This document shows, one piece after another, positions 1 through 64,000 of a stretch of 64,000 bases of DNA. Under the pieces are notes generated by a model. That model saw only the letters and a list, made by a program, of their open reading frames with translations. It searched no databases and had not been told where the DNA came from. Numbering within the stretch: position 1 is the first letter of the stretch; every line of letters begins with the position of its first letter. The stretch covers positions 1 to 64,000 of the forward strand of contig JACPYM010000104.1 in the NCBI GenBank assembly GCA_016196035.1, read 5' to 3'. This DNA comes from Acidobacteriota bacterium. Lineage in GTDB: Bacteria; Acidobacteriota; Blastocatellia; RBC074. The translations under genes and the position numbers were made by a program.

Positions 1-194
1 GCGGGCAAGCTCAGTCCTGCGCCCCATCCGGGGCGCGCGTGACTGGCGTGCGGGGTTCCGGTGGTTGCGGCGAGGCCTCCACCACCGGCGAATCTCCCGC
101 GCGCCTCCGGCGCAAAGAATTGTCAAATCCGAGCCGAACTTGCTTACTGCGTAACATCAGTCAGTAAAACTCCAATTCACTGAGCTAACGTTTA

Positions 195-935
195 TCAGCC
201 CGCCGCCGCCACGGCCAGGCCGCCAAACCGCCGTTGGCGCTGGTGAAACACGGTGACGGCTTCCGCCAACTGCGACCGATCAAAATCCGGCCAGAGGCAG
301 GGGGTGAAATAGAGTTCGGCATAGGCACATTCCCACAGCAAAAAATCGCTTAGGCGCTGTTCGCCGCTCGTGCGCACCAGCAAATCAACATCGCGCGCCG
401 GTTCATCGGCATGCATCGCTTGCCCCAAGGCCAGCACCAAAGCGGCGCGCGAGGCGGGCGGTTTTCCTGTCTGAAAAAGCTGATTGACCGCCCGCAACAA
501 AGTCTCGCGCGCGGAATAGTCCAACGCCACACGCACGTGCAAGGTGCGGCCCTGGCCCGTCGCCTTTTCGGCAGCCTCGATCAACGCCACCAGGTCAGGC
601 CCCAAACGGTCCCGGCGTCCAATCACGCTGATACGCACGCCATTCCGCACACAATTCGCTGTCTCTTTGAGCAAATACAAGCGCAGTAATTTCATCAAGG
701 CGCTGACTTCAGGAGCCGGGCGTTGCCAGTTGTCGGAGGAAAAGGCATAGAGCGTCAGCGTGTTGATCCCCAACTGCGGCGCGGCCTCGATCACACGCCG
801 CACGGCATCGGCGCCGGCCTTATGTCCCGCCGTGCGCGGCAAGCCCCGCCGCTGCGCCCAGCGCCCGTTTTCATCCATAATCAAAGCGACGTGCAACCCG
901 CGTGTTGGCTGCGATTGGACACTCGTGTTTTGCAT
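195..935 (-). CDS. uppS: Isoprenyl transferase (undecaprenyl diphosphate synthase family)
   Basis: This is a cis-prenyltransferase that condenses isopentenyl diphosphate onto an allylic diphosphate to make the polyprenyl carrier lipid for peptidoglycan and surface glycans. The protein has 246 residues, the usual family length. The N-terminal motif reads IMDENGRWA, with the catalytic Asp at residue 21. The C-terminal signature [21 protein letters not shown] is the IPP-binding region. The usual motif is MDGNGRWA, so Glu22 replaces a Gly beside the catalytic Asp. The sequence resembles the divergent UppS clade with [11 protein letters not shown] rather than the E. coli type. The start has an AGAGG ribosome site. 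The YdjM-like gene ends 9 bp upstream, so the two are probably cotranscribed. Family assignment is firm; product chain length is not known. Confidence 0.93.
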
Positions 936-944
936 AGAACCTCT

Positions 945-1505
945 TCAAATCTTTCCTTCACCTTGCCAGGCGCTGCGCCAAGCGAGTTGGCGCAACAACC
1001 AAACCAATAAAAACAGCGAGCCGTAAATGACAAAATCCAACGTGCTCACCTGCACCACATCCACCAAATGCCCCAGCGGCGAAGTGCGATTCCAGGCAAA
1101 AGCGGTCGGCGAAGGCACGGCCAAACGCACATACTCCTGCGAGAAGGGCCAAAAGAGTTTCACCCCAGTCGAATCCGTAAAGAAAAAATCCAGCAACGGA
1201 TGGCTCGCCATCGCGGTGCTAAACAACAGAGCGGCGCGCGTGAGGCTGCCGCCCCCACGGGCGATCACCGCGAACCAAAAGCCGCAAAAGCAGGCAAATC
1301 CCAGCGAATGCGTGAAATCGTGATGCCAATAACGTCCGGCAAATGGCGCGAATGGCAACCAGTCCAAGAGACAATCCAAGTCCGGCGCAGCCGCCAGGAA
1401 GGCGCCCAAGAGGCAAGTGCGCCAGTCGGGCAACTTAGCTTGTTTGAGCGGAATGGCGGCGAGCACTGCCGCGCCCAGCAATCCGTGTCCAATCGGTGTT
1501 GGCAT
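945..1505 (-). CDS. YdjM/DUF457-like membrane-bound metal-dependent hydrolase
   Basis: This is a 186-residue integral membrane protein of the YdjM (LexA-regulated, DUF457) family. It begins MPTPIGHGLLGA, typical of the family. Asp42 and Asp44 (PDLD) and the His cluster 61, 62 and 66 (WHHDFTHS) are the putative metal ligands. A later HPLLDFF motif completes the pattern, and about four or five hydrophobic segments are visible. Members are described as metal-dependent hydrolases, but their substrate is mostly unknown. An AAGGAG site precedes the ATG by about 11 bases. The upstream DUF4153-like gene ends 15 bp away and uppS starts 9 bp after the stop, which suggests a three- or four-gene envelope operon. 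Confidence 0.85.
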   Translation of the reverse strand: MPTPIGHGLLGAAVLAAIPLKQAKLPDWRTCLLGAFLAAAPDLDCLLDWLPFAPFAGRYWHHDFTHSLGFACFCGFWFAVIARGGGSLTRAALLFSTAMASHPLLDFFFTDSTGVKLFWPFSQEYVRLAVPSPTAFAWNRTSPLGHLVDVVQVSTLDFVIYGSLFLLVWLLRQLAWRSAWQGEGKI

Positions 1506-1520
1506 ACTGCTTACTTCTCC

Positions 1521-3194
1521 TTACCGCGCTGCTGACCTTAAGGCTTCACAACTTTGCCAAGCGCGCATCCGCGCCCAATTCCATGACCGCCAGCCGCGAT
1601 AGGCAAATTCGGGCTGCCGTTCGAGCAGGCGTTGCCGCAAGAGGCGCTGATCCTCCGGCTTCAAGTACGGCAAGCCCGCAACCAGCGCGGGAATCGAATC
1701 GGCGCTGAGTGACGCCGTGTACAGCACATCCAGGGGCAACCCTGATTGCGCGCGTTGCACATTCACGCGGGCAATCAACTCGTCCGGATTGATCACGTGC
1801 AGGATTGCGACCAACGCCAGCCGCGCCGCCACCGCGCCAAACGTAAAGCGTTCGCGTTGGCCACGCAAAACCGTCCAGGCAAACCAGCCAAACACCAGCG
1901 CCAGCCAGATCATAAACGCCATCGTGTAAACGCGCAGTTCCGTCAAGCCACAACACAGTTGATACAAACGCATCCGGTAAAGCGCCGAGGCCATCATCAC
2001 GAAAAGCAGGCCAATCTGCGTTCCCGCCAACACCCGAAAGATGCGTTCCGCCTGCGGCTCGTCTTTGCGCAACAGCCAATGCGCCCCCAACAGCAATGGC
2101 AAAACCAGCGCGGCCACGGTCACCAATTCAAAAAAGCCGCGCCGTGCATAAATGGCATAAGCCGTACCAGCGCCGGGCTTGAAATGCGCCGCGCCGAAAA
2201 ACAGATATTGAAACTGCACCAAAACGAAAACGAGAAATAAGGCATCCAGCAAACTCAGCGCCGTGCCGATTTCGACGATGCCCAGCTTCGGCGCGATCTT
2301 TGTCGCGGCTCCAGCCAGGTTGCCGGGTTTGGCTTCCGGCTGCAGCGCGCGCAAGTAACCGCTCACCAACCAGGCGATGCCCGTCATTGCCATTACATGT
2401 AAAAACAAGCTGGCGAAATCCAGGCGAAATAATTTCGCCACCAATTCTTCAAAGGCCGCGTCCGCCGCGACCAACAACACGCCAAACACAAACAACAACG
2501 GCAAGGCGATCAACACGCCGCGCCCAATAGCAAACGCGCGCCGCGACCAGCCCGCGCGCGGCAATTCGCGCCAGCCGATTTCATTGAATAACAGGATCAA
2601 TGGCCCAGTCATGGCATTGCCAGCGCAATGCAGCGCCGCGCCAAGGTATTCCGAGATAGCCGCGCGCAGGAGCTTGCCCGTCTGCGCACGCAAGCCGATG
2701 AGCGTCAACAAGACCGCCAGCGCCAACACATCCAACGCGCGCAGCACCGCCGAATCCCGCCACAGGAAACCGAAGGCAAAAACGAACAGACTCCCGGTGA
2801 GCCAATTCGTCTCGCGGTTCCGTACAATTCCCGCCTGCCGCTGCCACAGCACGACCGCACCCACGGTCAGGCTCAGCCATAACAATAAGTTCGGCCCCCA
2901 CGGAACGGCCCGCAGCAGCGCATCACCCGCAACTCCGGCGCCGCCAGCGACCGCCAGCATTCCCAAGCTCAGCCGTGTCTGCGTGCTCATCGCTTTGCGC
3001 TGCGGCGGGGCCGCCGGAAGCGCCGCCTCCGCCATTGGCAGGGCCATTGGTAGGGGCATTGGCAAGGCCTCGGGTAAAAGTGCGGATTGATAGGCGTTCG
3101 GCGTGGCTGTCGTTTCGGCTTGCAGGGCGGATTGATAGGGCGCTTGCCGCCATTCGTTTTCAGCGTGCGGGGCGGGTTCAGTTGTTTCGTTCAC
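1521..3194 (-). CDS. DUF4153/DUF4173-type polytopic membrane protein
   Basis: The protein is about 557 residues. The first roughly 75 residues are soluble and Ala/Pro/Met-rich with short repeats (ALPMPLPMALPMAEA). About 10 to 12 hydrophobic segments follow, and the end is a soluble C-terminal stretch rich in Leu and Arg. The middle part (FGVLLVAADAAFEELV, then a later FFELV segment) matches the DUF4173/DUF4153 family, which has no assigned biochemical role. I chose the GTG at 3194 because a GGAGGAG site sits 5 bases before it. A longer reading to 3500 would run into the YjbQ gene and has no such site. It is co-directional with the YdjM-like and uppS genes. Confidence 0.78.
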   Translation of the reverse strand: MNETTEPAPHAENEWRQAPYQSALQAETTATPNAYQSALLPEALPMPLPMALPMAEAALPAAPPQRKAMSTQTRLSLGMLAVAGGAGVAGDALLRAVPWGPNLLLWLSLTVGAVVLWQRQAGIVRNRETNWLTGSLFVFAFGFLWRDSAVLRALDVLALAVLLTLIGLRAQTGKLLRAAISEYLGAALHCAGNAMTGPLILLFNEIGWRELPRAGWSRRAFAIGRGVLIALPLLFVFGVLLVAADAAFEELVAKLFRLDFASLFLHVMAMTGIAWLVSGYLRALQPEAKPGNLAGAATKIAPKLGIVEIGTALSLLDALFLVFVLVQFQYLFFGAAHFKPGAGTAYAIYARRGFFELVTVAALVLPLLLGAHWLLRKDEPQAERIFRVLAGTQIGLLFVMMASALYRMRLYQLCCGLTELRVYTMAFMIWLALVFGWFAWTVLRGQRERFTFGAVAARLALVAILHVINPDELIARVNVQRAQSGLPLDVLYTASLSADSIPALVAGLPYLKPEDQRLLRQRLLERQPEFAYRGWRSWNWARMRAWQSCEALRSAAR

Positions 3195-3316
3195 CGTTGC
3201 TCCTCCGATGCAAAAGTATTCCAGTTGACAGAGTATTACGAATTGCAAACTACTTCGCCAAACAAAGTACAGAGCCATAAAGAAAGCTGGCAAGCAGTCT
3301 GCCAGCTTTCCTGCAC

Positions 3317-3841
3317 TCAGGCTTTTCGTCCGCGCACGACCCGAAAACGCGGCCCGGACTGTCCCATGATCATCACCGAGATGTGGCGTTGGCGCGGGCA
3401 ATCCAGTTCGACAAAGAATATGCGCTGCCAGCGGCCCAGGTTCATCTGCCCCTCCAGCACATTGATCGTTTCGGAAGCGCGCAAGAATAGCGCGCGGCAA
3501 TGCGAATGACCGTTCGGTTGTTCATCGGGCTGCATATTGACGGTGCGAATGTTGAAGTCGTTATGCCGGTATTGATGGTCGAGCGGGGCAAAGCGTTCCA
3601 GCAAATCCTGCATGTCCTCCAGCAATAACGGCTCGTGTTCGTTGATGATGATGGCGGTGGTGGTGTGTTGGGTTTGGATGTTGACCCAGCCATGCGTGAT
3701 GCCGGATTCCGCTACGACCTCGGCAATTTGAGCTGTGATGTCTATGAATTGAACTCCGCCCTCGGTGTCCAGTTGAAGAGTTTCGTGATGAACGCGCATT
3801 ACCGCATTAAGCGATTCTTCGACCTGCGCGGCTTGATACAT
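3317..3841 (-). CDS. YjbQ/UPF0047 family protein (secondary thiamine-phosphate synthase-like)
   Basis: This 174-residue protein matches the UPF0047/YjbQ family, seen in the segment TQHTTTAIIINEHEP, the conserved NGHSHCRALF and the C-terminal LGRWQRIFFVELD. Members form trimers and are annotated as secondary thiamine-phosphate synthases because some complement thiE mutants; the physiological role is uncertain. The ATG at 3841 is chosen because AAGGAG lies 7 bases upstream. An upstream ATG at 3889 adds 16 basic residues and has no ribosome site. The gene precedes the DUF4153-like gene on the same strand with 122 bp between. Confidence 0.87.
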   Translation of the reverse strand: MYQAAQVEESLNAVMRVHHETLQLDTEGGVQFIDITAQIAEVVAESGITHGWVNIQTQHTTTAIIINEHEPLLLEDMQDLLERFAPLDHQYRHNDFNIRTVNMQPDEQPNGHSHCRALFLRASETINVLEGQMNLGRWQRIFFVELDCPRQRHISVMIMGQSGPRFRVVRGRKA

Positions 3842-3960
3842 ACCTCTGCTCCTTTTCAAATGAATACGGTAAAAATGCGGCGGCAGCATAGCAAACGGCT
3901 TACAAAACGGCTAATCAGCCGGCCAGCCGCTGCTGACGCCTGTCTTGGTCGGGCCACCCT

Positions 3961-4362
3961 TCAACGCCCCCGGGCGGCTTGAATCAACGCTTCCATGTGA
4001 TCCAAGTATCGTCCGAGCGCGGCACGCCCCGCCGCCGTCAACTGATATTCCGTTTTCGGCACGCGCCCCTCAAAGGATTTGGTGCAGGTAATGTATTCGG
4101 CGTCTTCGAGTTTGCGCGTATGCACGCTGATGTTGCCATCCGTCGTCTTGAGCAATTCCTTCAGTTCGCTAAAGGTCAGACTGGGATTGGCCGCCAGGGC
4201 GCTGACAATGCCCAAACGGACGCGTTCATGAATGAGATTGTCGAGCGCCGGGGCCTTCTCGGCCACGCGCAGCGCCTGCTGCGCCCGGGCCGCCGCGCGC
4301 GCCTTGCGCGGTTCGACCGGCGCGCCCCGCGATTCAATTTGATGAGCAGTTCGTCTAGCCAC
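3961..4362 (-). CDS. Winged-helix transcriptional regulator (ArsR/MarR-like)
   Basis: This is a 133-residue DNA-binding protein. A basic, Ala-rich N-terminus is followed by a winged helix from about residue 55 to the end. The recognition helix region reads [29 protein letters not shown], and a wing segment [13 protein letters not shown] follows. This form, often called HTH_27 or 'transcriptional regulator', is common in Acidobacteria beside a small membrane protein. I chose the GTG at 4362 because a full AAGGAGGT site precedes it. The start lies 8 bases inside the 3' end of the membrane-protein gene, so translation is probably coupled. The ligand or signal cannot be read from the sequence. 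Confidence 0.84.
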
Positions 4363-5005
4363 CGTACCTCCTTGCGATGATGATTCCGAAAATAATGTGC
4401 AGTCCGCCGAAACCCGCCGCCATAAACCAATTGCCATAGGCCGCCGGGGCCGTCAGCGCCACTATGCCCAACGCCATAAAACACAGGCCCATCACCGGGA
4501 CGATGCGCACGGAAAAAGCGCCGCCCGTGACGACACCCGTGCCATACATCAGCAACCACAAACCCGGCAGCGCAAAGAACACATGCGCCCGGTAAAGCAC
4601 GACCGAGAGCAGCGCCCCCGCCAACAACGGCGGCAACAAGCTCAAGGCGAATTTGCGGCCTGGCCCGGATAACACCGTGGACTCGGCGGCGCGCGCTTTA
4701 TGCTGCATCGCCCAGCCGCCCACGGCCAGCGCCAGCAAGGCCTCGACCAGCCACGTCAGCAACCAGGCGCGCGTCGTGCGTTGCTGCACAGCCACTGCCG
4801 TCGCCGCCAGGGCCGTCATCCCGATAAACACGCCGCCCCAACCCGGAACGGCGGTAAACGAAGTCGCGCGCTCCATCGTTTCGCGGATAAACCGCAAATT
4901 ATCCATCGCGCGCCCGTGCAAACTGGGCAACCCGGGCACGCTGGCAATGCTCGGCAAATTCGGCGGCTCTTCGTCTGATGTGCGGAGGGGTTGTAGTGAA
5001 CTCAT
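4355..5005 (-). CDS. Small polytopic membrane protein paired with winged-helix regulator
   Basis: This is a 216-residue protein with a soluble N-terminus of about 45 residues and then five or six membrane segments. The segment [23 protein letters not shown] just before the first helix is characteristic of an Acidobacteria-type membrane protein that sits upstream of an HTH regulator. I know of no biochemical function. The last 8 bases overlap the regulator gene, so the two form a unit. A near-consensus promoter ends 12 bp before the ATG, leaving almost no leader. An internal ATG at 4906 (MDNLRFIRE) is an alternative start, but no ribosome site is visible for it. Confidence 0.75.
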
Positions 5006-5016
5006 AAACAGGCCCG

Positions 5017-5045
5017 ATCATAAGGCAGGGATCATATTTTGACAA
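5017..5045 (-). promoter_or_regulatory. Sigma-70-type promoter for the membrane protein/regulator pair
   Basis: Read on the minus strand, TTGTCA (5045-5040) is followed by a 17-base spacer and TATGAT (5022-5017). Each box differs from consensus by one base, apart from one further base in the -35. The predicted transcript start near 5010 lies about 5 bases before the ATG at 5005, so the message would be nearly leaderless. Confidence 0.65.
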
Positions 5046-5115
5046 GTACTTTTTCAGGTAAAGTAAAACCGGCGCGTCTAAATCGCGCTGTCAGCAGCTA
5101 GGCCAGCCGGCCGGC

Positions 5116-5868
5116 CTAGCTGCGGCGGCCACGCGTGCCGCCGATTTTCTGGCGGTAATCGTCGCCTTTGATTTCGATCACCTTGCACATTTCATACAAG
5201 CGCGAGCGCAAGCGCACGCCGACGCGATCAACCAAAGTCTCTTCCTGCAAAACCTGCCGATCTTGATAGTTTGAAGTGAAGAGGGTGATTTTTTTGTCGT
5301 TGTAGCGGGTATTGATGATTTGCGTCATCGTGTCGCGCACCCAGTCGGTCGGCTTTGAAGCGCCTAGTTCATCCAAAACGAGCACTTCAGCTTCGTAAAT
5401 AGGCGAGAGCACTTTTAGTTCTGAGGTCTGCGAAACAGAGTTATAGCTGCCCTGAATTTCCTTCAACAAATCGCGGAAGTCGTAAAAGAGGCATTGAATC
5501 CCCTTGCGCACCAGCGACCGCAAAATAGCCACCGCCAAGTGTGTTTTTCCTACCCCACACGGCCCCAAGAGGAGCAAACCAAAATCTACGCCGGGGTACT
5601 CGTCCACGAATTGTTTCGCATCCCGCAAGGCCATCCGCTGTGACTCATTCACATCTTTTTCCTTCCAGGGATCGCCTTGCGGATAGTAATTTTCAAAGGA
5701 GCAATTCTCATAGCGCTTCGGAATGCGGGACCGTTCGAGCAGTTCGTTGACACGCTCTGAAATGCGGCAACGGCATTGACGCACGCCCTTCCCGGCCACC
5801 AATTCCCAGCCGGTTCCGCTGCAAAACTCGCAAATTTGTTGAGCAATTCTTCGTTGATTCGGCGACAT
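5116..5868 (-). CDS. DnaC/IstB-like AAA+ ATPase (helicase loader)
   Basis: This 250-residue protein resembles bacterial DnaC-type helicase loaders. The N-terminus carries a Cys cluster (CEFC at 13-16 and CRC at 32-34) that looks like a zinc site. Walker A is GPCGVGKTH at about 102-110 and Walker B is VLVLDELGA at about 162-170. A C-terminal box [12 protein letters not shown] supplies the arginine-finger region. DnaC delivers DnaB to single-stranded DNA at the origin and at restart. IstB of IS21 has the same fold, but no istA is nearby and no IS ends are seen, so the chromosomal loader is preferred. An AGGTGA site precedes the ATG. Confidence 0.86.
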
Positions 5869-6135
5869 AGTTCACCTACCCAAGGCAGTCTGCGCGCGCT
5901 CGGCACGCGGCTCAATCAGAGAATGTAAAGCACCATTTGTCGTTGGAGTGTCCCGCAAGAGGAAGTGGATTATAGGCAGCCGCCCCGCGTTGTCAAAACG
6001 CAACCGCAGTTCTTCAACACGCTTTTTTCTAAGCCCGGCTTTTGCCTTTTGATTTTTGCCAAGAGTAGAATCACAACCGCTTTTCTACAAGTTTCATCCG
6101 CCCTTTGCGGGCCATCGTTCAAAAGGAGAAATCTG

Positions 6136-6402
6136 ATGCTTTGCAGCCGTCATTCATCTTGGCGCGGTCGCTTTTGCGGCTTGGCATGTGTCCTGGCAAT
6201 GCTTGCGGCAAACTGTCTCGGGCAAGCGCAAACGGCGCGCCCGGCGGCTCCGGCCAAACCCAAAACCGGACAGGAGACCTGTGATGGTGCCCTGGATATT
6301 GTGCCCGGCAAATCTGCAACCTTTATGCGCAAGCGGCGCGTCCCGGGGAAAAAATCAACCAGCAAGACCGAACTCAAACCCGAAAACAGATCATCCCTCT
6401 AA
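6136..6402 (+). CDS. Small secreted hypothetical protein
   Basis: This is an 88-residue protein whose first 30 residues look like a signal peptide (hydrophobic core CGLACVLAMLAANCLG, cleavage near AQA). The mature part is basic, rich in Lys, Pro and Ser, and contains one Cys (TCDGALDIVPGKS). The ATG at 6136 follows AAAAGGAGAA at good spacing; a longer reading from 5965 has no support. It ends 18 bp before the O-antigen ligase gene, so the two are probably cotranscribed. I do not recognise the family. Confidence 0.6.
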   Translation: MLCSRHSSWRGRFCGLACVLAMLAANCLGQAQTARPAAPAKPKTGQETCDGALDIVPGKSATFMRKRRVPGKKSTSKTELKPENRSSL

Positions 6403-6420
6403 TCACGTTGTGTCGCTTAC

Positions 6421-8424
6421 ATGAAATCAAAGCAAACACGCGCTGTGCAGCAGGCGCGCTTCCAACCCGCCGAGTTGTTGTTTCTCTTTCTTCCGCTCAT
6501 TGCCCTCACGCCGAATTTCTTTGTCATCCCTGAACTGGGTTTTACCGGATTGGCGACGCAGGAGTTTGTCTTTGGCTTGGCGGTCGTAGCCTTTGCGGCG
6601 GCGTGTTTGGCCAGGGCGTTGCAACTTCCCGCCGGAATCAAACTGGGGCGGCAACAATTGCTATTGCTCGCGCCGTTGGCAGCGTTCTGTTTATGGCAAC
6701 TGCTCTCACTGCTCTGGACACCGGATTGGAGCGAAGGAGTGCGGCTGGCCGGCATTTGGTTTGGCCTGGCGCTGTTTTTTGTAACCGGGCGTTGGGCGCT
6801 CAGCGAAAGGTCCATCTGGCCGCTTTATAGCGCCATCCTTGTCGCAACCGCCTTGCTGCTGTGGTCGCTTTTCTATGAGTACTTTGTCTTTGGCTCAGGT
6901 GAAATGTGGGGCATCTTTTTCAATCACGGCATCACGGCAGAGTTGCTGGCCCTGCTGTTGCCGGTGTTTTTGATGACGTTTCTCTGCGAACGGCAGCATC
7001 GCTTTTTTGTCGTCGCGGGGTTGATCGCCGCCGGCTTGAGCGCCGTCGCCTTGATGCTGACGCTGCGGCGCGGGCCGTTGTTGGGGGTATCGCTGGCGGG
7101 ACTGTGTATTACCGTCGCACTCGCCGGCAAAGTAATCCGTGCGGCGGACAACCGGCGCGTTTATGCTATCGCGGGCGCAGTGCTGTTGGTCGTTGTGCCG
7201 CTAGGTCTATACAAGCGCGAGGCCTTGCTGGCGCGTTGGCGCGGCGCCACGCAGCTACAGACGGCCAGGAATACGCAGAGCATTGATTTGGGCTTGACCG
7301 GCCGCACTGTGACTTGGCTGACCGCCTGGGAAATGGGTAAGCGCAATATCTTGCAAGGCGTGGGCGCGGGAGGTTACGAAGCCAGCTATGGGGCCTATAA
7401 AAAGTTCTTTGCTGAAAACCCCCGTTACGCGGCGATTGCGGCGGCGGCTGGCACCGAAGATTACGACGAGATTCATAGCCCGCGCGCGCACGGTGAGTAT
7501 TTACAGATGTTCGCCGAGGTGGGACTCGCGGGCCTGTTACTCTTTGCCGTCTTCTGGCTGCAAGTTGCGCGGCAGTTATGGCGGCGGCGACACGCGCCCC
7601 GAGGGTATCTGGCGCTGGGGGCGCTCTTCAGCCTGTTCTCCTTTGCCGCCTGTTCAATCGTCACCGCTTTTTCTTTCCGCTCGACACCCGGCGTTTTGCT
7701 ATTGAGTTGCGTCCTGGCTTTGGGGTTTGCAGTTCAACCTGAAGAAGCTGATGAAAATGATGCGGGCTGGTTGATGCCCAAGGTGTTGGTCAGCAGTTTG
7801 GCGGCGCTGGCCTTGGTTGCCGCGCTGGCAATCCTGGCGCGCAATTACAACGTCTATGCCAGCCAACAAATGCAAAGCGGGCTTGATTTCAAATTTGCGC
7901 TGAACAACGCGGCCGAGAATGAACGCTTGGTGCGGCGTTACCGGCAAGTGCTTGACCTTGATCCCGCCAATGCGGGCGCACATCTGGGTCTCAGCTTGGT
8001 GCTCTTTCAAATGAAACGTCCACAGGAATGTCTGCCGCATATTGAATATGCCCTGGCGCATGGCTACAGCCGGCCGTATGCCTACATCCTGTGGGCCTTT
8101 TGTTATGAGCAAAATGGCGACGTCAGCAAGGCCGGGCAAATTTTGCAGGAGTGTCTGGCCTCCTTTCCAAAATCCATTGTCGCCCGTGCCGCCTATGCCG
8201 AGATGTTGCGGAAACAAGGGCAATTTGAACAGGCCAAACAGCAACGCGAACGGCTGGAAAAAGTGGATGCGCAGCTTGCGCGGAGTTGGGACTTGGCGTT
8301 CAGGATGAAAGATGCCGCCGCCGCTGATGCAGCCAAGCAGGCAGGCTTGCTGGCGCCGGGTGAATTAGAACCAAAGCTGGTGCGCACGCTGGTACAAGCA
8401 CGGGCTTATCACTATTTGAAATAG
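6421..8424 (+). CDS. O-antigen ligase (WaaL/Wzy-like) with C-terminal TPR region
   Basis: This is a 667-residue polytopic inner-membrane protein. Residues 1 to about 480 hold about 12 membrane segments with the large periplasmic loop typical of O-antigen ligases and polymerases (the HSPRAHGEYLQMFAEVGLAG segment, a His-containing signature of the Wzy_C domain). The C-terminal 180 residues contain tetratricopeptide-like helices (NAGAHLGLSLVLFQMKRPQECLPHIEYAL). Such proteins join or polymerise undecaprenyl-linked glycans on the periplasmic face. Two glycosyltransferases follow on the opposite strand, which supports a surface-polysaccharide role. The substrate cannot be inferred. Confidence 0.88.
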   Translation: MKSKQTRAVQQARFQPAELLFLFLPLIALTPNFFVIPELGFTGLATQEFVFGLAVVAFAAACLARALQLPAGIKLGRQQLLLLAPLAAFCLWQLLSLLWTPDWSEGVRLAGIWFGLALFFVTGRWALSERSIWPLYSAILVATALLLWSLFYEYFVFGSGEMWGIFFNHGITAELLALLLPVFLMTFLCERQHRFFVVAGLIAAGLSAVALMLTLRRGPLLGVSLAGLCITVALAGKVIRAADNRRVYAIAGAVLLVVVPLGLYKREALLARWRGATQLQTARNTQSIDLGLTGRTVTWLTAWEMGKRNILQGVGAGGYEASYGAYKKFFAENPRYAAIAAAAGTEDYDEIHSPRAHGEYLQMFAEVGLAGLLLFAVFWLQVARQLWRRRHAPRGYLALGALFSLFSFAACSIVTAFSFRSTPGVLLLSCVLALGFAVQPEEADENDAGWLMPKVLVSSLAALALVAALAILARNYNVYASQQMQSGLDFKFALNNAAENERLVRRYRQVLDLDPANAGAHLGLSLVLFQMKRPQECLPHIEYALAHGYSRPYAYILWAFCYEQNGDVSKAGQILQECLASFPKSIVARAAYAEMLRKQGQFEQAKQQRERLEKVDAQLARSWDLAFRMKDAAAADAAKQAGLLAPGELEPKLVRTLVQARAYHYLK

Positions 8425-8465
8425 CAAAAAAGGCACGCCGGAACTCAGTCTTTCCCGGCGTGCCT
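8425..8465. terminator. Bidirectional intrinsic terminator between convergent genes
   Basis: An 11-bp perfect stem (8431-8441 with 8455-8465) closes a 13-base loop just after the O-antigen ligase stop codon. Six A residues to its left give a U-run for transcripts from the minus-strand glycosyltransferase. The plus-strand side is less U-rich. Confidence 0.75.
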
Positions 8466-8535
8466 CAAATTCCATCCGCAGACAAACGCATTAGATCGGT
8501 TTTCAATTGCGTGTACGGCAGGGTACGGCACCGGA

Positions 8536-8625
8536 ACGGTACCGCGCGCGTAAGCAAGCGGCGCGTCAAGTACGGCGCACTGGCACAACCGTGCAGTCTC
8601 CGCTTGCTCACGCGCGCGGTACCGT
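8536..8625. repeat. REPIN-like inverted repeat, family A copy 1
   Basis: Two 26-base arms (8536-8561 and 8600-8625) are inverted copies with one mismatch, around a 38-base spacer. Each arm contains GGTACCGCGCGCGT then AGCAAGCGG. A second copy with a related spacer lies at 49727-49818, so this is a dispersed element rather than a local hairpin. It sits between the glycosyltransferase stop and the terminator. Confidence 0.8.
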
Positions 8626-8667
8626 CCAACCGCACGGCATTTCCCAAACACCGAGCTGCAACCCGAT

Positions 8668-9894
8668 CTAAGCGCGCGAATTGAGCGCGCCCAAAACAGC
8701 CCGTTGAGCGCCCGCCCACTCAAAGCGCGGGACGGCGCCAGAGCGCAATAACGTGGCAAATTGCTGGGCCAGCATGGGCCAGTTGTACACCTGCTCAACC
8801 AGCGCACGGCCCGCTTCGCCATAGTGCGCAGCCAGTTTCGGGTCTGCCAGGAGCGCATCAATCGCATAGGCAAAGCCCGTCACATCGTCCGCAAACGTAA
8901 TCCAGTCCTGACCGATGCGCATCACCTCTGTCGTGCAGGTGCTGATGATCGGCTTGCGCAACGCGGCATATTCAAAAAGCTTGAGCGGGCACGAGCCGTC
9001 CGAAACCGCATCGTGCGTGAAAGGCAACAGGCAGATGTCCATTCCGGCAACATAGTTCATGGCTTCCTGATACTGCACCGCGCCGGTCAACACGACATTC
9101 GTCAGGCCGCGTTGTTCGACCTGCTGTTTGATGACCTTCCAACGCCGCCCGCCACCCACGAGCAAAAAATTCACTTGCGGCATACGGCGCGCGAGGTTCA
9201 TCACCAAATCGAAATCCACCCAGTATTCAAACGCGCCCACGAAGCCCACGGTTGGCCCCAACCCGCGCGCCCGCCAGGCGCGGCCATGCGCTTGATCAAG
9301 TTCATCCAGGTCGGCCCCGTTCGGCAGCATCAAGACTTCGCGATTCATACGTTCGGCCAGCACACTCGACGCGACGGTCACAGTTTCGGCCTGCTTGAGC
9401 ATGCGCTCCTGCGCCGCGCGGGCAGCCACCACGGCGCCGGCACGGGCGAGGAAGTTATGTTCACCGGCGAGCATCGCGACCAAATCATCGGCCAAGTCGA
9501 AATGCGTGCGGCATTCGGTCTGCTTCAACAGATTTACCTGCGGCAAGTTATAGACAAGCAGCACATCAATTTTTTCACGTTCGATAAATTGCCGCACCTG
9601 GCCCATCGAAGTCAGCGAGAGCAAGCCTTTCTTTAACAATTTGGTGCGCGGAATCCACGTCTTCCAGAACGACCGCAAAGGCGCGGGCGCATATAGCTCG
9701 CTTAACGTCAACCCGACTGGCAACTCTTCAGTGTCCTTGCCAATATCCGTCGAACTGATGTCGTCAAGCGCCATGGGCGGCGCTTTCAGCACAAAGACTT
9801 GATGCCCCTGCCGACAAAGTTGATTGAGTAATTGGTGATAGCGACTGCGGTTTGCCGAGCGCCAGCGTGCCAGGTATGGGAAGAGGATTTTCAT
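8668..9894 (-). CDS. Glycosyltransferase, GT4 family (GT-B fold)
   Basis: This 408-residue protein has the GT-B layout. An N-terminal acceptor domain (KILFPYLARWRSANRSRYHQLL) leads to a C-terminal nucleotide-sugar domain starting near GPTVGFVGAFEYWVDF. The family signature is visible in the late segment DGSCPLKLFEYAALRKPIIST, whose Glu is the usual ribose/phosphate contact. No membrane helices are seen. It should transfer a sugar from an activated donor in the cytoplasm, probably during surface glycan synthesis given the neighbouring GT2 enzyme and O-antigen ligase. The donor and acceptor are unknown. Confidence 0.88.
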   Translation of the reverse strand: MKILFPYLARWRSANRSRYHQLLNQLCRQGHQVFVLKAPPMALDDISSTDIGKDTEELPVGLTLSELYAPAPLRSFWKTWIPRTKLLKKGLLSLTSMGQVRQFIEREKIDVLLVYNLPQVNLLKQTECRTHFDLADDLVAMLAGEHNFLARAGAVVAARAAQERMLKQAETVTVASSVLAERMNREVLMLPNGADLDELDQAHGRAWRARGLGPTVGFVGAFEYWVDFDLVMNLARRMPQVNFLLVGGGRRWKVIKQQVEQRGLTNVVLTGAVQYQEAMNYVAGMDICLLPFTHDAVSDGSCPLKLFEYAALRKPIISTCTTEVMRIGQDWITFADDVTGFAYAIDALLADPKLAAHYGEAGRALVEQVYNWPMLAQQFATLLRSGAVPRFEWAGAQRAVLGALNSRA

Positions 9895-10012
9895 GATTTC
9901 TTGTGTGTTCGTCTGTGTTTCAAGAACTGCCGCCGCTGATCATAAGTGGGTAAATCAATCGCTATATCAACGACCGCTGCATTTTCTGTTTTTGTAGCCC
10001 GCGACGCAACCA

Positions 10013-11188
10013 TCAACGTCCGGCTTTTAACCAGCCGCGCCGAATAGTTGCCAGGCCCAAACTACAAAGCCACATCGCCACATAGCGCGGCGCGGCTAAC
10101 AAATCCTGTAAATAACGCGCGCGCTCTTCGATCAGCAGCGCGCCACCCAGGTAATAAAGCACATCCATCAACAAACCCAACAAGGCTATGCCGCTCAGCC
10201 AAAGACCAGCTTGGCCGAGCAACAGCCCTGCTAGTAGCAAAAAGGCGCGCAGGCCCATCAGGGCTGTTTTCGGGCGCAGGAACAAAAGCCAGAGCAGGAA
10301 CCAAACCCCGGCTCCGCCCTTTAACAACGCACGCAACGCCACCGGCCAATAGTCGCGGATGACTTGCCACTGGCCTTGCAACCAGCGCGCGCGTTGCCGC
10401 GAGGCGCCTGCGGTTTGTTGCGGTTTCGGATCGAAAACAACTGCTTGAGGGACGAAAAGAACTTTGGACTGCCGGGCTGCCAGCAAGACGTCCAATTCCA
10501 AATCTTCAGCCAAAGTGTGTAAGCGGGGCGCGAGTTCGGCGAGTACAGTTGTGCGGAACACCATGCCAGTGCCGCGTAAGGGGACGTTCCAGCCGCAACG
10601 TAGACGCGCTTCATCATCAATGCGTTGCATCAGGACTTCAGACCAGCCCGCTAATCTGCCCGCGTTGTTGGTCGCCGCAGGCGCAACAAACGCTTGTGCG
10701 GCGACAGCGTCGCTTTGCATTGCGCCTCGCAGAGCCTGCAAGCTGCCCGCCGCCAAGCGGCTATCCGCATCCAGAATGACGACACAATCCTGTGCCGCCC
10801 ATGCGCAAGAATGCGTTTGTAACCACCAAGCTAACACTGCTCCTTTGCCAATGGCTCCAGCCGTTCGAATAGCGACTTCGGCGCCTGCCTGCGCGGCTTC
10901 CGCCGCCGTCGCATCCGTGCACCGGTCAGCCAGCACCCACATGCGCGCGCCCGGCCATTCAGCCAGTTGCGTTTGTATGGCCGCCACGGTTGCGCCAATC
11001 GTGCCAGCTTCGTTATGGGCCGGAATCAGGATGCAACACTTCCCTGCCAACCGGGCGTCAGCCGCTTGCGAGTTGGCGGCAGTCTTTTTGCAGAGGCGCA
11101 GGCACAGCAAACTGAAGCGCAGCAGGCTGTCGAATATGCAACCTACACTCAGTAAGATTTGAAGTGGCATCAGTAAATGCATTGCCAT
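10013..11188 (-). CDS. Membrane-anchored glycosyltransferase, GT2 family
   Basis: This is a 391-residue GT-A-type enzyme. A membrane segment at the N-terminus is followed by the catalytic domain: LIPAHNEAGTIGATV opens it, VILDADSR is the DxD nucleotide-sugar/metal site, LAEDLELD supplies the catalytic Asp region and QRARW matches the QxxRW motif of processive enzymes. Three or four C-terminal membrane segments follow. This layout is shared with cellulose- and hyaluronan-synthase-like enzymes, though the product here is unknown. No strong ribosome site is seen, and the ATG at 11182 is an alternative start. Confidence 0.87.
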   Translation of the reverse strand: MAMHLLMPLQILLSVGCIFDSLLRFSLLCLRLCKKTAANSQAADARLAGKCCILIPAHNEAGTIGATVAAIQTQLAEWPGARMWVLADRCTDATAAEAAQAGAEVAIRTAGAIGKGAVLAWWLQTHSCAWAAQDCVVILDADSRLAAGSLQALRGAMQSDAVAAQAFVAPAATNNAGRLAGWSEVLMQRIDDEARLRCGWNVPLRGTGMVFRTTVLAELAPRLHTLAEDLELDVLLAARQSKVLFVPQAVVFDPKPQQTAGASRQRARWLQGQWQVIRDYWPVALRALLKGGAGVWFLLWLLFLRPKTALMGLRAFLLLAGLLLGQAGLWLSGIALLGLLMDVLYYLGGALLIEERARYLQDLLAAPRYVAMWLCSLGLATIRRGWLKAGR

Positions 11189-11622
11189 CGCCTAGCGGCG
11201 GCGTTGATTCTGTATTGCGCAGGAGAGAGGGGTTAAGAACCAAACAGCCAGTCGTAATGTTTCAACTTTAGCGCCACATCTTCACGTCAACAGTTTTTGG
11301 TGAAGAATGCCGCCAAGGCAACACTCAACAGAGAATCTTTCACAGCAAATTTTCGAGGCTAAATTACTGCCACTGCAACTGTGTCCGACAATCGATTTGG
11401 CTAACATTATCGCAACTTATTTCGGGGCCTTGAATCTACGTGGCATAAATCTTCTGACTCAAGATGTGGTTGTTCAAGTAGGTTGCGATACAACGGGCGG
11501 GAGTTTAGTACACTGCCCTGAACCGGTCAACCGTTAGCTTTGCCACAATCAATCATTCGTAAAAAGCAGCGCAGTCGGCCAGGAATTGTTGGCATTTTTG
11601 GGAAAGGTGAAGGGTGGGAAAG
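11189..11622. other. Intergenic region between divergent genes, no gene recognised
   Basis: This 434-bp spacer separates the minus-strand GT2 gene from the plus-strand DUF4261 gene, so promoters for both should lie here. It is richer in A and T than its surroundings. A 76-codon open frame (11307-11537) has no ribosome site and no recognisable features and is not accepted as a gene. Confidence 0.5.
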
Positions 11623-12342
11623 ATGAGCGAACAGATCATCATTGGCGTGCCGGGTGTTTGGAAAAGCCAAGCCGAAGTCTCGCAGGCGCTGGTGGCCCAA
11701 AATAACAATTATATTTTCGCCGGTTTCACGCTGATGGATACGGCCTCTCAGGATGTCTCGTTTGTCGAGATGCAAGATTATGACCCGCGCCTGGTGGATG
11801 TCTTTGAAACCCTCGGCGATGCTTCCATCACAGATCAGGAGTTGCAGAAGATTGCCCAGCATCACAGCACGCTCTGGGTGCTGAGCCCTGAAGTCTCCAT
11901 TTCTCAGGCACGGCGCATGATGAATGTGGGCATGACCTTGCTGAAAGCGGGCGGGCTGGCCATCAAGGTCGAAACCTCTGGCGTCGCGCATAGCGCCACG
12001 CGCTGGAATGAATTTGCCAACGCCGATGCCTTACAGCCGATGTATTGCGCCTATGTCAATTTGATCGAAGGCGATGATTACTTTTACTCCTGTGGTATGC
12101 ATAACTTCGGCTTGCCGGATGTTTCAGTGACCAACCAGATTGGTGCGGTTGAAGCGACCAATTTGCTCAACCACTTCAATACCTACCAACTCGAAGATTT
12201 GCCGCAACTCGATGACGGAGATTACTTCAGCCTGGATGAAACCGCGCGCCGCTATAGGCTGACGTTTGAAGCCTGTGAAGTGTATGAGCCGGAGCACCCT
12301 TTCTATAACCCGTTCGGTCGCTGGCATCTATTAAAGTTGTAA
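11623..12342 (+). CDS. DUF4261 domain-containing protein
   Basis: This is a soluble protein of 239 residues. The C-terminal portion, from about residue 150 (the segment CGMHNFGLPDVSV and the following acidic helix), matches the DUF4261 family. The first part contains HHSTLWVLSPEVSISQARRMMNVGMTLLKAGGLAIKVE, consistent with the same family's N-terminus. No function is established. The ATG at 11623 is used; a GTG three codons earlier at 11614 has a slightly better AAAGGTGA site and could be the true start. The gene stands alone. Confidence 0.75.
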   Translation: MSEQIIIGVPGVWKSQAEVSQALVAQNNNYIFAGFTLMDTASQDVSFVEMQDYDPRLVDVFETLGDASITDQELQKIAQHHSTLWVLSPEVSISQARRMMNVGMTLLKAGGLAIKVETSGVAHSATRWNEFANADALQPMYCAYVNLIEGDDYFYSCGMHNFGLPDVSVTNQIGAVEATNLLNHFNTYQLEDLPQLDDGDYFSLDETARRYRLTFEACEVYEPEHPFYNPFGRWHLLKL

Positions 12343-12900
12343 GAAGCGTTCTGATTTTCATCTGCGCAGGCTGCACCAAATGGAGAATTGACTCCCCGTT
12401 GAAGCCTGTGTTTGAATCGCGCCTCAAAAATCTGACCTCTACGCATCTCTTAGAAAATTTTCCCCATTTGAAACCAAGCAGTTCCGATTAGCCCCGGAAT
12501 CAACCTGCCGCATCAACGCACCAACTCTCCCACGAATCGCGTTGCGTCACTCACTGCTTTCCAGATTTGTAGCGTGCCCTGGTCTGGCTAGGCACTGACT
12601 CTTTGCGTTCACTTCCTGCAAGCTCATTTGCAAACGCCACTCCGTTTGCAAAGCAAGCTTGGCAGCGGGTCGAAGCAACCAGTGTGTTTCCCCGTCTGCC
12701 TCGTGGCGCTGGCACGCTCGCATCCCCGCCAGCGTCCGCGAATCCCGCTGTTCCTTTTCCCCATACCCCGCCGCATCCCCGTCGTGGCATAGCCCCAAGT
12801 TCTTTTTGAGACCAAGCTCTTTTTGCAGTTCCGCCATTAACTTTTGAGGGACTGCCGACCCTACCAATTCGCCCTTCAACCGGCGAGCAGGAGTTCAATC
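12343..12900. other. 558-bp intergenic region with a perfect 10-bp hairpin
   Basis: No coding frame in this spacer looks real. The only structure I see is a perfect 10-bp inverted repeat, 12627-12636 with 12643-12652 (TTTGCAAACG and its complement, 6-base loop). It could be an operator or a transcript hairpin. The leader of the metalloprotease gene must lie at the right end. Confidence 0.45.
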
Positions 12901-15390
12901 ATGAAGGCAACCATACAGCGCTCTCTGGCGCGTTCTCTCTTCTATCTCTGCGTCCTCGCCACCTGCGCGCTACCGATCCAGGCGACCAGCGTCATCCTGC
13001 CGAGTGATGAAGAAATGGTGACCGGCGCGCGCGCCATCGTGCGCGGACAGGTCACGAACATTGCCAGCGGTTATGACGAGGCCCATCACGGCATTTTTAC
13101 TTACATCACGTTGCAGGTGAGTGAGGTCTACAAAGGCGCTCTCACGACCGGCACGCTCGTGCTTAAAGAACCGGGCGGCGTCAGCCGTGAGCAGGGCAGT
13201 CTGATTTACGGCGTACCCAGCTTCACCGTTGGCGAAGAAGTCCTGCTTTATTTGGACACCTGGCCCGATGGCAGTTTGCGCGTCTATCAATGGTTCCTGG
13301 GCAAATTCAAAATCACGCCAAACTTGAGCACGGGCAAACCCATGGTCACGCGCGAGGTGCCGACCAGCCGCGTCGAAATCGTCGGGCGTTCCGCGGCAGG
13401 AGCCATCACAGATCGCCTGGAACTGGAAACCTATATTGGGAGGTTGCGCAAACTCATCCCCGCCAAACTGATTGCCGGGCGACAACACGAAGCCAGGTTT
13501 TACGCCAACGTGCCGCTGCTGGCGCATCCGCAAGAAATGACTGCGACAGTCAGCAATCCGCCGATCCCGCTCTTTACCGTTATCAATCCGAGTCAACCTC
13601 CGCGCTGGTTCGAACCGGACAGCGGCCAGCAGGTCATTTTCAAAATCAATCCAACCGGCGCATTTAATGCCCAGGCCGTTAACGATGTTCTGGCCGCCAT
13701 GAACGCCTGGTCTACGGTCAGCGGTTCAGCGATACGCATCGCCAATGGCGGCACGACCGGCGGTTGCGGTTTGACGTTGCGCGATGGTGAAAACACGATT
13801 TCATTCAACAACTGCGACAATTATTCAGCCTTCGCGCCGTCCCCCGGTTCCACTTGTTCAGGCATCCTGGCCGCCGCCGGGATTATCAATTACAGCCTGG
13901 TGCAAACGCGCGTCGTCAACGGTCTCACCTTTTACCGCGCGCTCGAAGGCAATCTGTCCTTCAACCCCTACGCGGCCTGCTATTTTTCCAACAGTTGCAA
14001 TGTCGCCGAAGTGGCGACGCATGAACTGGGGCACGCATTGGGCCTGGGCCATTCGCTGGACACGACCGCCACGATGTATGCCTACGCGCATTTCGATGGC
14101 CGTTGCGCGGGCTTAAGAGCCGACGATATGGATGCCATACGCTTCATCTATCCTGGGACTGGCGTCACGCCATCGCCGACGCCAACCCCGGTGCCGACGC
14201 CCACGCCCACACCTATACCGGTGACGATCACGACCACGACGTTGACCAGCGGCCAGACCGGCGCGGCTTACACGCAAACGCTCACCGCCACGGGCGGCAC
14301 GACGCCTTACAATTGGAGCGTGATTGCGGGCGTTTTACCGAATGGCTTGAGCCTCGGCGCCAACGGCGTCATCAGCGGCACGCCTGCACAGGCGAGCACC
14401 TTTAACTTTACGGTGCGGGTGAGCGCCGCGAACGGACTGTCGGCCCAACGCGCACTCAGCATTACGATCATTGCGCTGCCGCCACCGCCACCGCCGCCGC
14501 CAGTGGGAGGAGGCAAGCGCGCGGTGCGGGGCGATTTCGATGGCGATGGGAAAACCGATCTCGGTCTTTGGCGCGGCTCAAGCGGCCTCTGGTCAATTCT
14601 GAAAAGCGGCACGAACACGATGCAAACGGCGAATTGGGGAACATCATCTGCGCCTTATTACGACATGCCTGCGCCGGGCGATTACGACGGCGACGGCAAA
14701 GTGGATGGCGCTGTGTGGCGGCCAAACGAAGGCAACTGGTATGTCGTGTTGAGTTCAACGGGAGGCTATTTTATCCAGCGCCTTGGGCAAAGCGGCGACA
14801 CACCAGTCCCCGGTGATTATGACGGCGACCGCGTCACTGACCTGGCTGTTTGGCGCGCATCCACAGGGCTTTGGACAATTCGCGAAAGCTCCACCGGACA
14901 AACTCGCACAGCCTATTTTGGCGCGGGGTACGCACCCTATTATGACGTGCCAGTGCCCGGCGATTTTGATGGTGACGGCCGCTATGATCTGGCCGTCTGG
15001 CGGCAAAGCAATGGATACTGGTTCATCAGCGAGAGCAGCACTGGCCAGGCGCGTTATTTCCAACTTGGCCAATCCGGCGACCAAGCCGTGCCCGGCGATT
15101 ATGATGGCGACGGGCGCTGTGATGCCGCCACCTGGCGCGGCACCACCGGCCTCTGGAGCATTCGCCAAAGCACCACCGGGACAGTCCGCACCGTCACTTG
15201 GGGCAGCGCCAATAGCCCTTACCGGGACGTGCCAGAACCCGGCGATTACGACGGCGACGGTAAGCTCGACATCGCAATCTGGCGCCCACTCAACGGCACC
15301 TGGTATATCCTGCTCAGTTCGATCAATGCCTATCGCATTCAAACGCTCGGTCAGAATGGCGACACGCCCTTGCCGCTGAAACAGCCATAA
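12901..15390 (+). CDS. Secreted matrixin-like metalloprotease with Ig-like and FG-GAP/VCBS repeats
   Basis: This is an 829-residue exported protein. A signal peptide occupies residues 1 to about 28. An N-terminal beta-rich region (AIVRGQVTNI, about 30-190) comes before a zinc metalloprotease domain with HELGHALGLGHS at about 374-385, the HExxHxxGxxH zinc site of matrixins. A Thr/Pro linker (PTPTPVPTPTPTP) leads to a putative Ig domain of the He_PIG type (about 440-525, ending GVISGTPAQAS). The rest holds about six FG-GAP/VCBS-type repeats of the form GDYDGDGK.D.A.WR, which usually fold as a calcium-binding beta-propeller. The ATG at 12901 follows CAGGAG. The whole is likely an extracellular or surface protease. 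Confidence 0.88.
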   Translation: MKATIQRSLARSLFYLCVLATCALPIQATSVILPSDEEMVTGARAIVRGQVTNIASGYDEAHHGIFTYITLQVSEVYKGALTTGTLVLKEPGGVSREQGSLIYGVPSFTVGEEVLLYLDTWPDGSLRVYQWFLGKFKITPNLSTGKPMVTREVPTSRVEIVGRSAAGAITDRLELETYIGRLRKLIPAKLIAGRQHEARFYANVPLLAHPQEMTATVSNPPIPLFTVINPSQPPRWFEPDSGQQVIFKINPTGAFNAQAVNDVLAAMNAWSTVSGSAIRIANGGTTGGCGLTLRDGENTISFNNCDNYSAFAPSPGSTCSGILAAAGIINYSLVQTRVVNGLTFYRALEGNLSFNPYAACYFSNSCNVAEVATHELGHALGLGHSLDTTATMYAYAHFDGRCAGLRADDMDAIRFIYPGTGVTPSPTPTPVPTPTPTPIPVTITTTTLTSGQTGAAYTQTLTATGGTTPYNWSVIAGVLPNGLSLGANGVISGTPAQASTFNFTVRVSAANGLSAQRALSITIIALPPPPPPPPVGGGKRAVRGDFDGDGKTDLGLWRGSSGLWSILKSGTNTMQTANWGTSSAPYYDMPAPGDYDGDGKVDGAVWRPNEGNWYVVLSSTGGYFIQRLGQSGDTPVPGDYDGDRVTDLAVWRASTGLWTIRESSTGQTRTAYFGAGYAPYYDVPVPGDFDGDGRYDLAVWRQSNGYWFISESSTGQARYFQLGQSGDQAVPGDYDGDGRCDAATWRGTTGLWSIRQSTTGTVRTVTWGSANSPYRDVPEPGDYDGDGKLDIAIWRPLNGTWYILLSSINAYRIQTLGQNGDTPLPLKQP

Positions 15391-15519
15391 GTCAGTGGTC
15401 AGTGGTCAGTGGTTAGTGGTCAGTAATCCGTTAATAGACGGTAGCAGCTTTTGAATCTGCAATCAGTGATCACTAACCACTGATCACTGATCACTGACCA
15501 CTGACCACTGACCGCTGAC
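15391..15519. repeat. Inverted arrays of heptamers (GTCAGTG / CACTGAC)
   Basis: Positions 15391-15425 hold five tandem 7-base units of the GTCAGTG type (one GTTAGTG, one GTCAGTA). After a 45-base spacer, 15471-15519 hold seven units of the complementary type (CACTGAC, with CACTGAT, CACTAAC and CGCTGAC variants). A transcript would fold into a long hairpin. The array begins directly at the metalloprotease stop codon. No gene lies inside. The rest of the spacer up to pspA shows nothing else I can name. Confidence 0.85.
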
Positions 15520-15710
15520 CACCTTTTTCGCCCGCGCCTTTTGCCTTCAATCTGCTACTGCTATACTCGCGCACGCTGCGGCTGGAAAATTCGGCGCAGT
15601 GATGAAACATCACCCAATCAAACCGCGTATCATCAAAAGTTGTTGAACCCAGCGGCGGTGCGCTTCGCAAAAACAGCGCCGCCGTACCCGCGAGAAAAGG
15701 AAAACACAGC

Positions 15711-16484
15711 ATGTGGACACGTCTCAAACGGCTCTTTCGTTCGATCTTTGGCGGCATCATCTCGGATGCGGAAAACCCTGAATTGATCTTGCAACAGCTC
15801 ATGCGCGATATGCAGGACGAAGTGCCGAAGATGCGCAACAACGTCGCCCAAGTGATGGCGGGCGAAAAACGGCTGGCAGCCGAAGTGGAACGCTCACAAA
15901 CCCAACTCGTCCAGCTAGACGCCAAGGTCAAAGCCGCGATTCGCACCGGCAATGATGACATTGCCACGACCTTGATCTCACAGATGCAAACAGCGCAGCG
16001 CGGTCTCGAAACGACCAAGATGCAACACGAGCAGGCCAAAAACGCTTCGGTCAAGGCGCGCGAGTTCCTGGATAATTACATGCTCCAATTTGAGCGCCGC
16101 AAGGCCGAGGCGATGCAACTGCTCGCGGCCAATCGCCAGGCGCAGATGCAGGAACAGGTCGCGCAAACTATGGCGAGCTTTCAGATGGGCGACAATTCGC
16201 AGACCTTTGACGACATGCGCGAGAAGATCGCCAATCGCGTGGCCGGCGCCGAAGCCCGCGCGGAATTGGCCTCCACCGGCCTTGATTCGCGTATGCAAAG
16301 CATTGATCGCGAGATCGCCAACGTCGAAGCGCAAGATATGCTGCTGGCTTACAAACAGCAGATGGGCTTGGCGCCCGCCACTCCGCAAGCCGCCCTGGGC
16401 GAAGGCGCGCCATCGGTCAATATGGAAAAAACACTCGGCGCGGCTGAAGGCGTGCCCCAACAACGCCAGAAATTAACGGAATAG
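15711..16484 (+). CDS. pspA: PspA/IM30 family protein
   Basis: This is a 257-residue, almost entirely helical coiled-coil protein. It opens with WTRLKRLFRSIFGGII, the amphipathic helix that binds membranes. The next stretch, ENPELILQQLMRDMQDEVPKMRNNVAQVMAGEKRL, is the family core. PspA/IM30 proteins assemble into ESCRT-III-like rods on the inner membrane and respond to envelope stress. Two further genes in this cluster encode a coiled-coil membrane protein and an AAA ATPase, which are common PspA companions; classical PspF/PspBC are absent. An AAGGA site lies about 10 bases before the ATG. Confidence 0.9.
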   Translation: MWTRLKRLFRSIFGGIISDAENPELILQQLMRDMQDEVPKMRNNVAQVMAGEKRLAAEVERSQTQLVQLDAKVKAAIRTGNDDIATTLISQMQTAQRGLETTKMQHEQAKNASVKAREFLDNYMLQFERRKAEAMQLLAANRQAQMQEQVAQTMASFQMGDNSQTFDDMREKIANRVAGAEARAELASTGLDSRMQSIDREIANVEAQDMLLAYKQQMGLAPATPQAALGEGAPSVNMEKTLGAAEGVPQQRQKLTE

Positions 16485-16489
16485 TAACC

Positions 16490-16586
16490 GGCAGTCGGCA
16501 GCCGGCACTCAGTAGCTGGAAGACAGTTACCGCAATGCAATCAGCTACTGACTACTGACTACTGACTACTGACTACCGACTACCGA
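16490..16586. repeat. Inverted arrays of heptamers (GGCAGTC / CTACTGA)
   Basis: Positions 16490-16516 hold about four degenerate 7-base units (GGCAGTC, GGCAGCC, GGCACTC, AGTAGCT). The right array, 16545-16586, holds six units: four CTACTGA then two CTACCGA. It ends five bases before the ATG of the next gene, so the array takes the place where a ribosome site should be. Confidence 0.8.
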
Positions 16587-16591
16587 CAAAG

Positions 16592-17413
16592 ATGGAATTC
16601 AAATCTTCCTACATCAAGGAGGCCCTGAAAGAGCCGGTCAACATTGGCGGCTTGTTGTTGGCCGGGCTGGGCGCGGTTTATGCAATGACGATGGGCGTGG
16701 ATCCGACCTGGGTCTTGGGCGGCGCGTTGGTGGCCGAAGGCGCGTATCTGGCGACCATTCCCGCTTCCAGTCTTTATCGCCGCCTGGTGGATCAACGTTC
16801 GCGCGGCATGTTGACGGAAGAACGCAAGAAAGAGCGGCTGGAATTGATCAAAACCTTCGATCCGCGCGAGCGCGAGGCTGTCGAATATCTAAGCTGGATG
16901 AAGACGCAGATCGGCAGCAACTTCAAAAAGTTTTCCGGCCTGCGCGAAGAGCCGCCGCAACTGCGCGAACTGGAAAACACCTGGGAGGCGTTCGTTGATC
17001 TGCTGGATGAATACCGCCGCCGCAAAAATCATCTGCGTTCGATCAATCGCCAAGCCGTCGAGAATCAAGTACGCCAGGCTGAACGCTCCTGCCAAATGGC
17101 TGATGACGCCACCAGGCAGTTGCACGAAAAGAATGTCGAGATTCTGCGCCGCCGCTTGCAAACCTTCGATGACATTGAACGCAGTGTGAAACGGGTCGAG
17201 GCGCAATTGCAGATGATCGAAAACTTCTTCGGGCTGGTAAACGATCAAGTGGTGACGATGCCCTCGCCCGAATACATCTTATCGCTTGATTTCGACACGC
17301 TGCTCTCTTCGATTGAAGTCACCAAAGACATTTTGTCGCAAACGGCCACCGGTATGAGCCAATTCGACAGCTTCAATCCGGTGCGTGCGGCGCTGGCTGC
17401 CGAACGTCAGTGA
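16592..17413 (+). CDS. Coiled-coil membrane-associated protein of PspA cluster
   Basis: This 273-residue protein is unrecognised at family level. Residues 18-60 form one or two hydrophobic segments (IGGLLLAGLGAVYAMTMG and VLGGALVAEGAYLA). The rest is highly charged and helical, with long heptad-like stretches (ERKKERLELIKTFDPREREAVEYL; QVRQAERSCQMADDATRQLHEKNVEILRRRL is part of one). It lies between pspA and a TonB-C gene, all on the plus strand. I infer a structural partner in a membrane-stress complex. A heptamer array ends directly before the start and no Shine-Dalgarno is visible. Confidence 0.7.
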   Translation: MEFKSSYIKEALKEPVNIGGLLLAGLGAVYAMTMGVDPTWVLGGALVAEGAYLATIPASSLYRRLVDQRSRGMLTEERKKERLELIKTFDPREREAVEYLSWMKTQIGSNFKKFSGLREEPPQLRELENTWEAFVDLLDEYRRRKNHLRSINRQAVENQVRQAERSCQMADDATRQLHEKNVEILRRRLQTFDDIERSVKRVEAQLQMIENFFGLVNDQVVTMPSPEYILSLDFDTLLSSIEVTKDILSQTATGMSQFDSFNPVRAALAAERQ

Positions 17414-17494
17414 GAGCCGCTTGGATTAAGCCGCCGCACGGCGCCGCTTCACTGTCCCCGCTCTTTTTCCCCGCACTAACGCCACGGAGTATTT

Positions 17495-18499
17495 ATGTCA
17501 TATCGTCAAATGAATCCGTTTCATGTTCATGCCTGCTTTTGCCTCTTGGCGCTAGCGCTGTTGCTGCCAGGTTTTGCACAAGGGCAGGACAAACCCGCGC
17601 AAAACCAAATGCCTGATGCCACCGCGCCCATTTATGTCACGGCGCGCATCTTTCAACTCAGCGCCAAGAAAGGCGGCTCTCCCGAAGTCAGCGATCAGGT
17701 CTTTCGCATGAAAACGGCGGGCTTGCCTGATGAAGAGAAGTGGCTGGCGGCTTTTCGGAAAACTTATCCGGGCCTGAACCTGGCGCTGCTGCAAACCGCC
17801 AGCCTGCGCGTGTTCCGCACCGCTAAACCGGGCATCATCACGTTTGCCCAACAAGGCGGACGCACTCTGCAAATTCAAATTTTCGGCGCTTACAGCCCCG
17901 GCGATGGCGTCACCCCCGGCACTACGCTGATTTCCGAAATCGGCCTGCATATGGTGAATAGCAACACGCCGCTGACGCTTTCCATGCAACCGTTGGAGGT
18001 CGAGTCCGGCATGACTTATTACTTTGCCGCCCCGCGCCTCAAAATGAGCGACAAGGATTATGCCGACTTTATTCGCAAGGGCCTGCCAACCGCTGCTTTC
18101 GCCGACGAAGATCATTACATCGGCTGCGCCTTTTCGGTCGAGTTGGAACGCCCGGCCCAAACCATGCGCGTGTTCAACGAACAGCAATCCGCCGTGCTCG
18201 TGACCGCGGCGGAAAAGAAGGTGCAGCCGGAATTGACAGCCGCCCTAAAGCAGACCAGCTTCAGCGGGCGCATACAAGTGCGCGTCGAAATCGCGCCCGA
18301 CGGCAAAGTGGTGCGCGCCTTGACGCACAATTCAACCTTGCCGGAAATGAATGGCGCCGCCGTCGCGGCAGCGCGGCAATGGGAATTTTCGCCGGCTTTG
18401 TTTGCCGAGAACAAAGACCAGATCAGTGGGCTGTTGACGTTTGACTTCACTGCACCTGAGACGAAACCAGCAGCACCCAAACAACAATCATCCAACTGA
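17495..18499 (+). CDS. Exported protein with TonB-like C-terminal domain
   Basis: This is a 334-residue protein with an N-terminal signal peptide (core ACFCLLALALLLPGFAQG). The C-terminal 85 residues match the TonB C-terminal fold: GRIQVRVEIAPDGKVVRALT, then NGAAVAAARQWEFSPAL. Unlike a true TonB, it lacks the Pro-rich periplasm-spanning region, so it is a TonB-C domain protein rather than the energy transducer itself. The middle 200 residues are unrecognised. CGGAGT stands 6 bases before the ATG. The neighbours suggest an envelope function. Confidence 0.75.
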   Translation: MSYRQMNPFHVHACFCLLALALLLPGFAQGQDKPAQNQMPDATAPIYVTARIFQLSAKKGGSPEVSDQVFRMKTAGLPDEEKWLAAFRKTYPGLNLALLQTASLRVFRTAKPGIITFAQQGGRTLQIQIFGAYSPGDGVTPGTTLISEIGLHMVNSNTPLTLSMQPLEVESGMTYYFAAPRLKMSDKDYADFIRKGLPTAAFADEDHYIGCAFSVELERPAQTMRVFNEQQSAVLVTAAEKKVQPELTAALKQTSFSGRIQVRVEIAPDGKVVRALTHNSTLPEMNGAAVAAARQWEFSPALFAENKDQISGLLTFDFTAPETKPAAPKQQSSN

Positions 18500-18508
18500 C
18501 ATTTGTAA

Positions 18509-18552
18509 GCGGGAGCGCGGGAGCAATGCGCTTGAAGCCCCAGCGCTCCCGC
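18509..18552. repeat. Short GC-rich inverted repeat before the AAA gene
   Basis: The arms GCGGGAGCGC (18509-18518) and GCGCTCCCGC (18543-18552) are perfect complements around a 24-base spacer. The sequence resembles the head of REPIN family C (GGGAGCGC) and may be a decayed relative. It fills the space where the AAA gene's ribosome site should be. Confidence 0.55.
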
Positions 18553-18568
18553 GACTCCGAGCTTGCTT

Positions 18569-20287
18569 ATGCCCACCACCACCCACTCGCTCAACACCGC
18601 CGCACAACTCCCCACCTGGGCCGCCGAACTCGCGCGCAAGTACCGCGCGGGCGAGGCGAACCACTTCCTGCTGCACCACAACGTTTACGATCTCAGCCAA
18701 ACGCGCCATGGCTATGTTTCGCTGCTCAGCTTTCTGCAACAGGAATTGCTGGGCAACAAACGCATCGTGCTATACAACCGCAGCGAGGGGATCACCTTCG
18801 ACTCTGACGAAACGATGCGCGCCTTCGTCGCCCAGCAGCGCGTGGCCGATCCGCTGCTGGGCCTCCAGACCAGCGGGCAGAACGCCAGCCAACTGCCGCA
18901 CGACGCGGGCCGCGCGTTGCCGCTGATCGAACGCTTTCTCTATTTCGGCGAACGCGTCGCCGTCGTGCTCAACTTCGCTGAAACGATTTTACCGGCGGGC
19001 GAAATCAGCAGTCTCTCCGGCGAAGACCGCACCGCACTCGTTTCATTGCAACGTTGGTTGACCAGCGCGCGCCTTTTCGACACCGACAACATCGTCATCT
19101 TGATTGCCGAAGCCTTCACCGACGTGCATCCGCGCATACGCGAAAACTCCCGGCTGGCGCTGGTCAAAATCCCCTACCCCGACGAAACGCAACGGCTGGC
19201 TTATTTGAGCGAATTCCTCAAGAACTATCCGATCAGCAAAGTCGAGATGAAGCAGGAGCAACTGGCCGCGCTGACCTCAGGCTTAAATCTGGTGCACACG
19301 CGTTCGCTGCTCTGCGCGGCGCGCGAATCGGATGACGGGCTGACCTACGAGGACGTGCGCCTGAAGAAGAAAGAAATCATTGAAGCCGAATGCGCGGGCC
19401 TGATCGAATTCGTCACGCCGCGCCACGGCCTCGACAGCGTCGGCGGGCTGGATGGCGCAAAAAATTACCTGCGCGACATCGCCCAAACCATCAAGAGCGG
19501 CAACACCGACGAAGCGCCGATGGGCATTCTGATGTGCGGCCCGGTCGGCACCGGCAAGACGTTTCTCGCCGAATGCTTCGCCAAGGACTGCGGCCTGAAC
19601 GCGGTCGAGTTCAAAAACTTCCGCGACAAATGGGTCGGCTCGACCGAAGCCAATCTGGAAAAGATTCTGAACCTGTTGCAAACCCTCGCGCCCATCGTCG
19701 TGCTGATTGACGAAGCCGACGCCGCGCTCGGCAACCGCGAAGGCGACGGCGATTCGGGCACCAGCAGCCGCGTCTTTTCCAAGATCGCGGCGGCCATGAG
19801 CAACACCGAAAATCGCGGACGCATTCTATGGATTCTGATGACCTCGCGCCCCGATCGTCTGCCGATTGACCTCAAACGTCAGGGCCGTTGCGAAGAGCAT
19901 ATCGCGCTCTTCTATCCCGAAACGCCCGCTGACCGCCAAGCCATCGCCGAAGCTATGACGCGCAAGCTCAAACTCAATCACACGATCACCGACTGGATGC
20001 CGATCACACAAAACGAACTGCACCTTTCCGGCGCCGACATCGAATCCATCCTGATCCGCGCCCGCCGCCTCGCCCGCCTGGCCGGACGCAAAGAGATCGC
20101 GCAAGACGATCTCGCCAACGCGGCCTTTGAATTCACCCCGGCGCGCGATGAACAAGCCATTGAATATCAGGAACTGGCTGCCGCCCGCGAGGCGACGTCA
20201 CGTTCGATGCTGCCAGAACGTTTCAAGCAGATGACGAGCGCGGAGATGGGTGTGCGGATTGACGCCCTGCGGTTAATGCGGCAATAA
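18569..20287 (+). CDS. Ycf46-like AAA+ ATPase
   Basis: This is a 572-residue ATPase. The N-terminal half (FLLHHNVYDL to about residue 220) looks like a degenerate AAA domain, as in chloroplast/cyanobacterial Ycf46: it keeps RVAVVLNFAETI but has no Walker A. The C-terminal domain is complete. Walker A is GPVGTGKT at about 324-331 and Walker B is VVLIDEADA at about 377-385. An Asn/Arg sensor region (ILWILMTSRPDRLPIDLKR) and a helical lid follow. The start is the ATG at 18569; no ribosome site is obvious. It is downstream of pspA and only 14 bp before hsdR, so it could act with either. Confidence 0.85.
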   Translation: MPTTTHSLNTAAQLPTWAAELARKYRAGEANHFLLHHNVYDLSQTRHGYVSLLSFLQQELLGNKRIVLYNRSEGITFDSDETMRAFVAQQRVADPLLGLQTSGQNASQLPHDAGRALPLIERFLYFGERVAVVLNFAETILPAGEISSLSGEDRTALVSLQRWLTSARLFDTDNIVILIAEAFTDVHPRIRENSRLALVKIPYPDETQRLAYLSEFLKNYPISKVEMKQEQLAALTSGLNLVHTRSLLCAARESDDGLTYEDVRLKKKEIIEAECAGLIEFVTPRHGLDSVGGLDGAKNYLRDIAQTIKSGNTDEAPMGILMCGPVGTGKTFLAECFAKDCGLNAVEFKNFRDKWVGSTEANLEKILNLLQTLAPIVVLIDEADAALGNREGDGDSGTSSRVFSKIAAAMSNTENRGRILWILMTSRPDRLPIDLKRQGRCEEHIALFYPETPADRQAIAEAMTRKLKLNHTITDWMPITQNELHLSGADIESILIRARRLARLAGRKEIAQDDLANAAFEFTPARDEQAIEYQELAAAREATSRSMLPERFKQMTSAEMGVRIDALRLMRQ

Positions 20288-20301
20288 CCTGCCAGAGCGC
20301 T

Positions 20302-23166
20302 ATGCCAGAAACACCTGAACAGAAAGCTCGCCGAGAGATAGACACGCAACTGGCAGCCGCTGGCTGGCTCGTGCAAGAACGCGATGACCTCGACCTGACT
20401 GCCGGGCGCGGCATCGCGGTCTGTGAGTTTCCGATGAAGAGCGGTTTCGGCTTCGCCGATTACCTGCTTTATCTCGACCGCAAAGCCCTCGGCGCAATCG
20501 AAGCCAAAGCCGAAGGAACGCTGACCGGCGTCGAAGCGCAATCGGCCAAATACGCCGCTGGATTACCTGACAACCTACCGGCGCATCGTCGCCCACTACC
20601 CTTCCTGTTTGAATCAAACGGCGCGGTGATCCAGTTTACCAACGGGCTTGACCCGTTGCCGCGCAGCCGTCAAATCTTCAACTTCCCGCGTCCTGAAACG
20701 CTGGCGGAATGGATTGCGCAAATCGCGCAACTACGTGCTCGGCTCAAACAACTTCCCCCGCTGGAGGAAACCGGCCTTTGGAAAGCGCAGATTCAAGCGA
20801 TTCGGAATTTGGAAGAGTCGCTGGCGGACGCCTATCCGCGCGCGTTGATTCAGATGGCGACCGGTTCGGGCAAGACCTTCACCGCCGCCAACATCTGTTA
20901 CCGGCTGCTGAAATTTGCCAACGCCAAACGCATTCTGTTTCTGGTAGACCGTGGCAATCTGGGCAAACAGACCGAAGACGAGTTCGCCAACTTCGAGCCG
21001 CCCGATGACCCGCGCAAGTTCCCGCAGCTTTATACCGTCCAGCGGCTGAAAACGAACTCGATCAATCCGGCGGCCAAGGTTGTCATCACCACGATTCAGC
21101 GGCTTTACTCAATGCTGAAAGGCGAAGCCGAATTCGACGCGGGCAATGAGGAAGGCTCCGGCTTTGACACAGCGAAGGTTTGGCAGGGCAAGCCGCCCGA
21201 CGTGATTTATAACGCGGGCATTCCGCCGGAGTTTTTCGACTTCGTCATTGTGGACGAATGCCACAGCTCCATTTACGAACTGTGGAGCCAGGTGCTGCTT
21301 TACTTCGACTCGTTCCTGATTGGATTGACCGCGACGCCTGCGGGCAAGACCATCGGCTTTTTCAAGCAGAATCTGGTGATGCAATACGGCCACGACGAGG
21401 CGGTCATTGACGGCGTGAATGTGGATTTCGATGTGTACCGCATCAGCACTCGCGTCACCGCACAAGGCGCGACCATCGAGGCGGGCGAGACCGGCGTGTA
21501 TGTGGACAAGCGCCACAAGCTGACGCGCGCCGAGCGGCTGGAATTGCTCAATCAGGATTTGACTTACACCGCCAATCAACTCGACCGCGATGTCGTTTCT
21601 GAAAGCCAGCTTCGCACGGTCATTCAGCATTTCCGCGACGGCACTTTGCCCGCCTGCTTTCCTGACCGGCGCGACCCCGCCACAGGCCGCATCGAAGTGC
21701 CCAAGACGCTCATCTTTGCCAAAGACGATTCGCACGCCGATGACATCGTCCGCATCGCCCGCGAGGTCTTTGCCCAGGGCAATGAGTTTTGCGAGAAGAT
21801 CACCTATCGCACCGGTTTCACACGCGTGACGAAACAAGTGCCGAACGAAGACGGCACCGAGTCGGAAGTCACCGAATGGGTCAAAACTTCCAGCCTGACG
21901 CCGGATGAGATTCTGGGCAACTTCCGCACCAGCTATTTCCCGCGCATCGCCGTCACAATGGATATGATCGCCACCGGCACCGACGTGAAGCCCATCGAAT
22001 GCGTTTTCTTTATGCGCAACGTGAAGTCGGCGGGCTTCTTTGAGCAGATGAAAGGGCGCGGCGTGCGCGTCATCTCGGTGGACAAACTCCGCGAAGTGAC
22101 CAGCAAGGCCAAGTCCAAAGAGCGTTTCATCATCGTGGATGCCGTCGGCGTGTGCGAACAGGACAAGTCCGAATCCTGCACGCTCAACCGCCAGCCGTCC
22201 GCTTCGTTGAAAGAGTTGCTGGAATACGTCGGGCAGGGCGGCCTCGATCCCGATGCGTTGACCACGCTGGCCGGACGGCTGGCGCGGTTGCAACGCGAGT
22301 TCAGCGCGCCACAACTGGCCGAGTTGCGCACATTGGCTGGCGGCAAAGCGTTGCCCGAACTCGCGCACGATCTGTTACACGCCGTTTCGCCTGACGCGCA
22401 GCTTGAAGCCGCGCAGCAAATGCCGGGCGTGACGGATGAGCCGAATCAAGCGCAGCTTCAGACCGCCGCCGAACAGTTGGCGCAAGCCGCCGTCACGCCC
22501 TTTCTGAAAGCCGCCTTCCGCCGCCGCCTGCTGGAAATCCGCACGCAGAACGAACAGACGCTGGATCGGCACACGCTCGACGAAGTGCTTTACGCCGGGT
22601 TTGACGCTTCAGCCGTCGAGAAGGCGCAGACCAAGGTGCAGGACTTCCGGGGCTGGATCACCGAGCACCGCGACGAACTGACGGCGCTGCAAATCTTGTG
22701 GAGCGGGACGCGCCCGCTCCGTCTGTCGCTCAAAGACCTGCGGCAGTTGAAAGAGGCGCTGGCGCGTCCGCCGCTCAACGCTACGCCGACACAGCTTTGG
22801 CGCGCGTTTCAAGCGGTCGAAAGCGACCGGGTGCGCGGCCTGGGCGGTTCGCAATTGGCCGATCTGGTCAGCCTGGTGCGTCACGCGCTGATTCCCACCT
22901 TGACGCTGGTGCCGTATGCCGACGAGTTGCGCGAGCGGTATCAGGCTTGGTTGATCGAACGCGAGGCCGCGACGGCGTTCACGCCCGAACAGCGCGAATG
23001 GCTCGACCGCATGGCCGAACACATCGCCAACAGTTTGAGCATCGAGCCGGAGGATTTCGAAGACGGCTGGTTCGGCCAGCACGGCAGTTTGGGCAAGGCG
23101 CATGCGTTGTTTGGCGACCAGCTCAAGCCGTTGTTGGCGGAGTTGAATGAAAGGCTGGTGGCATGA
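20302..23166 (+). CDS. hsdR: Type I restriction endonuclease subunit R
   Basis: This is the 954-residue motor and nuclease subunit of a type I restriction system. The N-terminal nuclease has Asp53 and Glu67-Ala-Lys69 (IEAKAEG), the D...ExK site. The SF2 helicase follows: ATGSGKT at about 186-192, DECH at about 318-321, GLTATPAGKT as motif III region, and a late ATGTDVKPIECVFFMRNV / QMKGRGVR as motifs V and VI. The C-terminus (WFGQHGSLGKAHALFG) matches the EcoEI-type HsdR C-terminal domain, which contacts the methylase. The gene looks intact. Its last 4 bases overlap the start of hsdS, so the two are translationally coupled. Confidence 0.94.
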   Translation: MPETPEQKARREIDTQLAAAGWLVQERDDLDLTAGRGIAVCEFPMKSGFGFADYLLYLDRKALGAIEAKAEGTLTGVEAQSAKYAAGLPDNLPAHRRPLPFLFESNGAVIQFTNGLDPLPRSRQIFNFPRPETLAEWIAQIAQLRARLKQLPPLEETGLWKAQIQAIRNLEESLADAYPRALIQMATGSGKTFTAANICYRLLKFANAKRILFLVDRGNLGKQTEDEFANFEPPDDPRKFPQLYTVQRLKTNSINPAAKVVITTIQRLYSMLKGEAEFDAGNEEGSGFDTAKVWQGKPPDVIYNAGIPPEFFDFVIVDECHSSIYELWSQVLLYFDSFLIGLTATPAGKTIGFFKQNLVMQYGHDEAVIDGVNVDFDVYRISTRVTAQGATIEAGETGVYVDKRHKLTRAERLELLNQDLTYTANQLDRDVVSESQLRTVIQHFRDGTLPACFPDRRDPATGRIEVPKTLIFAKDDSHADDIVRIAREVFAQGNEFCEKITYRTGFTRVTKQVPNEDGTESEVTEWVKTSSLTPDEILGNFRTSYFPRIAVTMDMIATGTDVKPIECVFFMRNVKSAGFFEQMKGRGVRVISVDKLREVTSKAKSKERFIIVDAVGVCEQDKSESCTLNRQPSASLKELLEYVGQGGLDPDALTTLAGRLARLQREFSAPQLAELRTLAGGKALPELAHDLLHAVSPDAQLEAAQQMPGVTDEPNQAQLQTAAEQLAQAAVTPFLKAAFRRRLLEIRTQNEQTLDRHTLDEVLYAGFDASAVEKAQTKVQDFRGWITEHRDELTALQILWSGTRPLRLSLKDLRQLKEALARPPLNATPTQLWRAFQAVESDRVRGLGGSQLADLVSLVRHALIPTLTLVPYADELRERYQAWLIEREAATAFTPEQREWLDRMAEHIANSLSIEPEDFEDGWFGQHGSLGKAHALFGDQLKPLLAELNERLVA

Positions 23167-24770
23167 GCGACACGAATGGACACATCCTGCCCCCAGGATG
23201 GACATGCGCCAGAATCGGCGATCTGATTGGCAATGATGGCATTTTTTGTGACGGTGATTGGGTTGAGTCGAAAGACCAAGATCCGTTGGGTGATGTCCGG
23301 TTGATTCAACTTGCAGATGTCGGTGATGGGAATTACCGAGACAAATCAAACCGATATTTAACCTCAGCGAAAGCGGCTGAACTACGTTGCACCTATATTC
23401 AGCCCGGTGACTTGCTGATTGCGCGGATGCCTGATCCGCTTGGTCGTGTTTGTATTTTCCCTGGCGATTCGAAGCCAAGCGTGACCGTTGTTGACGTGTG
23501 CATTGTTCGTCTCGCCAGTTCAATCAACTCACGTTGGCTTATGCACCAGTTGAATACCCCGCAGATGCGACATTTCGTTGCCGCGCTTCAGAGCGGTTCG
23601 ACTCGCAAGCGTATCTCGCGCGTGAATTTCGCCAAAATTCAGTTTCCACTGCCGCCATTGGCTGAACAAGAACGCATTGCATCAGTAGCAGACGAACTCT
23701 TTTCCGACCTTGATGCCGCCGTCGCCGCGTTGGAGCGGGTGCAACAGAAGCTGGCGCATTACCGGGCGGCGGTGCTGAAAGCGGCGGTGGAAGGCGCGTT
23801 GACTGCCGAATGGCGCGAGCAGCATCCAGCTACCGAACCTGCCTCGGCCCTGCTCACCCGCATCCTCGCCGAACGCCGCCGCCGCTGGGAGCAAGAGCAA
23901 CTTCGCAAATTCGCCGCCGCTGGCAAAGAGCCGCCCAAAGACTGGAAGGCGAAATACAAAGAACCAGTCGCGCCGGATACGAGCAAACTGCCGCAGTTGC
24001 CGGAGGGCTGGTACTGGGTGACGATTGACCAACTCTGTTTCGAGATTCGCAACGGCTACTCACTAAAGCCCGATGCGGAAAGCGGAGTTCCAATTCTTCG
24101 CATTAACTCAGTCCGTCCGCTTGCTCTTCACCTAGAAGACATCCGCTTTTTGTCAGGGTGTGCTGAAGATTACGCGGAGTTCCTCGTGCAAACAGGTGAT
24201 TTGTTGTTTACCCGTTACAACGGCACGAAGTCGCTCGTCGCTGTGTGTGCGGTAGTGCCGGAGATTAGCGATAGCATTGTTCATCCCGACAAACTAATTC
24301 GTGGAAGGGTCTGCGTTGAAGTTGCCAATCCTCATTTCATTTCAATCGCAGCGAACGTAGGTGCATCACGAAACTTTCTTGAAGGTCGTATCCGCACAAC
24401 CGCTGGTCAAGCCGGGGTCTCAGGAGGCGACATTAAGGAAACTCCTGTTCCGTTGCCGCCTATTGAGGAGCAAGAAGCAATTGTCGAAATCGTCGAAGAC
24501 CAACTCTCCGTCATCGAACACATCGCCGCCGACGTGGAAACCAAGCTAAAAAGCGCGCAGGCGTTGCGCCAATCCATTCTGCGCCACGCCTTCACGGGGC
24601 AGCTTGTGCCGCAAGACCCGCGCGACGAACCGGCTGCGGCATTGCTGAAACGCATTGCCGCCGAACGCGAAGAGCGCGCCCGCCAGGCACAGGCCGCCAA
24701 ACAAACGGCGACCAAACCGAAGACGGAGCGAACGAAAGCTCCGCGCAAACGCGCCGCCCGGAATTCATAA
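23163..24770 (+). CDS. hsdS: Type I restriction-modification specificity subunit S
   Basis: This is a 535-residue specificity subunit with two target recognition domains. The first covers about residues 1-165 and ends at the conserved LPPLAEQERI, with a long helix after it. The second runs from about 270 to 435 and ends at the matching LPPIEEQEAI, followed by the second spacer helix (RQSILRHAFTGQLVP). The paired LPP..EQE motifs mark the two half-repeats. The C-terminal tail is Lys/Arg-rich. Together with HsdM it would recognise a split target site. The codon composition of the recognition domains is more AT-rich than the helices, as is usual for swapped TRDs. Confidence 0.93.
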   Translation: MSDTNGHILPPGWTCARIGDLIGNDGIFCDGDWVESKDQDPLGDVRLIQLADVGDGNYRDKSNRYLTSAKAAELRCTYIQPGDLLIARMPDPLGRVCIFPGDSKPSVTVVDVCIVRLASSINSRWLMHQLNTPQMRHFVAALQSGSTRKRISRVNFAKIQFPLPPLAEQERIASVADELFSDLDAAVAALERVQQKLAHYRAAVLKAAVEGALTAEWREQHPATEPASALLTRILAERRRRWEQEQLRKFAAAGKEPPKDWKAKYKEPVAPDTSKLPQLPEGWYWVTIDQLCFEIRNGYSLKPDAESGVPILRINSVRPLALHLEDIRFLSGCAEDYAEFLVQTGDLLFTRYNGTKSLVAVCAVVPEISDSIVHPDKLIRGRVCVEVANPHFISIAANVGASRNFLEGRIRTTAGQAGVSGGDIKETPVPLPPIEEQEAIVEIVEDQLSVIEHIAADVETKLKSAQALRQSILRHAFTGQLVPQDPRDEPAAALLKRIAAEREERARQAQAAKQTATKPKTERTKAPRKRAARNS

Positions 24771-24780
24771 GCGCATTAGC

Positions 24781-24887
24781 CCTGGGAGCGCAGTCCTTCC
24801 AGGCTGCGGGTCTAATGAGCAAGACCACTTGGAAAAGAAGGCGCGTGCCTGCCGAGACTCGCAGCCTGGAAGGACTGCGCTCCCAGG
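24781..24887. repeat. REPIN-like inverted repeat, family C (28-bp perfect arms)
   Basis: The arms 24781-24808 and 24860-24887 are perfect 28-base inverted copies around a 51-base spacer. Each arm has a head (CCTGGGAGC) and an imperfect hairpin (GCAGTCCTTCCAGGCTGC). It begins 10 bases after the hsdS stop codon and splits hsdS from hsdM. The head and hairpin frame match family G with compensatory stem changes. Confidence 0.85.
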
Positions 24888-24924
24888 AATTACGCGCGCG
24901 CGCACTCGCTTATCCGGATCATTT

Positions 24925-26415
24925 ATGGATCAATCACAAATTGGCAAACGGGCCTGGAGCTACGCTGGCGTCTTGCAAGACGCGGGCTTGAGCTGTTTCG
25001 AGTACGTCGAACAACTGACGCTGCTGCTCTTCCTGAAGATGGCTGACCAGCTTACCGAAGCGCCGCACCACAAATCCACTATCATCCCGTCAGAGTTGGG
25101 CTGGAAGGTGTTGCTGTCACTGGATGGGAGCAAACTCGAAGACAAATACCGCGAGATACTGGAAAAGCTGGCCTTCAAAGGCGGGATGCTCGGCGTGATT
25201 TTCAAAAGCGCCCGCTGCGAAATTCACAACCCGGCGCTGCTGAAACAACTGATCGTCAACCTGATTGACCGCGTGGACTGGCTGAGCCTGCCGGTGGACG
25301 TGAAGGGCACGATTTACGAAGAATTGCTGCAACGTTCGGCGGCGGAATCTTCGCGCGGCGCGGGCCAATACTTCACGCCGCGCGCCGTCATCCAAACGAT
25401 TTGCGAAGTGATGCAACCGACGCCCGACGACCGCATCTGCGACCCGGCGGCGGGCACAGGTGGCTTTCTGTTTTCCGCCTACAACTACGTGCTGGAAAGA
25501 TTTGGAAAGGAACTCAACCGTGACGAATTGCGCGCGCTAAAAGAAGAGATGGTCGAAGCGATGGAGCTTTCGCCCAAAGTGGGCCGCATGTGCGCGATGA
25601 ATCTGTACCTGCACGGCATCGGCGGCGACCGGGTCGTCGTGCACGCCGGACACGACAGCCTGGCCGCACCGTGGAGCCGCGAATACACGATGATCCTGGC
25701 TAATCCGCCCTTCGGCAAAAAACAGAGCCTGCTGTTCGTCAACGAAGAGGGCGACACCGAAAAAGACGATCAAGTCATCTTCCGCGAAGACTTCTGGACT
25801 TCGACCAGCAACAAGCAACTCAACTTCGTGCAGCACATCTTCACGCTGCTAAAAATCAACGGGCGTGGCGCGGTGGTCGTGCCTGACAACATGCTGTTCG
25901 AGGGCGGCGCGGGCGAAAAGGTGCGGCGCAACCTGCTGCAAAAATGCCGCGTGCATACACTGCTGCGCCTGCCGACCGGCATCTGGTATTCGCCCGGCGT
26001 GAAGGCCAACGTGATCTTCTTTGATAAAAAGGAAGGCCGCCCGGAGCCGTGGACGGACAAGCTGTGGGTTCATGACTTGCGCACGAACATGCATTTCACG
26101 CTGAAGCAGTCGCCCATTCAGCGGAAGGATTTCGATGAGTTTGTGGACTGCTACAAACCAGGCAGGCAACACGAACGGCAAGCAACTTACGAGCAGGCGC
26201 AAAACCCGGATGGCCGCTGGCGTTGTTACGATTACGAAGAACTGCTCAAACGAGATAAACTCAGCCTTGATCTGTTTTGGATCAAAGACCGCAGCCTGAC
26301 TGACACTGACGCGCTGCCCGCGCCCGGCATTTTGGCGACCGAGATAGCAGATGATCTGGAAACGGCCTTGGAACAGTTCACCAAGATTGCGGCGAAATTG
26401 CGGCGTCCCGGCTAA
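24925..26415 (+). CDS. hsdM: Type I restriction-modification methyltransferase subunit M
   Basis: This is a 496-residue adenine-N6 DNA methyltransferase. A helical N-terminal domain (about 1-150) precedes the catalytic domain. The SAM-binding motif reads DPAAGTGGF at about 173-181 and the catalytic motif NPPFG at about 260-264, the N-P-P-F form of N6 methylases. The protein ends with the usual helical region that binds HsdS. The ATG at 24925 is the natural start (MDQSQIGKRAWSY); an upstream open frame from 24655 overlaps hsdS and the repeat and is not used. Since hsdM is last, expression may need a promoter near the repeat. Confidence 0.93.
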   Translation: MDQSQIGKRAWSYAGVLQDAGLSCFEYVEQLTLLLFLKMADQLTEAPHHKSTIIPSELGWKVLLSLDGSKLEDKYREILEKLAFKGGMLGVIFKSARCEIHNPALLKQLIVNLIDRVDWLSLPVDVKGTIYEELLQRSAAESSRGAGQYFTPRAVIQTICEVMQPTPDDRICDPAAGTGGFLFSAYNYVLERFGKELNRDELRALKEEMVEAMELSPKVGRMCAMNLYLHGIGGDRVVVHAGHDSLAAPWSREYTMILANPPFGKKQSLLFVNEEGDTEKDDQVIFREDFWTSTSNKQLNFVQHIFTLLKINGRGAVVVPDNMLFEGGAGEKVRRNLLQKCRVHTLLRLPTGIWYSPGVKANVIFFDKKEGRPEPWTDKLWVHDLRTNMHFTLKQSPIQRKDFDEFVDCYKPGRQHERQATYEQAQNPDGRWRCYDYEELLKRDKLSLDLFWIKDRSLTDTDALPAPGILATEIADDLETALEQFTKIAAKLRRPG

Positions 26416-26510
26416 GTAAAAGCGCGTCTGTGAGCGTCGCGATTGAGTGAACTCATGCACCAGGTTCAAATGAGCGCAACACACCAATCTTTCCCAGGAG
26501 AACGAAGACC

Positions 26511-27416
26511 ATGCGTTTTACAACAAAACTGTCCCGGTTGCGCATCCCGCGCCGAGCTTTCCTGAACGGGCTTTCCGCCTTTCCACTGCTGGGCCTTGCG
26601 GCAAGTCCCGTGGTAGTGCAGTCGCAACCTGTTGCGACTCAGGAACCCAACCGCCACTTCGCCGAAGTCATCGGTTACAAAATCGAAGAGCACATCCGCA
26701 ACGCACAGTTCGCCATCCTCCCGCTCGGGAGCGTCGAATATCACGGCCCCAGCGGCCCGGCTTCGACTGACACGGTGCTGGCCAAAGGTCTTGCCGACCG
26801 GCTGGCGCCGAAATTCAAGGCGACAATTTTCCCGTGCATCGAGTTCACGCATAACCCGGCGCACACAGCGGCGTTTCGCGGCAGCGTGTCGGTGCGGCCT
26901 GAAGTGTTGACGATGTATTTCGAAGACGTGCTGCGCGGCATTTATCAAAACGGCTGCAAGAAAATCTTCGTGCTCAACGGGCACAGCGGCAACATCGCGC
27001 CGATGCGCGCGGCCATCTCACAGGTCGCGGGCGAGTTGAAAGGCTCCGACATTTTGCTGGCGAATTGGTGGGAGACGCTTTCGATTCCGCTGGTCGAAAG
27101 CTTGAACGTCTTTTCGCCGGGCAGCAATGGCGGGCGCGGGCACGGCGGGCCGTTGGAGATGTCATCCGCCGCTGTCTTTGCATCCAACAACGTCGAGGCT
27201 GGACGCGCGCCGGATTTGCCGCCGACGCCGCGGCCAGAGGACGGTACGCCGTATTACCACGAGAAGGCCGCGACCGAAGATTGGCCGGGCTATTCGGGCA
27301 AGCTCAGCGAAATCTCGCGGGCGCGCGGCGAAAAGCTGGTGGAGGCGGCCACCAAACGGCTGGAAGCGCTGATTGAACACTGGTTGAAAAATGAAAAGAA
27401 GGCTGGCAATTGGTAG
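26511..27416 (+). CDS. Creatininase family protein, exported (Tat-like signal)
   Basis: This 301-residue protein belongs to the creatininase/creatinine amidohydrolase family of binuclear metal amidohydrolases. The conserved LGSVEYHGP gives Glu and His ligands, then STDTVLAKG gives Asp, and VLNGHSGN and the later GGRGHGGPLEMS match the family pattern. The N-terminus (PRRAFLNGL, then a hydrophobic stretch) resembles a twin-arginine signal. True creatininases are cytoplasmic, so the substrate here may differ (other members hydrolyse formamides of pyrrolopyrimidines or glycopeptide precursors). A GGAG site precedes the ATG. It lies 92 bp before a TonB receptor gene. Confidence 0.86.
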   Translation: MRFTTKLSRLRIPRRAFLNGLSAFPLLGLAASPVVVQSQPVATQEPNRHFAEVIGYKIEEHIRNAQFAILPLGSVEYHGPSGPASTDTVLAKGLADRLAPKFKATIFPCIEFTHNPAHTAAFRGSVSVRPEVLTMYFEDVLRGIYQNGCKKIFVLNGHSGNIAPMRAAISQVAGELKGSDILLANWWETLSIPLVESLNVFSPGSNGGRGHGGPLEMSSAAVFASNNVEAGRAPDLPPTPRPEDGTPYYHEKAATEDWPGYSGKLSEISRARGEKLVEAATKRLEALIEHWLKNEKKAGNW

Positions 27417-27508
27417 CTACGGTTACGGTGCTGGCCGGGGTTTGTGGTAAAGTCCGGCCAACGTTTCACACACACATCAAACCCAACTATTCAGAAGGAG
27501 TGACAGGA

Positions 27509-30385
27509 ATGGACACCAAACACGACTCTCGTTGGTTCGCGCGCGCCCTGTATCTGGCGCTGGCGTTGTTTATCGCTGCCGCCGCGCAGCAAACATTCGC
27601 GCAATCAGCCGCCATTAACGGCCAGATCGAGGGCACGGTGACCGATCAAACAGGCAGCGCCGTCCCCAACGCCAAAGTCGTCATCGTCAGCAAAGACACG
27701 GGCTATACGCGCGCGCTGCAAACCGACAGCAGCGGTTTTTATCGCTTCGGCACCTTGCCGCTGGGCAATTACAGCGTGACCGTCGAAGCCACCGGCTTTG
27801 CCAAAGTCGAGCGCAGCAACATCGCTATCAACGCGGGCAGCATCGCCACCGTCAACGTGGCGCTGGGTGTCGCCAGCCTCAGCAACACCGTTGAAATTTC
27901 ATCCGCCGCGCCGGTCGTCGAACCGGGCCGCACCGACATCGGCTCGACCTTGTCGTCCAATGCCGTGCTCAATCTGCCGCTCGCTTCGCGCAACACTTAC
28001 AACTTCATCCTGGTGCAACCGAATGTCAGCGGCCATCCGCAAAACACCTTCGGCGTGCCGCGCAAGATCAACGCGAACGGCTTTACCGACCGCCTGAATT
28101 ACCAACTGGATGGCAGCAACAACACCCAGAGCGACCGCGCGGGCATCCGCCTGCTGCCCATCTCGAACACCTTCATCGGCGAGATTCAACAGGTCAACAA
28201 CGGCTTCGCGCCCGAATTCGGCAACACGACCGGCACCGTTTTTAACGCCATCACCAAATCGGGCACCAACGGTTATCACGGCGAAGGCGCGTATATCTTC
28301 CGCCGTCAAGACCTCAACGCGCGCCCATCGCTGTTGCGCGCGGGCCAGACCAAACCAAAAGGCTTTCTCGATTCTGAATATGTCAACGTCGGCGGGCCGG
28401 TGAAAAAAGACCGGCTGTTTTTCTTCTCGGCATTCGAGCACGTGTCGCACGATGTTTCGTCTTTGGTGACGGCCACGGCAGCGAATATCGCGCAGCTTGG
28501 TTTGTCAGCCGATTTCGGCGATCCGGTGCCGACGGTCGAGCGCCCGTATTTTTATCTCGGCAAAGTTGATTACCAGATTAACGAGAAACACCGGCTCTCG
28601 GTGCGTTACAACTACTTCCGTAATAGCCAGCCTTACAACGGCGGCGGCGGCACAACGCTCAAATCCGCTACGACACTGTTCAGCGACCGCGCCCACGCGG
28701 TTGGTGTGCAATTGATTTCGACGTTGACGGATCGCTCGTTGAATGAATTCCGCTTCAGTCTGCCGTTCCGCGATCAACTCAACACAACGTTTGAAGGATC
28801 AGGCAAAGGGCCGACCCTCACGATTTCAGGCATTGCCACCTTTGGCGGCCCCGCCAACGCGGGCGCGCGCTTCGTCGAGAAGACACCCGAATTCGCCGAC
28901 AACTTCACTTACAACGCGGGGACGCACAGTTGGAAGTTCGGCGGCTCGCTGCGCAATGTGCGCGACGACAATACGGCAGCGCCCTCGGCGACCTACACCT
29001 TCCCCAGCATTCCGGCTTATCAAGCGGCAGTCGCGGGCACGAACAAGAAAGGCTACACGACGTTTGCGCAAAACCTGGGCAATCTGACGTTGCATTACAC
29101 TTCGCTGTTTACCACGCTGTATGCGCAGGATGCGTGGAAGGCGCGTCCGAATCTGACGCTCAGTTACGGTGTGCGCTACGACTTCTACAAAATTCCCGCA
29201 GCGGCGAAAGACGCGCCCTACGAACCGTCGCGCGAATTTCGCTTGGACAAAAACAATTTTGCGCCGCGCTTGGGGCTAGCCTGGTCGCTGGGCAAGGATC
29301 AGAAGACCGTGATTCGCGCGAATGGCGGCATCTTTTATGACCAGCCGCAAACCGACGTCTATCGGCGCGCGATTATCGGCAACGGCAATCCGGTCTTTTT
29401 CAACGTCAGCACCGCGCCGACGACGGCCTTTGCGCCAAGCTTCCCGGACGTCTTCACCAGCGTGCCGACGGGTTTCTCGTTGCCGATTCAAACGATCATC
29501 GGTGTGTCGAAGGACTTCCGCACGTTTTATTCCTCCAACCTCAATCTGCAAATCAGCCGTGAACTGACGCCCAACTTCGGCCTCAGCGCGATCTATCTGC
29601 ACACCAAAGGCACGGGCATCCCCGTTTACCGCAACATCAATCTGGTGGCGACGGCGAACAAGCTGGCCGATGGCCGTCCGATCTTCGGCACGGGCCGCGT
29701 GGATACGCGCTTCAATAACATTTCGATTGCCGAAGCGGTGGGCAATTCCAACTACAATGGTTTGAATGTGACGCTCAACCGGCGGCTCTCGAAAGGCTAC
29801 GAATGGTTTCTCAGCTACACCTGGTCGCACGCGCTGGACGACGCGCCCGAACAGAACGTGCTGGACAGCGGCGGGAATCTGCCGCAAGACACGACCAACC
29901 GGCGCGCTGATTACGGCAATTCATTTAGTGACCGCCGCCACGTGCTGACCTTCGCCGGTTCGTTGCAACCGGAGTTTTCGATCAGCAACAAGGCGCTGTC
30001 TTATCTCGCCAACCACCATCAACTCTCGTTCATCCTGATGGCGCGCAGCGGCGATCCTTTCAATATGGGCAGCAACCGCGTGCTGAACGGCGACACCAAC
30101 GTGCCCGCCGCGCAGCAACGCCCGCTGTTCATCGGACGCAACACGCTGCGCGGGCCGAAGATTGCGCAACTCGACATGCGTTATGCGCGCAGCCTCTTTA
30201 AGTACGAGCAGTTCACCGTGGACTTCCTGGGCGAGTTCATCAATCTGCTCAATCACACCAACATCAACGGCCTGAACACGACGGCGACGGTGGATGCGAC
30301 AGGCGCCATCACGGCGCAACCGTCATTCGCGCCGTCGGCGTTGGATTCGCGCCAGATTCAATTGGGATTCCGTGTGCGCTTCTAA
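27509..30385 (+). CDS. TonB-dependent receptor with carboxypeptidase-regulatory-like domain
   Basis: This is a 958-residue outer-membrane protein. A signal peptide covers about residues 1-32 and ends at FAQS. Next comes a carboxypeptidase-regulatory-like domain (GTVTDQTGSAVPNAKVVIVSK, then SGFYRFGTLPLGNYSV). A plug-like segment follows (LDGSNNTQSD, GEIQQVNNGFAPEFGNTTG), and then a long beta-barrel. The last residues (LGFRVRF) end in Phe, the outer-membrane insertion signal. These OmpA/CarboxypepD-type receptors are highly expanded in Acidobacteria and their ligands are usually unknown. The ATG at 27509 follows AGAAGGAG. A strong terminator stands directly after the stop codon. Confidence 0.9.
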   Translation: MDTKHDSRWFARALYLALALFIAAAAQQTFAQSAAINGQIEGTVTDQTGSAVPNAKVVIVSKDTGYTRALQTDSSGFYRFGTLPLGNYSVTVEATGFAKVERSNIAINAGSIATVNVALGVASLSNTVEISSAAPVVEPGRTDIGSTLSSNAVLNLPLASRNTYNFILVQPNVSGHPQNTFGVPRKINANGFTDRLNYQLDGSNNTQSDRAGIRLLPISNTFIGEIQQVNNGFAPEFGNTTGTVFNAITKSGTNGYHGEGAYIFRRQDLNARPSLLRAGQTKPKGFLDSEYVNVGGPVKKDRLFFFSAFEHVSHDVSSLVTATAANIAQLGLSADFGDPVPTVERPYFYLGKVDYQINEKHRLSVRYNYFRNSQPYNGGGGTTLKSATTLFSDRAHAVGVQLISTLTDRSLNEFRFSLPFRDQLNTTFEGSGKGPTLTISGIATFGGPANAGARFVEKTPEFADNFTYNAGTHSWKFGGSLRNVRDDNTAAPSATYTFPSIPAYQAAVAGTNKKGYTTFAQNLGNLTLHYTSLFTTLYAQDAWKARPNLTLSYGVRYDFYKIPAAAKDAPYEPSREFRLDKNNFAPRLGLAWSLGKDQKTVIRANGGIFYDQPQTDVYRRAIIGNGNPVFFNVSTAPTTAFAPSFPDVFTSVPTGFSLPIQTIIGVSKDFRTFYSSNLNLQISRELTPNFGLSAIYLHTKGTGIPVYRNINLVATANKLADGRPIFGTGRVDTRFNNISIAEAVGNSNYNGLNVTLNRRLSKGYEWFLSYTWSHALDDAPEQNVLDSGGNLPQDTTNRRADYGNSFSDRRHVLTFAGSLQPEFSISNKALSYLANHHQLSFILMARSGDPFNMGSNRVLNGDTNVPAAQQRPLFIGRNTLRGPKIAQLDMRYARSLFKYEQFTVDFLGEFINLLNHTNINGLNTTATVDATGAITAQPSFAPSALDSRQIQLGFRVRF

Positions 30386-30388
30386 CTA

Positions 30389-30426
30389 AACAGCCGGGCA
30401 GACGTCTGGGTTGCCCGGCTGTTTTT
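30389..30426 (+). terminator. Intrinsic terminator after the TonB receptor gene
   Basis: A 12-bp perfect stem (30389-30400 with 30412-30423) closes an 11-base loop and is followed by a U-run. It is placed 4 bases after the stop codon, which isolates the receptor message from the next gene. Confidence 0.85.
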
Positions 30427-30450
30427 CTAGCCTATCTTTTTCCTGCTCAG

Positions 30451-30485
30451 GAATGGTGAATGATGAATTGAGAATGGTGAATGTA
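30451..30485. repeat. Left heptamer array of four-helix-bundle cassette
   Basis: Five tandem 7-base units of the GAATGNN type (GAATGGT, GAATGAT, GAATTGA, GAATGGT, GAATGTA) end exactly at the ATG of the four-helix-bundle gene. The complementary array lies just after its stop codon at 30856-30890. Confidence 0.85.
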
Positions 30486-30848
30486 ATGGCCGAGAAGAAA
30501 GACAATCCGGTGCTCGACAAATCGTTCAAGTTCGCGTTGCGCATTGTCAAACTCTACAAATACCTGACGGATGAAAAACGCGAGTTCGTCTTGAGCAAGT
30601 TTCTGTTGACCGCCGGCACGTTGATTGGCGCGCGGGTTGAAACATCGCAAGCAGCGGTTGATCGCAACGCGTTTTCTTCCGAATTGAACATGGCTTTGCA
30701 GAAGGCCAAAGAGAGCGAGTATTGGCTCAAACTTCTACTGGCGGGTGAATTTCTCACGCAAGCCGAATATGACTCCATCTTTGCTGACGCTGATGAACTG
30801 GTCAGTTTGTTGACGAAGATTGTCAAAACTTCGCGGGGGCAGTCCTAA
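30486..30848 (+). CDS. Four-helix-bundle protein (S23/IVP family)
   Basis: This is a 120-residue, all-helical protein of the S23/23S rRNA intervening-sequence family. Typical features are FKFALRIVKLYKYL near the start, the later GTLIGARVETSQAA, LNMALQKAKESEYWLKLL and a C-terminal helix DADELVSLLTKIVKTSRGQ. Related proteins are encoded inside 23S rRNA intervening sequences and include Avd of diversity-generating retroelements; their activity is mostly unproven beyond nucleic-acid binding. The ATG at 30486 directly follows five heptamers, leaving no ribosome site; the in-frame GTG at 30477 or codons in the repeats could also start translation. The whole gene lies in an inverted-repeat cassette. 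Confidence 0.85.
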   Translation: MAEKKDNPVLDKSFKFALRIVKLYKYLTDEKREFVLSKFLLTAGTLIGARVETSQAAVDRNAFSSELNMALQKAKESEYWLKLLLAGEFLTQAEYDSIFADADELVSLLTKIVKTSRGQS

Positions 30849-30855
30849 ATCCGCC

Positions 30856-30890
30856 TTCATTCCCAATTCTTCATTCATCATTCTCAATTC
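30856..30890. repeat. Right heptamer array of four-helix-bundle cassette
   Basis: Five tandem 7-base units ending in ATTC (TTCATTC, CCAATTC, TTCATTC, ATCATTC, TCAATTC) are the inverted form of the left array's GAATNNN units. They start 7 bases after the stop codon and end 35 bases before the argH-like start. Confidence 0.85.
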
Positions 30891-30925
30891 TTTTGCAGCG
30901 AACCAGTTTTTTCAGTACCTATCCG

Positions 30926-32416
30926 ATGAGTTCCAAACAACCCGCACCGCAGTTCCCCGCCCCGATTTACGCCGAAACCGTTCTCAATCATCTGTTCACC
31001 GACGGTCAGCAATTCTTTTTTGAACACCTGCTGCACATCCATTACGCGCACTGCCTGATGCTCGCCAAACAGCGCATCCTCACGCGCGCCGAAGCCGCCG
31101 CAATCCTGCGCGGGTTGGACGCACTCGATCACAAGAAGATTCGCGCGGCCAAATATGACGGCACGGTCGAAGATTTGTACTTTTATGTCGAGCGCGAGTT
31201 GATCGAGGGCATCGGCGAAGAACTGGCGGGCAAGCTGCACACCGCGCGCAGCCGCAACGACATTGACATCACGCTGTACCGGATGAAGCTGCGCGGCGAT
31301 TTGCTCGAACTGATCGGAGCTTTGCTCGGCTTGCAAACCGAATTGATCAGCCTCGCGCGCCAACACACGCGCACCGTGATGCCCGCGCACACGCACACGC
31401 AACCCGCGCAACCGACGACGCTGGCGCATTATCTTTCCGCCGCCATCGAATTCATCGGGCGCGATCTGACGCGGCTGCAAGCGGCCTTTGTCACGGTCAA
31501 TCGCAATCCGCTGGGCGCGTGCGCCATCACGACGACGGGCTTTCCGATCAACCGCGACTTGACGGCGGAACTGCTGGGCTTTGAAGGGCTGGCTGAAAAT
31601 TCTTATGGCGCGGTCGCGGCGGTGGATTATCTATTGGAAGCCGTCGCCGCGTTGGCCGTCAACGCGCTGAACCTGGGCAAGTTTACGCAGGATTTGTTGC
31701 TGTGGGCGACGCAGGAGTTTTCCTTCCTGACGCTGAATGACGCCTACGTGCAAACCAGTTCGATCATGCCGCAGAAACGTAATCCGGTGGCGTTGGAGCA
31801 TGTGCGCATCCTGCTCAGCCGCGCGGCCAGTCAGGCCCAAGCCGTGATGACCTGCACGCACAACACGCCGTTTGGCGACATCAATGATTCGGAAGACCCA
31901 CTGCAACCGCTCGTGCATCGCAGCTTTGCCGATGCCAAACGTGCGGTGAAACTGTTGGCGGGCGCAATCGGCGCATTGGAAATTGACGTCGCGGGGTTGC
32001 GGCAGAAAGCCGCCGAGAGTTTTTTGACGATGACCGAGTTGGCCGACACGTTGGTACGCGCTGAAGGGCTGGGTTTCAAACAGGCGCATCGCCTGACCGC
32101 GCAAACGGCCAAACGCTTGCCCAATCATCGAGCACCGCACACGCTGATCGTCGAGACCTTGCAAGCTGTCGCGCTTGAACTGCTGGGCCGTGCGTTGAAA
32201 ACGGCTCCGGCAAAGTTGCTGGAAGCGCTCTCACCGGAAGGCTTCGTCAACATCCGCACGGTCAGCGGCGGCCCGGCGCCCTCGACCGTGACGGAATTTC
32301 TCGACCGGCAAACCCAAACTCATCAGCAAGTGCAACGCTGGCTGAACGGCCAACAAAAGAGCCTGCGCGCACTTCCCCTCAAACTGGCACGCGCCAAAAA
32401 AAGTTTCTTGCTGTAA
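30926..32416 (+). CDS. Argininosuccinate lyase homologue
   Basis: This 496-residue protein belongs to the fumarase/aspartase/ArgH superfamily. The family signature is SSIMPQKRNPVALEH, containing the mobile catalytic loop (SSxMPxKxN). Other conserved segments are GKLHTARSRNDID, which binds substrate, and THTQPAQPTTLAHY, with the catalytic His. The C-terminal domain is also present. ArgH splits argininosuccinate to arginine and fumarate. No other arginine genes are in the window, and the protein is about 35 residues longer than typical ArgH, so a paralogue acting on another adduct is possible. The ATG at 30926 lacks a strong ribosome site. I leave the gene symbol blank for this reason. Confidence 0.82.
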   Translation: MSSKQPAPQFPAPIYAETVLNHLFTDGQQFFFEHLLHIHYAHCLMLAKQRILTRAEAAAILRGLDALDHKKIRAAKYDGTVEDLYFYVERELIEGIGEELAGKLHTARSRNDIDITLYRMKLRGDLLELIGALLGLQTELISLARQHTRTVMPAHTHTQPAQPTTLAHYLSAAIEFIGRDLTRLQAAFVTVNRNPLGACAITTTGFPINRDLTAELLGFEGLAENSYGAVAAVDYLLEAVAALAVNALNLGKFTQDLLLWATQEFSFLTLNDAYVQTSSIMPQKRNPVALEHVRILLSRAASQAQAVMTCTHNTPFGDINDSEDPLQPLVHRSFADAKRAVKLLAGAIGALEIDVAGLRQKAAESFLTMTELADTLVRAEGLGFKQAHRLTAQTAKRLPNHRAPHTLIVETLQAVALELLGRALKTAPAKLLEALSPEGFVNIRTVSGGPAPSTVTEFLDRQTQTHQQVQRWLNGQQKSLRALPLKLARAKKSFLL

Positions 32417-32433
32417 ATTTTTCAGTGGCGGCA

Positions 32434-32499
32434 GTTCAGAGTTCACGCTTCAGCGTGTAAGTGGCGGCCCGCTGCCACGCTGAAGCGTGAACTCTGAAC
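32434..32499. repeat. REPIN-like inverted repeat, family D
   Basis: The arms 32434-32457 and 32476-32499 are perfect 24-base inverted copies around an 18-base spacer. Each arm is a head GTTCAGAGTT and the hairpin CACGCTTCAGCGTG. A further half-copy follows directly (direct repeat of about 18 bases up to 32522). The element lies between the convergent argH-like and kinase genes. Confidence 0.85.
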
Positions 32500-32640
32500 A
32501 TTTGCGTGAACTCTGAACATTTGTTCCCTTTCCAGCCCTGAATTATTTACGGAAAGAAACGTTTTTGGCATAGCGAATTCAGGGCCATGTGCTGTCTGGC
32601 CAATGCTCATGACTGACGCTCTTTGGTTTGGAGACCGGAC

Positions 32641-33120
32641 TTATTGGTTGGCCTGAACGCGCTCAATGATCAAGCGCGCGGTTTGTTCCGGCGTCATTTG
32701 CGAATTATCAATGACCGTGCCGAGGTCCGGATTCGCGCCGTCAGTTTGGTAGTGATAGGCGATGCGGGAAACTTCCCATGCGCTCAGCACACGGCTGCCG
32801 CGTTGTTGTTGCGAGATGTCCAGCGGCGGACGCAGGGTGAAAAAATGGATGGGAACATCGAGTTGGCTCAGCAGCCAGATGTGATCTTCAGCCCGCAGCG
32901 GATAACTGAAGACAACATTCAAGCCGTATTTGAGAAACACCTTGGTCACCGCGACTGCGCTTTCCAGGTTGATGGGGATGCTTTCTTCCAACGGCATCCA
33001 GGCGATGAAATCGCGCAGCGAATCCACTTCGACGTGCGCGGTGCGCGGCAACAATTGGCAGATCATTTTCGAGGTCGTGGTCTTCCCCGCATTGATCGAA
33101 CCGTTCAAGACAATCAGCAT
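32641..33120 (-). CDS. P-loop kinase (chloramphenicol phosphotransferase/AAA_33-like)
   Basis: This is a 159-residue nucleotide-binding protein. Walker A is GSINAGKTT at about residues 7-15. A VEVDSLRDFI segment resembles the substrate Asp region of small-molecule kinases, and VVFSYPLRAEDHIWLL is the Walker-B-like strand. The short length fits the family of chloramphenicol phosphotransferase and uncharacterised nucleoside/antibiotic kinases. The substrate cannot be told. The gene is solitary, converging on the argH-like gene, with a GAGGAG sequence about 13 bases before the ATG. Confidence 0.72.
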   Translation of the reverse strand: MLIVLNGSINAGKTTTSKMICQLLPRTAHVEVDSLRDFIAWMPLEESIPINLESAVAVTKVFLKYGLNVVFSYPLRAEDHIWLLSQLDVPIHFFTLRPPLDISQQQRGSRVLSAWEVSRIAYHYQTDGANPDLGTVIDNSQMTPEQTARLIIERVQANQ

Positions 33121-33149
33121 GATTTGGTTTTTCGCTCCTCTAGATACCG

Positions 33150-34091
33150 CTATAGCTTGAAGGGCAATGTCTTTTCGACGCCGTCGCGCACGATCAACAG
33201 CGTGATCTCGGCAGCCTCGGCGCTGGCGCTGCGCAAGATGGGTTCACCGATGCGGCTCAACAGGCGTTGCAGTTCGGCCAGCGTAGTAAGCGGTTTGCCA
33301 TTCACCGCCAGCAAACAATCTCCCGCTTGCAATTTATTGCGTTCCGCCAAACTGGCGGGTTTGACTTCTGTGATCAGTAACCCAGCGCCAGTTTTGACTT
33401 TGAAAAATTGCGCCAGTTGCTCGCTCAAAGGCAGTACGCTCAGGCCCAGCGGCGGGCGGGCGGGCTGTCTCGACCTGCGGCAATCTTCGGTGCCGCTGGT
33501 GGCGCCGGCACTAATTTCCTTGTCTGTCCCCTCGCGCCGTTTCGCCGCTTCATTGGCATAATCCCCGGCGTCTTTCAAAAGCTTCCTGGCATCTTCTTCA
33601 TTCCCTTTTTGCCGGGCCTCTTCCGCCAGTTTACGCAACCGGTCGGCCTCGGCTTGCAGCAAATCCGCCTCGGCATACAGCTTCTGACAGGCATCCACCA
33701 GACCTTGCCGTTCGCCCAAAGTCACTTGCAGGCTAAGGGTCGCGCCGCCGCGCAAAATCGTGACGGGCAGCGCACTGCCGGGCGCGATTTCGCCCAGCAA
33801 TTTGTAGACGTGCGCGGCATTCTCGACCTCGGTTTTAGCAAAACTCAGCAGGATGTCATTGACGCGCAAACCCGCCTTGGCTGCCGGGCTGTCTTCGACC
33901 ACCTTTCCGACGATAGCGCCTTTGGCATCGGGCGCATCACCCAGGAAAACGCCCAGATAGGCGCGCACCTTCCCGCCATAGGCAGGCGTGACCGGAGTCC
34001 CGACCGCCGTCTGTGCGGCAACCAGAAGAGAAAAAAGACTGCTGAAAAATACGGCTGGCAAAAACAGCCCCGCCAACCTGATGTTTTGCAT
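33150..34091 (-). CDS. Exported protein with two PDZ domains
   Basis: This is a 313-residue protein with a signal peptide (core LAGLFLPAVFFSSLFSLLVAAQ). The first PDZ domain covers about residues 35-125 (AYLGVFLGDAP, then VEDSPAAKAGLRVNDILLSF). A charged helical linker of about 70 residues (LLQAEADRLRKLAEEARQK) is followed by a second PDZ domain at about 225-310 (ITEVKPASLAERNKLQAGDCLLAVNG). No protease catalytic triad is present, so it is not a complete DegP/HtrA enzyme; a periplasmic scaffold or substrate adaptor is more likely. The ATG at 34091 is preferred because the leader fits a signal peptide and GGAGGT is upstream. Confidence 0.8.
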   Translation of the reverse strand: MQNIRLAGLFLPAVFFSSLFSLLVAAQTAVGTPVTPAYGGKVRAYLGVFLGDAPDAKGAIVGKVVEDSPAAKAGLRVNDILLSFAKTEVENAAHVYKLLGEIAPGSALPVTILRGGATLSLQVTLGERQGLVDACQKLYAEADLLQAEADRLRKLAEEARQKGNEEDARKLLKDAGDYANEAAKRREGTDKEISAGATSGTEDCRRSRQPARPPLGLSVLPLSEQLAQFFKVKTGAGLLITEVKPASLAERNKLQAGDCLLAVNGKPLTTLAELQRLLSRIGEPILRSASAEAAEITLLIVRDGVEKTLPFKL

Positions 34092-34146
34092 AAACAAATT
34101 ACCTCCGCCTACACACGCCCAGCTTGTCACTGTCGTTCCCGCAAAA

Positions 34147-36180
34147 TTACCGGCGTTTGAAAATGACGAGCGTTAAATCGTCTTCCTGTTCATGGCCGCT
34201 CGTCCATTGCTGAACAGCCGCCAACAAAGCATCTTTAATTTCGGCGGCGCTGCGTTGCCCGTGCTGCTGCAACACTCTGAGGATGCGGGCTTCGCCAAAT
34301 TCCTCTTCAAAGGGATTATGCGCTTCGAGTAAACCATCGGTGAACGCGACGAAAAGATCGCCGCTGTAAAGTTGTACCGCCGCTTGCTCGTAAGTTGTTT
34401 CGGCAAACAAACCAACCACGGTGCCGCCGCATTCCAATCGTTCGTATTCGCCATTGCTGCGCCAGATGAGCGGTGGATTGTGGCCCGCGTTGGTGTAGCG
34501 CAGCGTCGAACTATGTTCATCGAATTCAGCATAGCAGAGCGTGACATAACTCGCATCCGGCGCCACGGCCTTGAGCAACTGATTGACCCGCGCCACGATC
34601 TCGCCCACGGCGCGCAAGGGCGGCTCGACTTCCTGACAGGCCTGTATCTGGCTGCGCAGATGGGCCTGCAAATTTGCCATCAGCAAGGCGGCGGAAACGC
34701 CTTTGCCGCAAACATCCGCAATCACGACGCCGGTCAATTCCGGCGTGAGGCAGAGAAAGTCGTAGTAATCGCCGCTCACCTGCCGCGCGGGCAAACAGAC
34801 GCCGGGCGCAAAATCCAGCAGCTTCGTTTGCGGCAGGTGGCGCGGAAAGAGGCGCGCCTGCACTTGCGAGGCGATTTTCATCTCTTGATCGAGCCGCTCT
34901 TTTTCCGCCGAGACGCGCAGCAAATCGCGAATCGAACGGATCATGCGATTGAACGAATGCGCCAGTTCGCCCAATTGGTCATTGCCCACGGCCTGAATCT
35001 CGTGCTGCAAATCGCCCGCTTCGACGCGCCGCGTGCCTTCGTACAGATAATGCACCGTGCCCGTGATCGTCCGCGTCAAGACCGCTGCCGAAACGATGGC
35101 TAAGGCGGCGATCAAGGCGAAGATCAAGGCCACCGGCCCGATTACCCAAAACACTAGATAGCCATAGCGGCTGCCGGTGCGGAACTGTTGCAGGCGTTGC
35201 CAGATTTGTTCCGGCTGCAAAAACGAATCATCCAGCCGCAACACCTCGCCTTCCATCAAACGGCCCGATTCCCATTCATACACCGGCGCAAAGACGTTGA
35301 TGCCCGAAAAATCTTCGGGCGCAAAATTACGCGCCTCCGCCGCCGAGTCTTCGTCCAATTGCATCTGCCCCTGCGCGTTGCGCACCAAAGCGAGCAAGGC
35401 ATGGCCTGGTGCAACCGGGACGCCCACGGTGTTGCTCAGATTGCCGCATAACCCGCCGAGGGGATACTTCATTTGCAGCGCTGTGCGGTCACGCGCGTTG
35501 AGTTGGACGTAATGATAAGCAAACACTTCGCGCCGCCCGGTGGTGTGACGCTCCATCACCAGGCCATGAAATTCCGGTTGTGTGCCAAGCCATAAAGGAA
35601 GCGTCGGTTCGGCGCTGGCCGTAAAGCGCACATTCGGAAAGATAGGACTGAGCGCGTCGGCGTGTTCGCGCAAAATTTCAGCTTGTCTGGCCGGATTGGC
35701 TTTGAGTTCATCGGTGAGCGCCTGCACCGCAGCGCGCGATTCGGCCAGATAAACATCCAGTTGCCGCCGCGCCAAATTCACGTATGTTTGGCTGAGCAAA
35801 ACGTAACCGAGCAACAACACCAACAGCAGTCCCAAACCCAACGGCAAGACGCTGATCAACAACCACGTGACCACCAAACGCCGCCGCAACCGCCACAACA
35901 ACCGTTTCATCAACCAGGCCACGCCGCGATACAGCCAGTACGCCAGCAACAGCAAGGCGCCCCACGAAGCCAAATCCACCACCGTCTTTAACCAGATGCT
36001 ACCCAACAACGTCTGCCCTTTGGAGAAAACCCAATTGATGAACCACACCGCCACGCCCAGCAGCATCGCCCTGCCAGCGAACGTCGTCGGCCAGAATTTT
36101 TTGCTTGGGTTTACCTGAGCCATGCGGATTGCCACAAGCGGCGACAGCGAACCAGCCAATGTTGGCTTACTCAATTTCAT
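34147..36180 (-). CDS. SpoIIE-type PP2C phosphatase with HAMP domain
   Basis: This is a 677-residue membrane signalling protein. Three or four membrane segments lie in the first 150 residues. A periplasmic sensing region of about 220 residues follows, closed by another helix (VIGPVALIFALIAALAIVSA). Then come a HAMP linker (YEGTRRVEAGDLQHEI, NDQLGELAHSFNRM) and the phosphatase: QVQARLFPRHLP, then QVSGDYYDFL and VIADVCGKGVSAALLMANLQ, with the metal-binding Asp residues. Such proteins usually dephosphorylate anti-sigma antagonists in partner-switching. The ATG at 36180 is chosen; the frame extends to 36315 but only through an inverted repeat. Confidence 0.87.
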   Translation of the reverse strand: MKLSKPTLAGSLSPLVAIRMAQVNPSKKFWPTTFAGRAMLLGVAVWFINWVFSKGQTLLGSIWLKTVVDLASWGALLLLAYWLYRGVAWLMKRLLWRLRRRLVVTWLLISVLPLGLGLLLVLLLGYVLLSQTYVNLARRQLDVYLAESRAAVQALTDELKANPARQAEILREHADALSPIFPNVRFTASAEPTLPLWLGTQPEFHGLVMERHTTGRREVFAYHYVQLNARDRTALQMKYPLGGLCGNLSNTVGVPVAPGHALLALVRNAQGQMQLDEDSAAEARNFAPEDFSGINVFAPVYEWESGRLMEGEVLRLDDSFLQPEQIWQRLQQFRTGSRYGYLVFWVIGPVALIFALIAALAIVSAAVLTRTITGTVHYLYEGTRRVEAGDLQHEIQAVGNDQLGELAHSFNRMIRSIRDLLRVSAEKERLDQEMKIASQVQARLFPRHLPQTKLLDFAPGVCLPARQVSGDYYDFLCLTPELTGVVIADVCGKGVSAALLMANLQAHLRSQIQACQEVEPPLRAVGEIVARVNQLLKAVAPDASYVTLCYAEFDEHSSTLRYTNAGHNPPLIWRSNGEYERLECGGTVVGLFAETTYEQAAVQLYSGDLFVAFTDGLLEAHNPFEEEFGEARILRVLQQHGQRSAAEIKDALLAAVQQWTSGHEQEDDLTLVIFKRR

Positions 36181-36195
36181 CTGAGCGCAGCAACA

Positions 36196-36294
36196 GCGGG
36201 CGTTCAGAGTTCCGCCTTTAGGCGGTGGCGCGCCGCAGGCGCGTTTTGGCGCTACGCGCCGCCGCCGCCTAAAGGCGGAACTCTGAACGCCCGC
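36196..36294. repeat. REPIN-like inverted repeat, family E (30-bp perfect arms)
   Basis: The arms 36196-36225 and 36265-36294 are perfect 30-base inverted copies with a 39-base spacer. Each arm has the head GTTCAGAGTT and hairpin CCGCCTTTAGGCGG. The head is the same as in family D, while three stem pairs differ by compensatory changes. The element lies upstream of the phosphatase gene. Confidence 0.88.
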
Positions 36295-36376
36295 TTGCCA
36301 GACCTCAGGTTTCAATCAATGCGTCAGACCGGACACGTCTCGCCACGAAAAGCAACACGCGACGTGTCGGTGCGGT

Positions 36377-38206
36377 TCAGCCTTCTGCTTCAAATTTCGG
36401 ATATAAAGCGTCAATCACGTCGCGGTATTTATCCTCGACAAACTTGCGGCGGATTTTGAGTGAGGGGGTGAGCTCGCCACCTTCGATGGTGAATTCCTGG
36501 GGAATCAGGGCGATCTTTTTGATCTTTTCGTGCGGGGCCAATTCGCGCGTGACCTCGTCCACCTTCTTTTTGAAGTATTCGAGGATGCGCGGTTGCTGGG
36601 CCAGTTGCGCGGCCTCTTTGACTTCCAGGGCCAGCGACTTGGCGTAGGTGCGCAAGGCATCCAGGTTCGGCACGATCAGCGCGGCGGCGAATTTGCGCGC
36701 ATTGCCGATGACGATGACCTGTTCGACCATCGGGATGCCGCGAATCAGGTTTTCGATAGGTTGCGGCGCAATGTATTTGCCCAGGCTGGTCTTGAGCAAA
36801 TCCTTCTTGCGGTCGGTGATGCGGATGTACCCATCGGGATCAATCGTGCCGATGTCGCCGGTATGGAACCAAAGCCCGTCGTCGTATGCTTTCAACACCT
36901 GCGCCGATTCGTCTTCCATCAGGTAATAACCCTGCATGACGTTATCGCCCTGCACCAGCAATTCGCCGTCGGCTGCCGCGCGCACCTTCACGCCTGGGAT
37001 GGGTGTGCCGATGGTGCCGACGCGATTCGCGCCGGGGCGATTGAACGAGACGACCGGCGAAGTTTCGGTCAAACCGTACCCCTGCAAAATGATGATGCCC
37101 GCGCCCAGAAAGATATAGGCCAAATCCGAGGGCAGCGCCGCGCCGCCCGAAACAAAGAAACGCAGCCGCCCGCCCACGGCTTCGCGCCATTTGCTGAACA
37201 CCAGTTTATCCAAGGCTTTCAATTCCAGTCTGGTGCTGAGCGGCACGCTTTTGCCCTGGTTCTGCAATTGGGCGGCTTCGCGGCCTAGCTTGACCGCCCG
37301 ATGAAAGAGCTTTTGTTTCCACGGCGGCTGATCGGAGGCGCGTTTGTTGATCGTCGCGTATATCTTCTCGAAGAGGCGCGGCACCGCCGTCACGACCGAC
37401 GGGCGGATTTCCCTGATGTCTTCGCCGACGTATTCGACGCCGCGCGCGTAGCAAATCTGCACGCCGTAAAGCATGTAAATGTAAAGCACCGTGCGTTCAA
37501 AGACGTGCGACAACGGCAGGAAGCTGAGCGCCACATCGTCGGGCCGCAGTTCAAAGACCTGGCCCGAATTGAGCGCGTTGTTCACCAGATTGCGATGCGT
37601 GAGCATCACGCCTTTGGGGTCGCCGGTCGTGCCCGACGTGTAAATGATCGTCGCCAGGTTTTCAGGCTGGGCTTGCGCCGCCAATTCCGCATACAGGTTT
37701 GGCTGGTGTGTGCGCTCTTCGGCGCCGCGTTTTTCCAGTTCGGAGAGCGCGAGCACATCCTTAGCGTCCTCTTTGGGCGCTTCGAACATGATCAAGCGCG
37801 GGCGGTCTTTTTTCAGCGCGGCCAATGCAGCAGCAATGCGTTTCAATTGGCGATTGGTCGAGACGAACAGGATGCGCGCGCCGCTGTTGCGCAAGATGAA
37901 TTCGACCTGATCAACAGACTGGGTTGGGTAGATCGGCACGTTGACCGCGCCTGTCGCCAGAATGGCGTAATCGGTCAGGCTCCATTCCGGGCTGCTTTCG
38001 GCGAGCAAGGCCACCCGTTCCCCTGGTTTGACGCCCAGCGAGTGCAAACCGAGCGCGACATTGCGCACGCGTTCGGCCAACTCAGCGCCCGTGATTTCGT
38101 GCCATTGCTTGTCGCGTTTGAAGCGCATCACGATCTCGGAGGCGCGCCGCCGGACAGCCGTCGCAAACAACTCGTTAAGGGTGCGCGGGGAATCCGCACT
38201 CATCAT
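36377..38206 (-). CDS. Long-chain fatty acid--CoA ligase (AMP-forming)
   Basis: This is a 609-residue adenylate-forming enzyme. The AMP-binding motif reads [18 protein letters not shown], and later segments [21 protein letters not shown] and the [20 protein letters not shown] motif complete the acyl-CoA synthetase core, including the catalytic Lys near the hinge region. It should activate long-chain fatty acids to acyl-CoA. The closing helical region ([24 protein letters not shown]) is typical of FadD15-like ligases. The ATG at 38206 is preferred because AGGTGA lies 5 bases before it; a GTG at 38215 is also possible. The gene diverges from the methyltransferase-like gene. Confidence 0.91.
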
Positions 38207-38459
38207 GCTTTTCACCTGTGTTGATGGGTTGTTCTCTTAGGGAAATCGCTTATTGCAAGCTTTGACAATGCGGGGTGGATATTCAGGCTTGCCCGGAAAT
38301 TTGTCAATTTTCCGGCTGCTGGGCGCGTGGCCACAATTGCGCACAGCCCTGTGAGCGGGCGTATCATTGCGATATGATCGCCGCCTCGTTCATCAATCCC
38401 CGGCAGGCCCGACAGGCATTTCCGGGCAACCGACCACTTTTAGCTTCTGCATTGCGACT

Positions 38460-39872
38460 ATGCGCATTCGTCTCACTCTCATTTTCTGGTTATGCCTGGC
38501 GTTGACGACGCTGCTGTTGGCGCAAGCCGCGCGCGAGCAAACAGCGCGCTACCTCACCCACGCCGAGGCGCAACCGCTGCTGCAGTTGATGAATGAAATC
38601 CTGCCCGCCGAACTGAAGGACAAAGACGCGCGCGCTCAGGCCGCCTTGTGGCCGGCCTGGGTGCAGCGGCAGGACGCCGCCGTGCGCGCCCGCTTGCGGC
38701 AAGGCGACGAAGACACGCTCGTCAACTTCCTGCTCTTCGGCGTGTCGTTCACGCCACAGCCGCGCATGACGGCTGCTGAATTGGCGCGCTTCAAAGCCGC
38801 GCCGGGGGCGAGCGCGCTGAGCGCCGTGTTTAACGCGCGCCTGAATGACCTGTTGCGCGGGCTGGCCGAGCCGGGGACGAATGAGCGGCTGATTTTCTTG
38901 CGCAAGCTGGTGGTGCGCGATGACCGGCAGCCCGACACGCCCGCTGGCCGCACCAACTTGCGCGAATACGTGCTCACGCAATTGCTGCGCGTGCTCAACG
39001 AACAGGAAGGCTATCAGCGCACGCTTGAAGCGGCGCGCGCGGCGGGCGGCGCGAATGAGGAGTTCATCGAACGCTCGAAGCTCTATCGCGCGCGCGGCCT
39101 CTCGTTGGACACCACGCTCGCGCCCAACTTCGCCATCGAAGAGTCGTTGAAGGCCTTGAAAGCGCGCGGTCTGTTCACGTCCGCCAGCGTCAAAAAAGTC
39201 GCCATCGTCGGGCCGGGGCTGGATTTCACCGACAAGGCCGGCGGCTACGACTTCTATCCCGAACAGACATTGCAGCCGTTTGCGCTGATTGATGCGCTGC
39301 TGCGGCTGGGGCTGAGCAGCGCTGAGACCTTGCAAGTGACAGCCTGCGACCTTAGCCCGCGCGTGCTGGAACACCTGACGCGCGCCGCCCAGCGCGCCAC
39401 GCAGGGGCAGGCTTACACCGTGCAATTGCTGCACGATCCGCAGGCGCAATGGAAACCGGAACTGCTGAAATACTGGCAGGGCTTCGGCAATCAAATCGGC
39501 AAGGCGGTTGCGCCCAGCGCCGTGCCTGAAGCGCTCAAAGGGCTGGAACTGCGCGCCGTGCGCATCAATCCCGCCATCGTCGCGTGCATTCATCCGGTGG
39601 ATTTGAACATCGTCTTTCAGCGCTTGCCGCAACCCGCAAACTTCGACCTCATCATCGCGACGAACATCCTTGTCTATTACGACGTGTTCGAGCAGTCATT
39701 GGCCCTGTCGAATATCGAAAGCATGCTGCGGCCAGGCGGGCTACTGATGTCGAACAATGCGCTGCTGGAATTGCCTGTGCTGAGGATGAAGTCGGTCGGC
39801 TATCAGACGACCGTCTATTCGGAGCGGGCCAATGACGGCGATCACATCGTCTGGTATCAACGCGCGCAATGA
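38460..39872 (+). CDS. Exported methyltransferase-like protein (CheR-type fold)
   Basis: This 470-residue protein has an N-terminal hydrophobic segment that looks like a signal peptide (LTLIFWLCLALTTLLLAQA). A helical region of about 200 residues is followed by a class I methyltransferase-like domain: VAIVGPGLDFTD as motif I (about residue 247), VTACDLSPRVLEHL as a post-I acidic loop, and NILVYYDVFEQSLALSNIESMLRPGGLLMSNNALLE as motifs IV to VI, most like CheR. The export signal conflicts with a SAM-dependent reaction outside the cytoplasm, so it may be membrane-anchored or use no SAM. I do not recognise a specific family. Confidence 0.7.
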   Translation: MRIRLTLIFWLCLALTTLLLAQAAREQTARYLTHAEAQPLLQLMNEILPAELKDKDARAQAALWPAWVQRQDAAVRARLRQGDEDTLVNFLLFGVSFTPQPRMTAAELARFKAAPGASALSAVFNARLNDLLRGLAEPGTNERLIFLRKLVVRDDRQPDTPAGRTNLREYVLTQLLRVLNEQEGYQRTLEAARAAGGANEEFIERSKLYRARGLSLDTTLAPNFAIEESLKALKARGLFTSASVKKVAIVGPGLDFTDKAGGYDFYPEQTLQPFALIDALLRLGLSSAETLQVTACDLSPRVLEHLTRAAQRATQGQAYTVQLLHDPQAQWKPELLKYWQGFGNQIGKAVAPSAVPEALKGLELRAVRINPAIVACIHPVDLNIVFQRLPQPANFDLIIATNILVYYDVFEQSLALSNIESMLRPGGLLMSNNALLELPVLRMKSVGYQTTVYSERANDGDHIVWYQRAQ

Positions 39873-39896
39873 AGCAGCCGCGCGCGCTGTTTGCGT

Positions 39897-40709
39897 TCAC
39901 TGAAACATTTTCGGATCAATCGCGACATTCTGTTTGTACTCGTTGATGGTGACGGTCAGCGTGCCGACCGGGCGTTGACGCAGGATCGGAAAGGTGACGA
40001 CCTGGATCAACTTGTGCGGCAGCTTGAGGCCGTCCACCTCGCGGAAGTCCGCGGTCTCGACATAAAAATCGGCGGTGGGCTGGTCATCGCTCCTCGATTG
40101 CACATCGTTGCTCAAGGCGCCGATTTGTTGCGGGATGGTGACGCGGCCAAACTCGCTGCGCACCCACATGAAAGTTTCAGCGTCGAAGCAAAGCCTGACC
40201 ACGTTCGCTTTCTTATCGCGTTTGTATTCGACCACGTAAGCCAGTCGCCCGTTGATCTTCTTCGTGCCGCGCGCCTCGATCTTCGCGTCGGGCGCGGGCT
40301 CGGTGAGCAGCGCGTTGTAAAGCGCGATGCCGTTGGTGAAAAAGCCCGAGGCCAGCATCTCGCGGTACTTGTCTTCGACGACGTTGTATTCGCGCGTGAA
40401 GGAAGGTCGGAAGAGCTGTTTGCCTTTGTCGTAGATCAAGCGCCAGGTCGCATCCTGAAAGCTGTAAGCCAGTGCAACGCGGTCGGGCGCTTCGGACATA
40501 ATCAAGGCTTGCACCTCGGCCTGGTTCTCGCGCTTGACCGTGCCGATGGCGACACGGGTTTTGATCTTCGCCAGCGCCTCTTTGCCACCGGCGGCGGCCA
40601 GATGTTTGTTGACGATCTCGGTCGCGGAAAGCTTTTCTTGAAAGCCCTGCACGCCAGCGGTCAGGCTGAACGCCGTCAGCAAAGCCAGTAAGCAGGCAAT
40701 TCGTTTCAT
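39897..40709 (-). CDS. Exported LolA-like protein (outer-membrane lipoprotein-sorting fold)
   Basis: This is a 270-residue protein with a clear signal peptide (MKRIACLLALLTAFSLTAG). The mature part begins SATEIVNKHLAAAGGKEALAKIKT, the opening common to the LolA-like 'outer membrane lipoprotein-sorting protein' group seen widely in Acidobacteria. A beta-rich domain follows, with YVVEYKRDKKANVVRLCFDAETFMW. True LolA carries lipoproteins to the outer membrane; these longer homologues have unknown ligands. It is on the minus strand downstream of a TonB receptor gene, separated by a terminator and a REPIN. Confidence 0.75.
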   Translation of the reverse strand: MKRIACLLALLTAFSLTAGVQGFQEKLSATEIVNKHLAAAGGKEALAKIKTRVAIGTVKRENQAEVQALIMSEAPDRVALAYSFQDATWRLIYDKGKQLFRPSFTREYNVVEDKYREMLASGFFTNGIALYNALLTEPAPDAKIEARGTKKINGRLAYVVEYKRDKKANVVRLCFDAETFMWVRSEFGRVTIPQQIGALSNDVQSRSDDQPTADFYVETADFREVDGLKLPHKLIQVVTFPILRQRPVGTLTVTINEYKQNVAIDPKMFQ

Positions 40710-40729
40710 GATTGTCCCTCATTGGAAAA

Positions 40730-40812
40730 GTACAGCGGACTGTCAGTCCGCTGACCGTCTCGGTGCTTGAGCGACTGGCCGAGCCTGCCAGCGGACTCAC
40801 AGTCCGCTGTAC
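40730..40812. repeat. REPIN-like inverted repeat, family F
   Basis: The arms 40730-40753 and 40789-40812 are 24-base inverted copies with one mismatch at the loop centre and a 35-base spacer. Each arm has the head GTAC and the hairpin AGCGGACTG-T-CAGTCCGCT. It matches the RAYT-associated repeat family B in head and frame, with two compensatory stem pairs changed. Confidence 0.85.
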
Positions 40813-40859
40813 AACCAGACCAATGTCCGTCCTACAGTTCAGTACCCGGATTGAGAAAA

Positions 40860-40886
40860 GGGCGAGGCCTGCTGAAGACCTCGCCC
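40860..40886 (-). terminator. Intrinsic terminator after second TonB receptor gene
   Basis: On the minus strand an 8-bp stem (GGGCGAGG with CCTCGCCC) around an 11-base loop is followed by TTTTC. It lies 33 bp after the receptor stop codon. Confidence 0.7.
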
Positions 40887-40918
40887 AATTGAAAAATTCT
40901 GTCAGCGTTCGCGCGCTT

Positions 40919-43900
40919 TTAGAATTGGAGTTTCAGAGCCAGTTGAACGTGCCGCCGTCCGAACCGGCTGGCCGGCACGAAGTCCAGGCTGCTGATGTCC
41001 GCTTCGCCCACGCCCGCAAACAGATTGGCATGGTTGAACGCGTTGTACATCTCGCCGCGGAACTGCAACTCGTACCTCTCCGTCAGGAAGAACTTCTTGT
41101 AGATGCCCAGGTCGAGGTTCCACTGCCCCGGCCCACGGAAGAGGTTGCGCGCAGTCATCGTAGTCGGATACGGCCCCACTTCAACGCCGCCTGATTTGTC
41201 AGTGAAGTCGCTCGGCTTCTGATTGCTCAGGCTGATGAAGTTGAAGCGATTCGGATCGCCCGTGTCTTTCGGGTTGCCGCTGCCCGTAGTCTGGAGCGTC
41301 CCGGTCGGCACCAAGCGCAAACAGACGGTGATGCCGTTACTGCAATCGAAGGTCGTGAACGGGCTGCCGGTTTGCGCCGTCAAGATGCCATTGAACGACC
41401 AGCCATGCAGAATCTGCTTGCCGATGCCGTGCATCCCCTTCGCAAACGGGATTTCCCAGTTGTAACCGAGCGTGAAGATGTGCCGGACATCGAAGTCCGC
41501 GTAGCCATAATCAAGCCGGTTGTTGAACGGATCGAGCAGGCCCAGGTTGAAGCTGTTGGCCGACTCGCTAAAGGTCGTGCTCAGATTGTCGCGCGCGACG
41601 CTGTAACGATACTTGGCCGTCAGTTGCAATCCGCTGCTGCGGAAGTTGGTGCTCTCCAGCCCGGCGACCAAGCCCCTGAATCTGGAGTAGCCGCCATTGC
41701 CACGTTCGTTGATGTTGCCGTATTGCCCGTTCAACCGCGTCACCGTACCGCCAAGGGCCGGGGGACGCGCAACCGAACTGTTGAGATACTGCGAGCCGAA
41801 ACCGGTGCGGTTGTAGTTCTCCAGCGAATAGAGCTTGCTGCCCACCGAGCCGGTGAATTCGAGCGAAACCACCGTGCGCGAGAACAACTCGCGCTGTAGC
41901 GCCACGCTGTAGAAACTGGAGAAGGCCGTCACGATGTCGGGACGCACCCAACGCAGACTGACAGTGGGAAGCACTTTGCTGCCACTCGCGCCAGCCAGCG
42001 GGCCGGCATTGTTCGGTGTCACCGCGATTGACGGCACGTCCGTCCCCGCCAGCAGCGAAACCACCGCATAGCTGGGCGGATTCTGGATGACGTTGTAGGT
42101 GACGTTGCCGAAGTTGCGTTCGTAGGCGATGCCGTAGCCGCCGCGCAGCGAGGTCTTGCCATTGCCAAACACGTCCCAGGCAAAACCGATGCGCGGCGCG
42201 AAATTGTTCAGGTCTTTCTGCCACAAGCCGCCGACCGGGCTGTCCTGCGCGATCTGCACCTTGCCGTTGCGAATGCGCTCCTGCAACGATGAGCCGGAAC
42301 CGAAGTAGAAGTTGGAATCCTTCTTCGGGTCCTTGTTGTGCTGCACGCCGAAATACTCCCAGCGGATACCCAGATTCAGCGTGAGATGCGGTTTGACGCG
42401 CCAGGCATCGTTCCCGTAGAAGGCGAAGTCGTGATAGCGGTTGCTGCGCGTGAAGTCGGGCGGGCCGACCGGCAGCGTCAGCGTGTCGCCGGGGAACTTG
42501 CCTTGCGGGAAGACCGCCGCCTGAAAGATCGTCAACTGGCCGCGCACGAAGTTATTCAGCCCGCTGACAGTGTTGGCGCCCAACTGCTCGGTCGCGTTCT
42601 CATAAGCGCCGAAGGCGCGGTTGTCTTGCAGATAGACATACTGGCCGCCGAAGCGGAACTGGTGTTTGCCCTTGTTCCAGTTCACGTCCTCGGCCACCTG
42701 GCCGACGTTCTGCGGGCCGCCGAAGGGAATGGCGTTGCCCGGCGTGAATTGCGAATAGCCGGGGAACGACAGCAGGAAGCTGCGAATCCTGGCCGTGCCG
42801 CCGGTCAGATAGAGCGTCGGGCTGACGGCCTGTTTGCCGAGCGGCTGTTGCAGGTTGAGCCGGTTGTAGGTGAGCTTGCTTTGCGAAATCAGGTTCGGCG
42901 TGATGGTGCGCGTGACCGAGATCAGGAAGTTGTTGTTGAAGATGGTCTGGCCGGAATCGAAACCGTCATACGGGCTGTAGTTCAAGGAACCGGCCGCGTT
43001 GACGCGGCTATCCAGCGCGTAGCGGCCATAGACCTGCGTCTTGTCGCTGATGTTCCAATCCACGCGCGAATTGGTTTGATAGGTGTTTTGCGGACTGCCC
43101 GCGCCCTGATCGGTCGGGATTGAAAACTTGGTTTGTCCGAAGGCCGGCGTGTTGGCTGGCAACGTAGCGAAGGGGCTATTGGCGCCGAACGCGCCCGCGC
43201 CACCGAGCGAAGCCACCACATCGCCAACCGTGTAGACGGTGCCGTTGATGGGCCGCGCCAGCTTGTAGGGCGCAAAGAAGGACTGGGTAGCGGCGTTGGA
43301 AGCGGCGATCAATTGCGGCGTGGGCACGACGTTGATGACCGGCCCGGTGCTGCGCACGCGCGTCCATTCGGTGCTGCTGAAGAACTGTAGCTTGTCTTTT
43401 TTGATCGGGCCGCCCAGCGAGTAACCGAACTGATTGCGCGTGAAGCCGCCTTTTTCGTTGCCCTGCGCGTTGTTGTCGAAGCCATTGGAAGCCGTCGCGG
43501 CAACGCGGTTGAACTCGAAGAGCGTGCCGTGGAAATTATTGGTGCCGGATTTGGTCGCCACGTTGACGATGCCGCCCGAAGCGCGCCCATACTCGGCGGA
43601 GAAGTTCGAGGTGATGACACGGAATTCCTGCACCGAATCGAGCGGCACGGTCTGGCCGACGCCCGCCACGAACGAATCGTTGTTGTCAGCGCCGTCCAGC
43701 GTAATGTTGGTGCTGGCCGCGCGCTGCCCGTTGATCGAAACGCCCACGCCACGGCCCGACGCGCCATTGGGGTCGGCGGCGACGTTGCCCGAAAGCACGA
43801 CCAGCGCATACGGATTGCGCGTCAAGGTCGGCAATTCGGTGACCTGTTTGCCCGAAACCACATCAGAGAGTTCCTGATGCGTGGTGTTGACTTCCACCCC

Positions 43901-44284
43901 GCCCCCCGCGACGATTTCGACGACGTTGCCAGTAATCGCGGTGAGCGACATTGCGGTGTCCAAGCTGATCTTGGCGCCCACGGTGATGTTGACCTGTTGG
44001 GAGCTGTCGGCAAAGCCTTTGGCTTTGACCGTGACGCTGTAAATGCCTGGTTGCAGATTGGTGATGACGTAAACCCCATCCGAGCCGGTTGTGGCCGTGC
44101 GTTCCGCGCCCGTGCCGGTGGATTTCACTGTAATGCTGGCAGCAGGAATGACTGCGCCATTTGGGTCAGCCACTTTGCCGATGATCTGGCCGGTCTCGGT
44201 TTGCGCCCATGCCGTGCCGAAACTGGCGACCGCCAGCAGGATGATTGACGCCGCAAACAATCCTAAGCATCGTTTGGTCTTCAT
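40919..44284 (-). CDS. TonB-dependent receptor with carboxypeptidase-regulatory-like domain
   Basis: This is a 1,121-residue outer-membrane protein. A signal peptide ends at AWAQ near residue 29. The carboxypeptidase-regulatory domain spans about residues 30-115 (GKVADPNGAVIPAASITVKS, then DGVYVITNLQPGIYSVTV). The plug region has NPYALVVLSGNVAADPNG and LDGADNNDSFVAGVGQ. A long barrel follows and ends in LALKLQF, with the terminal Phe expected for outer-membrane proteins. It is about 160 residues longer than the first receptor. The ATG at 44284 follows GGAGGG. As with most such Acidobacteria receptors, the ligand is unknown. Confidence 0.91.
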   Translation of the reverse strand: MKTKRCLGLFAASIILLAVASFGTAWAQTETGQIIGKVADPNGAVIPAASITVKSTGTGAERTATTGSDGVYVITNLQPGIYSVTVKAKGFADSSQQVNITVGAKISLDTAMSLTAITGNVVEIVAGGGVEVNTTHQELSDVVSGKQVTELPTLTRNPYALVVLSGNVAADPNGASGRGVGVSINGQRAASTNITLDGADNNDSFVAGVGQTVPLDSVQEFRVITSNFSAEYGRASGGIVNVATKSGTNNFHGTLFEFNRVAATASNGFDNNAQGNEKGGFTRNQFGYSLGGPIKKDKLQFFSSTEWTRVRSTGPVINVVPTPQLIAASNAATQSFFAPYKLARPINGTVYTVGDVVASLGGAGAFGANSPFATLPANTPAFGQTKFSIPTDQGAGSPQNTYQTNSRVDWNISDKTQVYGRYALDSRVNAAGSLNYSPYDGFDSGQTIFNNNFLISVTRTITPNLISQSKLTYNRLNLQQPLGKQAVSPTLYLTGGTARIRSFLLSFPGYSQFTPGNAIPFGGPQNVGQVAEDVNWNKGKHQFRFGGQYVYLQDNRAFGAYENATEQLGANTVSGLNNFVRGQLTIFQAAVFPQGKFPGDTLTLPVGPPDFTRSNRYHDFAFYGNDAWRVKPHLTLNLGIRWEYFGVQHNKDPKKDSNFYFGSGSSLQERIRNGKVQIAQDSPVGGLWQKDLNNFAPRIGFAWDVFGNGKTSLRGGYGIAYERNFGNVTYNVIQNPPSYAVVSLLAGTDVPSIAVTPNNAGPLAGASGSKVLPTVSLRWVRPDIVTAFSSFYSVALQRELFSRTVVSLEFTGSVGSKLYSLENYNRTGFGSQYLNSSVARPPALGGTVTRLNGQYGNINERGNGGYSRFRGLVAGLESTNFRSSGLQLTAKYRYSVARDNLSTTFSESANSFNLGLLDPFNNRLDYGYADFDVRHIFTLGYNWEIPFAKGMHGIGKQILHGWSFNGILTAQTGSPFTTFDCSNGITVCLRLVPTGTLQTTGSGNPKDTGDPNRFNFISLSNQKPSDFTDKSGGVEVGPYPTTMTARNLFRGPGQWNLDLGIYKKFFLTERYELQFRGEMYNAFNHANLFAGVGEADISSLDFVPASRFGRRHVQLALKLQF

Positions 44285-44535
44285 AGAGACACCCTCCGTT
44301 GAATTTGGGTTGATCGGAAATTGGTTTGATGGCCGCCAGTATCCCACCCCATCCGGTCACGGCCTGGAAAAGCATTGCGCGGATTTGGACGCGGCCCGAT
44401 GGGAATTCAAGAAAACTGTCTGGCCCTCAAATTCTGATGAATTCTGGCGATGAAGGTAAATGATTCGCCTGACAGGCCGCAAGTCTAATTAATCGCTATG
44501 CTTATTTTTTTTTGCAGGCCAGCCAAAATCGCGGA

Positions 44536-47500
44536 TCATGCTTCCCACGTCTTCAATCGTTCCATCAGCCCAATCAACTCGGCGCGTCGCCGCTCGAACA
44601 GCGCAAACAGATAGAGAATGAAAATGCCGAACGCGATGCCGCTCACATACCACAACCAGCCCCAACCCAGGCTCAACGCCGCGTGCCAGACCATCGTGAT
44701 GACCGCCAGCAAGAGAAACGCCGTGCCCAGGAACAGATACGCGCGCACTTGCAGCAGCATTCCCAACAGCACACCCGCCACCGACAACACCGCCAACATC
44801 AGCGGCAGCCAAGCTGAAGCCCCTACTCCGTGGATGAAAATGTCCGCCGTCGAAGAAACGTAAATCGTGATCAACGCCGCATAGCGAAAGGCCGCCATCT
44901 GTTCGCGCGTCAACTGTTCACGGTTGAGGTGCGCCGCCGCCAGCACCGACAACGCCGCCGGAATCAGCCACACCTGCGGATGCGCCAGGAAGCCGTAATC
45001 CTCTGTGCGCTGCAACCAATGCCACCAGCCGCCATTCGCCGCCAGCGCCGCCAGCAAGCCAAACCCAAACGAACGGCGCATCACTGACAGCAAGCCGTAA
45101 AACAAACCGACCAGCAGCAGCAATCCCGCGTAATCCACGCGCGATTCCAAAAGCCAGAATCCCAGGCTCGGCAGCAGCGGCAAAAAGACACCCGTGCGCG
45201 CCAGCGGCTCGGCCAAGACGACGCGCCCGCGCCGCCGCAATTGTTCCGCCACGCCTACGCCCGCGAAAGCCAGCGCCAGCACCGCCAGCGGCCAATACTG
45301 TTTGAACATCCCGCCGAACAGCCACGGCGCGCTCAAGCGCAGATGCGCCAGCAACAACACGGCGAGGATTTCAGCCGCGTAAACATAACGTCCACGTTGT
45401 TCGGCCCGTAATTCAAACGGATCGCGCCCGCGCCATAACGCAAAGGCGACTGACACGACGCAAAGCGCCAGCAAGCAGATCGTCAACGCCGCCTTGGCCC
45501 ACCAACCCAACGGCACGTAACCAATGTCGTTTGTTTGCGCCCACTCAAAGAACAACAACAGCGCCAGCAGGCCCAAGCCAAACAGCCCCGCGCCAAACAA
45601 CACGCGCCTTGTCGCGCTTTCCCATGCACCCAACGCGCGCGGCCAGACCACGAATTCCGCCGCGCGCGTGCCAAAGAAGGTGAGCGCCAGCGTCAACGTC
45701 AACGCCAGCAAGGTAACCGCGCGATTTGCGTCTTGGGCATAACCAGGCAAATTCAACGCAACCCAGAGCCACGCGGTCATTGCGCCAAGTTCCAAAACCA
45801 GCGCCACCATTTGCCCCCACTGACGATAACCGGTTTGCAACCTGCCTTGCGGCGCTGCCGCCAGAGGTGCGGAAGGGCTGTGCCCTTCCGTGGGCGGCGC
45901 TACTTGTTCAGGGGCTACGCCCCCAATTGGCGTCAACCAGCCAACTGCCAAGGGCGCCAACAGCGCCACACTCGCGGCCAACATTCGCTGCGGCCAACTG
46001 ACAACCGCCCAACTCGACGACAAGGCCGCCAAAACAGCGCCAGCCGCCAAACCTGTTTCGGCATATAGCAACCAAACAGCACTGGCGTTGGCCGCTTCCA
46101 CCAACCGGGGCAGACGCCAGCCGCGCAGCGCCACAACCAGCTTCGCACGTTGCCGCCAAACCAATGCCACCGCCAATGCATAGCCGGTCAATGTTAAGGC
46201 GGCGGCGACCAGCAAAAACTGCGCAGACAAATTCTGCCGGTCTACCAACGCCGCCACAGTCGCCAACCCGGCGATGAACAACACCGCGAACCGATAGGCA
46301 AACAGCGCGTCCCATAAACAAGCCAGACACAATGTCATCACCGAGGCCAAAGCCGCGCCCGCGATCCAGCCTTTCACGGGCAACGGCTGCGCGCCGTTGA
46401 AATCCAGGCTCAATCCAACCACCACCTTCAAGCAAGTCAGCAGCAGCAATAACACAGCAGCGAATTGATGGAACGCTGGCACGCTCGTTCTGGCCTCGGC
46501 AGTGGTGCGCAAGACCTTCAATTCGAGCCACAGACTCAACAGCGCCACGGCGGCCAGCGCGGTCACGTTCAACAGCGCGACATCCAGCAACGTCCCAGGG
46601 CCTTTGCTATATCCAAAAATCCATTCCGTCAGCGCCAGACAGGTCAACAGCCCGGCTGCATAAAAATAACTATGGCTGCGGCGGGCCACTGCCAGCCCAA
46701 TGGATAAGGCGGCAACACCAGCCAACGCCACGACGCCGCGCCAAGGCCCGCCCGGCGCGTTGAAATCAAGCAGGCTCAGCCAGACCGTAGCGACGCTCAA
46801 ACAAATGGCCCACAGCGTTGCACTGTCCGCCGTCGTTTTGGATTGCGCGAGCAACGCATTCAACCATTCTGTTAAACGGGCGCGCACGCGATTGTGCCCA
46901 ACGGTAAATTGCGCTTCACGCCGCGCCAGCAATACAAGCCACAACATTGCCCACGCCGTCACCACGGTCATCGCCAACAGCGTGTGATAGCTCAACCAGT
47001 TTTCCGGCGCAAAACGTTGCAGCGTGCAAGCCAGCAGCACGCCCAATGAGAGCATTGTCAGCGCCACATTGCGCACGCACGGCAAGGTGCGCGCATTCTG
47101 CCGTGTGTAAACGAAACAGGTTGCGACAGCCAGCCACGCCGCCCAGCCAAGCCCATCCCCGACTGTGCGCGCAAATTCGCTCGGCCACACCGTCAACCAG
47201 CCCAGCGACAACGCCAACAAGCTCAGTAGCCCTAGCAGCGCGCCCGTTAGTGCGCGCACCTGCCAACGCAACCAAGCCGCATCCACCGCCCGCGCGGCCC
47301 GCAACCAGCCCAGCGCATAACCCGCGCCCGTCAGCAGATTTAATTGCACCAGCCGCGCCCATTCATGGCCGCGAATCAGACCGCCTTGATTCTCCACCCA
47401 CATCGCGTAACCCACAGTCACGGCGGCATTGAGCAACAACCCGCCCGCCCAGGCAGACGTGCCCGTTTCACATCGCCAGGCGTAAACAACGCACGCCGCA

Positions 47501-49644
47501 CTCACCAACACCAACGGCGCGATGTACCAACCATTCAAGCCCCGGCTGTCCGCCAGCATCGCCACGCTGGCCCAGAGCGCGCTGCCCCACGCCACTTGCA
47601 ACCCGGGCCGACACAACAGGCGCTGTGCCTTTTCGCTGCGCCAAACGCTCGCCAAACTCGTCAGACTCGCGGCCACAGCCAACACCAGCCAGCTCACGAT
47701 CCAGGCGTGCCGCCAGTTTTGCAGCCAGCCGTATTTGTAAACGCAGGTTTGCGCGCTGGCGCCCAAGAGCAACAACCAGCCCAGCCAAACGCCCGGCCAG
47801 AACGTGCGCCGCCACGCCCACACAAAAGCCGCCAAGGCATAAAAACCAAAAACCCACGCTAGCCGCTTGGGGTCGCCGACGACAGCAAATCCGTGCAAGG
47901 TCGCCAGCAACAGGCTGAACAGGCCGACCAAGCCCGCCGCCCAGGCGTAATCCTGCGCCCGCGCCGTGCGTGTTTCGTCTTCCGCCGCGCGCTCGCGCCA
48001 CCATTCAGCTAGGCCGTAAAGGATGGCAAAGGCAGCCAGCAATGCGACACTGCTCGAATAGGAAAGCACCGACGCCAGCAAGCGCCGCCCGTCTTCCATC
48101 CCGAATGTCAATCGCCCCAGTGTCATCTGGCCCAGCAGCGCATAGGCCCAAACCGCTTGCGCCAAGGCCAGCCAACGCGCCGCGCGCAATTCATAACGCC
48201 ACGCGGCCCAGCCAAACAGTGCCACGTTTAACAACGCAATCACGATCAGCGCATCAACAAAGGGAAACGCCAACAACGCGCTGCCCACTAACAGCGCCAC
48301 CCCGCTCAGCCCCAGACTAGCGGCCACGGTGCGTTCGCCCGCCAACTCAGTCGCGCGCAAGCGCCGCCACAGCAACCAGCCCAGCGCCACAGCCGGGATG
48401 CCCAACAGCGCCACCAACGGCGCATTTTCGTGCAGCGCCCGCGTCCAATTTTCAGCGCGCACCTGCAACAAACCCAGCGGCAAGAGCACGGCGAACAGAT
48501 TCACGCCCAAGACAGTGAACAGCCCATAAACCCGCGCCGCTTGAATTTCTTCTGACTGCCGCGCCGCACGCACCGCCGCGCCCACGCTGACGACATAGCC
48601 CAACACTGGCAGCGCGCCGAGCAGCAGCCAACTGCGCCAATTCAATCCGCCTCCCGCGCCAGAGGCCGCAAGATGTTTGGCCAGCAACAAAGCCAGTGAT
48701 GCCCACAGCGTTCCGAGAGTCAGCCACTGTTGCTGTTCGGCGGCGATGACGCGCGCGGCCAGCCAAACGAGCGCGGCCAGCATTAGCCAGGATGCGGCTT
48801 CGGCCAGCAAGATGCCTGCGCTCGCGGCGCTCGTGCGGCCAAACGCGGCAACGGCCAGAAAATTGAGCGGCACGAGCATCATCGCGGTCAGCAGCACGTC
48901 CCGGCTGGTCGTCGGCAATTTCCAACGATGCGCGCTGTAAAAGCCCAGCCCAAACAAACCCGCGATCAGGGTCATAAAGACGCCGAATTTCAGCACGGGC
49001 CGCTCGGCAATCTGCGACCACAAACTCACGACCAGCGCCAGCGAAGAACCGATGATCAGCAACCCGCCGATCAATTCGCCCCAACGAATGCTGCTCTCTT
49101 CCATAAAGCTGGCGAGCATTTCGGTGAAGGTGCGGCGCGGCTCCGGCGCGGGTTTGGCGGTGACAGGTGAGATCGGCGCGGCTGCCGCTGTTATTACAGG
49201 TAAAGCTTCGACGGGCGCGGGCGGCACAGATTCCAACACTGGTTGCGCCGAATAAATGGCCGGTTCGGGCGCTTGTGCGGGGCTGCCTGCTGCTTGTTGG
49301 GCTTCGGTCTCAAGCGCTTGCCAGACTTGCTGGTAACTTGTCTCATCAATTCGCCCCGCCTGTCGCAAGCGCTGCAAGACGCGTTTGGTGGCCTGCAAAT
49401 CCGCTGTCCGTTGATGTGCGGCTGTAGGGGTTGGCGCGCCGCAACCGATGCAAAAAAGATCAACCGGTTGCAAGGCAGTCCCGCAAGCTGTGCAGGCAAG
49501 CGCTGGTTCTGCCAGCTTCACCGCCACGGGCGCGCTTGAACCGAGGCCAAACAATTTGGCGAACCAGCCCAGCACGGTGATGAAACCGATGATGAGCAAG
49601 CCCAGCGCGCCCAATCCCAGCAAAACGAAAATTGATTCATCCAT
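44536..49644 (-). CDS. Very large polytopic membrane protein with zinc-ribbon (1,702 residues)
   Basis: This protein has one N-terminal membrane helix, then a zinc-ribbon-like motif (CTACGTALQ...FCIGCG, about residues 51-71). A helical soluble region of about 60 residues follows (TKRVLQRLRQAGRIDETSYQQVWQAL), and then about 40 or more hydrophobic segments up to the end. The helices are Trp/Leu/Ala-rich with few charged residues and contain no transporter, glycosyltransferase or PA14 motif that I recognise. Some resemblance to DUF2157/DUF2339-type membrane proteins is possible. Frame and composition are continuous throughout, with no sign of a fusion error. Function is unknown. Confidence 0.8.
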   Translation of the reverse strand: MDESIFVLLGLGALGLLIIGFITVLGWFAKLFGLGSSAPVAVKLAEPALACTACGTALQPVDLFCIGCGAPTPTAAHQRTADLQATKRVLQRLRQAGRIDETSYQQVWQALETEAQQAAGSPAQAPEPAIYSAQPVLESVPPAPVEALPVITAAAAPISPVTAKPAPEPRRTFTEMLASFMEESSIRWGELIGGLLIIGSSLALVVSLWSQIAERPVLKFGVFMTLIAGLFGLGFYSAHRWKLPTTSRDVLLTAMMLVPLNFLAVAAFGRTSAASAGILLAEAASWLMLAALVWLAARVIAAEQQQWLTLGTLWASLALLLAKHLAASGAGGGLNWRSWLLLGALPVLGYVVSVGAAVRAARQSEEIQAARVYGLFTVLGVNLFAVLLPLGLLQVRAENWTRALHENAPLVALLGIPAVALGWLLWRRLRATELAGERTVAASLGLSGVALLVGSALLAFPFVDALIVIALLNVALFGWAAWRYELRAARWLALAQAVWAYALLGQMTLGRLTFGMEDGRRLLASVLSYSSSVALLAAFAILYGLAEWWRERAAEDETRTARAQDYAWAAGLVGLFSLLLATLHGFAVVGDPKRLAWVFGFYALAAFVWAWRRTFWPGVWLGWLLLLGASAQTCVYKYGWLQNWRHAWIVSWLVLAVAASLTSLASVWRSEKAQRLLCRPGLQVAWGSALWASVAMLADSRGLNGWYIAPLVLVSAACVVYAWRCETGTSAWAGGLLLNAAVTVGYAMWVENQGGLIRGHEWARLVQLNLLTGAGYALGWLRAARAVDAAWLRWQVRALTGALLGLLSLLALSLGWLTVWPSEFARTVGDGLGWAAWLAVATCFVYTRQNARTLPCVRNVALTMLSLGVLLACTLQRFAPENWLSYHTLLAMTVVTAWAMLWLVLLARREAQFTVGHNRVRARLTEWLNALLAQSKTTADSATLWAICLSVATVWLSLLDFNAPGGPWRGVVALAGVAALSIGLAVARRSHSYFYAAGLLTCLALTEWIFGYSKGPGTLLDVALLNVTALAAVALLSLWLELKVLRTTAEARTSVPAFHQFAAVLLLLLTCLKVVVGLSLDFNGAQPLPVKGWIAGAALASVMTLCLACLWDALFAYRFAVLFIAGLATVAALVDRQNLSAQFLLVAAALTLTGYALAVALVWRQRAKLVVALRGWRLPRLVEAANASAVWLLYAETGLAAGAVLAALSSSWAVVSWPQRMLAASVALLAPLAVGWLTPIGGVAPEQVAPPTEGHSPSAPLAAAPQGRLQTGYRQWGQMVALVLELGAMTAWLWVALNLPGYAQDANRAVTLLALTLTLALTFFGTRAAEFVVWPRALGAWESATRRVLFGAGLFGLGLLALLLFFEWAQTNDIGYVPLGWWAKAALTICLLALCVVSVAFALWRGRDPFELRAEQRGRYVYAAEILAVLLLAHLRLSAPWLFGGMFKQYWPLAVLALAFAGVGVAEQLRRRGRVVLAEPLARTGVFLPLLPSLGFWLLESRVDYAGLLLLVGLFYGLLSVMRRSFGFGLLAALAANGGWWHWLQRTEDYGFLAHPQVWLIPAALSVLAAAHLNREQLTREQMAAFRYAALITIYVSSTADIFIHGVGASAWLPLMLAVLSVAGVLLGMLLQVRAYLFLGTAFLLLAVITMVWHAALSLGWGWLWYVSGIAFGIFILYLFALFERRRAELIGLMERLKTWEA

Positions 49645-49726
49645 CGCAATTGTTCCTCGCGCCGCGCCGTTGCGCGCCCGCTTCGCACAAATGAACTAGA
49701 GCGGATTTCAGAAAAGTATGCGGGTC

Positions 49727-49818
49727 GGCGGTACCGCGCGCGTCAGCAAGCGGTGCGTCAAATTCGGCGCAGTAGTTCAGTAGTCAAGCCTCCGCTTGCT
49801 GACACGCGCGGTACCGCC
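49727..49818. repeat. REPIN-like inverted repeat, family A copy 2
   Basis: The arms 49727-49753 and 49792-49818 are 27-base inverted copies with one mismatch around a 38-base spacer. They match the copy at 8536-8625 in arms, and the spacers share GCGTCAA and CGGCGCA. It lies upstream of the large membrane protein gene in the 49645-49928 spacer, which holds nothing else I recognise. Confidence 0.82.
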
Positions 49819-49928
49819 CCGGTGCGCCAGCCCGCCAACCCAATTGCCAACCGCTCTATACTTCTGTGTCTGTAATTCAAACGTTGTTCAAAGCAGTCAG
49901 CTTCGACGGCCCGCAAAAACCCGCTGGC

Positions 49929-50222
49929 CTAGCCACGTGTGGCTTGCCGCGCGCTCACCAGCAAACTCAAACACAAGCCCAGCAAACTGCCCACGGCGAC
50001 GCCCAGGCCCATTTTGAAGCCGTAGATGAGCGCGCCCAGTAAGCGCGTCAAATCTTCAGTGCCTGCGGCATAGCCCCAGTGTACGCCCAGCCCGCCGCCC
50101 ACGCCGCCGCCCACGCAAAGGCTGCCGAACACAGACAAGCCTAGCAACAAAGCAGCCACGCCAGTCCGTTTCACCGGTTGTTTGTCTTGGGCTGTTGCTG
50201 CTGATTTGCCATTGTTGTGCAT
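49929..50222 (-). CDS. Small Gly-rich membrane protein
   Basis: This is a 97-residue protein with two hydrophobic helices (VAALLLGLSVFGSLCVGGGVGGG and MGLGVAVGSLLGLCLSLLVS). The first contains a run of glycines (GGGVGGGLGVHWG) as in tightly packed helix pairs. A hydrophilic N-terminus precedes it. The ATG at 50222 has a GGAGG site 6 bases upstream. A longer open frame to 50768 is only the shadow of the GntR gene. I do not recognise the family. Confidence 0.65.
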   Translation of the reverse strand: MHNNGKSAATAQDKQPVKRTGVAALLLGLSVFGSLCVGGGVGGGLGVHWGYAAGTEDLTRLLGALIYGFKMGLGVAVGSLLGLCLSLLVSARQATRG

Positions 50223-50326
50223 CGCGTCCTCCGTAATTTGTTTGCCAGGTTCCGACGACACGCAGCATAACCACACGCCATCGTGACGGCAGAGGCGATT
50301 AGGACACTTCGTCGAGCGCCACAAGC

Positions 50327-51247
50327 TCAGGAGGCGGGGCGCACGAGGAACTTTTCGACGTATTGGCGTAACTCGGTCAAGGAAGAATCGGCAATCACGC
50401 GAAAGATGCGGCAACGCACGCCGGGCGGAATCAGGGCCGCCGTCGCCGCGTCGGTAATGACAAAAGAACTGGCGCGCAAGCCCTTTTGCCAATCGGGTTC
50501 GCGCGCATCGCGATAGTTGATGGCGTCGGGATCGAGTTTGACGGCGGCCAGCACCGAACGCGCGTAAAGCAAAAACGCCGGCCAGTGCGAGGCCACCGTG
50601 ATGAGTTCGTCGGCTTTGGGCGGCGTTTCGCCTTTGAGGGCTTCGGGCACGGAACGCGTGTGAATCAGCAGGCAGGAGAGTTTGGCGGGCAAGGCCGCCG
50701 TCGCCATTTCGGCTTGCCCATAGAGGGCCACGGGCACCGCACCGAACAAAATGCTGCGGTCTTCGCACTCTTGCGGGCTGGCGCTGGCGACGCGAAAGCC
50801 GGTGGCCTCCTTGATTTCAGCCACCAGAATGGCGCGGAAGTGCGGGTCGGGATCAATCACCAGAAAATGATCGGGCGGTTGCAGGCGCAGCCAATGCCGC
50901 ACGCGGGCTTGAATTTGCGCCAGCGAGAAGCCTTTGCGGCGCGTCAATTCGAGGAATTCGATGATGATGTGATCAAGGTCGAGTTGCGCTTCGAGCGCGC
51001 GTTCGGCCTTGAACGACCGTACATAAATGCCGCTGCCCGCGCGCATCTCGACCCAACCCAAATCGGTCAATTCGCTGTAAGCCGCGCTGACCGTATTGGC
51101 GTGGATTTTGAAGCGGCGCGCCAGTTCGCGCGTGCTCGGCAGTTTTTGCCCGGGTTTCAAATCCTGGCTGAGAATGGCTAGTTTGATTTGCGCGACCAAT
51201 TGTTCACGCAACGGCACTTCATTATCCTTGGCTAGCCAGAGTTGCAT
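50327..51247 (-). CDS. GntR family transcriptional regulator
   Basis: This is a 306-residue regulator. The N-terminal 70 residues form a GntR winged helix: VPLREQLVAQIKLAILSQDLKPGQKLPSTRELARRFKIHANTVSAAY, then the wing GWVEMRAGSGIYV. The C-terminal domain of about 220 residues is a periplasmic-binding-like or phosphoribosyl-type fold with no match I can name; the N-terminal form resembles the YtrA subfamily. The ATG at 51247 is chosen; an upstream ATG at 51283 starts inside the inverted repeat and would add 12 repeat-encoded residues. The effector cannot be inferred. Confidence 0.85.
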   Translation of the reverse strand: MQLWLAKDNEVPLREQLVAQIKLAILSQDLKPGQKLPSTRELARRFKIHANTVSAAYSELTDLGWVEMRAGSGIYVRSFKAERALEAQLDLDHIIIEFLELTRRKGFSLAQIQARVRHWLRLQPPDHFLVIDPDPHFRAILVAEIKEATGFRVASASPQECEDRSILFGAVPVALYGQAEMATAALPAKLSCLLIHTRSVPEALKGETPPKADELITVASHWPAFLLYARSVLAAVKLDPDAINYRDAREPDWQKGLRASSFVITDAATAALIPPGVRCRIFRVIADSSLTELRQYVEKFLVRPAS

Positions 51248-51270
51248 GGCGGTTTTGAAAGCTGGCACAA

Positions 51271-51393
51271 CCTGGGTACGCACCGCTTCCAGCGTGCGGT
51301 CTTGGCAAAAGGCGGAAAGATGCCGAAGGGTTTCCTTTCAGATTAAGTTCGTCCGTTGCCAAGACCGCACGCTGGAAGCGGTGCGTACCCAGG
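51271..51393. repeat. REPIN-like inverted repeat, family G copy 1 (38-bp perfect arms)
   Basis: The arms 51271-51308 and 51356-51393 are perfect 38-base inverted copies around a 47-base spacer. Each begins CCTGGGTAC and folds GCACCGCTTCCAGCGTGC as a bulged hairpin. The element fills the gap between the GntR start and the next stop codon (51395) almost exactly. A diverged copy is at 61381-61503. Confidence 0.88.
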
Positions 51394-51394
51394 C

Positions 51395-51892
51395 TTATTC
51401 CAAATACGGCTCGGCCCCATCAGCCGCGCGGGCCGAAAGATGGTTGCGCATGATATTTCGCGCACAGGCATTCCAACGCAAGATGGCGTCGTCATTGCCA
51501 GCGGGTTTGAGCGGTTCGGCCTTTTCGTACCAATCCATCGCCTCGCGCAGCCATTCATAACCATCGTGACCGGCGCCCGGCCCACCTTGTTGCAGCCGCA
51601 CTTTAGCCTGGCGCTCGCAAATCAAACCGGCGTAATAGGCGCGCTGATATTCATCTTTGAGTTTGGGCAGCACCGCTTTGGCCTGCCGCGCGCCCGCCGC
51701 ATAGCCTTTGGCAAGGCGATCTGTCAGCGCCAGCAACAAGGTGACCAAAGCGTCTTGGTTATCCGGTTCGACATCCAGCACGTCCAGGCAGATGCTTTCG
51801 GCTTCGCCGGGTTCGTTGAGCAAGCGGTAATGGTGCGCCTTTTCCAGCGCCTGTTCGATGGAATCGGGATGAATTGGCTTCAATTCAAACAT
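51395..51892 (-). CDS. Tetratricopeptide-like protein of the succinate dehydrogenase cluster
   Basis: This 165-residue soluble protein has helical repeat segments: SIEQALEKAHHYRLLNEPGEAESICLDVLDVEPDNQDALVTLLLAL is a TPR pair, and YEWLREAMDWYEKAEPLKPAGNDDAILRWNACARNI continues. It starts 24 bp after the iron-sulfur subunit gene on the same strand, so it is probably cotranscribed, perhaps helping assembly. I do not know an assigned function. GCGAGG is upstream of the ATG. Confidence 0.72.
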   Translation of the reverse strand: MFELKPIHPDSIEQALEKAHHYRLLNEPGEAESICLDVLDVEPDNQDALVTLLLALTDRLAKGYAAGARQAKAVLPKLKDEYQRAYYAGLICERQAKVRLQQGGPGAGHDGYEWLREAMDWYEKAEPLKPAGNDDAILRWNACARNIMRNHLSARAADGAEPYLE

Positions 51893-51916
51893 GTCAGCCT
51901 CGCTAACAACTCTAAG

Positions 51917-52660
51917 TTAAGACTTCTTGCCTTTGCCGGTGAGCTTGCGCCAGAGCCAGAGCACTGGGTCGTAATGCTCGTCAACGATGCGTTCTTTGAG
52001 CGGGATGATCGCGTTGTCGGTGATGTGAATGTCTTCGGGGCAGACCTCCGTGCAGCATTTGGTGATGTTGCAGAGGCCGATGCCCAACTCTTCTTTGAGC
52101 AAATCCGTGCGTGAGACGCCGTCGAGCGGATGCATTTCAAGCCCGGCGATGCGCACAAAAAAGCGCGGCCCGCCGAACTCCTCTTTCTTTTCGTGATCGC
52201 GCAAGACGTGACAGACGTTTTGGCAGAGAAAGCACTCGATGCATTTGCGGAACTCCTGCACGCGGTCAACTTCTTCTTGCTGCATCTTCCATTCGACGCC
52301 GGGTTTGGGCGTGAAGGGCGGAATTTTCTGGTTGATTTTGTAGTTCCAAGACACGTCGGTGACTAGGTCTTTGATAAGCGGAAAGGTCTTGAGCGGGTTG
52401 ATCGTGATCGGTTGATCGAGCGGCAGATCATCAAGCCGCGTCTTGCACATCAGTTTTGGACGGCCATTGACTTCGGCGGAGCAGGAGCCGCATTTGGCGG
52501 CCTTGCAATTCCAACGCACAGCCAGGTCGGGGGCATGATGGCCCTGGACGTAATGCACCGCGTCGAGCACGACCATGCCGGGCGCGACCGGGACTTGATA
52601 ATCCACGTGCTGACCGCCGTCTTTATCGCCGCGATAAACGCGTAAGGTTGCGTCTGCCAT
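51917..52660 (-). CDS. sdhB: Succinate dehydrogenase/fumarate reductase iron-sulfur subunit (cluster 1)
   Basis: This is a 247-residue subunit that carries electrons from the flavoprotein to the membrane. The [2Fe-2S] ligands are Cys52, Cys57, Cys60 and Cys72 (NCKAAKCGSCS...MCK). The first [4Fe-4S] motif is CIECFLCQNVC (about 140-150), and a second cluster follows at CNITKCCTEVCPE. This matches the Sdh1-type enzymes of actinobacteria more than the E. coli type. The ATG at 52660 has GAGGAG upstream. The flavoprotein gene is about 1.1 kb upstream, separated by the RAYT element. Confidence 0.92.
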   Translation of the reverse strand: MADATLRVYRGDKDGGQHVDYQVPVAPGMVVLDAVHYVQGHHAPDLAVRWNCKAAKCGSCSAEVNGRPKLMCKTRLDDLPLDQPITINPLKTFPLIKDLVTDVSWNYKINQKIPPFTPKPGVEWKMQQEEVDRVQEFRKCIECFLCQNVCHVLRDHEKKEEFGGPRFFVRIAGLEMHPLDGVSRTDLLKEELGIGLCNITKCCTEVCPEDIHITDNAIIPLKERIVDEHYDPVLWLWRKLTGKGKKS

Positions 52661-52682
52661 TCTTGCTAGTCTCCTCACTGTA

Positions 52683-52769
52683 CAGCAGGCTGCCAGCCTG
52701 CTGTGGTCTCCGCTGTGGACGGTTCAAGGGCCGCCCACTATAACTGTACAGCAGGCTGCCAGCCTGCTG
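52683..52769. repeat. RAYT-associated REP pair, family B copies 1 and 2
   Basis: Two direct copies of a 21-base palindrome (52683-52703 and 52749-52769), each preceded by GTA and with CAGCAGGCTG-C-CAGCCTGCTG. The following bases (TGGTCTCCGC) are also shared. They lie between sdhB and the RAYT gene. Confidence 0.88.
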
Positions 52770-52826
52770 TGGTCTCCGCCTGTTGTGACTCAAATTCCCA
52801 GCCAACCTTCAAATCGCACAACCCCG

Positions 52827-53585
52827 TCAAGCGTCCGCTTCAACGTCCCCCAGCAGGCTGGCAGCCTGCTGTACGGTTTCGCGTTTCCAATTCCAGGGCC
52901 AATCGTGCCAGGTTGTAACCAAACCCGCTTTCACCGGATTGTTCAACACATAGTTCACGACGCGGTCATATTCCCCCGCATCGCGGATCACGTGATCGTA
53001 GCTCTCACGCGCCCAAAAAGTGCCCGCGCGTTGCAACAACGCATTCGCCTGATTGGACGTGTAGCTCTTCAGTGAATGCATGATGACATCCAGCGGCGGC
53101 TCAGTGCTTTCGTATAGCACGTCCTCATCCGGCGCGGCCAGCGCGTGTAAACTCGTCTCCGTCAGGAACGGTGCGAATACCACGTGCACGTGATTGGACA
53201 TAATGCAATAGGCGTCCAACCGGTAAACCTTGCCGTCCCGCCAATGCAAACTGTTCGCGACCAGCGCGGCGATCTTTTCCTCCGCCAGCCAGCGTGGCCC
53301 GGTCTGCGCCGCGTGCAACACGTCCTCGAACTTCCGAAACCATTTCCGTTGAAAAGCCAGCAATCGCTCTTCGTGCTGCTTCAACTCCGGCGTATCATCC
53401 GCCAGCAACAACTCGCCCAGCCGCGCGGTTTCTTCCTTTAACCACTGCTTTTCCGCCAGCCAGAGCCGCAAGATGTGTTTGGGCACCGAGCCATCCAGGC
53501 GAAACGTGACAAACAGCGTGGCCCCAGGCGGATGCCGATGCGGTAGATTGCCGCCCCAGAACTCCTTGTACTCAAAGGCTTCCAC
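52827..53585 (-). CDS. REP-associated tyrosine transposase (RAYT)
   Basis: This is a 252-residue Y1/HUH enzyme. The opening PHRHPPGATLFVTFRLDGSVP is typical of RAYTs. The HUH motif reads SNHVHVVF, the catalytic Tyr lies in HSLKSYTSNQAN, and FWARESYDHVIRD plus VNYVLNNPVKAGLV close the domain. RAYTs cut and join single strands at REP hairpins. I chose the GTG at 53585 (VEAFEYKEFWGG, with AGGGGG upstream); an ATG at 53636 would place a REP inside the N-terminus. The last residues are coded by REP copy 3. The gene is flanked by REPs on both sides and sits between sdhA and sdhB. Confidence 0.88.
   Translation of the reverse strand: MEAFEYKEFWGGNLPHRHPPGATLFVTFRLDGSVPKHILRLWLAEKQWLKEETARLGELLLADDTPELKQHEERLLAFQRKWFRKFEDVLHAAQTGPRWLAEEKIAALVANSLHWRDGKVYRLDAYCIMSNHVHVVFAPFLTETSLHALAAPDEDVLYESTEPPLDVIMHSLKSYTSNQANALLQRAGTFWARESYDHVIRDAGEYDRVVNYVLNNPVKAGLVTTWHDWPWNWKRETVQQAASLLGDVEADA
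52851..52871. repeat. RAYT-associated REP, family B copy 3
   Basis: A 21-base palindrome (CAGCAGGCTG-G-CAGCCTGCTG) followed by TAC, inverted relative to copies 1 and 2. It lies within the 3' end of the RAYT gene and encodes part of its C-terminus. Confidence 0.85.
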
Positions 53586-53599
53586 CCGCCCCCTTTGTA

Positions 53600-53731
53600 C
53601 AGCAGGCTGCCAGCCTGCTGCCGGCTTGCGCTGCACTCAACTCGCGGGCCAGTACCGCTTGCAAACTCAACTGCTCTACCGCTTGCCCATCGGTTTATCG
53701 CTGAAGTCTCAGCAGGCTGGCAGCACTGCTG
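53600..53731. repeat. RAYT-associated REPIN, family B copies 4 and 5
   Basis: Copy 4 (53600-53620) is a 21-base palindrome in the GTAC-left orientation. Copy 5 (53710-53731) is inverted, with an extra A in one arm. Together they form a REPIN upstream of the RAYT gene, 4 bases from the sdhA stop codon. Confidence 0.85.
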
Positions 53732-53735
53732 TACG

Positions 53736-55460
53736 CTACTTGTCCTCCGCTAAGACTTGTTTCAATTCTTCCGGCATTTCCGCCAAGGGCCGCTCTGACA
53801 GCTTCATCGCGTCGCCGTCACGCTGAATGATGTGATTGAGCTTGCCCCACTTCTCATCGTCCAGCTTGTCGTAATCAATGCGGGCGTGGGCGCCACGGCT
53901 TTCCTGCCGCGCACGCGCGCTCAAAGCGATGGCTTCCGAAACGATCAGCATGGATTTGAGTTCACGCGCCAGATGCCAGCCGGGATTGAACATGCGTGAG
54001 CCTTCGACGCGCACTTTTTCCAGGCGCTCTTTGAACTCATCCAATTTCGCCAGTCCCTGCGCCATGTCCTCTTCGTTGCGGAAAATACCGACCAGGCTTT
54101 GCATCGAGTCCTGCAATTCGCTGTGGATTTGATAGGGGCTTTCGCCGCTCGTGCGTTCAAACGGTTCCAGCAACTCGCGCGCGGCGGCTTCGATCTGGTC
54201 ATTGTCAATTGCCGGGTTGGCCGCGCCTTTGGCGTATTCAGCCGCAGCCGCGCCCGCGCGCCGCCCAAACACCAGCAAGTCCGACAGCGAATTGCCGCCC
54301 AGCCGGTTGCCGCCGTGCAAACCCGCCGCCGCTTCGCCCGCCGCATACAAGCCGGGCACGGTCGAGGCCTGTGTTTCGGCTTCGACGTTGATGCCGCCCA
54401 TCATGTAATGACAGGTCGGGCCGACTTCCATCGGCTCTTTGGTGATGTCAACGTCGGCGAGTTCTTTGAACTGGTGGTACATGCTCGGCAGTTTCTTTTT
54501 TACGTACTCTGCCGGTTTGTGCGAAATGTCGAGAAACGCGCCACCGTGCGGGGTGCCGCGCCCTTCTTTGACTTCGGTGTAAATCGAACGCGCGACCACA
54601 TCGCGCGTCGAAAGCTCCATACGCTTCGGATCGTACTTTTCCATGAAGCGGTCGCCGTTCTTGTTGCGCAGGATACCGCCCTCGCCACGCACGGCCTCGG
54701 TCACAAGCAAGCCCTGAACGCCCGGCGGCCAAACCATCCCGGTCGGGTGAAATTGGACGAACTCCATGTCTTTGAGTTCCGCGCCGACTTCATAGGCCAG
54801 CGATTGACCATCGCCGGTGTATTCCCACGAATTCGACGTGATGCGATAGGCCTTGCCGATGCCGCCCGTGCATAGCACGATGGCTTTGGCCTTGAATACG
54901 ACGAAACGGCCCGTCTCACGCCAATACGCAAACGCGCCCGCGATGCGTCCGCCATCCATCAACAGCTTCGTCACCGTGCATTCCATATACACATCCACGC
55001 CCAGCGCTACGCCACGATCCTGCAAAGTGCGGATCAATTCGAGGCCGGTGCGGTCGCCGACATGCACCAGCCGTTTGTAGGTGTGGCCGCCAAAGGCGCG
55101 TTGCAGGATGTTGCCGTCGGGTGTGCGGTCAAACAGTGCGCCCCACTGTTCCAGTTCGCGCACGCGGTCGGGCGCTTCCTGGGCGTGGAGTTGGGCCATG
55201 CGCCAGTTGTTCAGAAACTTGCCGCCACGCATCGTGTCGCGAAAATGCGGCTGCCAGCCATCCGCCGAATCCACGTTCGCCATCGCCGCCGCGATGCCGC
55301 CTTCGGCCATCACGGTGTGCGCCTTGCCAAGCAGCGATTTGCAGACGACAGCAACCGACGCGCCTTGCCCCAGCGCTTCCAGCGTTGCGCGCAACCCTGC
55401 GCCGCCCGCGCCGATGATCAACACATCGTGTTCATGCGTTTCGTACTTTTCGTTTGCCAT
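53736..55460 (-). CDS. sdhA: Succinate dehydrogenase/fumarate reductase flavoprotein subunit (cluster 1)
   Basis: This is the 574-residue catalytic subunit that oxidises succinate to fumarate with FAD. The dinucleotide fold opens VLIIGAGGAGLRA near residue 14. The covalent-FAD segment FGGHTYKRLV keeps a His at the expected position, and MVWPPGVQGLLVTEAVRGEGGIL and a later YMMGGINV match the active site region. The C-terminal helical domain is complete. It is on the minus strand downstream of a membrane subunit gene with a 48 bp gap. No good ribosome site is seen at the ATG. Confidence 0.93.
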   Translation of the reverse strand: MANEKYETHEHDVLIIGAGGAGLRATLEALGQGASVAVVCKSLLGKAHTVMAEGGIAAAMANVDSADGWQPHFRDTMRGGKFLNNWRMAQLHAQEAPDRVRELEQWGALFDRTPDGNILQRAFGGHTYKRLVHVGDRTGLELIRTLQDRGVALGVDVYMECTVTKLLMDGGRIAGAFAYWRETGRFVVFKAKAIVLCTGGIGKAYRITSNSWEYTGDGQSLAYEVGAELKDMEFVQFHPTGMVWPPGVQGLLVTEAVRGEGGILRNKNGDRFMEKYDPKRMELSTRDVVARSIYTEVKEGRGTPHGGAFLDISHKPAEYVKKKLPSMYHQFKELADVDITKEPMEVGPTCHYMMGGINVEAETQASTVPGLYAAGEAAAGLHGGNRLGGNSLSDLLVFGRRAGAAAAEYAKGAANPAIDNDQIEAAARELLEPFERTSGESPYQIHSELQDSMQSLVGIFRNEEDMAQGLAKLDEFKERLEKVRVEGSRMFNPGWHLARELKSMLIVSEAIALSARARQESRGAHARIDYDKLDDEKWGKLNHIIQRDGDAMKLSERPLAEMPEELKQVLAEDK

Positions 55461-55508
55461 AAAGGTGAGAAGAAGTGAAAACCTGCCACAGCAGAATTGC
55501 CGCCAGAC

Positions 55509-56261
55509 TTATAGGATGCGCCAATCCGTGATGACGCCACGCGCCACCAGCATGATGTACAAGTCGGTCAACGCTACGGTGAAGACGCTGATCCAGCCAT
55601 ACAGCATGTGCCGTTCGTTCAGAAAGCTGGAGAGGCGCCAGGCTTTGTAGCGCGTCGCGCCCGCCACTTCGCAGGAGAAGCAGTCCAGCTTGCCCCCGAT
55701 CAGATGGCGCAGCGAGTGACAGGAGAGTGTATAAGCCCCCAGATAAACAACATTGACCACCATGATCAAGGTGCCGACGCCAACGCCAAAACCATCGGCG
55801 AACCAGAAAGCCCGCAGCGCGTCGTAGGCCAGAATGGCGATGAAAATCAGGGCGAGGTAGAGGAAATAGCGATGCAGGTTTTGCAGGATGAAGGGAAACT
55901 TGCGTTCGCCCGAATAGCTGCCCGCGCCGCGCCCCGTGACTGCGCACGAGGGCGGCGTCAGAAAGAACGCGCGATAATAGGCTTTGCGGTAGTAATAGCA
56001 GGTCGAGCGAAAGCCCAGCGGCACCATCAAAATCAAAATCGCGGGCGAAAACGGCCACCAACGCGGTTTGAACAACGGCGAATATAACGGCGAAAGGTAC
56101 GGCCCCCATTCATAATGCGCCCCTTCAAACGCCCTGAACGTTGCATAAACACCAAAGCCGCCCAGCACGAAGATGACCGGCAGCAGCTCCGTCCACCAGG
56201 CATCCCGCCGGAACGTTGCCCCAAAGCGGCGCGACTGCAAAGCAGTTCTCGATTCAGCCAT
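55509..56261 (-). CDS. Succinate dehydrogenase membrane subunit (cluster 1, Sdh1-like)
   Basis: This is a 250-residue membrane protein with five predicted helices. Conserved-looking His residues occur in LQNLHRYFLYL, LSCHSLRHLIGG and LNERHMLYGW and may bind haem. A CDFSCE-like pair (KLDCFSCEV) is also present. The layout and the genes around it match the single large anchor subunit of actinobacterial Sdh1-type enzymes. It is the first gene of the cluster, then sdhA, the RAYT element and sdhB. The ATG at 56261 has GGAGGA 5 bases upstream. Confidence 0.78.
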   Translation of the reverse strand: MAESRTALQSRRFGATFRRDAWWTELLPVIFVLGGFGVYATFRAFEGAHYEWGPYLSPLYSPLFKPRWWPFSPAILILMVPLGFRSTCYYYRKAYYRAFFLTPPSCAVTGRGAGSYSGERKFPFILQNLHRYFLYLALIFIAILAYDALRAFWFADGFGVGVGTLIMVVNVVYLGAYTLSCHSLRHLIGGKLDCFSCEVAGATRYKAWRLSSFLNERHMLYGWISVFTVALTDLYIMLVARGVITDWRIL

Positions 56262-56459
56262 ACATTCCTCCGACGGCAAACTTGCAGACAGCCGTGCTTG
56301 CCATCCAGATCAACTAACACGTGGAATCACTGAAAAAACTACTGCTAACCAACTTGTCGAAAGGCTGCCAGCGGCAGAACTGACGCTGGCGAAATTTGAA
56401 TGAAAGCGCAAAAACGCGGCGTAGCATACGCTGGAACCCCAGAGGCGTCAACGCGCGGT

Positions 56460-57344
56460 TCAATGGGCTGCGGCCAGCATCTGCACGAACGCGCGCGCCG
56501 CCGCGCTGAACACCCGGCCCCGCCGGTGAATGATACCGACGGCACGGGTAAAGGTGCCTTCGCTGAAATCGAGCTTGGTCAACAGCCCGCTTTTCACTTC
56601 GTTGACGACGGCGGTTTCGGGCAGGATCGAAAGGCCGATGCCGACCTCGACCGAGCGTTTAATCGTCTCGATGTTGTCGAATTCCATCACCGTATTCACG
56701 CCGACTTTGTGTGTTTTGAAAATGCGGTCAATCGTCTTGCGCGTCGGAATGTCGCGCTCAAAGGCGATAAACTCTTCGCCACTGAGTTGCGTCAGGCTGA
56801 CTTTGCGTTTGCGCGCGAGCAGATGTTCAGGACTGCAAACCAAAACCAGTTTGTCTTGCCGCAAGGGGATGACGGCGATGTTGGGGCGGCGTAAGGGCAA
56901 CGCCACGATGCCGAAATCAATCGTGTTGTGCAGGCAGGCTTCATAGACCTTGTCGGTGCGGCTGTATTCGATGTGCACTTTGACCTGCGGATGCGCCTTC
57001 ATGAACTGTTTGATGTAAGGCGGCAACTCGTGCAGCCCGATGCTATAGACCGTCGCCACTTTGACCGTTCCCGCAATCACCGCCGACTGCTCGCGCATAC
57101 GCTCTTCCAACGCGCGAAAGCGTTCCAGCAACTCTTTGCATTCAGCGTAAAACATTTGCCCGGCCTCGGTCAGCGCCACGCCTTTGCGCTGGCCACGCTC
57201 GATCAAGGGCCGGTCATAGCGCTTTTCGAGCACCTTGATTTGCTGGCTCACGGCGGATTGGGAGACACGGTTGAGTTGCGCGGCTTTCGAGAAACTGCCG
57301 GTTTCGATGAGATCGCAAAAGGTTTTCAGAGTTTCGATGTGCAT
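56460..57344 (-). CDS. LysR family transcriptional regulator
   Basis: This 294-residue regulator starts with the LysR helix-turn-helix (METL-type opening: [39 protein letters not shown]). The effector-binding domain starts near residue 90 ([18 protein letters not shown]) and is complete. It is 18 bp after the Fic gene on the same strand and 198 bp upstream of the first succinate dehydrogenase cluster, so control of that cluster is possible but not shown. Confidence 0.9.
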
Positions 57345-57362
57345 CTAAGCGCAAAGACTGGA

Positions 57363-58121
57363 TTAGAGATCAAGCAGGCGCCGGTAATCGTGCATGGAAT
57401 TGAGCAGGCAATCGGCGATGAAGTATTCGAACGAATCTGAGCGATCCGCGCTGACCCGTTTCATATGTTCGCGCTCCAGCACCTGCAAATACTCAACCCG
57501 GCGCAATGGTGGGATCAGCGCCAAAGGGTAATCGTCCTGTAGCAACGACAAATTCAGCGCCAGACGCGCGGTGCGCCCGTTGCCGTCAATAAACGGATGT
57601 ATCGTCACCAACTGCAGATGCAGCCAAGCGGCAAAGACCACGGGATGCCGCCGGGCGCGTTGTTTGGGCGCGCGCTCAAACAATCGGTGCATCAGTTTCG
57701 GCACCTGCCGGGGCGTAGGCAGTTTGAATTCACTGCCCGAAATCCAGACTTGCTGCTGGCGATAGACACCGGCCTGCGATTCATCCAGTTGGCGGTAAAA
57801 CAAGCGGTGCAGTTCCCGCACATCCGCTTCGCCAATCTCCACGCCATGCGCCAAGTCCCGCATCCGATCATAGGCCGCCGCGTGGCCCACGGCTTCGAGG
57901 TGCTCGCGCAACGGTTTGCCGCTGACCGTCAAGCCGTCTTCGATCACCACTTTGGTTTCGATCTCCGTCAGGCTGTTGCCTTCGAGCGCGTTGCTGGTAT
58001 AGGTCAGACCGACCCGAAAATAGTCACGCAGTTGTGCGACTTCGCCAGGCTGTAAGGGCCGCGCCCGCTGCAACCGCGCTTGCAACAGATCAATTTCTTT
58101 GAGCAGTTTTGCCAGTGTCAT
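57363..58121 (-). CDS. Fic domain protein (class II, N-terminal inhibitory helix)
   Basis: This is a 252-residue Fic enzyme. The catalytic motif HPFIDGNGR lies at 175-183. A self-inhibitory motif of the (S/T)xxxE(G/N) form is seen near the N-terminus: Ser43-Asn-Ala-Leu-Glu47-Gly48. This placement defines class II. Fic proteins transfer AMP or another nucleotide to hydroxyl side chains of targets. The complete motif suggests an active enzyme held in check by Glu47. The gene precedes the LysR gene on the minus strand. The target is unknown. Confidence 0.9.
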   Translation of the reverse strand: MTLAKLLKEIDLLQARLQRARPLQPGEVAQLRDYFRVGLTYTSNALEGNSLTEIETKVVIEDGLTVSGKPLREHLEAVGHAAAYDRMRDLAHGVEIGEADVRELHRLFYRQLDESQAGVYRQQQVWISGSEFKLPTPRQVPKLMHRLFERAPKQRARRHPVVFAAWLHLQLVTIHPFIDGNGRTARLALNLSLLQDDYPLALIPPLRRVEYLQVLEREHMKRVSADRSDSFEYFIADCLLNSMHDYRRLLDL

Positions 58122-58279
58122 GGGTCACCTCGCTATACGGCCAGATTAGCACAGCTTATACACAAGTTTAATCGAATGCATTTTACTCATTAGCTTGCGG
58201 CTGCTATCTTTCGCAACGTCACGATCTGTCGGTTATGAACAACTAAATTCAAGCACTTTTTCCGCGTTACGGAGGCAAG

Positions 58280-59003
58280 ATGGCTGCATCGTTAGAGAGC
58301 TTGCCAGCAAAGTCTACGCCCGGCTTGTTGCTGCGTCTGTGGCAATCCTCGTTGGGCAAAAAGTACGTGATGGCGCTCACCGGTTTGGGGCTGTACCTTT
58401 TTGTCATTATTCATTTGCTCGGCAACCTGCAAGTCTTTGCGGGGCCAACCAAAATCAATGAATACGCTCATACGTTAAAAGCCGCGCCGCCCGCCCGTGC
58501 TTTGGGGCGCGCGCAGCGGCCTGTTGACGCTGGTGTGGTTGCACATCATAGCCGCCATCCAATTGGCGCTGGCGAACCGCAAGGCGCGTCCGCAGACTTA
58601 TGCCGTCGGCAAACCGGTCGCTTCCACCTTTGCGCAACGCACGATGGTGGTCAGTGGTTTGCTGTTGCTGGCATTCATCCTGTTCCACCTCTCGCACTTC
58701 ACGCTAGGCTGGATCAATCCGCAGTATCTGGAGTTTCACGATCCTATTACGGGCTATCATGACGTGCGGCGCATGATGATCGAAGGCTTCTCCAACCCGC
58801 TCGTTGCGGTCTTTTACATCGTCTCGATGGGCTTGCTCTTGCTGCATCTGAGCCACGGTGTGAGCAGCACCTTTCAATCGCTGGGCCTGCGCAGCAAAAA
58901 GACCTTCGGCTTTTTTGACAAGCTTGCAAAGGTTTCGGGCTTGTTGTTGTTCCTGGGCAACAGTGCAGTTGTAGTGGCGATTCTGCTGAGATTGATAACA
59001 TGA
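58280..59003 (+). pseudogene. sdhC: Succinate dehydrogenase cytochrome b subunit, frameshifted (cluster 2)
   Basis: The protein matches the b558-type succinate dehydrogenase membrane subunit (Bacillus/Bacteroidetes style) but in two frames. The first frame (58280 to about 58495) gives [33 protein letters not shown], with the first haem His. The second (about 58497-59003) gives [30 protein letters not shown] and [13 protein letters not shown]. Removing one C from the C-rich stretch near 58490-58496 would join them into one protein of about 240 residues. This may be a true lesion or a sequencing error; sdhA and sdhB downstream are intact, which favours the latter. Confidence 0.8.
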
Positions 59004-59030
59004 CCGCATCCAAACAAGGAGCAGTAACTT

Positions 59031-59240
59031 ATGAAACTCAAGATTCTCATACATCCTGCTGATGAAGGCGGTTTTTGGGCGGAAGTGCCTGCTTTGCCAG
59101 GCTGTGTTTCCGAAGGAGACACCTTGGCGGAAACGCTGGCGAATATCCGCGAAGCTGCACAAGGCTGGCTGGCTGTGGCGGCTGATCGCATCTTGGCCGC
59201 GCCCCTACCGCAAACCCAAGTGATGGAGATCGAACTATGA
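59031..59240 (+). CDS. hicB: HicB-family antitoxin
   Basis: This is a 69-residue protein with a partial RNase-H-like fold of the HicB type: the segment EGGFWAEVPALPGCVSEGDTLAETLANIREAAQGWL is the family core. It lacks a C-terminal DNA-binding domain, so it belongs to the short HicB form. AAGGAG lies about 9 bases before the ATG. Its last four bases overlap the start of hicA. The pair is inserted between sdhC and sdhA of cluster 2. Confidence 0.9.
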   Translation: MKLKILIHPADEGGFWAEVPALPGCVSEGDTLAETLANIREAAQGWLAVAADRILAAPLPQTQVMEIEL

Positions 59241-59443
59241 AGGTCGTATCCGGCAAGCGCTTGTGCCAGATTTTGGAACGAGCGGGCTGGATTCTACAGC
59301 GTGTGCAAGGCAGTCATCACATCTACACTCACCCGACCAATCCGGCAATCCTCACCGTGCCCGTGCATGGGAATCGCGATTTGAAAAGAGGAATTTTGCA
59401 TAGCTTGATGAAAGAAGCGGGACTTACCGAAGCTGATCTATAA
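59237..59443 (+). CDS. hicA: HicA-family toxin (mRNA interferase)
   Basis: This is a 68-residue double-stranded RNA-binding-like toxin. The catalytic His lies in QGSHHIY, and the preceding [16 protein letters not shown] and final [24 protein letters not shown] match the family. HicA cleaves mRNA and is neutralised by HicB. The order here is antitoxin first, with a 4-bp overlap. sdhA starts 10 bp after the stop, so toxin and dehydrogenase may share one transcript. Confidence 0.9.
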
Positions 59444-59453
59444 CGAATCTACA

Positions 59454-61370
<1,917 letters not shown>

Positions 61371-61380
61371 ATCCCTGGCC

Positions 61381-61503
61381 CCTGGGTACGCATCGCTTCC
61401 AGCGTGCAGACTTGGCGTCAGACGGAACCGTGCCGGAGGGATGCCCTTTCAGCATCAATCCATCTGATTTGACGCAGCATGCTGGGAAGCGTGCGTACCC
61501 AGG
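61381..61503. repeat. REPIN-like inverted repeat, family G copy 2 (diverged)
   Basis: The left arm starts at 61381 (CCTGGGTACGCATCGCTTCC) and the right arm ends at 61503 (inverted copy), with several mismatches and one indel. The spacer shares TGCCGGAGGG and CCTTTCAG-like blocks with copy 1. It lies between sdhA and sdhB of cluster 2, where the 359-bp spacer otherwise holds a second repeat and no gene. Confidence 0.78.
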
Positions 61504-61628
61504 GTTTCCAGGTAAGTTAGCAACCGGCCCACGGCCGTCGGTTTATCCGGCAACTGGACACTGCCGGGAGTAACTGGACTACTAGCTTGGGCCGCCGGTG
61601 CGCGGGCCGGTTGCTATTGAACTTTCCA

Positions 61629-61707
61629 CACGAAGTAACACAAGGGTAACACGAGGGTAACACGAAGTTACTTTCCACTCTTCGTGCTACCTTCGTGTTA
61701 CTTCGTG
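61629..61707. repeat. Inverted repeat with internal tandem units before sdhB
   Basis: The arms CACGAAGTAACAC (61629-61641) and its complement (61695-61707) enclose tandem units of about 10 bases based on GGTAACACGA. The element ends 22 bases before the sdhB ATG, and no clear ribosome site follows it. Confidence 0.75.
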
Positions 61708-61729
61708 GGCAACTCATCAATAACACAAA

Positions 61730-62482
61730 ATGAAACTGAAACTTCGCGTCTGGCGGCAAAAGAACGCCAACACCACAGGCCAATTCGTAGAGTACGACGC
61801 CCCGCACATCAGCCCCGACATGTCCTTTTTGGAGATGCTCGATGTCGTCAACGAAGACCTCATCAAACGCGGCGAAGAGCAGATCGCCTTTGACCACGAT
61901 TGCCGCGAGGGCATCTGCGGCGCGTGCAGCCTGGTCATCAACGGCACGCCGCACGGCCCGTTGCAAGAAACCACCACCTGCCAATTGCACATGCGCACGT
62001 TCAAAGACGGCGACACCATCACCATCGAACCCTGGCGCGCCGCGCCCTTCCCCGTCATCAAAGACTTGGTCGTAGATCGCGCGGCCTTTGATCGCCTGAT
62101 CCAATCCGGCGGCTACGTCTCGGTCTCGACCGGCGGCACACCAGACGGCAACGCGCTGCCCATTCCCAAAGAAGATTCCGACAAGGCGATGGACGCCGCA
62201 CAATGCATCGGCTGCGGCGCGTGTGTGGCGGCCTGCAAGAACGCTTCGGCGATGTTGTTTGTGGCAGCGAAGGTTTCGCATCTGGCCTTGCTACCGCAGG
62301 GGCAAGTCGAACGCGAACGCCGCGTACTGAACATGGTTACGCAAATGGATGCGGAAGGCTTCGGCAATTGCACCAACATCGGTTCGTGCGAAGCGGCCTG
62401 CCCGAAAGGCATCACGCTGGACAACATTGCGCGGATGAATCGGGAGTATTGGCGGGCGCTGTTCAAGAGCAAGCTGGCCTAA
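61730..62482 (+). CDS. sdhB: Succinate dehydrogenase/fumarate reductase iron-sulfur subunit (cluster 2)
   Basis: This is a 250-residue subunit. The [2Fe-2S] ligands are Cys58, Cys63, Cys66 and Cys84 ([12 protein letters not shown]...TTTC). The [4Fe-4S] motif [11 protein letters not shown] is at about 159-169, and [14 protein letters not shown] provides the [3Fe-4S]/[4Fe-4S] ligands. It pairs with the cluster 2 flavoprotein; both belong to the b558-type group. The 359-bp gap with two repeat elements upstream is unusual for this operon. An intrinsic terminator follows. Confidence 0.93.
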
Positions 62483-62506
62483 CGTCACGGGCCAAGGCAA
62501 AGCCGG

Positions 62507-62549
62507 AAAAGCCGGAAGAACGCGCGAGCTTCTTCCGGCTTTTCCGTTT
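62507..62549 (+). terminator. Intrinsic terminator after sdhB (cluster 2)
   Basis: A 14-bp perfect stem (62507-62520 with 62530-62543) around a 9-base loop, followed by a partly T-rich tract. It closes the cluster 2 operon 25 bp after the sdhB stop. Confidence 0.8.
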
Positions 62550-62559
62550 TCATCGCTTT

Positions 62560-62602
62560 CTTCCTCTGGCAGAGTTCAATGCCTGAACTCTGCCAGAGGA
62601 AG
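62560..62602. repeat. 19-bp perfect palindrome between convergent genes
   Basis: The arms 62560-62578 and 62584-62602 pair perfectly around a 5-base loop. There is no T-run at either side, so it is probably another short palindromic element rather than a second terminator. It contains GAACTCTG, as in the heads of families D and E, though in a different arrangement. Confidence 0.7.
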
Positions 62603-62630
62603 TTGTGGAACCGTGCGGCTTATTTACTGC

Positions 62631-64000
62631 TTATTGATAGTAAAGCCTCCCCTTGATGTGACAATCACCGCCATTGGCGTCATTTTCGCGGCAGCCAAAG
62701 GAAAGGCGGGTCAGCCCATTGATGCCGCTGACCGCAGCCTGACCGCTGTGTATGCTGGTGTCGCCGAGCGTACAGCTTCCCTCCGACACATTATCCGAAG
62801 CGCGCAGCACCTTGACGAAGTTGGCGGAGACACCGCCCAGGTCAGTCGCAGAGACCGTGCCGAACTCCAGGTTGCAGGCGGCCTTGGCCCCGATGATCGT
62901 CTTACCCACCGGGCTGAAAGCCGTTCTCTGGCAGCCGGCGTTGCTGTTGTTTGCCTGACACTCGAAATCAACAGAGCCTACCGGACGGCAGGTGGAATCG
63001 CTTGTTTGGGTGAGCACGCCGTCGTGACAGGTATAGCGGTAGCCGGTGCAGAGCGGTTCGCCGTTGGCATTACTGAAGAGGTTGATGAATTCCCCGTCCC
63101 GGATGAAGTCCTTCTGATAGCCGTTGCTGATATAGCAACCAGCCTTGCGCTCAATCTCCGCCGTAACAGTCTCGTTGTAGTTGATGTAGTTGGGCGTATT
63201 GATCTCGGGATGGCCGACCCGAATCATGCCCTGCCTGACGCCGATCACCATGCCGGTGATCGGGTGGCGCAAGATCACGTCGCTGACCGGCAGCTTGTAA
63301 ATCTGGTTCTGCATCACGACGTTGAACTGCGCATTGTCGAAGAAGTTGTCGGGGCAGGTGTACGTCTTAGTGCTTTTGCCGTTGCGCGAGGCCACGAAGA
63401 TCGCGGGGTTATCACCATCATACTTGTCATAGTAGAAGACGTTGTTGACGATGGTGTTGTGGCTGGGCGTCCCACGGCGGGCCACACCCATTTCGCCACA
63501 GTTGCGATAGAGGTAGATACCGCCGTTTTCGAGGGAGGAGAAGAAGTTGTTGACGATGGTGTTATAGCTGGAGCCGTCAATGGCCATCACTTCACGCTTC
63601 GGACGATCCTCCTGAGTATTGGCCTCGATGCGGTTGTTGCGGAAGGTGTTGTGATAAGACAAGTCGTCCAGATAAATATTCGGGCCGTCGGAGCTGCCAT
63701 TGATCTTGGAGTTGAGCAGTTGGAAATAGCTGACGCCTGTGAAGAGATAGAGGGGAACGCATTGCGGTGAATGGTTATCGCACCTCACCCCGGTGATGGT
63801 CACATTGTCGAAGACAATGTTGCGCGGCGCGTTGTTGCGGGCGAGCGTCACAAAATCGTCCCTAGTTGTCTCTACGCCCTCAATGCCTAAGAGGCCCACG
63901 GAGCCGCTGATCTTGCAGTTGCGGAGCCTGATGTTCTCCGGGTGTTCCCAGTGCAAGCCGGTTGCATCCAACCGCTTAGAGATGATTTCCACCATATTCC
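62631..64000 (-). CDS. Parallel beta-helix repeat protein, 5' end outside the window
   Basis: At least 455 residues are visible and the frame stays open to the window edge, so the start is probably beyond it. The first two thirds show right-handed beta-helix rungs typical of pectate-lyase-like folds: ENIRLRNCKISGSVGL, RNIVFDNVTITGV, YHNTFRNNRIEANT, YNTIVNNFFSSLENGGIYLY and HNTIVNNVFYYD, each with repeated Asn turns. The last 150 residues are Cys-rich (CHDGVL, CRPVGSVDFECQ, CQRTAF, CTLGD, CHIKG) and may form disulfides outside the cell. No catalytic residues are assigned. Likely a secreted or surface polysaccharide-binding or lyase-like protein. Confidence 0.8.
   Translation of the reverse strand, partial: NMVEIISKRLDATGLHWEHPENIRLRNCKISGSVGLLGIEGVETTRDDFVTLARNNAPRNIVFDNVTITGVRCDNHSPQCVPLYLFTGVSYFQLLNSKINGSSDGPNIYLDDLSYHNTFRNNRIEANTQEDRPKREVMAIDGSSYNTIVNNFFSSLENGGIYLYRNCGEMGVARRGTPSHNTIVNNVFYYDKYDGDNPAIFVASRNGKSTKTYTCPDNFFDNAQFNVVMQNQIYKLPVSDVILRHPITGMVIGVRQGMIRVGHPEINTPNYINYNETVTAEIERKAGCYISNGYQKDFIRDGEFINLFSNANGEPLCTGYRYTCHDGVLTQTSDSTCRPVGSVDFECQANNSNAGCQRTAFSPVGKTIIGAKAACNLEFGTVSATDLGGVSANFVKVLRASDNVSEGSCTLGDTSIHSGQAAVSGINGLTRLSFGCRENDANGGDCHIKGRLYYQ

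Follow-up and report, generated by a model that had tools for sequence, protein, structure and literature searches.

An intergenic S23 gene bounded by inverted heptamer arrays in an Acidobacteriota genome points to a widespread small mobile element

The 64,000-nucleotide stretch of Acidobacteriota DNA analysed here, referred to as the window, contains a unit made up of a gene of the S23 (23S_rRNA_IVP, four-helix-bundle protein) family and two arrays of tandem heptamers, one on each side (Table 1). The upstream heptamers read GAATGGT, GAATGAT, GAATTGA, GAATGGT, and GAATGTA, the last of them adjoining the start codon, and the downstream heptamers, which begin after a gap of 7 nt, read TTCATTC, CCAATTC, TTCATTC, ATCATTC, and TCAATTC. 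An earlier note on this DNA had described five GAATNNN units ending at the ATG and five inverted units starting 7 bases past the stop, and on re-reading, the coordinates, the counts, and the fit to the gene proved exact. The note's identification of an S23/IVP-like gene was confirmed by profile searches, in which the protein scored 58.5 bits against PF05635 (cut-off 33.8) and 62.1 bits against TIGR02436 (cut-off 24); the family profile also matches PDB entries 2gsc, the XCC0516 protein of Xanthomonas campestris, and 2rld, both of them solved members of the family. The neighbours are an outer-membrane gene followed by a hairpin resembling an intrinsic terminator on one side and argH on the other, in agreement with the intergenic position that the note had given, and a creatininase-family gene is also found nearby. 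Directly past argH, at 32485-32523, there is a perfect 19-bp tandem duplication, GCGTGAACTCTGAACATTT.

Table 1. Coordinates of heptamer-array features in the window
Feature	Position	Strand	Remarks
Upstream arm, five GAATNNN heptamers	30451-30485	+	Read directly; last heptamer adjoins start codon
S23 (23S_rRNA_IVP, four-helix-bundle) protein gene, 120 aa	30486-30848	+	PF05635 and TIGR02436 matches; ATG at 30486, stop ends at 30848
Downstream arm, five NNNATTC heptamers, inverted complement of upstream arm	30856-30890	+	Read directly
Gene-less hairpin: TCAGTGG array, ~50 nt spacer, inverted array	15391-15531		Putative non-autonomous relative
Gene-less hairpin: degenerate left arm, CTACTGA right arm	16490-16587		RNA fold z -3.8

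The complementarity score between the two arms was 18.5, a value reached by none of 4000 pairs of window positions at equal spacing (maximum, 16.5), and the lag-7 score of the upstream arm, 11, was reached by only 9 of 4000 random 48-mers from the window. Because the arm-arm score exceeds all controls and the lag-7 score is so rarely reached, the array structure is not due to chance. When the unit was folded as RNA, the arms formed a stem enclosing the entire ORF (-153.6 kcal/mol, z -3.2), and the start region of the S23 ORF lay within this stem.

In the host genome (9.6 Mb), PF05635 has 11 matches, of which nine are full length. Heptamer-like arrays were present on both sides of all nine, each with a unit of its own: GATGCTA, GGGGCTA, CAGACCT, GTAGTCA, GTTCTGA, TTGATAG, ATTTGAG (the weakest), CAGGAGT, and GAATNNN. 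Among 160 S23 loci from many phyla, a tandem array of 7-9 nt was found on at least one side of 145 (16 of 139 control positions) and on both sides of 100 (3 of 139), meeting the earlier note's suggestion that such arrays be sought around S23 homologues at other places. The 15 loci at which we detected no array count against the explanation that we favour below. PIN-domain genes, which also form a small family scattered through these genomes, had no arrays in their flanks (0/52). Across the phylum, lag-7 self-similarity was seen in 58 of 104 S23 flanks versus 7 of 104 distant control stretches, and the lags that stood out at S23 flanks were 7 and its multiples, together with a minority of 8- and 9-mers. 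In a set of 80 relatives of one S23 protein, drawn from many phyla and biased to one subfamily by the use of that single protein as the query, arrays were present in 110 of 158 flanks versus 3 of 142 controls. All 12 S23 genes on named plasmids had 7-mer arrays on both sides; in one (L359), the arms are direct rather than inverted. Nine S23 genes are bounded by 8-mers (L020, L029, L041, L048, L053, L055, L059, L060, and L063) and one by 9-mers (L018). Unit length, too, may depend on the S23 subfamily.

In 89 of the 96 elements with both arms, the downstream arm fitted the reverse complement of the upstream arm better than its direct form, with a unit similarity of 0.80 between the upstream unit and the reverse-complemented downstream unit, 0.45 for the direct comparison, and 0.53 across loci. 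In the best-sampled S23 subfamily, the unit AGTGGNY keeps a fixed polarity relative to the gene in 54 of 55 cases, across phyla. Heptamer similarity rises with protein identity (Mantel test, Spearman 0.40, 0/1000 permutations), and this coupling holds when only pairs from different phyla are considered (Spearman 0.36, 0/1000 permutations). As nine different units occur within a single genome, the host does not determine the heptamer; judged from these sequence comparisons, the unit goes with the S23 protein rather than with the host, even across phyla. This coupling lends support to the earlier proposal that the protein may bind its own repeats. The GAATNNN unit itself is a property of the window's subfamily only: relatives of the window protein carry AAT-containing units (GAATGNN, GAGAATT, GATAATG, and TAATTAN), and GAAT arms recur in the sister species, but other subfamilies carry other 7-mers and, in some cases, 8- or 9-mers. 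Likewise, the equal unit number, five and five in the window, does not hold in general, as arm length ranges between 3 and over 30 units and varies between near-identical copies. We also considered whether the two arms form one perfect palindrome kept by template switching, and rejected this idea; the order of unit variants is unmatched between arms (50 elements, mean p 0.58). What is conserved therefore seems to be the unit itself, as would be expected if the protein reads the unit.

The earlier note had suggested looking for empty sites in close relatives, and we found three clean cases on cyanobacterial plasmids. On a conjugative plasmid backbone (locus 1), the site is filled in Trichormus variabilis plasmid C and in a Scytonema plasmid and empty in plasmids of Nostoc linckia, Aulosira, and Tolypothrix, which are ~97.5% identical to Trichormus plasmid C around the site. 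The same two flanking words are 432 nt apart in Trichormus and 418 nt apart in Scytonema versus 4 nt (GTAA) in the empty plasmids, a difference of 428 nt from Trichormus; the 14 nt by which the Scytonema element is shorter correspond to exactly two heptamers. GTAA is found on both sides of the insert, a possible 4-nt target duplication seen at this one site only; elsewhere, a short spacer has been replaced. A Nostoc C052 plasmid holds a truncated remnant that retains the left arm and the beginning of the S23 gene. An Aulosira element at an unrelated site has 416 bp in common with the Trichormus element, comprising the arms and the gene and nothing outside them, and its site is empty in three relatives, with 13-16 nt instead. 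At the Calothrix S23 site, three relatives have 10-11 nt in place of the element. Exactly the arms plus the gene have thus been gained or lost at otherwise near-identical plasmid sites. Two Calothrix plasmids with the same S23 gene share a larger duplicated segment, so this pair gives no evidence of transposition.

Two operon junctions in the host family add to these cases. At pyrR-pyrB, G005 has a bare junction of 27 nt and the host has an S23 unit, while differing gene-less heptamer hairpins are found in G006/G009 and in G008. The hisD-hisC junction is bare in G002, G003, and G005; the host and G009 have related S23 units there, and G006 has a gene-less hairpin. A different kind of element, a long near-perfect palindromic insert with a gap of ~350 nt that is not heptameric, lies in the pyrR-pyrB junction of G004 (L287), a genome without S23. 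The window copy upstream of argH also has a counterpart in the sister species (protein 61% identical), where an extra gene-less hairpin lies beside it, and there is no S23 gene upstream of argH in G005 or G002, which belong to the next genus. The window copy may have entered upstream of argH in an ancestor of its genus. Both checks proposed in the earlier note, for arrays around homologues elsewhere and for empty sites in close relatives, thus gave the outcome expected from its idea of a mobile or structured-RNA cassette, which it had put forward while stating that mobility itself is not visible; that idea is supported.

We also found heptamer hairpins that contain no gene, two of them in the window (Table 1), and these look like non-autonomous relatives of the S23 unit. 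The unit of the second equals that of another S23 element in the same genome (L004). A census of 464 kb of the host (the window and contigs C15 and C91) turned up 31 strong arrays at lag 7, whereas other lags gave hardly any; under a stricter definition of an array, 21 of 38, about half, were in inverted pairs. Array density rose with S23 copy number across 13 sampled genomes (Spearman 0.70, p 0.008, with phylogeny left uncorrected), reaching 90 per Mb in genomes with S23; six genomes without S23 had two lag-7 arrays in ~545 kb, and one of these was a homopolymer run. About two-thirds of the gene-less host arrays resemble the heptamer of one of the host's S23 elements. The remaining third (e.g., CAATCCG) matches no S23 element found there and counts against our preferred explanation. 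The host's own S23 heptamers fitted its gene-less arrays more closely than did sets taken from other genomes in the phylum (0/1000) or shuffled heptamers (7/500). Over sets sampled from all other elements, among which the AGTGG family dominates, they had no such advantage (119/1000). These comparisons give partial support to a cognate-heptamer link between gene-less arrays and the host's S23 elements. In one heptamer hairpin (GTTGGCG / GCTAACC; G000 contig C91:10336-10773, within L075), two REP-like palindromes are nested in the loop, which suggests that other small elements in turn land in heptamer hairpins.

Parts of this arrangement are familiar. The 23S rRNA intervening sequences, such as that of Coxiella burnetii (PMC4990558), have an S23 ORF of ~120 aa in a unit of ~430 nt whose complementary termini form a stem, and they are regarded as selfish; the Coxiella sequence is an RNase III substrate, and the S23 protein of Xanthomonas has been reported to be a homopentamer of four-helix bundles (PMC4990558). 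The window unit likewise has an S23 ORF between complementary, stem-forming termini, but it lies between the outer-membrane gene and argH rather than inside a 23S rRNA helix, and two conserved 23S motifs were absent from all S23 loci retrieved. Units of the window type further differ in being intergenic or inside operons, in having termini of tandem heptamers that follow the S23 subfamily, and in having gene-less copies dispersed in the genome. The REP/BIME repeats of RAYT transposases (PMC2817692) provide an analogy rather than a membership: there too, a gene lies between two inverted repeat copies, repeat and protein coevolve, gene-less copies are many, and repeat density goes with the presence of the protein. 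In contrast, S23 has no HUH/Y1 transposase domain, PF05635 being the sole match in the window unit, and its arms are tandem 7-mers instead of single palindromes with a GTRG head. Avd of the diversity-generating retroelements is a homologous four-helix-bundle protein, but no reverse transcriptase with TR/VR adjoins the window element, the nearest reverse transcriptase match lying 48 kb away on the contig, and several genomes with many S23 copies have none. Nor does the unit resemble a classical IS or transposon, as it encodes no transposase and its termini are not fixed, differing from one element to the next and in how many units they contain.

Heptamer repeats as such are also known, the cyanobacterial STRR and the trnL-intron heptamers among them. 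Dispersed heptamers have been described in Xanthomonas (GGGAATC) and Nostoc (GGGGA[C/T]T) (PMC4692102) and in Beggiatoaceae (TAACTGA) (PMC4679880); they too are intergenic tandem 7-mers, often in inverted pairs in Xanthomonas, whereas in units of the window type, the array pair encloses an S23 gene and the heptamer tracks the protein. The main text of neither paper mentions S23, and our literature searches, whose scope left out most subscription journals and preprints, found no paper joining S23 genes to heptamer arms. Intervening sequences with S23 in rRNA, REP/RAYT systems, and heptamer repeats have each been described already; the link between S23 and heptamers is, as far as we found, new. 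Together, the data point to a widespread kind of selfish element that, to the same extent, has gone unrecognised until now.

In our view, the unit at 30451-30890 is probably a single copy of a small mobile element that occurs widely, in which an S23 gene sits between inverted tandem arrays of a 7-nt unit peculiar to its subfamily. Its S23 pentamer would bind the element's own heptamers, the chemistry would be supplied in trans, and the window copy would date from an ancestor of the genus. By analogy with the systems above, it is best read as an intergenic, IVS-like or REP/RAYT-like element whose pentamer would recognise its own arms. The S23 protein, relatives of which are homopentamers, would bind its heptamers either in hairpin RNA or in single-stranded DNA. 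Binding would help the protein's own unit to spread, and likewise gene-less arrays with the same heptamer, with cutting and joining performed by a host enzyme or another enzyme in trans. In transcripts, the arms would fold into a long stem around the ORF, and RNase III may cut the insert out, as it does in 23S rRNA intervening sequences; paired arms acting as an RNase III substrate would explain the tolerance of such units between operon genes. To our knowledge, S23 proteins have no known catalytic domain, a point against this explanation, since the enzyme for movement is then missing from the unit. Two further points against it are that the possible GTAA duplication was seen at a single site and that the two arms do not match in the order of their unit variants.

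Several other explanations share some of this evidence. The REP-associated tyrosine transposases (RAYT, Y1_Tnp) could mobilise the arrays, with S23 as a passenger or helper: S23 copy number follows Y1_Tnp number beyond genome size (partial correlation 0.52, permutation 0.0006), every one of the 19 genomes that have at least four S23 copies also has Y1_Tnp, and the AGTGG/GTAG heptamers include the GT(A/G)G head found in the REPs of RAYT systems (PMC2817692), possibly by coincidence. Against this, many heptamer families (e.g., GAATNNN and CAGACCT) lack GTRG; G004 has 10 Y1_Tnp genes, no S23, and almost no arrays; and 17 of 20 Y1_Tnp genes have no heptamer arrays and carry REP palindromes of their own, as at L312, L315, and L321 (e.g., GGCCCTGAAGGGGCCGC). 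Ownership of the heptamers by RAYT genes is thus not supported, and we regard this explanation as unlikely; because RAYT genes carry their own REPs despite covarying with S23, they are at most a supplier of chemistry for S23 units. It is quite unlikely, in our estimation, that the hairpins are independent repeats into which S23 genes merely insert, the arrays being target sites outside the unit. Gene-less hairpins do far outnumber S23 genes, and Nostoc ATCC 53789 has a GGGAACA hairpin without S23 at the place where Nostoc C052 has an S23 gene with a GGGAACA unit. However, the empty sites of locus 1, the Calothrix locus, and the Aulosira locus hold no array, two elements at unrelated sites have exactly the arms and gene in common, and both the fixed polarity and the covariation of unit and protein across phyla tie the arms to the gene.

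A non-mobile structured-RNA or regulatory module, in which S23 autoregulates through the hairpin and arrays arise locally by slippage, would accommodate the strong RNA fold, the start region lying in the stem, and the differences of whole heptamers between near-identical copies. The clean presence and absence at near-identical sites and the multiple copies scattered within housekeeping and cas operons make it very unlikely as a full account, and regulation by S23 could coexist with mobility. We give little credence to retro-mobility by a reverse transcriptase acting in trans, in the way that the PF05635 homologue Avd (PMC10053308) assists diversity-generating retroelements: RVT_1 was not detectable in 9 of the 19 genomes with four or more S23 copies, which excludes reverse transcriptase as an obligate partner, and S23 and reverse transcriptase numbers showed no correlation beyond genome size.

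The reading of the unit as a mobile S23 element can be extended, tentatively and with rather less confidence, to S23 proteins as a new class of mobile element without a known recombinase. The pentamer would read a 7-nt unit and spread any array of that unit, with or without the gene; the repeats of Xanthomonas, Nostoc, and Beggiatoaceae and other heptamer repeats would share this source; and the intervening sequences of 23S rRNA would represent copies inserted into rRNA. If the reading is true, thousands of annotations as "four helix bundle protein" or S23 would denote the coding part of a selfish unit, heptamer repeats so far described piecemeal would have a single explanation, and an origin for rRNA intervening sequences would be suggested. 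The tight link of a short repeat to a protein without a known catalytic domain raises the question of how the unit moves, and the pairs of filled and empty sites make movement testable in culturable cyanobacteria.

S23 genes in cas loci have been reported as CRISPR-associated, with 18 counted (PMC3936711). In an Anabaena sp. 90 plasmid (L351) and a Pseudanabaena galeata plasmid (L359), S23 with heptamer arms lies between cas6 and cas4, and in a related plasmid, these two genes are just 23 nt apart. Given the arms and this short spacing, the cas6-S23-cas4 cases are better read as insertions, and caution is warranted in taking S23 genes in cas or other operons for functional partners. Heptamer arrays are also read into neighbouring proteins, as the HisC N-terminus TINDQLSTIN at L006 and as C-terminal TSDLRP repeats of an FtsW/RodA-like protein at L003, so that insertions alter protein ends.
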